Of a stretch of 39,999 bases of DNA, positions 1 to 39,999 are shown one piece after another. Each line of letters starts with the position of its first letter. Position 1 is the first letter of the stretch. Under the pieces are notes generated by a model. It saw nothing but the letters and a program-made list of their open reading frames with translations. It did not search any database and had not been told where the DNA came from. The position numbers were made by a program, and so were the translations under genes. The DNA comes from a virus. The stretch lies in the IMG/VR virus record IMGVR_UViG_3300047462_000774, positions 1-39,999 of that record; one strand, 5' to 3'.

Positions 1-2394
1 CTAAACAGACGGGGCGTGATGGGGGAACGGAAAGATCGCCGGCAGGCCATTGAACACGACATTTTGAAGCAGAACGTCGCTGGAGACGCACTGGATGATC
101 TTTGCGGTGACCGGCGCCGACGGCGGTCCTCCGCTGATCACGGTTCCGTCCAGGGGCGAGTCGTGGGCCGCAATGTAGCCGATCAGAAGGTAGGTCGTGG
201 TCAGCTCTTGATTTGGGTAAGTACCGCTGTAGACGAATGGGGCGGGGAATCCCGGCCAACCGCTCGTGCCCGATCCAATGAGGGCAGTCGTCACCGCCAT
301 GCTGTCGGGATCGAAATCCACCTCCAGCCAGATCTGCGTCCCAACCGAGACGGCGATCGCGGCATTCAGACCGGTGATTGAGAACAGGTCGTTCGGGGTT
401 AGGCTCTGTTGCATGAAGGAGTTGACATTGACCTTCACCTGCAGCCCGCTGGCGTTCGAGGCATCGATGAGCTGGAAGGGCTTGTTGGTCGCCGCCGGCG
501 CGGCAGTCGAAGGAATGACGATCTGGTGCGTGTGGGCCGCGTGCTGATCCCCGATCACATTGGAGCCGCCCTGGTACATACCATCGGTACGCTGGCTGAG
601 CTTCCATGCCGGCAGTCTGCCGAGTTGGGCCCGGAACATCTCGGCCAAAGCATCGAAACCCAAATGCGCCGGTGGTCCGAAACTAATCCGACTCTGCCCG
701 GTCTTCAGGTTCTCCTCTGTCCGGATCACGAGGGCATTCATCGAGCGCCACGCTGCGGGCCCGTCCACAGTGTTGAACGTGCAGCCGATCGGTAGCCGGT
801 CGGTGCATTCCTGCTCGGTAATCGTGAACGTGCCGGAGAAGAAAAGCTGAGCCATGCAGTTCCAGAGATACTCCGCGAACCCTGTGGGCACCGGCTCGGC
901 CGAATCCTCCGAGGTGATCTGCGAGTATGTCTGGGTGTCAGCGTTCGTAACCCGGACTTTCCACGAAAGTGCCAGGCCGCCTTGGCCGGGTGCTGTAGGC
1001 GTATTAGGATTGGTGGGATTGAGCGTGAACAGCGCGGCCGTCAGCGCATCGCCCCCGTTATAACCCAGTACCACCGAGATCAGCACCAAGGCACAATCCA
1101 AGTCGTTCGGGTCGTCTTGAAGCCATGGAGGACAGTGGCCGCTGATCAGCTCATTCACGAGCTGCGGGCAGTCCGGTAGGGTGATGTTGTTCGGGTTTTT
1201 ATTGGGGTCATTGAGCGGATCGTCCGGGTCGATCGCTGTGGTGATGGTCGAAACATATATTTGGCTGACGTCATAGAAAGGGACCGTGGGCGTTCCGCCC
1301 GACGTCGCCGCGGGGCCGGTGATCAGCCAGTTGGCCTTCTTCAAAATCCAATTCATCGCCGCCTCGTCATTGGGCGATACCGGGCGAACGACCGTCTTGA
1401 GGTCCGCATGCTGTTGAGTCTCGTGGCCACCGGTCAGATCCACGGTCTGGACCCACGCCCGCGGCTGCGATAGCCACACCTCGCTATTAATCCCGGACGG
1501 CGCCGGCGGATAGGAATCGACGGTGAGCTTGCTCCCGGTTACGCCGTCCACCGTATTCGTCTGCTGGAATTTGCAGACCACCACCGGCGGCATCAGGTCG
1601 TAACGCGGAGCTGGATTGAAGCCGGCAACAGAATACCCGTCGTTCGGGAACAGCGCGCTGAGGGCCTTGATCGACTTCACTGGCAACGTGGACCGCTGGG
1701 CGATATTCAGCGTCGGCGGCGTTGTCGTCATGTCGAACGAGGTAACGCAGTCGGGTGAGAACTTCAGCATCATCCGAATGATCTCAGCGCAGCTTTTGTC
1801 CCGCATTTGGGAGAACGGCACGGTCACACTGGGCGTCACCGTCCCGATCCGGAAAGGTGCGAAGCCGCCGGGCCCGAGCGTCGTGGGTAATGCCGGCAGA
1901 CTGGTTTCATCGACGGTCGTCGGGAACGCAACCATGGCACATGAGTAGAGCGCGTAGATCAGCGCCTCGCGGATCACATCGCCGCTGTTCATCTGGATGC
2001 CATCGAGCGCCTGGCTGAGAATCACTTCGCCCTGCGTGCTGGTGATCGTGCCCAGGGCAGTGCCATTCACCACCGAAGAAACCCACATCTGCTGAAAGAC
2101 GATGTTCTCGAGCCACCACCACGGGTCGCTCACTTCGATCGTCTGACTTTCCGATCGGGGATCCGCGATGCCGGCCAGCTTGGTTACCACGCCCTGCCAC
2201 CACAGCGCCCCGTTGGCTTTGATCGTCAGCGGTTGCCAAATCGAGAAGGGCGAAGCCTGGTCAATGTCCGTGCCATCGAGCTGCAGCGTCACCTTACCAG
2301 GGCGCGCGCTCTCTCGTTCACGGTTCGCCATCGTGACGCCCCACGTGGCCGCGTCTTGAGTCTGCCCGCCGTAGGTGATTTGCCAGTAGCCCAT
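1..2394 (-). CDS. Tail hub / baseplate-like protein with fibre-like C-terminus
   Basis: 797 aa, ATG start with GGGGAG about 9 bases upstream, TAG stop exactly at the window edge. The first ~110 residues are beta-rich (QITYGG at 5-10, then a 'substitute-value then surface-value' pattern typical of tail hub/Tal domains). The last ~200 residues are Thr/Ser/Ala/Pro-rich, start near an AAHTH stretch, and look like a fibre or receptor-facing part. It follows the tape-measure gene, the usual place for the siphophage hub (Tal/gp27-type). I infer it closes the tail tip and contacts the host. No peptidase motif was recognised. It could instead be a large minor tail protein; the assignment rests mainly on position and N-terminal style. 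Confidence 0.6.
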   Translation of the reverse strand: MGYWQITYGGQTQDAATWGVTMANRERESARPGKVTLQLDGTDIDQASPFSIWQPLTIKANGALWWQGVVTKLAGIADPRSESQTIEVSDPWWWLENIVFQQMWVSSVVNGTALGTITSTQGEVILSQALDGIQMNSGDVIREALIYALYSCAMVAFPTTVDETSLPALPTTLGPGGFAPFRIGTVTPSVTVPFSQMRDKSCAEIIRMMLKFSPDCVTSFDMTTTPPTLNIAQRSTLPVKSIKALSALFPNDGYSVAGFNPAPRYDLMPPVVVCKFQQTNTVDGVTGSKLTVDSYPPAPSGINSEVWLSQPRAWVQTVDLTGGHETQQHADLKTVVRPVSPNDEAAMNWILKKANWLITGPAATSGGTPTVPFYDVSQIYVSTITTAIDPDDPLNDPNKNPNNITLPDCPQLVNELISGHCPPWLQDDPNDLDCALVLISVVLGYNGGDALTAALFTLNPTNPNTPTAPGQGGLALSWKVRVTNADTQTYSQITSEDSAEPVPTGFAEYLWNCMAQLFFSGTFTITEQECTDRLPIGCTFNTVDGPAAWRSMNALVIRTEENLKTGQSRISFGPPAHLGFDALAEMFRAQLGRLPAWKLSQRTDGMYQGGSNVIGDQHAAHTHQIVIPSTAAPAATNKPFQLIDASNASGLQVKVNVNSFMQQSLTPNDLFSITGLNAAIAVSVGTQIWLEVDFDPDSMAVTTALIGSGTSGWPGFPAPFVYSGTYPNQELTTTYLLIGYIAAHDSPLDGTVISGGPPSAPVTAKIIQCVSSDVLLQNVVFNGLPAIFPFPHHAPSV

Positions 2395-2397
2395 CGA

Positions 2398-4593
2398 TCA
2401 GCTCCCCATATTGGTCTTGAGCGAGTTGATCGCCCGCTCGTTTTGTTCCACCCGTTGCTGGAGTCGCTCATGCGCCGACTGCAGCGCGCCGACGTGCTGA
2501 GCGAGAATCGCCTGCAGGGCGCCCAGCCGTTCCGCCGGCGTCGCGAGGGCCTCGGCCGCTTTGACGAGCGGCTCGAGTGCGCTGTGATCTTCGCGCGCCG
2601 CGATCTGGGTCTTGAGTTGCGCGATCTCGCGTTGCTGCGACTCGAGCTGCTGGCGCGTAACCTCCGCCGCGTCCTTTTGCCCCTGGCCTTGGGCCCGGGC
2701 ATTGTTGAAGCTGGTCTCCGCCGTTGTGAGATCACGGATCGACTGCCGCGCGAGCTGCTCGGGCGTGAGCGCCGGGCCCTTCTCTCCCTGGCTGCGCTGC
2801 CAGTCGTCGCTCTGCTTTTTCAGTTCTTCCAGATTTTTTGCCACCTGCTGGATCAAGGCATCGAGGTACTTCGCGGCCGCGGGATTTGCCTCCTGTTGAT
2901 TCTGTAACTGCTCCAACCTTTTGTTCAGCCCGTCGATGCCGCCGCCGTAGGGATTGTTTGCAGGCGACGGTGGGTGAATCAGGAAGCCGAGCTTGTCGTT
3001 GGCCTTGTTTATCGCCTCCTGGTTGTCGATGCCGGCGAGCTGCGCCTGGATGCCCGCTTTACCACTTTCTGGCGCAGTCTCGAGCTGCCCCTGCAGTCGG
3101 AGTTTCTGCGCGTTTAATTCATTGTCGCGCCACGTGCGGAGCTGCTCCTGCCGGGCCTGTTGCTCGGCGCGATCGTTCTCCTGTTTCCGTTGCTGGGCAT
3201 CCTGATCGGCCTTCTGTGCCGCGAGCTGAGCAGCCTGGGCTTTTTGCTCGGCTTCTCTCTGAGCGTTAGTCACCGCAACACCGGACTGAAACATCTGGTC
3301 CGGGGCCTCCTGGATTTTTTTATGGAGTTCGCTGTCACCGAGGACCGCTTGTGATTGCGCGGCGGTCTTGAGCGCATTTTGGAGGTCCTCAAGTTCCTTC
3401 TGCATCTGCTGCCACTGAGTCTTTAGATCGTCGATTTGGTAGGTCTTGCGGTAATCCTCACGATTTTCCTTCCAGTCCTTTTCCCGCTGGTCCTGCGACT
3501 CATGCAGCCGCCACATCGTGGGCACGGGCTCATTCGCCTCGTTCTCGAGGCTTGCGATGGTCAAGCCCAAGTCGGAGATCTTCTCTTTCAGGTCGCCTAT
3601 GACATCCGGTGACGCTGATTTTCCACTGAACGGCACTCCTGCCACTCCCGTGGCCGGGCTCGTAAGCGCACCGGTGAGTTCGCCCTTCTCGTTGCGCGGC
3701 GCGATGACGCCGTACTTCGCGAACACGGCATCGGCATCCATCTTCTGTTGCTGCGCATCATCGACCGTCTTCCGATTTTTGGCGTAGTCCTCCTGCTGCT
3801 CGCGGAGCTGGTCCTGGGCGGCTTTGGCCTTGGCCGCCGCCTCCTGTGCTTCGAGGTTTGCCACGTTCACCGTAGTCTGGCCCTCGATGTCAGCCTGCGA
3901 GGCTTTGTAGCGGCGCTCGATGCTTTCGCGCTGGTCCGGAGTCGTCGCGCCGCTCATGGCAAGCAGGTAACCCTGCTGCAATTTGAGTAGCGCGGCCTGC
4001 TTATCGAGTTCCGCCTGGGCCTTGAGCATCTCGCCTTGCTTGGCGATCTCCGACGTCGATTCCTGCTGGGACTTCAAGAGAGCACCCTGGCTCTCGATCA
4101 TCGCGTTCGTCCCCTCCTTGTATTGATCGACCTGGGCAGTGAAGGCGTCGATCGATTCCTTCGCCGCGCTCTTCTCCGCCTCTGCCGCATCGCGGGCCGC
4201 TTCCCCACGGTGACGATGTGCAGTAACCAGCAGGGCGAGCATCGCCACGACCTGGGCGATCGCGGCATAGATTGCGAACTCGGGACCCAGCATGTATTGC
4301 AGCGACTCGCTGATGTCCATCAGGCCCTGGCTCGCTGCGCGGCCGCCGAGGGACAAATCTTTAAAACCTTCGGCCAGGCGGTGGACGTAAAAGGCGTTTT
4401 GCATCAGCCACTGCTGATGTTCCTTTAACTGCCGATTCAGTCGTTCCGTCTGCTCGGCGGTCGAGTCCTGCGTCTCCGCGAGGTCCTTCGTCGCGTTACC
4501 AATTCGGTTTACGGCCGCAACGGTCTCAGCAGCGCCGGTGACCGCGCCCGATGCATCGATCGTCGCGCTAATTTTGACTTGAGGATCAGCCAT
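2398..4593 (-). CDS. Tail tape-measure-like protein
   Basis: 731 aa. ATG start with a clear GGGAGG site; it overlaps the upstream gene by 8 bases. The protein is almost wholly helical and Gln/Ala/Glu/Lys-rich, with long coiled-coil stretches (roughly residues 40-60, 130-260, 370-560, 600-725) and one hydrophobic segment around 105-125, the pattern of tape-measure proteins. These fix tail length and leave the tail during DNA ejection. At about 0.15 nm per residue a fully helical 731 aa would predict a tail near 110 nm. It lies just before the hub gene, as expected. No lytic transglycosylase or peptidase domain is visible. Confidence 0.75.
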   Translation of the reverse strand: MADPQVKISATIDASGAVTGAAETVAAVNRIGNATKDLAETQDSTAEQTERLNRQLKEHQQWLMQNAFYVHRLAEGFKDLSLGGRAASQGLMDISESLQYMLGPEFAIYAAIAQVVAMLALLVTAHRHRGEAARDAAEAEKSAAKESIDAFTAQVDQYKEGTNAMIESQGALLKSQQESTSEIAKQGEMLKAQAELDKQAALLKLQQGYLLAMSGATTPDQRESIERRYKASQADIEGQTTVNVANLEAQEAAAKAKAAQDQLREQQEDYAKNRKTVDDAQQQKMDADAVFAKYGVIAPRNEKGELTGALTSPATGVAGVPFSGKSASPDVIGDLKEKISDLGLTIASLENEANEPVPTMWRLHESQDQREKDWKENREDYRKTYQIDDLKTQWQQMQKELEDLQNALKTAAQSQAVLGDSELHKKIQEAPDQMFQSGVAVTNAQREAEQKAQAAQLAAQKADQDAQQRKQENDRAEQQARQEQLRTWRDNELNAQKLRLQGQLETAPESGKAGIQAQLAGIDNQEAINKANDKLGFLIHPPSPANNPYGGGIDGLNKRLEQLQNQQEANPAAAKYLDALIQQVAKNLEELKKQSDDWQRSQGEKGPALTPEQLARQSIRDLTTAETSFNNARAQGQGQKDAAEVTRQQLESQQREIAQLKTQIAAREDHSALEPLVKAAEALATPAERLGALQAILAQHVGALQSAHERLQQRVEQNERAINSLKTNMGS

Positions 4594-4858
4594 GCTGAAC
4601 CTCCCACGCGCGCCAAAAGGCGGTCCGGTGAATTTGCGTCGTGCGATACATCGTCACGCTGTGGCTGCGATGCAGACCGATAATCGGAACGAACTTCCGG
4701 GCGCAGAATCCCGCGGCGAACAACTCCTCGAGCAGCTCGCCGGCGTTGGCTAGTTCGCTCAGGCCGACGATCTGCGCCAGCGATCGCCAACGATCCAGCG
4801 TGCCGTGTGCTCCAATGAGGTACTGCATAACCAAATGATGTGAGGCCGTCAGCTTCAC
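4586..4858 (-). CDS. Small winged-helix-like protein upstream of tape measure
   Basis: 90 aa, starting in a 4-base ATGA overlap with the gene before it. The N-terminal half (HHLVMQYLIGAHGTLDRWRSLAQIVGLSELANAGELL) is helical and resembles a winged-helix or helical adaptor; the C-terminal half has basic and aromatic residues. It occupies the slot where siphophages place tail-assembly chaperones, directly before the tape measure. I could not recognise a family, and I saw no slippery frameshift site joining it to the upstream gene. Tail chaperone or small DNA-binding protein are both possible. Confidence 0.6.
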   Translation of the reverse strand: MKLTASHHLVMQYLIGAHGTLDRWRSLAQIVGLSELANAGELLEELFAAGFCARKFVPIIGLHRSHSVTMYRTTQIHRTAFWRAWEVQHG

Positions 4859-5598
4859 CGGATTTGCGTTGCCTCCTGCAGGACCTGCATGGCTTCGTCC
4901 ACCAACCGGGCCGCATGCTCGAGCTTGGCGTTGAAAGTCGTCTCGTTTGATTCTGCGGCCGCAAGCGTCCGGACCTCACGCAGCCGGTCGATCGGATGCT
5001 TCACCTTTTCGAGCTGCGCGATGTACATGCGTGCTTTGAACTGGGCGAGCTTCAGACCGGGACACTGATGCGATCGGCCCTTGAACACGGCGCTGACAGC
5101 GCTTTCGGAGATTCCCCATTTCTGCGCGAGCTTGATGCCGGTCATCTTTCCGCGCTGGCCCGGGCCGTAGTTGTCGAGAATGTCCCTTACGCCCTCGATG
5201 CTGAGCCCGCGATTGCGCTTCACCCGGGGAGTCTTGAACGAGCAATCCTCGACGTGATTGATGCCACGGCCGCAACGACACAGGATCGGGCCGCGCTCGC
5301 TTTCAACGACCGACCGAAGCTTCGTGATGATGCGCCAACCGGGAGCCCGGCCCGGAAATTCCTTCTGAATAATAAGTGCGACGTCATAGTCGCTCTTGCC
5401 GTCAGCCACCAGCTCGCCGATCCGACGAACCTTGGCCCGGCTCGCCCGGATGCCGCGGGGAAACTTTACCTTCGATCCCGACTTCGGGCCGAAGAGATAC
5501 GGCTCGCCGCGGGAACGCGAGAAGCTGAACCCGGCCCGGGATTGTTCATCGCCGAACAGTTCTTCTTTGGCCAGCAGGCCGAGGGCCGAACGACTCAT
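4855..5598 (-). CDS. HTH-like protein with a Cys/His cluster, tail region
   Basis: 247 aa, ATG within a 4-base overlap. Three parts are visible: a basic Arg/Lys-rich N-terminal region (to ~60) followed by a helical segment ('GKSDYDVALIIQKEF', HTH-like); a Cys/His cluster CRCGRGINHVEDC around 107-119 that could bind zinc; and a second HTH-like segment (KLAQKWGISESAVSAVFKG, about 156-174) that reads like a recognition-helix motif for DNA binding. It lies between tail genes, an odd place for a DNA-binding protein. It may be a late regulator or homing-type accessory gene. No family recognised. Confidence 0.65.
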   Translation of the reverse strand: MSRSALGLLAKEELFGDEQSRAGFSFSRSRGEPYLFGPKSGSKVKFPRGIRASRAKVRRIGELVADGKSDYDVALIIQKEFPGRAPGWRIITKLRSVVESERGPILCRCGRGINHVEDCSFKTPRVKRNRGLSIEGVRDILDNYGPGQRGKMTGIKLAQKWGISESAVSAVFKGRSHQCPGLKLAQFKARMYIAQLEKVKHPIDRLREVRTLAAAESNETTFNAKLEHAARLVDEAMQVLQEATQIR

Positions 5599-6152
5599 AG
5601 ATCATGTGCCTCCAGGTCATCAGCGAGCAGAGTCATCTGACGGAAGAACGAGCTGCGGTGCTTCGCGTAGGGCGTGATCCGACGCTCCACCTCGATCGGA
5701 TTATTCGGGAAGCCCAATATAGAAATCAGCGCACGGTGAACGTGCCCTTGGCGCAGCGCATCGAGCGCCATCAGTTTGGTCCGCGAGTCGGCATCGAAGT
5801 TGTCAGGAGTCAGATCTTCGCCCCAGGGCGCGAAGCAGCTCTTCGCCATAACCGCGCCGGCCATGCAAACCGCACACACTTCGCCCTGGCGGCTGTGCCA
5901 GAGAAAGTCCCAGAGGAAATCATCCTCGTTCCACAGGACGTACGTGTAGATGCGATCGTCGCTGGCTGCCGGCGAATTCCACGATCCTCCCCCGAACCCG
6001 CGTGCCGGGCGCCACCTCGGCTTGCGGTCCTCAAACGTGAGCGCGGTTGCGTAGCGCCGATCGCGTTCGCAGTCCGCAATATCCAGGAGAGCGGAACGAA
6101 TCAGATAGCTCGGGCGATCCGGCAGCCGCTCGATCGGTGTCAAGAGAGTCAT
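5595..6152 (-). CDS. Conserved-looking phage protein with CxxC core, function unknown
   Basis: 185 aa, ATG start in a 4-base overlap with the fibre-like gene before it. The middle is the most distinctive part: EVCAVCMAGAVMAKSC near 108-123, a small Cys-containing hydrophobic segment in an otherwise soluble acidic/aromatic protein (DRIYTYVLWNEDDFLWDF just before). The C-terminal part, MALDALRQGHVHRALISIL, is helical. I have an impression of similar unnamed proteins but cannot name the family. It sits in the tail module, but nothing shows it is a virion part. Confidence 0.6.
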   Translation of the reverse strand: MTLLTPIERLPDRPSYLIRSALLDIADCERDRRYATALTFEDRKPRWRPARGFGGGSWNSPAASDDRIYTYVLWNEDDFLWDFLWHSRQGEVCAVCMAGAVMAKSCFAPWGEDLTPDNFDADSRTKLMALDALRQGHVHRALISILGFPNNPIEVERRITPYAKHRSSFFRQMTLLADDLEAHDL

Positions 6153-6847
6153 GGCACAATGAAGTAATCGAGGTTGTAGGTGTAGCCGTCGCTGATCGGC
6201 GCGGCTGAGAGATCGACGGTGAAACCCGACGACGTGAGCGTGCTGCCGCGCAGAGTAGCCCACAGGTTCAAGCCGTTCGGATCCGACTTTCGGATCACGA
6301 CAAAGACGTAGCTGGGCGTGAAGCCCAGGTTAAGCCCGGCAACTGTGACGAAATCTTGACCGACGGTGAGAGCCGTCGTTCCGGTGACAGGTTTATTCAG
6401 CACCTGGGCAACGCCGCTCGATGCCTTCCAGTCGCTATTGACCTGTGCGGCAGGAATCGTCGGCTTGTTGGTGAGATCACTATAGGACCCGCTCGTCGCC
6501 ACGGTGGCAAAGGACGGCTTGTTAAGGAGGTCGCTGTAGTTTCCGGTGGTGGCGACGGTTGCCAGGCTAAAAGTAAGAGCAGCCGCGGGAATGGTCCCGT
6601 TCGTGATGTTGGCTCCGTTGAGCGAGCTGCTCGGCGTGAGCGCGCCGGTGAGCACGTAAGTTTTTAACTGAAGCAGCGTCGCACCGTTGCTCGTATAGGA
6701 ACCTGGAGAGCCTTGGGTGATGTCGAGGATGTTCGTGTCGCCGAGGCTCGAGGCCGCCGGCAACTGCGACGTTTTCTGGGCCCACGCGCAAGGAATGCCA
6801 CACGCGAATGCAGCGGCAACGAGGAGAATTCTTTTCATGGCGATCAT
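6149..6847 (-). CDS. Tail-fibre-like protein with Sec signal peptide
   Basis: 232 aa, ATG start in a 4-base overlap. Residues 1-23 form a textbook signal peptide (basic MKRI, hydrophobic LLVAAAFACGI, cleavage-like AWA-Q); an internal ATG four codons in would also keep it. Two near-identical 17-residue repeats follow (LATVATTGNYSDLLNKP at 95-111 and FATVATSGSYSDLTNKP at 113-129), typical of phage tail-fibre shafts. The C-terminal ~80 residues are beta-rich. The repeats suggest a receptor-binding fibre or collar protein, but the export signal conflicts with cytoplasmic virion assembly. It may be a secreted or surface decoy-like protein built from fibre repeats. Confidence 0.65.
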   Translation of the reverse strand: MIAMKRILLVAAAFACGIPCAWAQKTSQLPAASSLGDTNILDITQGSPGSYTSNGATLLQLKTYVLTGALTPSSSLNGANITNGTIPAAALTFSLATVATTGNYSDLLNKPSFATVATSGSYSDLTNKPTIPAAQVNSDWKASSGVAQVLNKPVTGTTALTVGQDFVTVAGLNLGFTPSYVFVVIRKSDPNGLNLWATLRGSTLTSSGFTVDLSAAPISDGYTYNLDYFIVP

Positions 6848-8010
6848 TGCTGGCTCACCTGGTACCACCACTTGTATTGAGTCGATGCCGTCAGCGCCGT
6901 GCTCCCCGAGGTGATGACGAAGGTTCCGGCGTTGGAGGCGGAAAGATAGACGGAGCTGTTGCCTGAAAGCGCGGCTGCGGCCGCATTCGCTGGTGTGAGA
7001 CTAACCGCGTTCGGCGCGGTGCCGTACGACGTGTTGTACGTGACGGTGGCCACCGTGGCGCTCGTCGCTGGCGACGAGCCCGGGGTTACCGTAATCAGCC
7101 CCGCCACGTCACTCCCGGACACGCTGACCGTCGGGCTCGTGCCGGCGCCGGTACCGCCGCCGATCGTCGGAGAGCCCGCGGCGTGCGTCAGCAAATATGA
7201 TGGAACGCCGGAGAGATTCGCCCAGGGCACGGTGCCGACGCTGATTGTCCCACTGCTGATCGTCAGCGTCGTTCCATCGATCATCACGCCACCGAGGACC
7301 GTCGTTGAAGCGGTGGGCAGCGTGTACGTGGAAAACGGCGACACCCCGATGACGTCAAAGTGCGATCCGTCATAGACGAGAGTTAGCGTCGCGCCCGCGG
7401 GAATTTGCCCGGCGGCTAAGGGCGATCCGGACTGCAGGATTTGAACTGCACCGAGTGAATTAAGATTGAGCGAGGCACCTCCCGTATTGGCGTTGGTGAA
7501 TTTCACGACCACCTGCAGCCCGACGGTATAGGAAGTGAGCGCCGGCGAAGGCGTCGCCGTGTAGAGATTGGTTCCTGCTGCCGTCAGGAACAGCGCCGCC
7601 AGGCTCGGCTGAGGAACCCACGACAAGGTTCCACCGGTCGTGCTGGCGAGCACGTAGCCGCTGGTACCAGGAGCGGACAGCGCCGCAAAGGTGTCGAGCT
7701 TGGAGCTCCACGCTTCGACGTTCGAGCCGATCGCACCAAACGTGAGGATACCACCGGTGCCATTCGGCGAGTTGCCCAGGGCCGTCAGCGCGGTCCCGTT
7801 AATCGAGCTGGAAAGCAGGACGCCACTTTGCGCTTGGGCTTCCATCTGTGCGGCCGTGGCGATGTGCAGCTCGTTGTCGGTCCCCAGGACAACATAGTAA
7901 TAACCGCTGCTCAGTGAGCCACTGACCGTCGGCAGCGACGACGGCGGCGTGCCGGTTTGGGCGACCGCCTGCAGAGCGCTTGCAAGAAGAAGGAAAAGGA
8001 TTCGTTTCAT
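6844..8010 (-). CDS. Fibre-like beta protein with Sec signal peptide
   Basis: 388 aa with an N-terminal signal peptide (MKRILFLLLASALQAVAQ, cleavage-like AVA-Q) closely like that of the next gene. The mature part is Ser/Thr/Gly/Ala-rich, low in Lys and Cys, and beta-strand-like throughout. Segments such as LYTATPSPALTSYTVGLQVVV and GGVMIDGTTLTISSGTISVG are common in phage fibres. It starts 3 bases after the previous stop. It is probably a fibre or adhesin-like protein of the tail-tip region. The export signal is unusual for a virion protein. No catalytic motif was seen. Confidence 0.6.
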   Translation of the reverse strand: MKRILFLLLASALQAVAQTGTPPSSLPTVSGSLSSGYYYVVLGTDNELHIATAAQMEAQAQSGVLLSSSINGTALTALGNSPNGTGGILTFGAIGSNVEAWSSKLDTFAALSAPGTSGYVLASTTGGTLSWVPQPSLAALFLTAAGTNLYTATPSPALTSYTVGLQVVVKFTNANTGGASLNLNSLGAVQILQSGSPLAAGQIPAGATLTLVYDGSHFDVIGVSPFSTYTLPTASTTVLGGVMIDGTTLTISSGTISVGTVPWANLSGVPSYLLTHAAGSPTIGGGTGAGTSPTVSVSGSDVAGLITVTPGSSPATSATVATVTYNTSYGTAPNAVSLTPANAAAAALSGNSSVYLSASNAGTFVITSGSTALTASTQYKWWYQVSQQ

Positions 8011-8013
8011 AAT

Positions 8014-8496
8014 TTAAACTCCCGTACCCAACTCATTCCCGCGGCCGTCCTCGAGGACTCCGCTGCCGCTGCCCGTCTGCAGGACGTTGTTCGCGGTTGT
8101 GGTGCCCGGCGGTCCGACAAGGAACGACAATTTCAGTCCGTAGCTCACGCCCTCTGTCACCGCCTCGAGCACTTCGATGTTCTGCAGGACCGCGTAATTG
8201 AAGGTCTCGACTTGGGCGTCTTGCTGGATAACGAGCGGTCCCGACGCCGGCAGATTCTCGTAGAACTGCGTGCGGGCCTGCAGTGCGGCCGCCAACGTGG
8301 TCAGCGCCGCCGGGTAGATGCTGCCCGAGATCGTGCGCTTGCGATTGAACCGCGCGATCGGGTACGCATCCGGAGCGCGCAGTCCTTCCATCCACTGGGT
8401 GTTCTGCTCGCCCCGCGGCACCATGAATCCGAGCACACCGTCCGTCCCTGCAGGCGGCTCGGTGGCGATCGGTTTTCCGCCGTAGGTAATTTGCAT
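8014..8496 (-). CDS. Virion tail protein with QITYGG N-terminus
   Basis: 160 aa, ATG start with 6 bases between it and the tail-tube gene. The N-terminus MQITYGGKPI resembles that of the 797-aa hub (WQITYGGQTQ), suggesting a related beta-sandwich, as seen among tail-tube, distal-tail and hub proteins. The body (SISGSIYPAALTTLAAALQARTQ-type pattern, about 58-80) matches a 'rotate-and-replace' style of tail-tube-fold protein. It is followed by a short Gly/Ser-rich tail. I infer a tail-tip or distal-tail role; family not confirmed. Confidence 0.55.
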   Translation of the reverse strand: MQITYGGKPIATEPPAGTDGVLGFMVPRGEQNTQWMEGLRAPDAYPIARFNRKRTISGSIYPAALTTLAAALQARTQFYENLPASGPLVIQQDAQVETFNYAVLQNIEVLEAVTEGVSYGLKLSFLVGPPGTTTANNVLQTGSGSGVLEDGRGNELGTGV

Positions 8497-8502
8497 TCAC
8501 GT

Positions 8503-9966
8503 TTACGAGGTAATCGGGGACGTGCTGACGGCATAGAGCGGCTTGAGCAGATTGGCGCCCGAGCCGAAGCGGCGGATCGCGGTCCAGCCGAAGTCGCCCG
8601 GCCGCAGTTTCTCCGTGCTGTAGACCGCCTCGTTGGTTTCCACCGCCGCCTGGTAAAGACGGAAGTAGATGCCGTTGCCGGAGAGGATGAGGTCCTGCCC
8701 TTCCGCCGAAAGCGACTGACCCATCTGCACGCTGGTGCCCTGCACATTGAGCGAGCTGATGATGTCTCGCGTGGACGGTCCGCTGTTGCCGCTGATCGGC
8801 AGGCCCTTCGCTTTCACCTCGAGCGAGGAGAAGAGAATGTCGTAGGTGCCGAGGTTGTTGCTCCGCTTCATGGTGAGGCCCAGGTCGAAGGTCACCTGCA
8901 TGCCTTCCTCCGTATCGAAGAGGTCCAGCGCATTGGCCCGCAGGAAGGTTCCTCCCGTACCGGCGCTGCCGGCACCGGCCAATGCCGAGCCGCCCCTGGT
9001 CGCCGAGACCTCGAAGGTGGTCGTGGTCGGCACGCTCACCACGTACCAGGTGCCATTGATGGCGGTGTCTCCCGACATTCCGGAGATGATCACCCGGTCG
9101 CCCACCGCAAGTCCGTGCGCGGTCGAGCTGGTGACCACGTCAGGGCTCGCCTCGCTGGAGGTGATGGTGCCCGTCGGTACCGTTGTCGCCCACTGGCCGG
9201 TGAACGGCGTGGCGATGACGTTGGCGAGGTTGAGTGGCCAGCCGTAACCCCAGACGCCGCCGCTGGTGTACGCACCATTGCCGGCAATCAGCGTCTGGCC
9301 GGCGGCATCGCTCGACACCTCGAACGTGTTCGCCGTCACTGCCTGCGCATAGCCGTTCACGTTCACCGCGGTGTTGCCCACCACGCCGGAAATCGAGATT
9401 GGATCGCCGTTGGCCAGGCCATGCGCGTTGCTCGTGATCACCGCGGGCGAAGCGTTTGTCGCGCCGGTGATCGTGCCGCTCAGGACCTTCGTATTGATGT
9501 AGGCGAAGCGGTTCGCGTCATTGACCGCAACCCCGTTCGCGCCGATGCAGGTGAACTCGAGAGCGCCGAACGCCGTCTTGTCCGTGGCGAAAGTCATCTC
9601 GGGCAACTTCGTCGGCGCCGCGTTGCGGAAGGTGATGAAGTTGTCGCTCGACTCCGTGAGTGAAACGATGTTGAGCGGAAGCCCCGCGCCGAAGATCGAG
9701 GTGCCCGGGATCTGCGAGGCGTAAAGGGCGATCACTCCAAGCAGCCCGGCGGTGACTTCGCCGTCCTGGGTGCGCATGACCTTGAACGTAATGTCCTTCA
9801 GATTCTTTCCGCTCTTCTTGCCGGCGACGGAAGTCGGAACGTCCCAAGTCTCCTTCTGCGGCATGATGCGGACGTCGTCTTTGGAGTAGATCGTCTGGCT
9901 GTTGAACGTGAGGAAGCACGGGCCTTTGACGGTTGTCGTGCGATCGATGGAAAGAGTGACTGCCAT
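8503..9966 (-). CDS. Major tail-tube-like protein with two inserted beta-domains
   Basis: 487 aa. The N-terminal ~160 residues read like a tail-tube protein of transposable siphophages (FLTFNSQTIYSKDDV near 18-32, then TFRNAAPTKLPEMTF, FTCIGANG), and the C-terminal ~145 return to that fold (GMQVTFDLGLTMKR, YDILFSSLEVKAKG). Two copies of a ~75-residue Gly/Thr-rich beta module (about 164-238 and 266-341) are inserted between. They have the 'AHGL..GD.I.ISG..G' signature of the FCCH-type domain often found in phage proteins. The modules probably project from the tail surface. The ATG has no clear ribosome site (leader CACCTACTACACTT). Confidence 0.65.
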   Translation of the reverse strand: MAVTLSIDRTTTVKGPCFLTFNSQTIYSKDDVRIMPQKETWDVPTSVAGKKSGKNLKDITFKVMRTQDGEVTAGLLGVIALYASQIPGTSIFGAGLPLNIVSLTESSDNFITFRNAAPTKLPEMTFATDKTAFGALEFTCIGANGVAVNDANRFAYINTKVLSGTITGATNASPAVITSNAHGLANGDPISISGVVGNTAVNVNGYAQAVTANTFEVSSDAAGQTLIAGNGAYTSGGVWGYGWPLNLANVIATPFTGQWATTVPTGTITSSEASPDVVTSSTAHGLAVGDRVIISGMSGDTAINGTWYVVSVPTTTTFEVSATRGGSALAGAGSAGTGGTFLRANALDLFDTEEGMQVTFDLGLTMKRSNNLGTYDILFSSLEVKAKGLPISGNSGPSTRDIISSLNVQGTSVQMGQSLSAEGQDLILSGNGIYFRLYQAAVETNEAVYSTEKLRPGDFGWTAIRRFGSGANLLKPLYAVSTSPITS

Positions 9967-9985
9967 AAGTGTAGTAGGTGGGGGT

Positions 9986-10843
9986 TTAGGGTGCGGTGAA
10001 GAGCTGCTGGTCGTTGGGTGCGTTCTGTGGGTTCAGGCCCGACATCCACGCGCGCGCGTAGATGGTTTGTCCTGGTGAAAGTGGAATGCCGAAGGAAGAG
10101 GAACCGTCCTCGTTCATCGCATAACTGCCGTCTTCGTTGCGTCTCGGCGTGCCGTCCTCGTTCAGCAGGATCCCGAAGTTGGGGAGCTGCGCGAGCTGGG
10201 CGTTCGGATTCGCCGGCGACGGGTAACCTTGATTGTTACCAATGCAATACCAGATCGCTGCGCCGAGCGTCGCGCAGGTGAGAATGACGGAGTTCGCGTC
10301 AGCGTCGTAGCTGAAGAGGACCGGCGCGACAGTTCCCTTGTTATAGGCGATGCCGCCGCCGGCGCTGAACTCGATGTGCCAGATGTTGAGTCCGCTGTCC
10401 TCAGTATCGCGGATCCAATCGACGCTGTTGCAGATGAAGCGCTCGTTGATGCCGGCAGGCGCGAACCAGTGAAGCGCGGCCGAGACCAGCATCGCCACGT
10501 TCTGTGCCGTCGGCTGATTGGGATAGAGCGGGTTGGTCGGCGCGCGCCAGACCGCCGAGTTCTCGAGCACCTGGATGACCAGGCGCACCTTGTCGAAGAA
10601 GGGGCCGCGCATGCTGGTACCAGGAATCGGGACCGCCATGTTCGGCTTGGTCGCCTTGAACGTCGCCGGCAGGACGAGGACACCCATGCCGATCGCCTGC
10701 AGGGCCGCGTTGATCTCCGTGACCAGGTCACCGGGATCCGCGGAGATAACCGGAATCATCGTGAAAAACGGATCGGTGGCGATCATCTCATCGCGCGCCT
10801 GGTCCGCGACGACTTTCGGATCGAGCTGGATGGTGTTGCTCAT
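9986..10843 (-). CDS. Tail terminator-like / neck protein with NEDG repeats
   Basis: 285 aa. I start it at the ATG overlapping the previous stop by 4 bases; an ATG three codons earlier is also possible. The N-terminal half (DPKVVADQARDEMIATDPF, then RGPFFDKVRLVIQVLENSAVWRA-type strand/helix) resembles small tail-terminator or joining proteins (Mu gp37 area). The C-terminal half is beta-rich and holds three NEDG units (LLNEDGT, RRNEDGS, AMNEDGS around 235-260), probably a surface loop. It lies between head-tail joining genes and the tail tube. Role is by position and weak resemblance. Confidence 0.5.
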   Translation of the reverse strand: MSNTIQLDPKVVADQARDEMIATDPFFTMIPVISADPGDLVTEINAALQAIGMGVLVLPATFKATKPNMAVPIPGTSMRGPFFDKVRLVIQVLENSAVWRAPTNPLYPNQPTAQNVAMLVSAALHWFAPAGINERFICNSVDWIRDTEDSGLNIWHIEFSAGGGIAYNKGTVAPVLFSYDADANSVILTCATLGAAIWYCIGNNQGYPSPANPNAQLAQLPNFGILLNEDGTPRRNEDGSYAMNEDGSSSFGIPLSPGQTIYARAWMSGLNPQNAPNDQQLFTAP

Positions 10844-11172
10844 GATCTCCATTCCTCCGGGTAAGGCGGCAACTCGACCGTCTGGCCTTTCAGCTTGTGG
10901 CCGCAGTCGTTTAGGAATTGGATCTTCCCGTCGGTGATAAAAGAATGGCAGCGATAGCCTCCTGGCCGGCAATCGCCATGGACCAGAAGCGACGGCGTGA
11001 ACGTCGGTCTTTCGCGGTTGCCGTTGAAGGCCCACTTTGTGGGGCCCGCGGTGTAGATAGCGTGCGGCTCCTCGCAACCTGGACACCAGATGACGAACCC
11101 CAACTGCGTTCCAGGAGCGAGGCCATTGTAGCCCTGCTCGCCGACGACGATCTCATCCATCTTCGAGGTCAT
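10840..11172 (-). CDS. DUF6527-like zinc-binding-type protein
   Basis: 110 aa, ATG in a 4-base overlap. It shows the order WCPGCEEPH, a 'RPTFTPSLLV' strand, RCHSFITDGKIQFLNDCGHKL (aa ~74-94), which I recognise as the pattern of small DUF6527 proteins. Cys and His pairs (CPGC, CH, CGH) could hold one zinc. Such genes turn up among phage structural genes with no known role. Here it sits between two head-tail joining genes. Confidence 0.65.
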   Translation of the reverse strand: MTSKMDEIVVGEQGYNGLAPGTQLGFVIWCPGCEEPHAIYTAGPTKWAFNGNRERPTFTPSLLVHGDCRPGGYRCHSFITDGKIQFLNDCGHKLKGQTVELPPYPEEWRS

Positions 11173-11831
11173 TGCGCTTCTCCCGGTTGAATGCCGCGGG
11201 TGCGCAGGTACGCGCGCAGGCCCGCGGTCGCATATTCCTGGATCGCTTCGGGCGGAGGCAGGATGGTCGGATCGCCTTCCTGGTGAACTCGCGTTACGAG
11301 CCAGAACAGGATCTGGTCCGGAGACAGGCGCGACGCTTCCTTGTTCTTGCTACGCGCCGCCCGGGTACCGGAATACTCGAGGCCCTCGGTCGAGATGATC
11401 GCGATCGGCCGAATGGTGCCGGTCTTGTCGCGGCCCCAAAGCAACTTCGTTCCCTCGGTCCATTCCGGTGCTTGCGTTCCGTACGACGCAGCCCAGCCCG
11501 GAAGCGTGAGATACTTTTTATCGACGGGCTCGATGTCGCCGCCGCGATAGCGTTGACGGAAGCCGCGCTCAGTGAGCGCAACCGTGACCTTGTTGCCTTC
11601 GACTTCGGGTGCGGTGATCGACTGCGCTGCGCGTTCATAGAAGCCGGTGCGCACGGATCCCGGAAGATCCTGCTCGTGCTTCATCTGCCGGCGCTGGATG
11701 TCGCGCAGCCAGCTCATCACGCCGTTGCGCAGGCCGATGCCGGCGCTGAGCGCAGCGCCTCGGCTCGATGCGGCCTGGGCGATTCCCTGGACGACCGGCG
11801 TCGCGTTCTCGGTGAAGGTCAGGGACGTCAC
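11169..11831 (-). CDS. Virion morphogenesis / tail completion-like protein
   Basis: 220 aa. I use the GTG start: GGAGGTGG stands 5 bases ahead, and GTGA overlaps the stop of the upstream gene. The reading frame extends further upstream, but without a site. N-terminal helices are followed by a beta-rich middle (NKVTVALTERGFRQRYRGG) and a C-terminal helix (PPPEAIQEYATAGLRAYL). This architecture and position are like Mu gpG / PF05069-type tail-completion proteins, which join heads and tails. Resemblance is moderate only. Confidence 0.55.
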   Translation of the reverse strand: MTSLTFTENATPVVQGIAQAASSRGAALSAGIGLRNGVMSWLRDIQRRQMKHEQDLPGSVRTGFYERAAQSITAPEVEGNKVTVALTERGFRQRYRGGDIEPVDKKYLTLPGWAASYGTQAPEWTEGTKLLWGRDKTGTIRPIAIISTEGLEYSGTRAARSKNKEASRLSPDQILFWLVTRVHQEGDPTILPPPEAIQEYATAGLRAYLRTRGIQPGEAQ

Positions 11832-12733
11832 GCGGCCACCTCCAGAAACTCGAGGACCGCGTTGCAACGGTTGCGGATCGTGCGGCCGGAATTCGATAGC
11901 GATGAATCGTCATCGAGGACCATCGATCCGCCGGCTTCTACCGCGATACCCGTCAACGACGCAGCCAACGCGGCGATCATCGCCGGCCCGAGTGAAGCCG
12001 TGCTCGAGCTGACGCCCGAATTGAAGCTGACAATTTTCGCCGGCGCGATCTTCTGCTGCGGAGCGATCACGCCAAGCTCGACGGCTTCGTCATAGATCAC
12101 GTCCTCGAGGCCCATGCCCGAGCGGTACTTGAACGGCGGCCACGGCTGGCCGCAATCAGAGATCGCGAGCCAGATCGGATCGCCCTTCTTCGCCACCATG
12201 CGACCGGTCGCTTCTGCGTTAGTAGCGGTGGTTCGGTTGCCGAGGCTGATGCGCGCCTGGTCCCAGATCACGATCCATTCCCGCGGCACCTTGCGATAGC
12301 CGACGCGGACCAGCTCGAACGCCGGCCACGCCGCGAGCACTTCGGGATCCATGCTCTCTCGGTATTGGCCGTAACCGCGGGCCATCGCGAGGTTCGTCTC
12401 GAGCACAAGGCCGATGCGGGAATTGCTGCCGAGGTCCGTGATCGTGCCGGCTTCTTTTTCCGACGGCGCATCGATCTCCAGCTCGGCGATCATGCGCTTC
12501 ATCGCCAGCCGGGCCTCCGCCATGTTGGCTTCGCCCTTGCCCATCTTCACGAGCTGGTTCTGGTACTCCTGCAGCAACTGGGCGCTGAGCGTCTGCGCGC
12601 TGAACATCCCGCGGTGATCGAAGTAAACGCGATCGCGCGCGATCTCCGCAGAGGTCTGGTCCGTCGGACGAATTTCTTTTTCGTCCAGGAACCGGATCGC
12701 CGAGTCGAAGTCGATGGGGCGATCGAAGATCAC
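11828..12733 (-). CDS. F-like minor head protein (head morphogenesis)
   Basis: 301 aa, GTG start in a GTGA overlap with AAAGGAG 8 bases upstream. The region LVLETNLAMARGYGQYRE (about 113-130), followed by EWIVIWDQARISLGNR and then DPIWLAISDCGQPWPPFKYRSGMG (about 185-208), is like the SPP1-gp7/Mu-gpF minor head domain in a shortened form. Such proteins sit near the portal and may help DNA delivery. In Mu the F gene follows the portal; here it is well downstream, after the capsid and connector genes. Confidence 0.55.
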   Translation of the reverse strand: MIFDRPIDFDSAIRFLDEKEIRPTDQTSAEIARDRVYFDHRGMFSAQTLSAQLLQEYQNQLVKMGKGEANMAEARLAMKRMIAELEIDAPSEKEAGTITDLGSNSRIGLVLETNLAMARGYGQYRESMDPEVLAAWPAFELVRVGYRKVPREWIVIWDQARISLGNRTTATNAEATGRMVAKKGDPIWLAISDCGQPWPPFKYRSGMGLEDVIYDEAVELGVIAPQQKIAPAKIVSFNSGVSSSTASLGPAMIAALAASLTGIAVEAGGSMVLDDDSSLSNSGRTIRNRCNAVLEFLEVAA

Positions 12734-13179
12734 GTCGCGCTCCTTTCATCCCGCCGGTTGCGGCGCAGCGCCCGCGACGAGATCGTCGGCGACGGCAGCT
12801 TCGGCGGCGTTACCTCTTCGGAAATAACCGCGGGAATCTCCACGCGAAAATCTCCGCGGGCGACCATCTTCAGGACGTCCATCGCGTCCTTCGCTTCCTG
12901 TTGCCGGGTCTCGGTGAAGAACCGTTTTCCGAGCGGAACCACGTTGCAAAACCGCTGCACGAAGATGCTGAGCGCGGCATCCATCAGCTTGTCCGGAAGT
13001 GTGCCCTCCGGGCCCAGGGGCACGTCATTCGGGACGAAGCCGCGCACGAAGTCCGTCACGCGCTGCAGCGTCGTAGCCACGATCGTGCCGGGCGTCGCCG
13101 ACTGCGCGGAGATCTGCGAGATCTCCGCCGCCGTCATGCGCGACTGCACATCGCTGAGTTGAAGTTGTACCCAGGCCAT
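12730..13179 (-). CDS. gp36-like head-tail connector (DUF1320 type)
   Basis: 149 aa, ATG start. It is mostly helical; the N-terminal part (LSDVQSRMTAAEISQISAQ, then IVATTLQRVTDFVRGFV, LPDKLMDAALSIFVQRFCNV) fits DUF1320/Mu gp36-type head completion proteins of about 140-150 aa. The C-terminal end is basic (SRALRRNRRDER). It directly follows the capsid gene across a hairpin, as gp36 follows the capsid gene in Mu. It probably forms part of the neck between portal and tail. Confidence 0.65.
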   Translation of the reverse strand: MAWVQLQLSDVQSRMTAAEISQISAQSATPGTIVATTLQRVTDFVRGFVPNDVPLGPEGTLPDKLMDAALSIFVQRFCNVVPLGKRFFTETRQQEAKDAMDVLKMVARGDFRVEIPAVISEEVTPPKLPSPTISSRALRRNRRDERSAT

Positions 13180-13185
13180 TCAAGA

Positions 13186-13215
13186 CTGCGCCGGTGAGCA
13201 TCCTCGCCGGCGCAG
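13186..13215 (-). terminator. Hairpin after the capsid gene
   Basis: A perfect 9-bp inverted repeat (CTGCGCCGG / CCGGCGCAG) with a 12-base loop lies between the capsid stop and the next start. There is no U-run, so it is not a classic intrinsic terminator. It could partially stop transcription or protect the 3' end of the abundant capsid message. Confidence 0.5.
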
Positions 13216-13231
13216 GGTTTGAACGTCCTGG

Positions 13232-14251
13232 TTAGGGCGTGCCGGTGTTGGTCTTGATGCGGACCGCCGCCGTCGGGTTCGTCACCAGCGGAAGCGTGAT
13301 CCAATCCATCTTGGCGACCTGGCCGCGACCGTCGGGCCGGGTGTAGGTGCCCGGCTTGAAGAAGCCGGAGAACGGCGCGAACGTCTTCATGAAGGAGGCG
13401 TCCATCCGGTTCGGCGTCGGGTTGCAGGCGAACACCAGGATCTCGTGATCGAGGATGAAGTCGAGCGGGGCGCTCATGCCCGGTGTCGAGTTCGGATTGG
13501 CCGCGACTGTACCGAGCGCGCTGCTGTCCTCCACCATGTCGGCGCACATCAGCTCGGGCGAGCCCATGATCAGGCTCGAGAGCTGGCGCTCGCTCAGCGA
13601 ATACTGACCGAGGCTGCCCTCGGTCGAGTCGCCGACGATGAACTTCGAGCGGATGTTGCTGTTCCGCTTCAGGTCAAGAAACGCCCCGTTGCCCACCGCG
13701 ATGCGGATCGGCAGTCCCGGAGCCGCCAGCTTGATCGTGCGCACGGCCTGGTCGAGACCGTAGTTCGGATCGTTGATCGGGTCGTAGGTCGAAGCGACGG
13801 TACCGCCCGCGGTGTAATCGAGCGCCCACTCATTGGCCGTGGCAACGCCGTTGGTCGCGAGGTTGATCTGCTCAGCCTCGAGATCGAGCGCCGACGCATC
13901 GGAGAGCACGTCGATGCCTTCCATCATCATCCAGGAGACTTCCTGGTCGGTGAAGGCGTCGAACGAGGTGAGGTCGCGCATGGGCAAGTCGAGCGCGTGC
14001 GGGACCAGCTCCTGGTAGACGTCCGTGCCGCCGAAGTTGAGCTGAGTCACCTGACCCTGCACGTTGAACTTGGTGTTCGAGCGGCGGAAGCGGGCCCGCG
14101 CGTCGTAGACCTTGTAGTGGAAGCGCGCGCTTGCCACCTGGCAGAACGGCGCGATGAACATGCCCGTTTTCTTCAGAGTCTTGTGGCTCCGATCCTGGGC
14201 GTACCCGGTCACGAGCGGGCTGCTCGAGATTTGGGCGAGTGTGGATTCCAT
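13232..14251 (-). CDS. Major capsid protein
   Basis: 339 aa, ATG with an A-rich leader but no clear Shine-Dalgarno site. The sequence has the order usual for phage coat proteins of the HK97-fold class: N-terminal 'VTGYAQDRSHKTLKKTGMFI', then the strand-rich FHYKVYDARARFRR region, a LDLPMRDLTSFDAFTDQ helix, and later PLDFILDHEILVFACNP and a C-terminal RIKTNTG. Neighbours on both sides (decoration, connector) support it. It should assemble the shell around the scaffold and be trimmed by the upstream protease, if at all. Confidence 0.8.
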   Translation of the reverse strand: MESTLAQISSSPLVTGYAQDRSHKTLKKTGMFIAPFCQVASARFHYKVYDARARFRRSNTKFNVQGQVTQLNFGGTDVYQELVPHALDLPMRDLTSFDAFTDQEVSWMMMEGIDVLSDASALDLEAEQINLATNGVATANEWALDYTAGGTVASTYDPINDPNYGLDQAVRTIKLAAPGLPIRIAVGNGAFLDLKRNSNIRSKFIVGDSTEGSLGQYSLSERQLSSLIMGSPELMCADMVEDSSALGTVAANPNSTPGMSAPLDFILDHEILVFACNPTPNRMDASFMKTFAPFSGFFKPGTYTRPDGRGQVAKMDWITLPLVTNPTAAVRIKTNTGTP

Positions 14252-14302
14252 GATTTTCTATTCTTTCTTTTGTTGAGAGTTGGTGCGGGTTAGGGGCGCG
14301 GG

Positions 14303-15121
14303 TTAGACCACGAAGCCGTGGGCCTCGAGGATCGCCTTGAGTGCAGCGATGTCGGTCGATTCCGTGCCGCTCGCCGTGAACGTGGACTTGATGTGCTCGA
14401 CGCCGGGCGAGAAGCGCACCAAGGTGACCTGGCCTGCGACGAAGTTTTCCTCCGCGTAGCCGAACCGCCAGTATTGGCCGCCCACCGTCGGGGCGAGATT
14501 GCCCACGAGGCTGCGGAGCTGGCCCGGGTTGCCCACGTTGGCCGTGAACGTGCCACCGCTGGTATACGCGCCGGTGCCGGCGACCGCCGCGCCACCGAGC
14601 GTTGCGCTGATGGTGAAGGTCGTGGCCGAAGGGATCGTCTTGACGAAGAACGTGCCGTTCACCGCGAGGTCACCGAGGACGCCCGCGATCGTCACCACGT
14701 TGCCGACGTCCAGGCCATGCGCCGCCGAGGTCGTGATCACATCAGGCGAGGCGTTGCTCGTGCCGCTGATCGTGCCGTTGACCGGCGTTGCCGCCAGGAT
14801 GACCGGATCGCCGGCGCTGCCGGTGCCCATCATCTTGATCCGGCAGTTCTCGCCCGTGTCCGGGACCTGCAGGACGACGTTGGGCGCGACCGACTGGCCG
14901 CCCGTTCCCTGGGGAAAGTCCAGGATGACGTAAGGCGAAGGGCGCGTGACGCTGTCCGGGAGATACGCGGACGGCGTGCCGTTGTTGTTGCCGATGAAGG
15001 CAACGAACGCCTCGGTCTCGTAGTAGGCGTCGCCGCCGGTGAAGTTTTGATTCGGCCCAGGAGGTAGCGTGAGGTCTCCCTTTTTCGAGTCGGATTGAAG
15101 TACGCTGATTGCGCTGTTCAT
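14303..15121 (-). CDS. Head decoration-like protein with one inserted beta-domain
   Basis: 272 aa, ATG with GAAGGG about 15 bases upstream. Residues 1-115 and 192-272 appear to form one capsid-surface protein (DAYYETEAFVAFI early on, YWRFGYAEENFVAGQV later). Between them at about 116-191 lies a beta module with the signature AAHGLDVGNVVTIAG, the same module found twice in the tail-tube gene. It sits between scaffold and capsid genes, the usual place for decoration proteins (Mu gp33/34 area). The module would be displayed on the head surface. Confidence 0.6.
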   Translation of the reverse strand: MNSAISVLQSDSKKGDLTLPPGPNQNFTGGDAYYETEAFVAFIGNNNGTPSAYLPDSVTRPSPYVILDFPQGTGGQSVAPNVVLQVPDTGENCRIKMMGTGSAGDPVILAATPVNGTISGTSNASPDVITTSAAHGLDVGNVVTIAGVLGDLAVNGTFFVKTIPSATTFTISATLGGAAVAGTGAYTSGGTFTANVGNPGQLRSLVGNLAPTVGGQYWRFGYAEENFVAGQVTLVRFSPGVEHIKSTFTASGTESTDIAALKAILEAHGFVV

Positions 15122-15145
15122 GATGTTCTGTTTTTCCCTTCTGGG

Positions 15146-15661
15146 TTAAGCGGTGGTTTCGGCCTCGATTTCCTCGCTGGCGCGGACCCAAGCCATGCCC
15201 GGGGGCATGTTGGATTCGCTCTGCAGCTTCGCGGCCCGGTTGGAGATAAGCGTCTGCTTCTTAGCCTGCTGGGACTTGTCTCCTTCCGTGCGGTTGTCGA
15301 GCGGCTTCGGCTGGCCGGCCTTGTTCGGATCGTGCAAGGGCGCGCCCTTGCCAGCCTTGGTATCGACCACGGCCATCGCCTCGAGCGCTGCCACTGCGCC
15401 GGCGCGGTTGTCGTAGAGAGCGGTCGCCCAGTATTCGAGCGCCTCTTTCTTCGTGCCGATCCGGTTGGCGAAGTGCTTGAGGTCGTTTTCGACTTGGGCC
15501 TTGCGGGCCTCGTCGCCGGCAGCCGCGCGATTTTGGAGGTCCGAGAGGTCCTCCGCCGTCACGGCGTTGTTGATGCAGTTCTGCACGTGCTCATCCGTCG
15601 AGTTCGCCGGGTCGAGCCCGTGAAACTTGGCGAGCATGTGGAATCCCTTTTCGGTGATCAT
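15146..15661 (-). CDS. Scaffold-like protein
   Basis: 171 aa, ATG start, no strong ribosome site. It is helical, Ala/Lys/Glu-rich and without Trp beyond two residues. The C-terminal segment (KKQTLISNRAAKLQSESNMPP then GMAWVRASEEIEAE, about 134-168) resembles the end of protease-scaffold proteins of Mu-like phages, where such a tail binds the capsid protein. It stands between the I-like protease and the decoration and capsid genes. It probably guides capsid assembly. Confidence 0.5.
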   Translation of the reverse strand: MITEKGFHMLAKFHGLDPANSTDEHVQNCINNAVTAEDLSDLQNRAAAGDEARKAQVENDLKHFANRIGTKKEALEYWATALYDNRAGAVAALEAMAVVDTKAGKGAPLHDPNKAGQPKPLDNRTEGDKSQQAKKQTLISNRAAKLQSESNMPPGMAWVRASEEIEAETTA

Positions 15662-15692
15662 ATGTCGTGTTCTTTCGTTTCGTGTGGGTTGT

Positions 15693-15706
15693 GCCGGTGA
15701 CCCGGC
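15693..15706 (-). other. Short hairpin in protease-scaffold gap
   Basis: GCCGG / CCGGC inverted repeat with a 4-base loop in the 60-base gap upstream of the scaffold gene. It may tune mRNA stability or the ratio of scaffold to protease. Short stems like this can arise by chance. Confidence 0.25.
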
Positions 15707-15721
15707 GGGTTTACTGAAAAT

Positions 15722-17062
15722 TTATTGGTAGTGCCCACCATCGTGGACGTGCGGCCGCGCGATCGCGTCGATGATGCTGCTGAAAAACCCTTTCGCCTTC
15801 GTCTTGGCCAAGTCGGTTTTCGTCGCCGCTCGTGGCTCGGCGGTCCGCGCCGGCAACGGCGGCGGGGTTGGCTTGGCTGCCGCGGGCTCCTCGAGCTTCT
15901 GACTGGCAAAGCGCTGAAGAGCGGCATGCGCTTCTTCATTGCGCGTGTACGGGATGGGGCCCGAAGGGGCGCCGTGAGGAATGGAGATTTTCAGGTCCTC
16001 CTTCGTTGCCGCCTTTTCTTTGCTCCGATCGCGGGATCCGGCACGCGACGCGGCCGCACGGCTGGAGCGCTCATCCTCATCCGCCTTCTTCATTTTAGCG
16101 GACGCGGACGCGAGTCCAGCGCGATCCCCAGGCGTCTTGCGCTGGATGTCGTCGTACTCCTTCGCGTGCTTCAATCCGCGCTGGTGTGCCTCATGGGCAT
16201 CCGCGAGGTGCTCGTCGCGAGTCTTGCCTTTAACTCGGGCGTTGCCCTTCGCTTTGGCCGCAGCCAGGTCTGCCTTCGTCGCGGCCCGTTTCGGCGCGCC
16301 GGCAGCGTTCGATGCCGCGCTCTTCCGCGCGAAATCGTCTGCCTTCGCGAGATGCTTTTCCGCCAGCTCCTGATGCGTCGCCGATTCGGCGGTGCGGCCC
16401 GCGGCAAGATGATCCGATGCCAGCTTGGCGTGAACCGAGGCGAGTCCGCGGTGCCGGGTTTCCCAGCCCTTGAGTGCGCCCTGGCTGTTGCCGGCGTGAT
16501 CGATCATGCCGTGCGTGACGGCGCGCTGGGTGATCTGCGGAACCGGCGTTGGCGTCTCGCTGCGATTACTCAGCGGCTTGATCGTCTTCATGTTCGGATC
16601 GTTCGTGATGCCGACACGGTCCAGGCGCAGAGGCCGGATCGTCTTGTTGTCGATCCACTCGATCTCATCCGGCTTGAACGACGGGGACGGGTAGCGGTAG
16701 TCGCCGCTGGTCACCGCCTTCTCGCCTTCCGGCGTCCAGCGGATCTTCGCGTAGATGCCGTCGGCACGGTTTTGCAGGTCCTCGATCCAGCCGGACGCCT
16801 TGCTGGGCAGCTTGGCATCACCGGAAAAGTGATCGTAGTCGCAGAGAAGGATGCCGGGATCGTCGGTCTTCGCCTTATGGGCTTTGTCAGCCTTGAAGGC
16901 CTCCAGGATCGCGTCGCCGGCCTTGTTATCGACGATCTGCATCAGGCCCGTCGGCTTGTGGGGAAATTCGCCGTAAGGGACGACCTGGTAATAACCGTCC
17001 TCGGGCAGTTTGTAGGTGCCGTCGGCTCCGCGGTTCAAAAGGGGCTTCATCTGGATAGTCAT
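15722..17062 (-). CDS. Mu I-like prohead protease with long helical tail
   Basis: 446 aa. Residues 1-170 match the Mu-type I protease pattern: LLCDYDHFSG (His 78), GWIEDLQNRADGIYAKIRWTPEG-type core (about 91-113), and GDYRYPSPSF at 120-129 (Ser 126 in place of the family's 'YRYISPVF' serine). These fit a Ser/His protease that matures the prohead. The remaining ~270 residues are highly charged, Ala/Lys/Arg-rich and helical, probably the built-in scaffold. The ATG follows a leader without a clear site; an ATG at codon 5 is also possible. Confidence 0.75.
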   Translation of the reverse strand: MTIQMKPLLNRGADGTYKLPEDGYYQVVPYGEFPHKPTGLMQIVDNKAGDAILEAFKADKAHKAKTDDPGILLCDYDHFSGDAKLPSKASGWIEDLQNRADGIYAKIRWTPEGEKAVTSGDYRYPSPSFKPDEIEWIDNKTIRPLRLDRVGITNDPNMKTIKPLSNRSETPTPVPQITQRAVTHGMIDHAGNSQGALKGWETRHRGLASVHAKLASDHLAAGRTAESATHQELAEKHLAKADDFARKSAASNAAGAPKRAATKADLAAAKAKGNARVKGKTRDEHLADAHEAHQRGLKHAKEYDDIQRKTPGDRAGLASASAKMKKADEDERSSRAAASRAGSRDRSKEKAATKEDLKISIPHGAPSGPIPYTRNEEAHAALQRFASQKLEEPAAAKPTPPPLPARTAEPRAATKTDLAKTKAKGFFSSIIDAIARPHVHDGGHYQ

Positions 17063-17189
17063 GAAATTGGGGGTGTTGAGGTTTGTTGGGAGGGGGTTTG
17101 CAAGCGGATTGCAATGCCAAGGCAGCGCGCGGGACGGGCGGCGGCTAGTCCGATACCCGCCAAATCGTCCTGAGGCGTTTTAGAGGCCT
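17063..17189. other. Intergenic gap between portal and protease
   Basis: 127 bases without a gene, where neighbours mostly overlap. The Mu F gene would normally follow the portal here. The gap holds a weak GGCGG/CCGCC pairing and a pyrimidine-rich stretch before the protease start. No promoter was recognised. Confidence 0.4.
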
Positions 17190-18746
17190 TCACGCTTTGG
17201 CCTCCTTTTGAGCCAAACGACCGTTCCAATACTCAGCCACGAGCCCTTTGGTGATGACCTTGGCGGTCTCCCCATCGACCTTCATGGCGGTCAGGAGCTG
17301 AGGCATCCGATCGGCCATTTCCTGGCAACGATTCCGCAGCTCGTCATCCCCGAGGGCCACGGCGTCCTTCAGTTCCAGCAGCAAGGGACGGAGCGCCCGG
17401 GCCTGCGCGACCGTGAGCTGGCTCAGCGCCGCCTTGAAGACCTTGTCCTGCTCCGGATCGCCCGAGCGGTTTTGCAGCGGGTTGCTGGATTGGCGCTTCG
17501 GGTCGTCCGCAAATGCCTGGTCTGCCGTCTGGCTCACCGGCATTTGGTCCGTGACCTCATAGCCGGTGAGGTCCTCAATCTGCTGGTTATCGACGGACTT
17601 GCCGGCGGCAGCCAGTTGCGCGATGTCGCGGACCACTTGGGCCTTGTCGCTCTGTTCCGTGCCCTGCAGGACGAACCGCGCCAGGATCGGCTTGTTGGGG
17701 AACTTCGCGGCCAGACGCGGACGATCGAATTGCAGGTTGAAAACCCGCGTGATGCTGACCGCGTTGGCTTCCGCGATCTCATCGAACGTATCCTTGTGGG
17801 CCTTCCCCGCGAGCGTGCCGGAGCCGCTCTCCGTCATCATCGTCAGCTTGCCGCCGGTCGCCGCGAGAACGATCTGCTCGTTCTGGTACTTCAGGTAGTC
17901 GAGGAACGGATGACCGCCGGCATGCGACTCCACCGTCTTCACGTCCGATCCGTGCGGCAGCGTGCCGCGGGCATCGTTGACGATCTGCTCCGCGGTCTCC
18001 TGGTATTCCTTCGCCTGCTCGGCGGGAATGCCCTCGGGCTGGATCAGGAAGATGGGCGGGATCCCGAAGGTGGCGATGAAGCCGTCGAAATCTTTTTGCG
18101 CCTGGATGCACCGCCACACGCAGAAGATCGCCAGCTCATCGATCGGCTGACGCACCTCGCGGATGATGAAGTTCGAGGCGTCGATCGGCACGAGCTGGCC
18201 GGGCAGTCCCGCGCCAGGCGTGGCGTAGACCGGCATCGCCTTCTGGTTGTAGTACCACGAGCCGTACTTCTGCGCGCGCGCCATGTTCCATTGCGGGACC
18301 GGCTGGAAATGCACGACCTGGTCATCGGCCCAGTGTTGCTCGAGGTGGGAGAAGCCGCGGAAGTCTGCCAGGGCCAGCCATTCGATGGCCTCTTCCATGT
18401 TATCGACGGCGTTGTAGTCATCGAGGAGCAACTGCTGTTGGTCCTCGGCGTCTTGCTTGCTGCAGCCCTCGGGCAGTTCCTCCTCGGGAGTGACCAGCAC
18501 GTCCCAGTCGAGCTTCTCCATCGCCGACAGTCGGCGGTGCACGCAGGCCGCCAGCGTTGGATGCCGGCGCTCGGTGAACTCGTAGAGCCACGTGATGTCG
18601 GCGTGCGCGCCGAGCTGCTGCAGGTAGAGCCACGCCGTGATCTGGCGCAGCGTCAGCCATTCCAGCGGGTTGAACATCTCGCGCCACTTGTCGGCGAGCG
18701 AGAACGTCTCCGGAGTGTAGAGCGCTTTGGCGGTTACCTTGCTCAT
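17190..18746 (-). CDS. Portal protein, Mu gp29 type (DUF935)
   Basis: 518 aa, ATG in a 4-base overlap with terminase. The order of features fits DUF935 portals: an early helical region (YEFTERRHPTLAACVHRRLS near 55-74), the central part (AIEWLALADFRGFSHLEQHW; later FIIREVRQPIDELAIFCVW, about 188-206), and a C-terminal helical domain ending in a Lys/Glu-rich tail. Portals form the 12-fold ring through which terminase drives DNA. Length is normal for the family. Gene order TerS-TerL-portal supports it. Confidence 0.85.
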   Translation of the reverse strand: MSKVTAKALYTPETFSLADKWREMFNPLEWLTLRQITAWLYLQQLGAHADITWLYEFTERRHPTLAACVHRRLSAMEKLDWDVLVTPEEELPEGCSKQDAEDQQQLLLDDYNAVDNMEEAIEWLALADFRGFSHLEQHWADDQVVHFQPVPQWNMARAQKYGSWYYNQKAMPVYATPGAGLPGQLVPIDASNFIIREVRQPIDELAIFCVWRCIQAQKDFDGFIATFGIPPIFLIQPEGIPAEQAKEYQETAEQIVNDARGTLPHGSDVKTVESHAGGHPFLDYLKYQNEQIVLAATGGKLTMMTESGSGTLAGKAHKDTFDEIAEANAVSITRVFNLQFDRPRLAAKFPNKPILARFVLQGTEQSDKAQVVRDIAQLAAAGKSVDNQQIEDLTGYEVTDQMPVSQTADQAFADDPKRQSSNPLQNRSGDPEQDKVFKAALSQLTVAQARALRPLLLELKDAVALGDDELRNRCQEMADRMPQLLTAMKVDGETAKVITKGLVAEYWNGRLAQKEAKA

Positions 18747-20755
18747 GCGATCACCCTCCGGTCACGGCGCTCGGCCATGCCCCGCGCGAAGCGGTTGGAC
18801 CGGTGCATCGGCATGAACTTGCCCGGAGGCGTTCCAACGCCATTGAGATTCTCGCCCTCGGCCAGGGCGCTGTAGGCGTCGGCCAAGAGGAAGTGATTGG
18901 CGCAGCCATCCACGTAGTCGCCGATCTCCGTCTTGCCTTCCTTGCGCTCGCGTTCACTGCCGGTGATGAAGTGCGCGCACACCTCGTCGATGATCGGGGC
19001 CGTGCTCCGCCGCGGGAGAAGCGTCATCGGCTCCTGGCGCGCGATGCCGTCGAAATGTTCGACGACGCCTTCGTCCGGTGTGAGCAGCTCGCGCACAACG
19101 CGGTCGATCGAGTCCTGGCGGTTGCACTTGATCAGCGGCACGAACTTCTTCAGGCCGCCCTCGTCGAATTCGTCGAAGGCGTGCTCGATGCCGGCGCCCT
19201 CCTGCTTCTTGTCGAAGCGCACTACCGCGCAGCGCAAATTCTCCCAGCGCTGCTTGCGGCCGTTCCAAATGAGACCGCCAGGCAGACGGAGATACGCCTC
19301 CGGTCCCTCGGGGATCGCCGGCCACGCGCGCAGATCCGCGAGGCCGTTGAGCGCGAGGGCTAGCGAGCGCGCCTTCGATGCCTCGGGGCGCTGGTCGATG
19401 AACAGGCAGGAGAGGCCGATCGCATGGAAGAGCGAAACGCCGCGGGTTACGATGTCGGCCGAGGGCATCGTTGCGGCGTAGATGATCCGCTTGCGCTTGG
19501 CGCTCTCGCGCTCCTTCGCGATGAAGTACGACTTGTCGCCGACGTCGATGCCGCCGTAAACGGGACGCCCCTCGACCGGACGATTGCGCATGTCGAATGG
19601 CTCGAGGTCGCGCGCGCGGTCCATCACGAACGGCGTGATCGCCTGCGTGCTCGACTGCGGCAGCGCCAGCACGTCGCAACGAAAAACGATCATGTCCTGC
19701 GGGTCATTCACCGCGAGCTGGAATTGCGCGACGATTTTCGAGAGCGAGATGGCGTCGATGGAAAGCTGCGAGATCCGGTAGGACCAGTTGCGCATGGCAA
19801 TCTGCTCAGGCTTGCGATGCACCCAGATGGGCGCGCGACGGTTGAGCGGCTCACCCGTCTCCGGGTGCGCGAGGTAGTACACGCGGTCAGGATTGTGCGT
19901 CGCCACTGTGGCGTTGGGATCCGCGTCATGGCGGAAGTCGGCTGCCCAGGTGAGCTTCGGATCGTGCTTGCTCGGCGTCGCGCCGATCTGGCAACGCACC
20001 ACACCAGGGAACGCTTCCTCGGGGTTGATGCCGGCGAGTTCGACAACGCCCTGGCTGCCATCCTTCCAGGCCTTGTTCATCCCGCGTCCATTCACGCGCT
20101 GCGTGCCGAAGCGCAGCTCGAGGCTCAATTTCGACGCGCCCATGCGGCCCGCGGCGAACTTGCCGTACTGCTCGGGAATGTCGTCGCACTCATCCTTGAA
20201 AATGACGTCCGCGGAAAAGGTCGTGGGAGTCTTCTGCAAGCCCATTGCCATGCCCTGTGCACGTGCTTTTCCATCGGTCACAGTGAAGGCACCCTTGCGA
20301 TCAACAGCCTTGCCCGACTCGTTGATGATCCGGCCGATCTGCATCATGCGCGCGAGGTAGGGAATCTGGTCCACCACGTCGGGGCGGTACTTCGCATCGA
20401 TCACGCCCGCGGCGAGATCCTTGTCCGGGAGAAAGATGATGGCGTTGTAAAAAAGCTGCGCTGTGACATAGGCCATCAGGTTCAGCTCGAATATGGTCTT
20501 GCCGAACTGAGCGCCGCCGGCGATGGCCAGGATGGCGTTCGCCAGTTTGCGATCGAGAATCTCGTCCACCGTGGTGACCGGCTCGCGCAACGCCTCGCGG
20601 CCCTGGAAGGAATACCGCTCGTGCACACCGCCCGGGCCCGGCACCTTCGCGTCGTTGAGCAGGAACTCGACGAAGCTCTTGCGCTTCGGGCGATCGGCGA
20701 CGGCGCCGCCCTGCAGCTTGTCGTCGAGGAGCTGGATGGCCGTCTTCTTCTTCAT
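18743..20755 (-). CDS. Terminase large subunit (Mu gp28-like)
   Basis: 670 aa from the ATG that overlaps the small subunit by 4 bases. ATPase: Walker A GGAQFGKT at 80-87, Walker B VIFKDE with D188/E189. Nuclease (RNase H fold): GGIDVG (D404), LFIDQRPE (D454), and IGDYVDG (D613/D616) in the usual order. It packages DNA into heads and cuts it. It is longer than Mu gp28 (about 550 aa) because of a larger middle region. Transposable phages package by headful from a site near one genome end; the site is not visible here. Confidence 0.9.
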   Translation of the reverse strand: MKKKTAIQLLDDKLQGGAVADRPKRKSFVEFLLNDAKVPGPGGVHERYSFQGREALREPVTTVDEILDRKLANAILAIAGGAQFGKTIFELNLMAYVTAQLFYNAIIFLPDKDLAAGVIDAKYRPDVVDQIPYLARMMQIGRIINESGKAVDRKGAFTVTDGKARAQGMAMGLQKTPTTFSADVIFKDECDDIPEQYGKFAAGRMGASKLSLELRFGTQRVNGRGMNKAWKDGSQGVVELAGINPEEAFPGVVRCQIGATPSKHDPKLTWAADFRHDADPNATVATHNPDRVYYLAHPETGEPLNRRAPIWVHRKPEQIAMRNWSYRISQLSIDAISLSKIVAQFQLAVNDPQDMIVFRCDVLALPQSSTQAITPFVMDRARDLEPFDMRNRPVEGRPVYGGIDVGDKSYFIAKERESAKRKRIIYAATMPSADIVTRGVSLFHAIGLSCLFIDQRPEASKARSLALALNGLADLRAWPAIPEGPEAYLRLPGGLIWNGRKQRWENLRCAVVRFDKKQEGAGIEHAFDEFDEGGLKKFVPLIKCNRQDSIDRVVRELLTPDEGVVEHFDGIARQEPMTLLPRRSTAPIIDEVCAHFITGSERERKEGKTEIGDYVDGCANHFLLADAYSALAEGENLNGVGTPPGKFMPMHRSNRFARGMAERRDRRVIA

Positions 20756-21255
20756 GCCGGCTGCACCGCCTCCTTCAGCTTGGCAAAGGCTTCCTGCGCG
20801 ACAGGATTGTTCTCGATCGCTGACTTCAGCGCGTCCATCGCCGTGTCGAGCTTGGTACGCAGCGATTCCTTGAACTTCTCCTGCTCGTGCGCGAGCGCCT
20901 TCCGTTGCAGCTCCACGCGCGCAAAGGTTGCGAGTTGTCCCGGCGTGAGGTCCGGACGCGCGACCGTCTCGAACGTGCGTTGCTTGATCAGCCGCTGCAG
21001 CTTCTCGTCCAGACCCGACACGTTCGGAGTATTCTCCGCCGTGCGCACTGCCAAGTCCTGCTGCCAGTCCAAGAAGTGCAACCGATACGCTTCGTAGACC
21101 GCGGTGCGTGAAGATTTGATGCCCAGCTTTTCCAGGAAGGCCAATCCCGCCGTCGCGCGATCGAGGTCCCTTTCCTCCGTCAGTGCCAGGAAGAAGTCGT
21201 CGAGATGACCCTCCTTCTGCAGCGTGCGCAAAAACGATTCTTTGCGGAACGTCAT
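20752..21255 (-). CDS. Terminase small subunit-like (DUF3486 / gp27 type)
   Basis: 167 aa, starting right after the previous stop. It is all helical: an N-terminal DNA-binding-like part (LAFLEKLGIKSSRTAVYEAYR about 38-58) followed by coiled coil (LQRKALAHEQEKFKESLRTKLD, about 116-137). This fits Mu-type small terminase proteins, which recognise the packaging site and hand DNA to the large subunit next door. Confidence 0.7.
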   Translation of the reverse strand: MTFRKESFLRTLQKEGHLDDFFLALTEERDLDRATAGLAFLEKLGIKSSRTAVYEAYRLHFLDWQQDLAVRTAENTPNVSGLDEKLQRLIKQRTFETVARPDLTPGQLATFARVELQRKALAHEQEKFKESLRTKLDTAMDALKSAIENNPVAQEAFAKLKEAVQPA

Positions 21256-21513
21256 TCATGCTCTCCTCAGTTCCGCCATGCCCGCCTCGGTGATGAGCCA
21301 GCGCGGCTTCTCGTCGCCGAGCGCGCCTTCCATCTCCGTGATTAACCCTTTGCCCTTGAGGTAGACCAAGTGTTCGTCGAACTCGGCCTGACCGCACGGA
21401 GGACGCACGTGGACGTTGAGCGACGCGAGCAGGCTGTCCTCGGGAAGTGCGTAGGGTGCGACGTTCTCCAGTTTGCCGAGGAGGTGAAGGCGGCATTCAA
21501 TGGTGCGGCTCAT
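21256..21513 (-). CDS. Small winged-helix protein before terminase
   Basis: 85 aa, ATG in a 4-base overlap. The second half (EFDEHLVYLKGKGLITEMEG, then RWLITEAGMAEL) reads as a winged helix: two helices, then a wing and a terminal helix. Similar small proteins are common just before terminase in Mu-like phages. It may bind packaging-site DNA. I cannot give a named family with certainty. Confidence 0.65.
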   Translation of the reverse strand: MSRTIECRLHLLGKLENVAPYALPEDSLLASLNVHVRPPCGQAEFDEHLVYLKGKGLITEMEGALGDEKPRWLITEAGMAELRRA

Positions 21514-21893
21514 GTGTCCAGGAGTCCTTTCGTGTCGCGCAAGAGGCGGATGACTTTCGCCGGGACCTCTTCGATGTCGTTGTGCAGCCGGCGCCGGCCG
21601 TCGAGCGCCTCGATGCGTAGCTTGTCCATCTCGGTTTTGTTTTCCTTCCGTGACTCCTCGATCTTCGCCTCCACGGCGGCGAAGCGCGCCTCGGTCGCAA
21701 CCTTGTCGGCATACGACGCCTGCGGTGTGATGACGAGAGGTTGAGGCACTCCCTTGTCGTGCCGCGGGAAGAGATACGCCTTGGCCACCGCGATCGCCGC
21801 GATGAAGGCAGCCAGCCAGAAGGCGCACTCCAACCAAGACGCGATCGCGGACGGCGGTGTGTACTCTGTGGTCTGCGCGAAGATCGAAATCAA
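21510..21893 (-). CDS. Membrane-anchored coiled-coil protein (DUF2730-like)
   Basis: 127 aa from a TTG codon that overlaps the previous stop (TTGA), with GGAGG 6 bases upstream; no ATG fits. One membrane segment (SWLECAFWLAAFIAAIAVAKAYLF, about 19-42) is followed by a coiled coil (FAAVEAKIEESRKENKTEMDKL, about 70-91). The shape and place match DUF2730 (Mu gp25 area) proteins of unknown role; it could also act as an inner-membrane spanin-like protein. Confidence 0.6.
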   Translation of the reverse strand: MISIFAQTTEYTPPSAIASWLECAFWLAAFIAAIAVAKAYLFPRHDKGVPQPLVITPQASYADKVATEARFAAVEAKIEESRKENKTEMDKLRIEALDGRRRLHNDIEEVPAKVIRLLRDTKGLLDT

Positions 21894-22351
21894 GAGAGTC
21901 CTCCGGGGATGATGGCCTCGACTGTGACGAGGTCGTCGGTGTCGCAGCCGAGCGCGGCTACTGCGCCAGGCGAAAGATCGATGAGCCGACCGGTGTTGCG
22001 GTTCGGGCCCCAATCGACGGCCTGGACAAAGACGTTGATCTGGCCGAACCAGACGCGGAACAAACAGCGACGGATGATCGACGCTGGCACGTTGGGCAGG
22101 ATCTCGCCCAGGCCGTTGCCATCGCCGTCGCCGTAACCCCAGCGCATCGCGCAGTAGAATGCCTTCGGATTGAGCGTGCGCGCTGCGCCGACGTGTGGAC
22201 GTGGCGCGAGGAAGCACCGCGCGAACCACCAGTCGGTCAGGTCCTGGATGCTGACCAGGGCGAGCCCTTCGAGCTGGCCTACGCCTTCATCGTCTGGGCC
22301 ACCGAAAAACGAGCACTTGCCCGTGCCGAGGGAAACGATCTGCGTGCTCAT
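21890..22351 (-). CDS. RlpA-like / 3D-type double-psi beta-barrel protein
   Basis: 153 aa, ATG in a 4-base overlap. The C-terminal half (FVQAVDWGPNRNTGRLIDLS, then PGAVAALGC) closely follows the 'V.D.GP...GR.IDLS..AA.ALG' signature of RlpA-type double-psi barrels; the N-terminal CSFFGGPDDEGVGQLEGLAL also fits phage members. RlpA proteins cut or bind peptidoglycan glycan. Aspartate in the DWGP motif is kept. No signal peptide is seen, so release would need the holin. It is the best candidate endolysin in the window, but it could be a structural barrel instead. Confidence 0.6.
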   Translation of the reverse strand: MSTQIVSLGTGKCSFFGGPDDEGVGQLEGLALVSIQDLTDWWFARCFLAPRPHVGAARTLNPKAFYCAMRWGYGDGDGNGLGEILPNVPASIIRRCLFRVWFGQINVFVQAVDWGPNRNTGRLIDLSPGAVAALGCDTDDLVTVEAIIPGGLS

Positions 22352-22548
22352 GAGCGCCTCGCTTTCTTGATCGCCTTGAAGAAGGTCCGCACCGGCTGGT
22401 AGTGCTTGCGGAGCACAGGTTCGACCAGGTCGAACACTTGGCGCACGCCGTCGCGATCGCGGTTCTCCTCGTCCTGGACAGAGAACGAGTAAAGACCCTC
22501 TTTGGTCTTCGCGATCGTGATGACGATGGGATTGCCGACGGTGCTCAT
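22348..22548 (-). CDS. Small basic protein, unknown
   Basis: 66 aa, ATG in a 4-base overlap with the glycosyltransferase gene. It has a strand-rich start (NPIVITIAKTKEGLYSFSV) and a basic helical end (KHYQPVRTFFKAIKKARR). No family recognised. It may work with the glycosyltransferase or the RlpA-like protein because both reading frames are coupled. Confidence 0.6.
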   Translation of the reverse strand: MSTVGNPIVITIAKTKEGLYSFSVQDEENRDRDGVRQVFDLVEPVLRKHYQPVRTFFKAIKKARRS

Positions 22549-23555
22549 TGGTCAATCGAGTCCTCGTTGCGCGAGATCATCGTGCGCTTCAGTTCGGCCT
22601 CCATGCCGGGCTTCGTTCCGGTAAACCGGTACAAGCCCTGCGCGTCGAAGGTGAGATCGCGGGCCGGGTCGAACTGCCACTTCTGGAGAATATCCATGCG
22701 AGGCTTGTAGCCGCGCTTGTCACTCTTCCCGTGCCAGTGGTGGACGATGTTGCCCGGGACGTAACCGATGTTTCCGCCAAACTGGGCGGCCTGGTGTCCC
22801 CAGCCTTCAAGCCTCGAGCGGAAGCCAGCGGAGAATCCGTCCAGATTCCTTCTGGAATCCACGCCGACGCCGCGATCCCACGCGCCCTTCAGCGCATTGG
22901 CCATGTGCGAATCGCCGCTGCCGGCGATGCAGAAGTCGATGAGGTTTCCGAGGTGATCGAGCGCGCTGCGCGTCGCCGCCCACGCCAGGCCGGGATGACC
23001 GCCGGTGTCGTATTCGACTGCGAGCGTGGATGCGCCCTGCAGGTAACCCTTTTCCGAAAATTCGCGGAAGCACGAGTTGCAGGTCCAGATGACGTGGCCG
23101 TTGGGATCGAGGAACGACGTGGTTCCGAAGAGCTGGATCACCGGATGATGCTGCAGCATGTGCAGCGTCTCCTGGGCCCAGTCGGGCCGCGTGAAGGTGA
23201 CGTCCGCGTCGATCCACGCGATGTATTTCGCGAAAGGGTACATCTGCAGCAGCCGCTGGATCCCCAGGTTGATGCTGCGTTCCTTGTGCCACATCTCCGT
23301 CTGCGTGCGCAGTTGCAGGTTCCAGGGATTGGTGGCGTCGGTCACCTCGAACGCGCGATCGCCGAACGCGATCTCGACCGTGAGGAGCTGCACGCCGGAG
23401 TCGGCCATGTGCTTCGCGAAATTGCGGTAGAGCCGATAGCGCGACATGTACCGCCGGGGGTTGAAGACCGGCGTGATGACGAAGAGCTGGTCCGGATGCG
23501 GTTGCAGCGGCGAAATGGAGTAAGGCGCGTGGGCGGGAGAGAGGGAGGTGTTCAA
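22545..23555 (-). CDS. Glycosyltransferase, GT-A fold
   Basis: 336 aa, ATG in a 4-base overlap. N-terminal nucleotide-sugar strand LFVITPVFNP (24-33), KERSINLGIQRL (91-102), the metal-binding DxD as WIDADVTF (D116/D118), GSGDSHM (212-218), and a late HHWHGK (272-277), a metal-binding-type His cluster common in GT-A enzymes. It probably adds a sugar from a nucleotide-sugar to a phage DNA base, virion protein or host surface sugar; the target cannot be read. It lies in the late operon between lysis-like and packaging genes, where it may act as an accessory gene that changes the host surface. Confidence 0.7.
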   Translation of the reverse strand: MNTSLSPAHAPYSISPLQPHPDQLFVITPVFNPRRYMSRYRLYRNFAKHMADSGVQLLTVEIAFGDRAFEVTDATNPWNLQLRTQTEMWHKERSINLGIQRLLQMYPFAKYIAWIDADVTFTRPDWAQETLHMLQHHPVIQLFGTTSFLDPNGHVIWTCNSCFREFSEKGYLQGASTLAVEYDTGGHPGLAWAATRSALDHLGNLIDFCIAGSGDSHMANALKGAWDRGVGVDSRRNLDGFSAGFRSRLEGWGHQAAQFGGNIGYVPGNIVHHWHGKSDKRGYKPRMDILQKWQFDPARDLTFDAQGLYRFTGTKPGMEAELKRTMISRNEDSIDQ

Positions 23556-23716
23556 GGCTTCGGTTTTTCCGGGAGGGTTACGTCGTATCGCCAGTCCTCG
23601 TTGGTCCAGCGAATGAGGACCTCGCCACCGCGTTCCCGGAGAAACTCCACAGCGGCGCGATCCTTCTTGGGGATTTGTTCGATGAACGGCCTCGCGCTTG
23701 AGGCGATCTCGTTCAT
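23552..23716 (-). CDS. Small soluble protein, unknown
   Basis: 54 aa, ATG in a 4-base overlap with the lipoprotein gene. Acidic/basic mix with a conserved-looking end, EVLIRWTNEDWRYDV. No signal or membrane segment. Function not recognised. It is coupled to both neighbours by overlaps. Confidence 0.6.
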   Translation of the reverse strand: MNEIASSARPFIEQIPKKDRAAVEFLRERGGEVLIRWTNEDWRYDVTLPEKPKP

Positions 23717-24144
23717 TGCCCTGCCACCTTTCCGTGCATGGCCGAGTGATCCCAGGTGTTCATCACGTACATGTGGATCCGGGCGAAATGATTCGCGTAC
23801 CAGTTGCCGCCAGGCGCGCCGGCGGTGAGTCCCTGGTCCGCGACCAGTGCGGGACGGAACTGAGCGCCGTAGAGAACGACGAGCGCGTTGTAGCGATCGC
23901 GCCAGTGCGGCGTGACGACCATCGAGCTGTTGGCGTCGGAGACGAGTCCGCTGTTCTGCTCGGAGCCGTCCCAGCTCGCCGCCGCTGGCTGATGCTCGAC
24001 CTGTGAGATCGTCCCGCACGCGGTCAGGAAAAACGTGGTGGCTGCCAGGATGAGGATTGCGATTGAGGCTCCGCGGACGGCCACCGCGCCCGTGTTGTAT
24101 CGCGTATTCGGCTGATGTCTGCGCCGTGCAGAATTCCGTGTCAT
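23713..24144 (-). CDS. Lipoprotein (possible outer-membrane spanin)
   Basis: 143 aa, ATG in a 4-base overlap. A basic N-terminus, a hydrophobic run (about 26-41) and the lipobox FLTAC (Cys 43) predict a lipoprotein. The remaining ~100 residues are soluble (YNALVVLYGAQFRPALVADQ, then WDHSAMHGK) and not proline-rich, so a classic Rz1 is not certain. Next to small membrane genes it may form the spanin step of lysis or a surface-exclusion lipoprotein. Confidence 0.65.
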   Translation of the reverse strand: MTRNSARRRHQPNTRYNTGAVAVRGASIAILILAATTFFLTACGTISQVEHQPAAASWDGSEQNSGLVSDANSSMVVTPHWRDRYNALVVLYGAQFRPALVADQGLTAGAPGGNWYANHFARIHMYVMNTWDHSAMHGKVAGQ

Positions 24145-24374
24145 TCCGCGTCGCCCTTTCGCTCCGCGGAGAGATCGCCTTTGTCGCTCGCATCGACCGC
24201 CGCCTCGGCCTGGGCCTCAATGTTGAGGTCAGTCTGGGCCTGCTTGTTCGCCACCATCTGCGGCGTGTTCATCGCATCGCGGCGCGCAGCCAGGAAGTGG
24301 TAGATGCCGGTGCCGAGCGCGACGAGCGCGCTGACGACCGCCGCGATGAGCGGGATGAGAGCGGTGAGCGTCAC
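24141..24374 (-). CDS. Small membrane protein (holin/i-spanin-like)
   Basis: 77 aa. I start it at GTG just after the upstream stop (4-base spacing, no clear ribosome site, so coupled translation is likely). One membrane segment (LTALIPLIAAVVSALVALGT, about 3-22) is followed by a soluble helical, Gln/Asn/Ala-rich end. Beside a lipoprotein gene this is consistent with an inner spanin or holin. The reading frame continues upstream without a start signal. Confidence 0.5.
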   Translation of the reverse strand: MTLTALIPLIAAVVSALVALGTGIYHFLAARRDAMNTPQMVANKQAQTDLNIEAQAEAAVDASDKGDLSAERKGDAE

Positions 24375-24378
24375 AACG

Positions 24379-25131
24379 TCAGAGGAGGATTGTGCCGGTA
24401 GGAGTCGTCGTGCCGGTCGAGCTGCTGGTCGCCGGCGTCGAGACGTAGCTCGCCGTCGCGTCCTCGATCCCTCCGGCGATCGCATTCAGCAGATCGGTCG
24501 CGGTCTTCGTATCGCCGACGACAAGCTTGGGATAGTACGCCGCATAGAGCGCGCTGATCGCTGTGGAGAACTGCGCGTAGTTCGCATCGGCCTGGGATCC
24601 ACCGAACGAAAGAATGGAGGCGGAGAATTGTGCCGGCGTGGGGAACGTCCCGCCGGAAAGCGAGTAGACCGCGCTCGCCGCTGAGTACATCTCATTTGCA
24701 AGGCGCGTGCGCGTGCCCTGCTGCTGGACTGCAAAGTCCAGGACCGCGCCGGTGGCCACGGCCGCGCCGGTTCGCACCAGGGGAAGCGCCGCCTCGATGT
24801 CCGCGGAGGCCGAGCTGCTCGTCGTGACGGTGCCCGTCGAAGATGCGCCCGACGAGGTGCCGGGAGAAGCCGATCCCGCTGTTGCGCACCCCGTCAGGCT
24901 GGCAAGAGAAAGGCCGCCGATGATCAGCGCACCAATCACCAAAGGAGAGCGCCAGTCCTTCTTGCCATTGTCCAAAAAGTCACCGATGACATCGATCACC
25001 TGGTGCAGGGCCAGGGACAGCGCGATGATGAAAACAGAGAGGGTGGACGGAACGAGGGGGATGACGCCGAGGTTGGCGATGCCGCCCGTGATCGTCCCCA
25101 AGATGGCGAGGATCCGCAGGGTTTTGCTCAT
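24379..25131 (-). CDS. Holin-like membrane segment fused to lipoprotein-like domain
   Basis: 250 aa. I prefer the ATG preceded by GGGGG; a TTG nine codons earlier is possible. The N-terminal part has two hydrophobic stretches (about 8-42), a short acidic linker DNGKKDW, then SPLVIGALIIGGLSLASLTGC (62-82), whose last residues form a lipobox with Cys 82. After that comes ~165 residues rich in Ser/Thr/Ala with AAAVYS-type helices. If both parts are used, the protein would be a holin joined to a lipid-anchored periplasmic domain. If cleaved, it is an ordinary lipoprotein with a very long leader. Lysis role is an inference from location. Confidence 0.55.
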   Translation of the reverse strand: MSKTLRILAILGTITGGIANLGVIPLVPSTLSVFIIALSLALHQVIDVIGDFLDNGKKDWRSPLVIGALIIGGLSLASLTGCATAGSASPGTSSGASSTGTVTTSSSASADIEAALPLVRTGAAVATGAVLDFAVQQQGTRTRLANEMYSAASAVYSLSGGTFPTPAQFSASILSFGGSQADANYAQFSTAISALYAAYYPKLVVGDTKTATDLLNAIAGGIEDATASYVSTPATSSSTGTTTPTGTILL

Positions 25132-25172
25132 GCCCCCGATCAAATCACGGGAGAGCAAAACGGCGTTATCCG

Positions 25173-25199
25173 TCTATCGGTTCTATCGGTTCTATCGCA
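25173..25199. repeat. Tandem 9-bp intergenic repeat
   Basis: TCTATCGGT occurs twice in a row and a third partial copy follows (TCTATCGCA). It lies in an 80-base gap between two late genes in an operon with mostly overlapping genes. It could be an activator or operator site for a promoter of the late genes. Confidence 0.55.
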
Positions 25200-25211
25200 C
25201 TATTTTTGATC

Positions 25212-25433
25212 CTACCGACCGTAAACGTAATCCGCGCATTGCTTGACGTACCAGAGCAGGAGCAGGGCGGTAACCAGATTGAAGATCGCAACGTACCGGA
25301 TGATGAGCGTCTTGATGCGGGCGGGTCGCGCCATGGTGGACACAGCTTGGCCCTTCGCCTTGATGCACCCGACGATTCCCCACGCGACCGTCCAGGCCAC
25401 GGCGATGCCGATCAGGATGCTGTTCATGGTCAT
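25212..25433 (-). CDS. Small two-pass membrane protein
   Basis: 73 aa, ATG in a 4-base overlap with the RHH gene. Two membrane segments (about 5-23 and 42-64) with a basic loop (KAKGQAVSTMARPARIK) between. This shape is common to holins and small phage inner-membrane proteins. It is the second gene of the left block and may start the lysis group. Family not recognised. Confidence 0.65.
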   Translation of the reverse strand: MTMNSILIGIAVAWTVAWGIVGCIKAKGQAVSTMARPARIKTLIIRYVAIFNLVTALLLLWYVKQCADYVYGR

Positions 25434-25792
25434 TTGTGCTTCTTGTCGCGAGCGAGTTTTTCCGCAAGGAATTTAGGCGAAGGAATCAGATCGGGAGGGC
25501 GATTTACGACGGGCAGCACATCCGACACGTGGAGTTTTTTTGGCCCGGCTGTCTGAGATTGAGTTTGTGTGACGCGCTTGCGTCCGCCTTTGCCAGTCCT
25601 AGGAGGAGCGGTCTTGAACTGGGCCGGAACCTTTACCCCGCAGCGCTCCATTTTCTCGTAGACCGCGTCGCGGATCAAAGCGGACCGGTCAGAGTAGCCG
25701 AGCTTGGCCAGCGCACTGTCGATCTCGGCAAGAAATTCCTCCTTCATCATGGTGAGGACTTGCTTCTGACCTGGTGCCCGTTGATTCGGCAT
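25430..25792 (-). CDS. RHH-type DNA-binding regulator, late-side
   Basis: 120 aa from the ATG at the edge of the divergent switch (reading frame runs further upstream, but that overlaps promoter elements). Residues 17-43 (FLAEIDSALAKLGYSDRSALIRDAV) form a ribbon-helix-helix/CopG-like domain: one strand before, then helix A, GYSDRS turn, helix B. A basic linker (RTGKGGRKR) and a Lys-rich tail follow. RHH proteins bind DNA as dimers and repress their own promoters. The facing plus-strand gene also encodes an RHH protein. Confidence 0.65.
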   Translation of the reverse strand: MPNQRAPGQKQVLTMMKEEFLAEIDSALAKLGYSDRSALIRDAVYEKMERCGVKVPAQFKTAPPRTGKGGRKRVTQTQSQTAGPKKLHVSDVLPVVNRPPDLIPSPKFLAEKLARDKKHK

Positions 25793-25798
25793 AAGGTG

Positions 25799-25826
25799 TA
25801 TATATCGGGTTTTGCGGCTTTTACAA
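25799..25826 (-). promoter_or_regulatory. Predicted promoter for the left block
   Basis: TTGTAA at 25821-25826 (-35) and TATATA at 25799-25804 (-10), 16 bases apart, read on the minus strand. The predicted transcript start falls about at the ATG of the RHH gene, so the message may be leaderless. Confidence 0.5.
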
Positions 25827-25840
25827 GGCACCCTTCTTTT

Positions 25841-25869
25841 TTGCTTGCTCAGTATATGCTCAGTATATA
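25841..25869 (+). promoter_or_regulatory. Predicted promoter for the right block
   Basis: TTGCTT at 25841-25846 and TATATA at 25864-25869, 17 bases apart, fit a sigma-70-type promoter. The predicted start leaves only about 7 leader bases before the ATG. The spacer holds the tandem 11-bp repeat, so a repressor bound there would block it. Confidence 0.55.
25847..25868. repeat. Tandem 11-bp repeat GCTCAGTATAT
   Basis: Two exact copies back to back (25847-25857, 25858-25868), inside the plus-strand promoter spacer and reaching the -10. One turn of helix apart, so two protein dimers could sit on the same face of the DNA. Probable operator. Confidence 0.65.
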
Positions 25870-25882
25870 TACCTTGGGCTCC

Positions 25883-26053
25883 ATGAAAAAGCCGCAACGC
25901 CGAGGGGCAGTGACGAAGTCGGAGTCAAGAGCCGTCATCGTTTACTTCCCGAAAACCATCATCCCACTGATCGACGAAGCCGTTCGTCTGCGCGACACGG
26001 ATCGCAGCAAGTTCATCCGCAGCGCCGTCCGCGAGAAGCTATCTGCCGCCTGA
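25883..26053 (+). CDS. RHH-type DNA-binding regulator, early-side
   Basis: 56 aa. I use the ATG after the promoter, because the longer frame upstream runs across it. The sequence AVIVYFPKTIIPLIDEAV (strand then helix A) and RDTDRSKFIRSAVREKL (turn and helix B) match a ribbon-helix-helix protein almost from end to end. It probably acts as a repressor at the switch. Whether it is the lysogeny repressor cannot be told; no larger Mu c-like repressor is seen. Confidence 0.7.
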   Translation: MKKPQRRGAVTKSESRAVIVYFPKTIIPLIDEAVRLRDTDRSKFIRSAVREKLSAA

Positions 26054-26060
26054 ACCATCT

Positions 26061-26300
26061 ATGGCGATACCGGTCCAGCCCGAGCTTGATTTTGATTTCT
26101 ACCTGCCCGCGGGACGCGAGACGTTCCGCACGTGGGAGGTGGCCGCGATCATTCGTCACTCCGAGGACCACGTGATCAACCTGATCGAGGCCAAGGAATT
26201 CGGCGACTACGTCGATGCCCGCGGCGCCGGAGCCTCCAAGTCCTCGTACGTCATCACCCGCGCCGGGCTCGTCGCCTGGCTCACCAAAAGGAAACGCTGA
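26061..26300 (+). CDS. Excisionase/MerR-like HTH protein
   Basis: 79 aa. TWEVAAIIRHSEDHVINLIE (about 24-43) followed by a wing and 'SYVITRAGLVAWL' near the end fits a small winged HTH of the excisionase/helix-turn-helix 17 type. It probably bends or binds phage DNA, perhaps at genome ends or at the switch. Its place just after the RHH gene suggests early regulation. The start has no ribosome site. Confidence 0.6.
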   Translation: MAIPVQPELDFDFYLPAGRETFRTWEVAAIIRHSEDHVINLIEAKEFGDYVDARGAGASKSSYVITRAGLVAWLTKRKR

Positions 26301-26731
26301 TGCTCACCGAAGAACAACACGAACTCGCTTACGATTATCTCGACGACATCCAGTCATTCCTGGCCGGCACGCTCAGCGAGGAGCGTTTGCGCCAGGTCCT
26401 TTGCAGCATGGCCAACGACGGTTTGGCCTGGGACCTGACCGGGCCCTTGCGCGATGCGTTCGACCGAATGCTCCGCGACGGCGACATCGTCGGCGTCATC
26501 CAGAACGTCTGGGACGACCTCAACGAGTGCGTGGACCCATGCTGCTACGAGAAGGTCTACCACACGCGCGAAGTCGCTGCGCTGATCAAGGAACCAATTT
26601 TCCCGCAGGGGGAAAACGCGCCGCACGCGACGGTGCAGAAGCCTGAAGAGGAGTCAACCAGGACATTAACCCCACAGCCATCCGTAAGGGCCGCCCTCGA
26701 CCAAGCGGATAAGTCGGAACTCCATGGCTAA
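26300..26731 (+). CDS. Acidic protein of unknown function
   Basis: 143 aa. The ATG overlaps the previous stop by one base (TGATG); the upstream reading frame is not likely to be used. Helical and acidic in the first ~100 residues (LTEEQHELAYDYLDDIQSFL, then LRDAFDRMLRDGDIVGVIQ), with a short disordered end. No family recognised. Conserved place between regulators and the transposase suggests an early control or assembly role. Confidence 0.55.
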   Translation: MLTEEQHELAYDYLDDIQSFLAGTLSEERLRQVLCSMANDGLAWDLTGPLRDAFDRMLRDGDIVGVIQNVWDDLNECVDPCCYEKVYHTREVAALIKEPIFPQGENAPHATVQKPEEESTRTLTPQPSVRAALDQADKSELHG

Positions 26732-27494
26732 CGGGATCGCGAACCCTTTTATGAGTAAATCAAAAGCACTGTCACTCATCCTGCCGGAGGCAAAACCCGA
26801 GCAGCTCGAATCACACCTCCTCGGCTTCGCCACGATGGAGGAGGTCCACCGGCGACTGACCCTCGTCATGCAGGCGGCCCAGGGCGCCTGTCTCTGCCGG
26901 CTCCAGGACGAATACGGTTTCAGCCACGGCGGCGACCGAAAGTCGATCAAGACCGCACCGTGCGGTTTTGATTCCTGGGCCGAGTTCATCAAGGCCAAGT
27001 TCCGGTTCTCCGACGACAAGGCCCGCCGGCTGATGGGTGTGTGGCAGGGGATGCGGCCACTGCTGGAGAAGCTATCGCCCAAGGACCGGGAGCTGTTCCT
27101 CGACTTCCTTCGCCGGCCCATGCTTCACCTCACACCTCCCGGGGTGAAAGTGCTTGAGCGGCTGACGCACAAGATCACCGACGCCGAGACGCAGAAGGAA
27201 TTCCTCCTCGAATGCGGCTTCATTAAAAAGCCCCACGGTCACTCGCTCAAGAACCGCGCTGCCGGCAGCGGCGACGAGGATGATACACCGCCGGCGCTGA
27301 CGCTCGAGGAGCGCGTGCAGATGCAGCTCGATCTCTTCGGCAAGTTCGCCCTGACCGTAGACGAGGTCATCGACCGCGGAGGAAAGAAGATCCACGTCAT
27401 CAGCGAGTGGCCGACACCGCGCCTGGACGAGGCGATCCAGGTCGCGAAGAAAACCCTCACCACGCTGGTGAAAATCAGAAAGGCACGCTCATGA
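26724..27494 (+). CDS. DUF3102-like protein, early region
   Basis: 256 aa, overlapping the previous gene by 8 bases. GFDSWAEFIKAKFRFSDDKA then RRLMGVWQGM (about 81-110) has the 'F..W...~F.FS...A..~M' style of DUF3102, a helical DNA-related family often found on mobile elements. The rest is helical with many charged residues. Role unknown. Confidence 0.5.
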   Translation: MANGIANPFMSKSKALSLILPEAKPEQLESHLLGFATMEEVHRRLTLVMQAAQGACLCRLQDEYGFSHGGDRKSIKTAPCGFDSWAEFIKAKFRFSDDKARRLMGVWQGMRPLLEKLSPKDRELFLDFLRRPMLHLTPPGVKVLERLTHKITDAETQKEFLLECGFIKKPHGHSLKNRAAGSGDEDDTPPALTLEERVQMQLDLFGKFALTVDEVIDRGGKKIHVISEWPTPRLDEAIQVAKKTLTTLVKIRKARS

Positions 27495-27682
27495 ACAACG
27501 GGACTGCCCCTCAAACTATCGAAGTCAGGGTTCACCCAGAGGGCTGGATCGTCATGACCGTAAAAGCGGTCCTCGATGGCGAGGAACTCCTGATCGTGCA
27601 GACGATGGACCCCGCCAGCGCACGGCGTACGGGCATGACACTCCTTGTCGCGGCGAATCTCTCGGAAGGGAAAAAGCTATGA
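27491..27682 (+). CDS. Small hypothetical protein
   Basis: 63 aa, ATG in a 4-base overlap. Strand-rich core (TIEVRVHPEGWIVMTVKAVL) with no cysteines or membrane segment. No family recognised; supported by tight coupling to both neighbours and by composition like theirs. Confidence 0.5.
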   Translation: MNNGTAPQTIEVRVHPEGWIVMTVKAVLDGEELLIVQTMDPASARRTGMTLLVAANLSEGKKL

Positions 27683-27876
27683 GCGGCTGCCCGGTTTGCG
27701 GAAGCATCCCGCTCGTCGATGCGACCAAGGAAGGCGACCTCCGTGTCGCCAAAGTAGCCTGCCTCGCCTCCTCACAACACGCCTACGTCGTGGTGAAATG
27801 CGCTGCTCCGCTAAGCGCCTTCGATATGGCCTTAGCAGCGTGGGACGGCATCCGCAGAAAGGCGAAGGCCAAATGA
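27679..27876 (+). CDS. Small CPxC zinc-type protein
   Basis: 65 aa, ATG in a 4-base overlap. CPVC at residues 4-7 and further Cys (28, 41) could hold a metal. The rest is strand and helix (AYVVVKCAAPLSAFDMALAA). Similar small 'Lar-like' or zinc-finger proteins in phages often counter host restriction, but I cannot show that here. Confidence 0.55.
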   Translation: MSGCPVCGSIPLVDATKEGDLRVAKVACLASSQHAYVVVKCAAPLSAFDMALAAWDGIRRKAKAK

Positions 27877-28007
27877 GCCGGTTCCTTGTGATGGTCTACA
27901 TGACCTTCAACCACTTCGACGTCCTCATAGGGTGTCTGTTGTTTGGGCTGCTCTTAGATTTTCTCATCGCGATGGCGTCATCGGAATCAAAGGAGACAAA
28001 GCCGTGA
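27873..28007 (+). CDS. Tiny membrane protein before the transposase
   Basis: 44 aa, ATG in a 4-base overlap. One hydrophobic segment (about 4-34, MVYMTFNHFDVLIGCLLFGL) and a charged C-terminus (SSESKETKP). Its end overlaps the transposase start. Possibly a superinfection-exclusion or membrane-damage peptide; function unknown. Confidence 0.5.
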   Translation: MSRFLVMVYMTFNHFDVLIGCLLFGLLLDFLIAMASSESKETKP

Positions 28008-30049
28008 GCGGCATGCCTCTCGCCCTGGCGGACACGCTCACCCACGCCGGCCTGCCGGCGGATGTGCGGCGCGAGGTGGACCTGCTTACACCGCTGATCA
28101 AGGCCGTGCTCGACGCTCCGCACGGTGCGAAGCGCGCGGCTGAGGAAAGCGCGGCACGTCAAATGACCGCCGCCGGATTCGAGATGACGCGGCACGCGAT
28201 CCGCGACCTGGTCTCGCACTACCGCCGCGAGGGATGGCGCGCCCTGATCGACGGCCGCAAGCTCGAGCACGAAGACAACAACCTGCCGGCGGCATTCAAG
28301 CAGGAGGTAAAACGCCGGTTCGAGAAACACGGGCGCTCGATCTCCCGCGCGCACGAGGACCTGCTGCGCGACTGGCGCGCCGGCAAGCCCATCCCTGGTT
28401 ACCCGAAGCATCCGAAGGCCCAGGACCACCATTCATATCCGCGGGGCTGGTCACTGAAGAACCTCGAGCGCGTGTGCAAAAGCAGCGCCTGGGAAAAGGC
28501 CGCTATGCGCGTCGGTCTCGGTCACGCGAACGCGAAGCATGGGGTGAAGCACTTCACCACCCGGGTCCATCTCTGGCACCTGTCGCACCTCATGCTCGAC
28601 GACGTCGATCACGACAACTTCGTCTACGTCGGCACCAAGAGCCAAGCCTGCCGCGTATCTCAACTCGGCGCGCTGGATGTCTTCTCCGGAAACTACTTCT
28701 GCCACGGCACGCATCCCCAGCTCAAGCGCTGGGATCCCAAGCAGGAGAAGTTCGTCACCGACAAACTCAAGGAGGCCAACACTCGCTTCCTAGTGGCGAT
28801 GCAGCTCTACGAGCACGGCTACAGCCCACTGGGCACTGAATACGTTGTCGAGCGCGCGACCGCCACCATCCGCGAGGAGACCGCGCGGATCCTGCACGAT
28901 CGCACCAAGGCCATCCATGGCGACCCGATGATCCGCGTGAACCTCGGCGGCTGGTCGGGTAAGCAGCAAGTAGTCGCCGGGATGTTCCTCGGCGACGGCG
29001 GCGGCAACCCGCGGCACAAGGCGCCGCTCGAGTCCTGGCACAACCTTTTGCACAACTGGCTCGGTGCCCTGCCAGGACAGACCGGCCCGGACGTGGCGCG
29101 CAGGCCCGAGCAGCTCGCCGGCCTGCTCAAGGCCAACGAGGAACTGATGCAGATCGCCAAGCAGCTCTCGCCCTGGGCTGCGAAGCAACTCAAGTTCCCC
29201 CTGCAGGAGTATTGGACGGAATTCATCCCGATCCTGGGCGAGACGATCAAGCTCATCAACGATCGGCGCACCCACAACCTCGAGGGTTGGTACGAGCTGA
29301 AGTTTCTGACCGATCAATATCGGTTCCATCGCGGGAGCGAGGAATGGCTGAGTCAGGAGCAATATCTCGCCCTGCCCGACTCCACCCAGGCGTGGCTGCG
29401 AGAAGAAGTCCGAAAGGACACGGCTTTGCACCGGCCCTCGAAGCTCAGCCCGTCAGACGTTTTCGCGATGAAGCGTGGCGGCGTGTGCCGGGCGTCAACG
29501 GCGATGATCGCCGAGATCCTCTACCGCGATCTGGCCACCGAGCGTCGGAGCCGCAACGGCTACTTCACGTTCGACGACCAGGAGGTTTCGCCAGAGGAAC
29601 TGCGTTACCACTCGCGGATCTGCACGCCCGACGGACGGCAGGAAGAATTGACCGGCGACAAGTACGACGTCGTGGTCAATCCCTTCCAGCCGCACCTCCT
29701 CTGGATTTACACCGGCAAGGGCGCATTCCTGGGCATCGCCCCCCGGGCGGAAAAGTCGAACCGGGCCGACGAGGACCAGACCAAGAAGAACCTCGCCTTC
29801 GAGCAGAAGCGCCTGCGCGACCTGGCCAAGCCGCTGAAGGAACGGCACGCCGACATCGCCCGCGACGAGGCCAATCGCCTCAAGCAAAACAATGACGTGC
29901 TCGCCTCCGGCCACACGACCGAGGCCGAGGCCCGCTTCGCCGATCACGAGGCCGCGCCAGTCCTATCTGAGTGCATCACCTCTGAAAGGCCGGTGCAGCC
30001 GGATTTCAACGAGGAGGAAGACCCGCTCGATCCCACCAAACTTTTATGA
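28004..30049 (+). CDS. Mu-type DDE transposase (MuA-like)
   Basis: 681 aa. Start GTG overlaps the previous stop (GTGA) with AGGAG 9 bases upstream; the frame extends upstream but lacks a site. It has an N-terminal HTH region (to ~190), an rve-type catalytic core, and a charged C-terminus with an acidic DLP-type end. Core marks: LMLDDVDHDNF (D199/D200), an EYVVERATATI segment at the second acid (E283), and KAPLESWHN (E343). Spacing from E283 to E343 (60) matches MuA (56). MuA cuts and joins phage ends to target DNA. The second acid is Glu, not Asp (see findings). The MuB-like gene follows. Confidence 0.85.
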   Translation: MSGMPLALADTLTHAGLPADVRREVDLLTPLIKAVLDAPHGAKRAAEESAARQMTAAGFEMTRHAIRDLVSHYRREGWRALIDGRKLEHEDNNLPAAFKQEVKRRFEKHGRSISRAHEDLLRDWRAGKPIPGYPKHPKAQDHHSYPRGWSLKNLERVCKSSAWEKAAMRVGLGHANAKHGVKHFTTRVHLWHLSHLMLDDVDHDNFVYVGTKSQACRVSQLGALDVFSGNYFCHGTHPQLKRWDPKQEKFVTDKLKEANTRFLVAMQLYEHGYSPLGTEYVVERATATIREETARILHDRTKAIHGDPMIRVNLGGWSGKQQVVAGMFLGDGGGNPRHKAPLESWHNLLHNWLGALPGQTGPDVARRPEQLAGLLKANEELMQIAKQLSPWAAKQLKFPLQEYWTEFIPILGETIKLINDRRTHNLEGWYELKFLTDQYRFHRGSEEWLSQEQYLALPDSTQAWLREEVRKDTALHRPSKLSPSDVFAMKRGGVCRASTAMIAEILYRDLATERRSRNGYFTFDDQEVSPEELRYHSRICTPDGRQEELTGDKYDVVVNPFQPHLLWIYTGKGAFLGIAPRAEKSNRADEDQTKKNLAFEQKRLRDLAKPLKERHADIARDEANRLKQNNDVLASGHTTEAEARFADHEAAPVLSECITSERPVQPDFNEEEDPLDPTKLL

Positions 30050-30246
30050 ACCAAAAAATCAAAGAAGCCCTGCAGGAGATGGATACGGCGCGCGCCAGTT
30101 TCAACCGCGCGTCGCAGAAACTGATGACGGCCATGCGTGAGCAGGCCGAGGAAAACGCGCGGGCGCTGGCGGAACTCCAGCAGCTCCAGGCCTCACTCAA
30201 GGAGGCGGCGGACAAGGCGGCCAAGATGACCGAGGTGGCAAAATGA
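30046..30246 (+). CDS. Short coiled-coil protein between transposase and MuB
   Basis: 66 aa, ATG in a 4-base overlap, stop overlapping the next start. The whole protein is one amphipathic coiled coil with heptad-like Leu/Ala spacing (LKEAADKAAKM). It may help the transposase and ATPase meet. No family recognised. Confidence 0.6.
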   Translation: MNQKIKEALQEMDTARASFNRASQKLMTAMREQAEENARALAELQQLQASLKEAADKAAKMTEVAK

Positions 30247-31436
30247 GCGAGCTGACCGACATCCTGCCGGCCACGGAGAACGCTCCCGTGGAGAACGACG
30301 CCACACCGATCCCCGCGCACAACCTCGGGGACACCGTCCGCGCGTCCTGGAACTTCTCGAAGCACCAGCTCGTCGCCAACATCGCCCACTGCTCGCCAGA
30401 GGGGAAGGAAGCGCTCGTCACAGCCTTCATGTGGTGCATCGATCCGATGCATCCGGTTCACCAGAAGGATTTCGCCGCGCGCGTTGGCTACTCGAGCAAC
30501 ACGGTCTGGAAAATTTTCCAAGGCAAGTACACTGCACCCGACGGCACGCGCCTCGACGTCCCCCGCAAGTTGATCGATGCCATCCGTAGTTTTCTCAAGC
30601 TCGAGGCGGAGCGATTCACTGGCGGCACGACCGACTTCGTCGAGACGCCCACTTACCGGCGCATCGCGGCGATCTGTGACCTCGCCCGGGAGAGCCAAAC
30701 CCCGGCGTTCATCATCGGTCCGTCCCACTGCGGCAAGACCACGGGTCTTCGCCAGTACGTCAGCGCCAACAATCACGGCCGCTCCGTATATTGCCGCATT
30801 CCCGCGGCTTCCGGCGTGACCGGCTTGCTCCGCGTGATCGCGACCGCCGTCGGCGTCAGCGACAACAACAACGAGGTGAACCTGCGTCGCTACATCAAGC
30901 GCGCGATCACCCGCGACATGCTCGTTGCCCTCGATGAGGTGCACCAGCTCAGTTACACCTATCAAAAATCGAGCTTCTTCAAGGCGCTCGAAGTCATCCG
31001 GGAGGTGTATGACGAAACGCGGTGTGGCATGGTGTTGTGCGGAACCAAGCTGCTCCTGGAGAAGATCGAGGGCGCGAAGAACGCCGAGCTGGAGCAGCTC
31101 TTCAACCGCGGTACGCACCGGTTGAATCTCGGTAACTCCCCGACGCCGTCGGATCTGAAGGCGATCCTCACCGCTAACCATCTCGAGTTCCCGGACCGCT
31201 CGCTCGAGCTGGAGGTCGTTCCCGCTACCAAGCGTAGTCCCGCGGTCATCGACAATCCATACGACGTGCTGCGTCAGCTCGCCACCACGACGCGCCTAAA
31301 GGCCGTAACGGAGCGCCTGCGCTATGCGCGGAAACTGGCGACCAAAGATGAGGCACCCGTCTCGTGGACCCACTTCCTTATGGCGCACCACATGATCAAG
31401 CGGAACGAGGACGAGAGCCCGGAGACGTGGTCATGA
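30243..31436 (+). CDS. MuB-like AAA+ target-DNA ATPase
   Basis: 397 aa, ATG in a 4-base overlap. Walker A GPSHCGKT at 159-166 (Lys 165), Walker B LVALDEVHQ with D231/E232; helical N-terminus with an HTH-like segment (AARVGYSSNTVWKIFQG, about 79-95) and a C-terminal AAA lid. MuB binds target DNA with ATP, brings it to MuA and protects phage DNA from self-insertion. The pairing with the transposase is the standard Mu layout. It is longer than Mu's MuB (312 aa). Confidence 0.85.
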   Translation: MSELTDILPATENAPVENDATPIPAHNLGDTVRASWNFSKHQLVANIAHCSPEGKEALVTAFMWCIDPMHPVHQKDFAARVGYSSNTVWKIFQGKYTAPDGTRLDVPRKLIDAIRSFLKLEAERFTGGTTDFVETPTYRRIAAICDLARESQTPAFIIGPSHCGKTTGLRQYVSANNHGRSVYCRIPAASGVTGLLRVIATAVGVSDNNNEVNLRRYIKRAITRDMLVALDEVHQLSYTYQKSSFFKALEVIREVYDETRCGMVLCGTKLLLEKIEGAKNAELEQLFNRGTHRLNLGNSPTPSDLKAILTANHLEFPDRSLELEVVPATKRSPAVIDNPYDVLRQLATTTRLKAVTERLRYARKLATKDEAPVSWTHFLMAHHMIKRNEDESPETWS

Positions 31437-31807
31437 AGGTGCGCGTCATTCGCGACGACTGCGGGAACCCGTACCTGGTGCGGCTCACGTTTTTTGACCT
31501 GCTCGGCTACTCGCTGAAGTTGCACATCATCCTTCGCTCAGACCGCGATCGCGAGCTGCACGATCATCCCTGGACGTTCGTCACGTGGATGCTGCACGGC
31601 GGTTACTGGGAGCACACCGAGGCCGGCCGCGAATGGATTACGCCAGGCACGCTTCGCGTTTGCGCGTCGCCCCACCCGCACCGTCTGGAAGTGGTCAACC
31701 CGGCCGTGACGCTCGTCCTAACCTATCCCAGGGAGCGGGAATGGGGCTTCTACACGCGCTCCGGCTGGGTGCCGTGGACCAAATACAAATCCGACCAGGA
31801 GTGCTGA
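31433..31807 (+). CDS. Cupin-like protein
   Basis: 124 aa, ATG in a 4-base overlap. ELHDHPWTFVTWMLHGGYWEH (about 40-60) and SPHPHRLEVV (81-90) provide the His/Glu pair sets of a single-domain cupin barrel that usually holds a metal. The end, REREWGFYTRSGWVPW, fits phage cupins. Substrate is unknown; it may be an enzyme or a sensor. Confidence 0.6.
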   Translation: MKVRVIRDDCGNPYLVRLTFFDLLGYSLKLHIILRSDRDRELHDHPWTFVTWMLHGGYWEHTEAGREWITPGTLRVCASPHPHRLEVVNPAVTLVLTYPREREWGFYTRSGWVPWTKYKSDQEC

Positions 31808-32022
31808 TGCCGCGTTTCCCCTACCACTTTTGTCAGGCCCTGGGCTGCACGGAGATGACGCCCGAGGGCGCCGATTTCTGCGCATGCCACATCCCGGGCC
31901 AAGTGGAGGAGGACCTTTTCTTTCCCATGATCGACGACGATTTCGCTGACGCCAGCCAGCTCCCCGAAGAACAACCTGCCGCGCCTGGCGACGCGCAACC
32001 CCAGGAGACAGCCACCCCATGA
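31807..32022 (+). CDS. Small Cys/His-rich protein
   Basis: 71 aa; ATG overlaps the previous stop by one base. The first 30 residues have FCQALGCTEM and FCACHIPG: C-x4-C and C-x-C-H, a likely zinc site. The C-terminal half is acidic and Pro/Ala-rich, like a flexible tail. No family named. Confidence 0.55.
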   Translation: MPRFPYHFCQALGCTEMTPEGADFCACHIPGQVEEDLFFPMIDDDFADASQLPEEQPAAPGDAQPQETATP

Positions 32023-32474
32023 CCACGAACCAAATCCAGACCCGTATCAGCCGTTGCATCGACCTCAAGCGCGTCATCGCTGACGCCGAGGCCGAGATGA
32101 AGGAGAATAAAGCCGCGCTCGTCGCCGAGGCGTCATACCGCACCGGTGAGCATAGCGACACCGATGGCGGCGGCTGGTCGTGGCGTTTCCAAGACGCCGA
32201 CGGCAACGAGGTCTGCGTCACGCAGCCGGGCCGCAAGTTGAAAGCTAAACTCGATCCCGAAGCCAAGGGCTTCGACAAGATCAAGGAACTCGCTGGCCGC
32301 TGCTTCATGCAGCTCTTCATGCAGGTGCCGGCGTACCGCCCGGTCGAGGAATTTCAGGCGAAGGCCGCACAGTATCTGCCGAAGCCGGAAGCGAACAAGC
32401 TGATCAAACTCGTAACCACCGAGGCCGCGCCGACAGTGAGCTTCGAGGTTGCCGCCGCGAAGGAGACAGCGTGA
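32019..32474 (+). CDS. Helical protein with central strand region, unknown
   Basis: 151 aa, ATG in a 4-base overlap. A coiled N-terminus (ISRCIDLKRVIADAEAEMKE) leads to a beta part (GGGWSWRFQDADGNEVCVTQ) and a helical C-terminus (LAGRCFMQLFMQVPAYRPVE). Gam-like nuclease inhibitors occur in this region in Mu-like phages, but the sequence does not match one well. Function unknown. Confidence 0.5.
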   Translation: MTTNQIQTRISRCIDLKRVIADAEAEMKENKAALVAEASYRTGEHSDTDGGGWSWRFQDADGNEVCVTQPGRKLKAKLDPEAKGFDKIKELAGRCFMQLFMQVPAYRPVEEFQAKAAQYLPKPEANKLIKLVTTEAAPTVSFEVAAAKETA

Positions 32475-32788
32475 GCACGAACTGCGTCAAATGCGGCGTG
32501 GCCGATCGCACACGCGCCGACCTCCTCTGCGATGCGTGCGGTACCGAGAAGGACATCACTGCGAAAAGCATGGCGGCGATTCAGCACGTCCTCAGGCGGA
32601 TCCGCGACGATGAATCCATCGGCTACTTCCTGGGTGCCGGTACCGAGAGCTTCCACCTGCTGACCGTGGCGGCCTCGGCGTTGTGGGACACGCCTCTTGA
32701 TGAGGTCGAGACGATGTTCCGGCCTCGCAATCCCATCGATCCGCGGAAGGCGCTTCAGGAGCAGCTCGACAAAGCGAGGGGCGCATGA
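32471..32788 (+). CDS. Zinc-ribbon protein
   Basis: 105 aa, GTG start in a GTGA overlap. CVKC (5-8) and CDAC (20-23) form a four-Cys zinc site. A helical body (KSMAAIQHVLRRIRDDE) follows. Probably a DNA- or protein-binding adaptor of the early region. No family named. Confidence 0.6.
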   Translation: MSTNCVKCGVADRTRADLLCDACGTEKDITAKSMAAIQHVLRRIRDDESIGYFLGAGTESFHLLTVAASALWDTPLDEVETMFRPRNPIDPRKALQEQLDKARGA

Positions 32789-33033
32789 TCACGCCGCAGC
32801 AGGAACGCATCGAGAACTTCATCGCCTGGGTAATCGTTCTTTACCTCTTCGCGATCATCGTGGTTTGGCTCAGAGGCGCTTCCCCGGCCCCAGACGCCCG
32901 CGGCAGTGAAATCGTCGCGCATACAGTCTCCCAGCCGCAAACCAACACGATCCTGATCCAGGACGATGAACTGGCCACCCCCGGCCTGTACGCAGCCAAT
33001 CACCGGGAGCAGGTGGCGAAGGAGGGAAAGTGA
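32785..33033 (+). CDS. Small single-pass membrane protein
   Basis: 82 aa, ATG in a 4-base overlap. One membrane segment (FIAWVIVLYLFAIIVVWL, 12-29) then an external Pro/Ala/Asp-rich part. It overlaps the next tiny membrane gene. Exclusion or membrane control role is possible; not shown. Confidence 0.5.
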   Translation: MITPQQERIENFIAWVIVLYLFAIIVVWLRGASPAPDARGSEIVAHTVSQPQTNTILIQDDELATPGLYAANHREQVAKEGK

Positions 33034-33125
33034 TTACTCGCGACCAAATCCTGGACGCGGTCCTCGCCGGCCTGACGCTGGGCTCGCTGCTCGTCTACGC
33101 GCTCATTCTCGGAGGCGGTCGATGA
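33030..33125 (+). CDS. 31-residue membrane microprotein
   Basis: 31 aa, GTG start in a GTGA overlap; its own stop overlaps the next ATG. The sequence (DAVLAGLTLGSLLVYALIL) is a single hydrophobic helix with a short Gly/Arg end. The perfect overlap on both sides is the main reason to call it a real gene. Function unknown. Confidence 0.5.
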   Translation: MITRDQILDAVLAGLTLGSLLVYALILGGGR

Positions 33126-33391
33126 ACGAGGAGCTGCTCGATCTGGTCCGCACGGTGCTGATCATGCCGATCGGCGAGAAGCGCGTTCTGCGTGAGCGCC
33201 ATCTCTCCGAGTGCACGGTCCACCGCTACAGCGATGGCTGGATCGTGTTGCTCGACATCGTCTCGGACCGGCATCCGCTTCCTCGTGCCGTGATCGGGTG
33301 GCTGTTTCGCGATTCCCAGGACATGGCCGATTTCCTCCTGGGCGACTTGCCCGCCCTAAACAACTTCAACCTCGTTGGAGAACGCCTGTGA
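33122..33391 (+). CDS. Small soluble protein, unknown
   Basis: 89 aa, ATG in a 4-base overlap. Mixed strand/helix with aromatic core (YSDGWIVLLDIVSDRHPLPR, about 35-54). It stands directly before the helicase gene and may be co-translated with it. No family recognised. Confidence 0.5.
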   Translation: MNEELLDLVRTVLIMPIGEKRVLRERHLSECTVHRYSDGWIVLLDIVSDRHPLPRAVIGWLFRDSQDMADFLLGDLPALNNFNLVGERL

Positions 33392-34812
33392 TTATGCCGG
33401 ATAAAAAAAGCACCAAGAAAGCGAAGCCGTCGGTCAGCGTCCTCTACTCATTCGACTCCGAAAAGGCCGTCCTCGGCTGCATGCTGGCGCAGCCATACGA
33501 GGTTATTAACGACGCGAGTGTCGCTCTGCGAAAGGAAGACTTCTTCGTCCCCGCGCACCAAGAGATTTTCGCGGCCCTCCTGGAGATGCGCGACAAGCAG
33601 ATTGCGATCGACGTCATGACCGTCCACGAATGGCTCACCGATCACAAACTGGAGAAAGCCTGTGGATCTCCGGGGATCCTCGCCGAACTGCTCGTCGGCT
33701 TCGCGACTCACCTGAACGTCGGCTCTTACATCCAATTCGTTAAGGCAAAGGCGCTCCTGCGCGCGATGAACACGGCCTGCAGCACGATCGTCCAGGACAT
33801 CTTCGAGCACACCGATTCCGTCGCGTCGGTGCTCGATCGCGCGGAGACCGCGATCTTCGCCGTCACCAACATGGGCCTCACCAACACGACGGTGCCGGCC
33901 AGTGAGGAGATTGAGAAGGCGCTCGGGCTAATTGACGCGATGCAGTCGCGCAAAGGCCACCTGCAGGGAATCCCGACAGGCTTCCATCGCCTCGACGAGC
34001 TGACTGCCGGCTGGAAGCCGGGCGAGATGATCGTGGTCGCGGCCCGGCCCGGACAGGGAAAGACAGCGCTGGCGATGACCTTTGCGCGGCACGCGGTCCT
34101 CCAGCGCTACGACGACGCGAACGACACTTGGGTAAAGCCCGGGCATCCCGCCGGGATGTTCTCGCTCGAGATGACCAATGAGCAGCTCATGCTGCGCTTG
34201 CTGGCCACGTGCGGCAGCGAGAGCCTGAGCAAAATCCGATCGGGCACGCTCACCGCGGACGAGTTGGCGAAGCTTCGCATCGTCGCCGGCGAGATGAAGG
34301 AGTGGCCTCTCTTCCTGGATGACTCTTCTTTCCTGACGATCAACCAGCTCCGCGGGAAAGCCCGCCGGATGAAGGACCGGTACAGCATCGAGCTGCTCAT
34401 CGTCGATTACCTACAGCTTCTCCGATCGGAATCCGAGCAGGCGAAGGACAATCGACAAAACGAGGTTGCGGAAATTTCCCGCGGCATCAAGGCGCTCGCG
34501 AAGGAGCTGTCGATCCCCATCATCATCCTCGCCCAGCTCAACCGCAAAAGCGAAGAGGGCAAGTCCGAGCCGGCGCTGCACAACCTGCGCGAGAGCGGCG
34601 CCATCGAGCAGGACGCTGATGTCGTCATGCTGCTGCATCGCCCGGAGCAGGAGCAGCCGCTACCGGGTGACCAGCCCACGCCAATCATCCCGTATCGCCT
34701 CAACGTGGCGAAGCAGCGCAACGGCCCGACCGACGTCTTGGAGATTCTTTTCCACGCCGCCTACACCCGGTTCGACGACCCGGTGCGGCACGAAACGAGG
34801 ACGCGGACATGA
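33388..34812 (+). CDS. dnaB-like: Replicative DNA helicase, DnaB type
   Basis: 474 aa from GTG (GTGA overlap, GGAG 8 bases upstream); an ATG two codons later is also possible. N-terminal DnaB domain (SEKAVLGCMLAQPYEVINDA, about 22-41), then RecA-like core: Walker A GQGKT (222-226), FSLEM strand, Walker B IVDYLQLL (D340), and AQLNRKSE near 379. It unwinds DNA ahead of the fork. Mu itself borrows host DnaB, so a phage copy next to MuA/MuB is unusual. The two genes that follow may be its loader or partners. Confidence 0.9.
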   Translation: MIMPDKKSTKKAKPSVSVLYSFDSEKAVLGCMLAQPYEVINDASVALRKEDFFVPAHQEIFAALLEMRDKQIAIDVMTVHEWLTDHKLEKACGSPGILAELLVGFATHLNVGSYIQFVKAKALLRAMNTACSTIVQDIFEHTDSVASVLDRAETAIFAVTNMGLTNTTVPASEEIEKALGLIDAMQSRKGHLQGIPTGFHRLDELTAGWKPGEMIVVAARPGQGKTALAMTFARHAVLQRYDDANDTWVKPGHPAGMFSLEMTNEQLMLRLLATCGSESLSKIRSGTLTADELAKLRIVAGEMKEWPLFLDDSSFLTINQLRGKARRMKDRYSIELLIVDYLQLLRSESEQAKDNRQNEVAEISRGIKALAKELSIPIIILAQLNRKSEEGKSEPALHNLRESGAIEQDADVVMLLHRPEQEQPLPGDQPTPIIPYRLNVAKQRNGPTDVLEILFHAAYTRFDDPVRHETRTRT

Positions 34813-35351
34813 CCGATAATCAGCGTAAGAAGTTCTTCAAGATTTGGTGGCCGGCCTGCTGCGAGGTCCAGGGCTGGGATCATAAGAGTGAGAAACGTCG
34901 TCGTGAATTTGTCTTCGAGGCGACGAAGGGCGCGACCGATCGCCTGTCGCTTTGCACACAGGCCCAGCTCACCGCGGTCTTCCAGCTTTGCTGGCACAAG
35001 AGCAATCCCGACAGCCTCAACGAGGCCATCCCCGTCGCGAATCCCGAGCAGGCCGCTGAGGCAGACGAGCAGCGGCGCTGCGTTTTCGCCCTGTTGAAGA
35101 AAGGCCTCACGCGCCCAGCCATCGAGCGGATCGCCGCGCCACTGTGCCGCAAGCATCGCGTCGGGAACTGGGAACGCCTGCCCTCGAAAGTTCTCAAGGA
35201 AATGATGCGCTGGAAGCAATTCACGCAGCCGGCCCAGCCGGCGCCTCTTCTCCCTCTTGCCTGCTCCGTCACCCGCGATGGCGCTATCGAATACGAACTT
35301 CGTCCCCCACCACCAACAAAGCAGACGGCGACAGCCGACTGCCCGTTCTAA
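34809..35351 (+). CDS. Helicase-neighbour protein, GemA-like style
   Basis: 180 aa, ATG in a 4-base overlap. An N-terminal helical part (NQRKKFFKIWWPACCEVQ, then LSLCTQAQLTAVFQL) and RCVFALLKKGLTRPAIERIA further on look like small phage helical proteins of the GemA/DUF1018 kind. It may bind DNA or load the helicase. The C-terminus is Pro-rich and likely disordered. Weak assignment. Confidence 0.45.
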   Translation: MTDNQRKKFFKIWWPACCEVQGWDHKSEKRRREFVFEATKGATDRLSLCTQAQLTAVFQLCWHKSNPDSLNEAIPVANPEQAAEADEQRRCVFALLKKGLTRPAIERIAAPLCRKHRVGNWERLPSKVLKEMMRWKQFTQPAQPAPLLPLACSVTRDGAIEYELRPPPPTKQTATADCPF

Positions 35352-35370
35352 CCCAGAAAGGAAGCACACC

Positions 35371-36144
35371 ATGCCAGCCACCATCGAAGCCCCGAAGAAG
35401 AACCCCAACCTGACCGGCCTCCGCGCCTACCACGGCGATGCGAAGCTGCAAAAGGAAGTCATCGCCCGCGTGCGCAAGCACCAGGAACTGGACCAGATTC
35501 GCCAGCTCGCGACCGGCGGCGACAACAAGTTTTGCGCCGTCGCCTGCGCATTCGATCACTACAGCCACTCCCATGTCGCCCGCGAGATGGAGATACCGTG
35601 CTCGCTGGTTTACGCCAACGAGAACGTGTTCGAGGGCTGCTCCGACAAGACCTTCATTAAGGAGTGGCCGCTGCGGTTTGTCAACGCGCCACGCCTGGGC
35701 GCAGACCTGAGCCTGGTGCCGCACCAGCTCTACGTTTGGCTCATGGCCGGCGAGGACAGCCCGTACCTGCAGATCATCAAAAACAAGGAGACGCTCGAGT
35801 TGATGGCCGAGGGCGCCGCGATCATGCAGAAGTACGTGGACGGTATCGTCGTGGATTCCGATCAGTGGCCAGCTCTGTCTGAGCGCGCTCGCGAAGCGAG
35901 CGCCCGCGCAGAAACCGAGTACTGGGACGCCCTCCGCGACCTCCGCGACCTCCGCGACCTCCGCGACCTCAGCGACCTCAGCGACCTCAGCGACCTCCGC
36001 GACCTCCGCGACCTCCGCGACCTCCGCGACCTCCGCGACCTCAGCGACCTCAGCGACCTCAGCGACCAACTCCGGTCGAAGTTTTTGCCCCAGACGGGGC
36101 AAAAACTCCTGCAGCTCATGGCCGCCGCTCCGGTGGAGAAGTAA
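35371..36144 (+). CDS. Protein with C-terminal LRD/LSD tripeptide repeat tract
   Basis: 257 aa, ATG with AAGGAA 6 bases upstream. Residues 1-180 are a mixed-fold domain (FCAVACAFDHYSHSHVAREM about 54-73; ADLSLVPHQLYVWLMAG) that reminds me of unnamed bacterial and phage proteins. Residues 188-232 are exactly fifteen tripeptides, LRD x4, LSD x3, LRD x5, LSD x3, each coded by a 9-base unit. The tract would form a charged helix or spacer. After it come QLRSKFLPQTGQKLLQLMA. Function unknown; tract length may vary between isolates without breaking the frame. Confidence 0.7.
   Translation: MPATIEAPKKNPNLTGLRAYHGDAKLQKEVIARVRKHQELDQIRQLATGGDNKFCAVACAFDHYSHSHVAREMEIPCSLVYANENVFEGCSDKTFIKEWPLRFVNAPRLGADLSLVPHQLYVWLMAGEDSPYLQIIKNKETLELMAEGAAIMQKYVDGIVVDSDQWPALSERAREASARAETEYWDALRDLRDLRDLRDLSDLSDLSDLRDLRDLRDLRDLRDLSDLSDLSDQLRSKFLPQTGQKLLQLMAAAPVEK
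35932..36066 (+). repeat. 15 x 9-bp codon-aligned tandem repeat
   Basis: Units CTCCGCGAC and CTCAGCGAC differ at two bases and are arranged 4-3-5-3. No other bases vary, so the array is very young or kept uniform. All units stay in frame. Confidence 0.9.
36081..36106. repeat. Perfect 11-bp inverted repeat after the array
   Basis: GTTTTTGCCCC and its exact complement flank a 4-base AGAC loop. It lies inside the coding region 15 bases after the repeat. No T-run follows, but it would form a strong hairpin on either strand. Confidence 0.7.
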
Positions 36145-36156
36145 CCCGCGACTGCC

Positions 36157-37101
36157 ATGAGAGCGAAAAGCAAAACCAGAAGCGAAGGACTGAGGCGCGC
36201 GCACCGGCAATTCAAGGCGAAGTTCGCCGCTGCACGCGCGAAGTCGGCGGCAAAGAGGCGGGCTCGGCTGGATCCGGAGATTTTACGGATGCACGCCGAC
36301 TACTGCACCCCTATGTCACTGGCGGCTGTGGGACGGAAGTACGGTCGTAATCGTCGATCCGTCCATGAACTCTTCATCAAACGGGGGCTGACCGTGCGGC
36401 CCCCGGCGATGAAGATTCCGCCGAAGTACGCCAACGGTCAGATCATTCCCGCGAAGCCGATCACCGAGAAGGAACTGGCCGCGCTCATCGCCCGGGAGAC
36501 GAAGCTGCGCGTGCCGGTGGAGCTGAAGCTGGAATGGCGGAAGTGGTCATGGGAGCGTCGCGGCAAGTTCATCACCCGACTGCGTGCGAGGCTCAACTCT
36601 CCCAATGATCGACCGCTGACACCGTTCTCTGACAACGTCGAGCCGTTCGACTACGCCAGCTCGAAAGCTCAGGCGATCTGCCTCGAGATGAACCGCAACA
36701 CCGACTCGCGGACCGCGCGCATCAAGCTCGACGTCTGCAGCCAGGGCGTGATCTACGAGGGCAAGCTTTGGTTCTGGTGCCGCTCGAAGCGCATTGGCTA
36801 CCAGATGGGCCCGTGGACGCCGGGAGAAGGACGCCCCTGCTTGCACCGCGTGCTGTGGGAGAAAGCCAATGGTCGCAAGCTCCGCTCCGATGAGGTTGTC
36901 CGCTTCATCGACGGCAACTGGAACAACCTCGTGCCGGAGAACCTGACGATCGCCACGCGCAACGATCTCGCCCGCGAAAATCAGGCTGCCGGCTTAACCC
37001 GTAAATCGCGCGAAGTCGTCGATGTCCTGCTTCGTCGCTCTCAGAAAGGAAAAGATCAAAATGCACCAGACCTTGTCACAGCTCTCCAACAAACCGCGTA
37101 A
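36157..37101 (+). CDS. HNH-like protein with altered active site
   Basis: 314 aa, ATG start, weak ribosome site. Basic N-terminus with HTH-like DNA-binding helix (SLAAVGRKYGRNRRSVHELF, about 50-69). A C-terminal HNH-3-type fold: CLHRVLWEKANGRKL (H228), then SDEVVRFIDGNWNNLVPEN (about 242-260) and NLTIAT. In active members the middle motif reads HH or H-x-D ('VVHHIDGN'); here it is RF, so catalytic His is missing. It may be a nicking-dead DNA binder. It overlaps the next gene by 41 bases. Confidence 0.65.
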   Translation: MRAKSKTRSEGLRRAHRQFKAKFAAARAKSAAKRRARLDPEILRMHADYCTPMSLAAVGRKYGRNRRSVHELFIKRGLTVRPPAMKIPPKYANGQIIPAKPITEKELAALIARETKLRVPVELKLEWRKWSWERRGKFITRLRARLNSPNDRPLTPFSDNVEPFDYASSKAQAICLEMNRNTDSRTARIKLDVCSQGVIYEGKLWFWCRSKRIGYQMGPWTPGEGRPCLHRVLWEKANGRKLRSDEVVRFIDGNWNNLVPENLTIATRNDLARENQAAGLTRKSREVVDVLLRRSQKGKDQNAPDLVTALQQTA

Positions 37102-38197
37102 GCAGCTCGCCAACCTGGCCGTCGGCATCAGCGCCGACGAGGTCCGCCGTCTATTGCCTCCGCCGGCGAAAGAGAAAGCCCTGGCTGCGATCGGCGCCGC
37201 GGGCGCTGACGAAATCAAGCGTCTGGTCGATCTTGGGCGCGAGCGTGGCACGATCCGCGCCGAAGGTGAAGCGTGGCCGATCGAGAAGAACGGAGCCGAC
37301 GCGGCCACCCTCGACGGCGTGAAGTCGCAGTGGATGAACGTCACACCGGCGATGGCGAAGAAGTGGCTCGATAACAATTTCCGCAATCGCCCGGTCAACG
37401 ACGACACGGTCCAAGCCTACGCGCGCGACATGATCAACGGCACTTGGGTGCCGACGCACCAGGGCGTCGCGTTCAACGACAAGGACGAGTTGATCGATGG
37501 CCAGCATCGGCTACTCGCGATCAAGCTCAGCGGAAAGACCATCAAAATGATGGTGACCTTCGGGCTCCCGAGCCAGATCGAGGGCAGCGAGATGACCACG
37601 ATGGACGCGGTGGACCGCGGGCGTACGCGCTCGGTCGCAGACCAGTTGACGATCCAGCACGGCTTCAAGAATGGCAGCATCACAGCGTCGATCTGCGCCT
37701 CAATCGCCGGTCTTTGCTATGGCCAGCGCACGCGCCGGCTGAGTGTCGGCCAGACGCTGGAGATCTTCCGTGCCTTCGAGAAGCCGATCGAGTGGGTGAT
37801 CCTGCGTCGCTCGAAAAAGCACGGCCTGAAGACCGCTGGCGTTCTCGCGGCCTTTGCCTTCGCACTCGCCACCGAGGATGACATGGAAACGCCGATCGCT
37901 GGGATGATGGAGCTGCTCCTCGACGGGAAAGGTTTCCGTCGGCATTCGCCGCTCGCCTACCTGCACGTCTTCCTAACCTCGGACGAAGCGAAGCTGCTCA
38001 CGCGGCGTACCGATCGCGGCCTGGCCGAGCTGATCCTGCAGGTGATCTATCTCGAAACCAAGGGCGTCGAGGTGACCAAGATCGAGCCTGCCCTCGATGG
38101 CATTAACCACTTCCGATCGCTCCAGGAGGAGCGCGTCAATTCGATCGCCGAAATGTTTGCATTGCCCAACCAGAAGGAGACCGCATGCCGTCGATAA
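37061..38197 (+). CDS. ParB/Srx-like (ParB-N fold) protein
   Basis: 378 aa. I use the ATG after AAAGGA (12 bases upstream); another ATG 39 bases earlier is possible. Residues ~90-165 carry the fold: VNDDTVQAYARDMINGTW, then GVAFNDKDELIDGQHRLLA with the DGQHR signature, and a following strand. Such domains occur as nucleases or NTP-using enzymes in phages. The rest is helical. It may cut or mark DNA; activity cannot be decided from sequence. Confidence 0.7.
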   Translation: MHQTLSQLSNKPRKQLANLAVGISADEVRRLLPPPAKEKALAAIGAAGADEIKRLVDLGRERGTIRAEGEAWPIEKNGADAATLDGVKSQWMNVTPAMAKKWLDNNFRNRPVNDDTVQAYARDMINGTWVPTHQGVAFNDKDELIDGQHRLLAIKLSGKTIKMMVTFGLPSQIEGSEMTTMDAVDRGRTRSVADQLTIQHGFKNGSITASICASIAGLCYGQRTRRLSVGQTLEIFRAFEKPIEWVILRRSKKHGLKTAGVLAAFAFALATEDDMETPIAGMMELLLDGKGFRRHSPLAYLHVFLTSDEAKLLTRRTDRGLAELILQVIYLETKGVEVTKIEPALDGINHFRSLQEERVNSIAEMFALPNQKETACRR

Positions 38198-38574
38198 ATT
38201 TTACAGTCTTCGTGGACAAGGTTGAGCAGGGCATTAAGCGCTGCTCGATCCGGGCCGGGCACCGCTTCAAGGTCGGAGACACTCTATACCTCTACACCGG
38301 CATGCGCACCAAGGCTTGCCGCAAGCTGTTCATTACGACCTGCACGTCCGTCACTGACATTCTTATCGACCGCGTATACGACGAGGCGGAGGGCGATCTC
38401 GAGGGCTTCGACGTGTATCTGGGCGAAGAGAAGCTCGACTGGGATGAGGTCAACGGGTTGGCACGTCGCGATGGCTTCGACCACGGCGCAGACATGATCG
38501 CCTACTTCCAACCGCGGACACCCTTCGATGGCCAACTCGTCGAGTGGGCATTTCCCGGCAAGGAGGCAGCATGA
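38185..38574 (+). CDS. ASCH/PUA-like protein
   Basis: 129 aa, ATG with AAGGAG 5 bases upstream, overlapping the previous gene by 13 bases. QGIKRCSIRAGHRFKVGDTL and YTGMRTKACRKL (about 15-46) match the strand-rich start of ASCH-type (PUA-fold) phage proteins, which are thought to bind RNA or modified bases. A helical end completes the small domain. Function unproved. Confidence 0.6.
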   Translation: MPSINFTVFVDKVEQGIKRCSIRAGHRFKVGDTLYLYTGMRTKACRKLFITTCTSVTDILIDRVYDEAEGDLEGFDVYLGEEKLDWDEVNGLARRDGFDHGADMIAYFQPRTPFDGQLVEWAFPGKEAA

Positions 38575-39086
38575 TGCCGCCACTTAAGATACTGGCCTTC
38601 CTGCAGAATATGTGGCTCAACGAGCCTGATCGAGCCCGGGCCTCTATCGAGAAGTACGGTGAGTCGTATCGCCGCCGACTCATCGTCTTTGCTCTATTCG
38701 CGGGCTGCCTCACAGGCCGCCGACTGAAAAAAGCATTCGGCGAGGAGCTGTGCCGGCAAATCGTCTGGGAAGAGGCGTCGAAGGTTATCGAGGACAAGGC
38801 GTCTACGTTCGTTCCCCCGGACCTCGAGCACATGCTGGCTCGCTGCCGAGACGAGAAACCCGACATCGTCATTCTCTTCGGCAAAGCCAATGCCGCGCTC
38901 TGCAAAGACGTGCTGCTGGCGATCGCACCGAACCATGTCATCTGCGCGCCGCATCCAGCCGCGCGTCAGGTTGACGTCCCCGAGCAGCTCGCGAAGGTTG
39001 GCAAGTACCTCCGGGGCGATCCTTACGACTTGCCCGACCTCCAGCTCCAGCGGGCAATCTGGGAAAGGCAGGCAGGCCTGAGATGA
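38571..39086 (+). CDS. Possible uracil-DNA-glycosylase-fold protein
   Basis: 171 aa; ATG in a 4-base overlap with AAGGAGG upstream (a second ATG is next). The middle PDIVILFGKANAAL (about 104-117) and the following ICAPHPAAR (about 126-134) resemble the G-x-x-A strand and HPS/HPA loop of the UDG superfamily. N-terminal ILAFLQNMW and FVPPDLEHML also fit phage members. If right, it would remove uracil or a modified base. Active acid not identified. Confidence 0.45.
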   Translation: MMPPLKILAFLQNMWLNEPDRARASIEKYGESYRRRLIVFALFAGCLTGRRLKKAFGEELCRQIVWEEASKVIEDKASTFVPPDLEHMLARCRDEKPDIVILFGKANAALCKDVLLAIAPNHVICAPHPAARQVDVPEQLAKVGKYLRGDPYDLPDLQLQRAIWERQAGLR

Positions 39087-39394
39087 CCACCGATGTCGCC
39101 CAGATCGAGAACTGGCTTCTCTCCCAGCCCGGCTGGGTGAAGGGCCGCGATTTGTGCGACGCCCTCGGCATTGCCAACGACCGGCACCTGCGCGACGACG
39201 GGGACGTACCCGGGCTTGTTAGTGAGTTCGCCATCAGCCACACCCGGAAGGGTTATCGCCATTACCTCAAGGCCACGACGGAAGAGTGGCTCCGCTTCAA
39301 GCACAGCCGGCGCCGGCACGGCTTCCGCGAGTTCCGCCGGATATCGAAGATGCAGTCGCGCCGCAACGACGACCGGCAAGGAGTGCTGTTGTGA
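39083..39394 (+). CDS. Small winged-helix-like protein
   Basis: 103 aa, ATG in a 4-base overlap. GWVKGRDLCDALGIANDRHL (about 17-36) is an HTH, then a wing (FAISHTRKGYRHYLKAT) and a very basic end (HSRRRHGFREFRRISK). Probably binds DNA; could regulate the end of the early block. Family not named. Confidence 0.6.
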   Translation: MTTDVAQIENWLLSQPGWVKGRDLCDALGIANDRHLRDDGDVPGLVSEFAISHTRKGYRHYLKATTEEWLRFKHSRRRHGFREFRRISKMQSRRNDDRQGVLL

Positions 39395-39999
39395 AGGCAC
39401 CGGCTGCTGTTCTCGAGGATCTGATGAAGCAGGTCCGCGCGTTGCTTTACACAGCGCTGCCCGACCGCGCCTGGTTCACCCAGCAGGAACGGGTAAAGGC
39501 CACTCTCACGCTCCCGGCGAAGTGGCTGGACGATCGGAAGGTCGAACTTCCCGCCGAGCGATACCAGAAGCTGCTGGAGGGCATTCTGACGACGATCAAG
39601 ACCCACGGCCGCAAGCCGGCTCAGCTCGGCAAGTTCCCGTGCATCTACCTTCACTCCTGCGTCGAGAGCCACATGCGCCACCACGGTGACGACTACTACG
39701 CGGAGGGCAAAGGGATCAGGAACCGGGTGAAGATGTTCATGAGTGAGATCGAACGGGCCCAGGTGGGTGCCGACGCGACGGTCCCGATCCTGGCCAAAGT
39801 CCACACCGAGGTTGCCGCCGCGGTGTCTGCAGGGCGCCGGAAGCCGAAGAGCAAACCCATTGCAGGCCCCGTGCAACCGGACTTCTTGGCCGATCTGGGG
39901 ACCGGCGATTTTGCGAAAGTCCGTGAGGAAACGGGCCTCACCGGCCCAAATTGCGAGAAAAGCCCCAAGCGCCCGCGGCGGCAGAATCCGGCGTCATAA
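39391..39999 (+). CDS. Basic helical protein, end of early block
   Basis: 202 aa. GTG start in a GTGA overlap with AAGGAG 9 bases upstream; TAA at the very window edge. It is helical and basic (LLEGILTTIKTHGRKPAQLG, then YLHSCVESHMRHHGDDYY), with a Lys/Pro-rich end (KSPKRPRRQ). No family recognised. Last gene of the block as seen, so a regulator or DNA-binding role is only a guess. Confidence 0.6.
   Translation: MKAPAAVLEDLMKQVRALLYTALPDRAWFTQQERVKATLTLPAKWLDDRKVELPAERYQKLLEGILTTIKTHGRKPAQLGKFPCIYLHSCVESHMRHHGDDYYAEGKGIRNRVKMFMSEIERAQVGADATVPILAKVHTEVAAAVSAGRRKPKSKPIAGPVQPDFLADLGTGDFAKVREETGLTGPNCEKSPKRPRRQNPAS

What the first reader, a model, noticed from the sequence alone, without database searches (positions are those of the whole stretch)
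35932..36066. Perfect 9-bp repeat that builds an LRD/LSD helix in blocks of 4-3-5-3
Fifteen units, two kinds only, no drift within a kind. The order (LRD)n-(LSD)3 appears twice, which suggests duplication of a larger block as well as single units. Since 9 is a multiple of three, changes in copy number alter length, not frame. It may act as an adjustable spacer or charged rod, or be an expanding DNA repeat.
Basis: seen in the sequence. Interest (0 to 1): 0.65.

Follow-up and report, generated by a model that had tools for sequence, protein, structure and literature searches.

The report
Hairpin-framed repeat tail in phage protein
A phage gene carries 15 perfect 9-base repeats that encode a repetitive protein tail; in two related phages the same spot holds quite different repeats, once in an unrelated gene, yet in all three the repeats lie between two DNA hairpins, which suggests a module that keeps remaking protein tails.

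Summary
Window 35932-36066 holds 15 perfect 9-bp units, CTCCGCGAC (LRD) or CTCAGCGAC (LSD), in the order 4-3-5-3. They lie inside a real gene (35371-36144, 257 aa). Its N-terminal domain belongs to an uncharacterised phage family (profile match 59.8 bits, E = 5.5e-18). Relatives carry other short repeats at the same place (SAAx, AAY/AAD, LSA/LRA), in different numbers, so the array is a variable coding tail.

The larger finding lies outside the given coordinates. In the window phage and two phages with 71-74% identical DnaB, the array is framed by two perfect stem-loops inside the reading frame: 5' with a 3-nt GAA/TTC loop, 3' with a 4-nt loop. The slot after DnaB carries LRD/LSD repeats (window), Ala/Tyr/Asp repeats in the same gene (L109), or QLRD/QLWD repeats in an unrelated DUF6745 gene (L107), each between such stem-loops. 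Of 89 tandem arrays in 1.28 Mb, only these three are framed. The 3' stem keeps pairing through three compensatory changes between window and L109.

Best reading: a hairpin-bounded, slippage-prone repeat module that diversifies a helical protein tail. Architecture shown; mechanism inferred. No reverse transcriptase or template repeat was found, so it is not filed as a DGR.

The parts
33394..34812 (+). DnaB-like replicative helicase gene, upstream anchor of the slot
   Evidence: Pfam DnaB_C E 2.5e-83; 71-74% identical in L107, L108, L109
34809..35351 (+). small gene of unknown function between DnaB and the repeat gene; homologue in L107
   Evidence: ORF; 47% identity over 173 aa to L107
35371..36144 (+). 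repeat gene, 257 aa: N-terminal domain, repeat tail, C-terminal cap
   Evidence: ORF; family profile built without it scores 59.8 bits, E 5.5e-18
35422..35856 (+). conserved all-helical N-terminal domain (CxVxC...H motif); no Pfam or NCBIfam family above cut-off
   Evidence: alignments; AlphaFold2; Pfam, NCBIfam
35885..35903 (+). 5' stem-loop GCGCTCGC-gaa-GCGAGCGC, 8-bp stem, 3-nt loop, 28 bp before the array
35932..35967 (+). array block 1: (CTCCGCGAC)4 = (LRD)4
35968..35994 (+). array block 2: (CTCAGCGAC)3 = (LSD)3; AlphaFold2 breaks the helix here
35995..36039 (+). array block 3: (CTCCGCGAC)5 = (LRD)5
36040..36066 (+). array block 4: (CTCAGCGAC)3 = (LSD)3
36067..36141 (+). C-terminal cap (QLRSKFLPQTGQKLLQLMAAAPVEK); its LMAAAPV end is conserved in L078 and L109 although the repeats differ
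   Evidence: alignment; L109
36080..36107 (+). 3' stem-loop AGTTTTTGCCCC-agac-GGGGCAAAAACT, 12-bp stem, 4-nt loop, 13 bp after the array; longest perfect stem found in the window
   Evidence: three compensatory pairs against L109
36157..37101 (+). HNH endonuclease gene just downstream (not seen next to the repeat gene in L109)
   Evidence: Pfam HNH_3 E 3.5e-9

Best explanation
The array is the C-terminal tail of a phage accessory protein, and it is a fast-changing coding minisatellite. Shown: a conserved helical N-terminal domain and a conserved C-terminal cap enclose a repeat stretch whose unit type and number differ between relatives, while the frame is always kept. Shown: in this phage lineage the stretch lies between two perfect stem-loops inside the gene, in the slot after DnaB, and the same layout occurs there with another repeat in the same gene (L109) and with a third repeat in an unrelated DUF6745 gene (L107). 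Inferred: when DNA is single-stranded during replication the stem-loops fold, pause or realign the polymerase, and so promote in-frame gain, loss and homogenisation of units between them, while the sequences outside stay intact. Inferred: the product is a solvent-exposed helical protrusion of adjustable length and composition on an early phage protein, which lets the phage vary a binding or evasion surface quickly.
For: Family membership of the window protein: E 5.5e-18, no decoy among 365 window ORFs below E 1. Repeat tails of other kinds at the same place in relatives. In close pairs the tail carries many indels where the N-terminal part has none or few (L085/L086 94.5% identical without indels in the N-part; L083/L014). 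No synonymous difference inside arrays: window 0 of 6, L078 0 of 21, L029 0 of 32, L107 none in 26 full units, L109 46 of 46 Ala codons GCC against 5 of 22 outside: recent homogenisation at the DNA level. Stem-loops: of 89 tandem arrays in 1.28 Mb only window, L107 and L109 have perfect stems (8 bp or more, loop 3-5) within 70 bp on both sides; background 0.109 per kb. 5' loops are GAA, TTC, GAA; only 4 of 25 loop-3 stems of 8 bp or more in 888 kb have these loops and three are these. 3' stem: all 12 pairs kept, three changed on both sides, none broken, window against L109, at matching codons. The slot is syntenic: DnaB 71-74% identical, and the next gene 47% identical to L107.
Against: Only three phages show the complete layout, and they are related. 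L078, with the most similar array, has only the 5' stem-loop; L029 and the Xanthomonas-phage members have repeats without both. DUF6745 genes elsewhere have repeats without stem-loops (L190, L195). So stem-loops are not needed for a repeat tail to arise. The stems could act in the mRNA. No copy-number variant of the same phage was seen: L028, L029 and L031 have identical 33-unit arrays, which argues against very fast change. The function of the protein is unknown and no solved structure matches.
Confidence: 0.5

Rival explanations
1. Ordinary slippage minisatellite in a tolerant protein tail. The stem-loops have a separate role (mRNA stability or translation) or none, and did not cause the repeat.
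For: Many repeat tails lack stem-loops. The same 9-mer forms sporadic arrays in other genomes, in several frames and between genes (34 loci). DUF6745 members with and without repeats exist.
Against: Framing by two stems in all three sister phages with a complete slot, with loop sizes 3 and 4 in the same order and different stem sequences, is not expected by chance.
Confidence: 0.33
2. A diversity-generating retroelement or another reverse-transcriptase system writes the tail; the 3' hairpin marks its target.
For: DGR targets have a 7-10 bp GC-rich hairpin with a 4-nt loop 4-34 bp after the variable region, structure kept while stem sequence differs (PMC3240598); the 3' stem-loops here resemble it.
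Against: No reverse transcriptase (PF00078) in the records of window, L107, L108, L109; no second copy of the region in the window; loops AGAC, TGGC, ATGA are not GRNA; changes are not spread over all four bases at adenines.
Confidence: 0.04
3. The repeat is a set of iterons and the stem-loops are part of a replication origin placed inside a gene next to the helicase gene, as in the O gene of lambda (the comparison is from general knowledge).
For: Direct repeats and hairpins beside dnaB.
Against: Unit sequence and length (9, 3 and 12 bp) change completely between sister phages, every unit is a multiple of three and in frame, and no A+T-rich stretch adjoins it.
Confidence: 0.05
4. The array DNA itself moves between unrelated genes: the window, L078 and the L029 group received units from a common pool.
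For: The window array, L078 and L029 share the unit CTC[A/C]GCG[A/C]C with the same A/C alternatives, although the N-terminal domains are 26% identical or unrelated; a similar, drifted array sits in an A+T-rich NACHT NTPase gene (L032).
Against: No shared DNA flanks the arrays; the unit also occurs in other frames in many genomes, so repeated independent origin is possible. The window's closest phages carry other units.
Confidence: 0.15
5. Assembly artefact in copy number: short reads collapsed or expanded the array.
For: Related contigs stop at or inside such arrays (L092 inside, L108 just before).
Against: Two unit types in an irregular order, intact frame and conserved cap; the L029-type array is identical in three assemblies. 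The exact number 15 stays unverified.
Confidence: 0.05

Closest known systems
DUF6745 (PF20530) proteins with QLxD / SSLx repeats
   Same: Short in-frame 12-bp repeats between conserved parts; one occupies the same slot in L107, also between two stem-loops.
   Different: Unrelated protein; members elsewhere have repeats without stem-loops or no repeats at all.
DGR target sites (Bordetella phage BPP-1 mtd)
   Same: A hairpin or cruciform with a 4-nt loop just 3' of a variable coding stretch, structure kept while the stem sequence changes.
   Different: Here a tandem repeat instead of adenine-mutated codons, a second hairpin on the 5' side, no GRNA loop, no reverse transcriptase and no template repeat found.
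Type I restriction HsdS spacer repeats (TAEL) and other contingency loci (from general knowledge)
   Same: In-frame coding repeats whose number sets the length of a helical spacer.
   Different: Here 15 to 33 units, changing unit class, near the C-terminus, and framed by stem-loops.
Xanthomonas phage family (XapPhi1-6, KPhi1, phiXaf18) with SAAx tails
   Same: Same N-terminal domain family with a repeat tail and a short cap.
   Different: 12/9-bp Ala/Ser repeats; no pair of strong stem-loops.

Membership tests
Uncharacterised phage domain family (XapPhi/KPhi1 type) with repeat tail | Homologous N-terminal domain | tested here: met
   Profile without the window protein: 59.8 bits, E 5.5e-18
Uncharacterised phage domain family (XapPhi/KPhi1 type) with repeat tail | Short-period repeat tail after the domain, followed by a cap | tested here: met
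Diversity-generating retroelement target | Hairpin with 7-10 bp GC-rich stem and 4-nt loop shortly 3' of the variable region | tested here: inconclusive
   12-bp stem with an A/T-rich outer half and 4-nt loop, 13 bp after the array
Diversity-generating retroelement target | GRNA loop in the sense strand | tested here: not met
   Loops AGAC, TGGC, ATGA
Diversity-generating retroelement target | Reverse transcriptase in the element | tested here: not met
   PF00078: none in window, L107, L108, L109 records; records may be fragments
Diversity-generating retroelement target | Template repeat | tested here: not met
   No second copy in the 40-kb window
DUF6745 | PF20530 match | tested here: not met
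   Window protein has no Pfam match above cut-off; L107 slot protein matches at 1.3e-11
Slippage contingency locus | Copy-number variation within one population or strain | not testable with these tools
   No reads; variation seen only between distinct phages
Slippage contingency locus | In-frame repeat with homogenised units | tested here: met

The most novel reading that the evidence does not exclude
A dedicated diversification module: two DNA stem-loops, 5' with a GAA-type triloop and 3' with a 4-nt loop, bound a coding stretch in which tandem repeats are created, exchanged and homogenised without a reverse transcriptase. It keeps one phage slot supplied with ever-changing helical tails, even when the gene that hosts it is replaced.
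Probability: 0.27. Interest if true: 0.88.

Novelty: new variant of a known kind. Interest (0 to 1): 0.62.

Why it matters
How repetitive protein tails in phages are made and kept in frame is open. If hairpins around the repeat drive the change, the locus is a simple system in which the cause of repeat expansion can be tested by breaking and restoring stems. It would also be a way for a phage to diversify a protein without a retroelement, and a sequence signature (stem-loop, coding array, stem-loop) to search for elsewhere.

Tried and rejected
Close relatives by single-protein scans of viral and cellular contigs: none; tblastn in phage and plasmid collections: none; neighbour ParB-like protein: none. 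A query written from memory of the family found the Xanthomonas-phage relatives, and the family was then rebuilt from real sequences. An alignment of too distant members could not be used for a scan. Weak hits in proteobacterial genomes at E about 1e-7 (L088, L089) were not used; only L087 was clear; none in 385 Alphaproteobacteria. The 9-mer pattern in 398 proteobacterial genomes occurred only in the genome chosen for having it, so arrays of this unit are rare. Fold search in PDB: no match, best E 1.1 and VIA Z 4.9, below what unrelated helical models reach; one family member in BFVD, A0A6J5QCR4, E 8e-9. Defence-system models: nothing convincing. The 3' stem-loop as a terminator: rejected, it is followed by A, not T, on both strands. 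Reverse-transcriptase origin: not supported. A degenerate pattern search was uninformative. Papers with the repeat peptides, DUF6745, or hairpin-framed repeats in phage genes: none relevant found. The 5' stem-loop pair count is not independent evidence, because the three stems were aligned by their own structure and one lies in another gene.

Full report
Observation. The array is exactly as described: 15 units of 9 bp, two kinds, order 4-3-5-3, at 35932-36066. It is by far the strongest tandem repeat of the window and cannot be chance. The window is a virus record of 39,999 bases. It encodes head and tail proteins, a transposase-like protein with a TniB/MuB-like ATPase, and a DnaB helicase.

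The gene. The array lies in frame in 35371-36144. General family libraries give no name. Relatives were found step by step, and a profile built without the window protein recognises it at E = 5.5e-18, with no other window ORF below E = 1. Members have a domain of about 160 residues and nearly all then a repetitive tail: SAAx/SAx in Xanthomonas phages, AAW/DAW, AAY/AAD, or LSA/LSD/LRA/LRD. Two replicon-borne relatives beside thioredoxin genes (L017, L018) lack it. The closest tail is in L078: 29 units of CTC[A/C]GCG[A/C]C (two of them with one other base), and the cap ends in LMAAAPV as in the window.

The same unit elsewhere. An unrelated phage protein (L028, L029, L031: identical in three metagenomes) has 33 such units. 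Thirty-four loci in about 85,000 genomes hold four or more tandem units, in several frames and also outside genes, and none was found in 397 other proteobacteria drawn from the phylum. One lies in a NACHT NTPase of an A+T-rich genome. Whether these arrays share an origin is open.

Variation. Inside five arrays there is not one synonymous difference, while one to three positions per unit vary in amino-acid-changing ways. Cells are not independent events, so this is a sign of homogenisation rather than a test of selection. In pairs of relatives the tails differ by indels much more than the N-terminal part (the L086 tail is cut by its contig end).

Sister phages. A DnaB scan gave three phages with 71-74% identical DnaB. 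In L109 the gene after DnaB is the same gene with a tail of GCC, TAC and GAC codons and the same cap. In L108 it is the same gene, but the contig stops before the tail. In L107 the slot holds a DUF6745 protein with 26 units of CTC[A/T/G]GGG[A/G]CCAG. L107 has no copy of the window gene in its record.

The frame of stem-loops. In the window, L109 and L107 the array is preceded by a perfect stem with a 3-nt loop (8, 10, 10 bp; GAA, TTC, GAA) and followed by a perfect stem with a 4-nt loop (12, 12, 9 bp), all inside the reading frame. In 1.28 Mb of fetched DNA, 89 tandem arrays were tested and only these three have both stems. Background stems are 0.109 per kb, so a stem in a 75-bp flank has a chance of about 0.008 and both sides about 7e-5 per array; this estimate is post hoc, since the stems were first noticed beside the window array, but L109 and L107 were independent checks. 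In the loci of this lineage only four other GAA or TTC triloop stems of 5 bp or more exist, all with 5-6 bp. The GAA triloop closed by C-G is known from general knowledge as an unusually stable DNA hairpin. Between window and L109 the 3' stem keeps all 12 pairs with three compensatory changes, at matching codons, while the amino acids change; with two sequences the shuffle control alone is weak (61 of 500). L078 has only a strong 5' stem, and L069 has weaker ones on both sides; other members have neither or one weak stem. DUF6745 genes elsewhere have repeats without stems or no repeats. The stem-loops therefore belong to the locus of this phage lineage, not to a protein family.

Protein. AlphaFold2 gives a confident helical N-terminal domain and a confident C-terminal helix (pLDDT 81-94) around a repeat of low confidence (46-67) with a break at the first LSD block; a SAAx member gives one long helix with the same dip in the middle. 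With leucine every third residue no continuous stripe forms on an alpha-helix, so a classical coiled coil is unlikely (inference). The repeat looks like a protrusion between two anchored helices.

Mechanism. Shown: coding tail, variable class and number, homogenised units, framing stem-loops, slot shared by unrelated genes. Inferred: hairpins in single-stranded DNA promote slippage between them, and the tail serves as a quickly changing surface. The 3' hairpin resembles the one that marks DGR targets, but no reverse transcriptase, template repeat or GRNA loop was found, so it may work in a similar way but is not filed there.

Verdict. The array alone is a coding minisatellite of a known kind. 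The stem-loop, array, stem-loop layout, kept while repeat class and even host gene change, is unexpected and testable.

Noticed in passing
window 27932-31436 (+): Transposase-like protein (phrog_310) followed by a TniB/MuB-like ATPase, which suggests a Mu-like transposable phage that also encodes its own DnaB.
   Followed up: partly
L032:348-2828 (-): NACHT NTPase of an acidobacterial MAG with a C-terminal LRD/LSD/LRY/LSY tail of the same 9-mer, with synonymous drift, in an A+T-rich gene.
   Followed up: partly
L029:4422-5297 (+): Second phage protein with no Pfam match and an unrelated N-terminal domain that ends in 33 LRD/LSD/LRA/LSA units; identical in three metagenomes.
   Followed up: yes
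L107:7993-9174 (+): DUF6745 protein with 26 QLRD/QLWD/QLGD/QLGG units between two perfect stem-loops, in the slot of the window's repeat gene.
   Followed up: yes
L036, L043, L050, L057, L059 and others: The same 9-mer on the opposite strand gives VAEVAEVAE linkers in unrelated bacterial proteins; the arrays recur sporadically across phyla.
   Followed up: partly
window 13106-13128 and 13606-13625: Two further perfect stems (10 bp with 3-nt loop, 8 bp with 4-nt loop) in and just after the major head protein gene.
   Followed up: no
L017 and L018: Relatives of the N-terminal domain without repeats or Cys motif lie next to thioredoxin genes on Sphingomonas and Novosphingobium replicons.
   Followed up: no
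L062, 5' of the array at 6658-6781: Perfect inverted repeat with 28-bp arms and a 3-nt loop just before an array of the CTGCGCGAC type in Promicromonospora.
   Followed up: no
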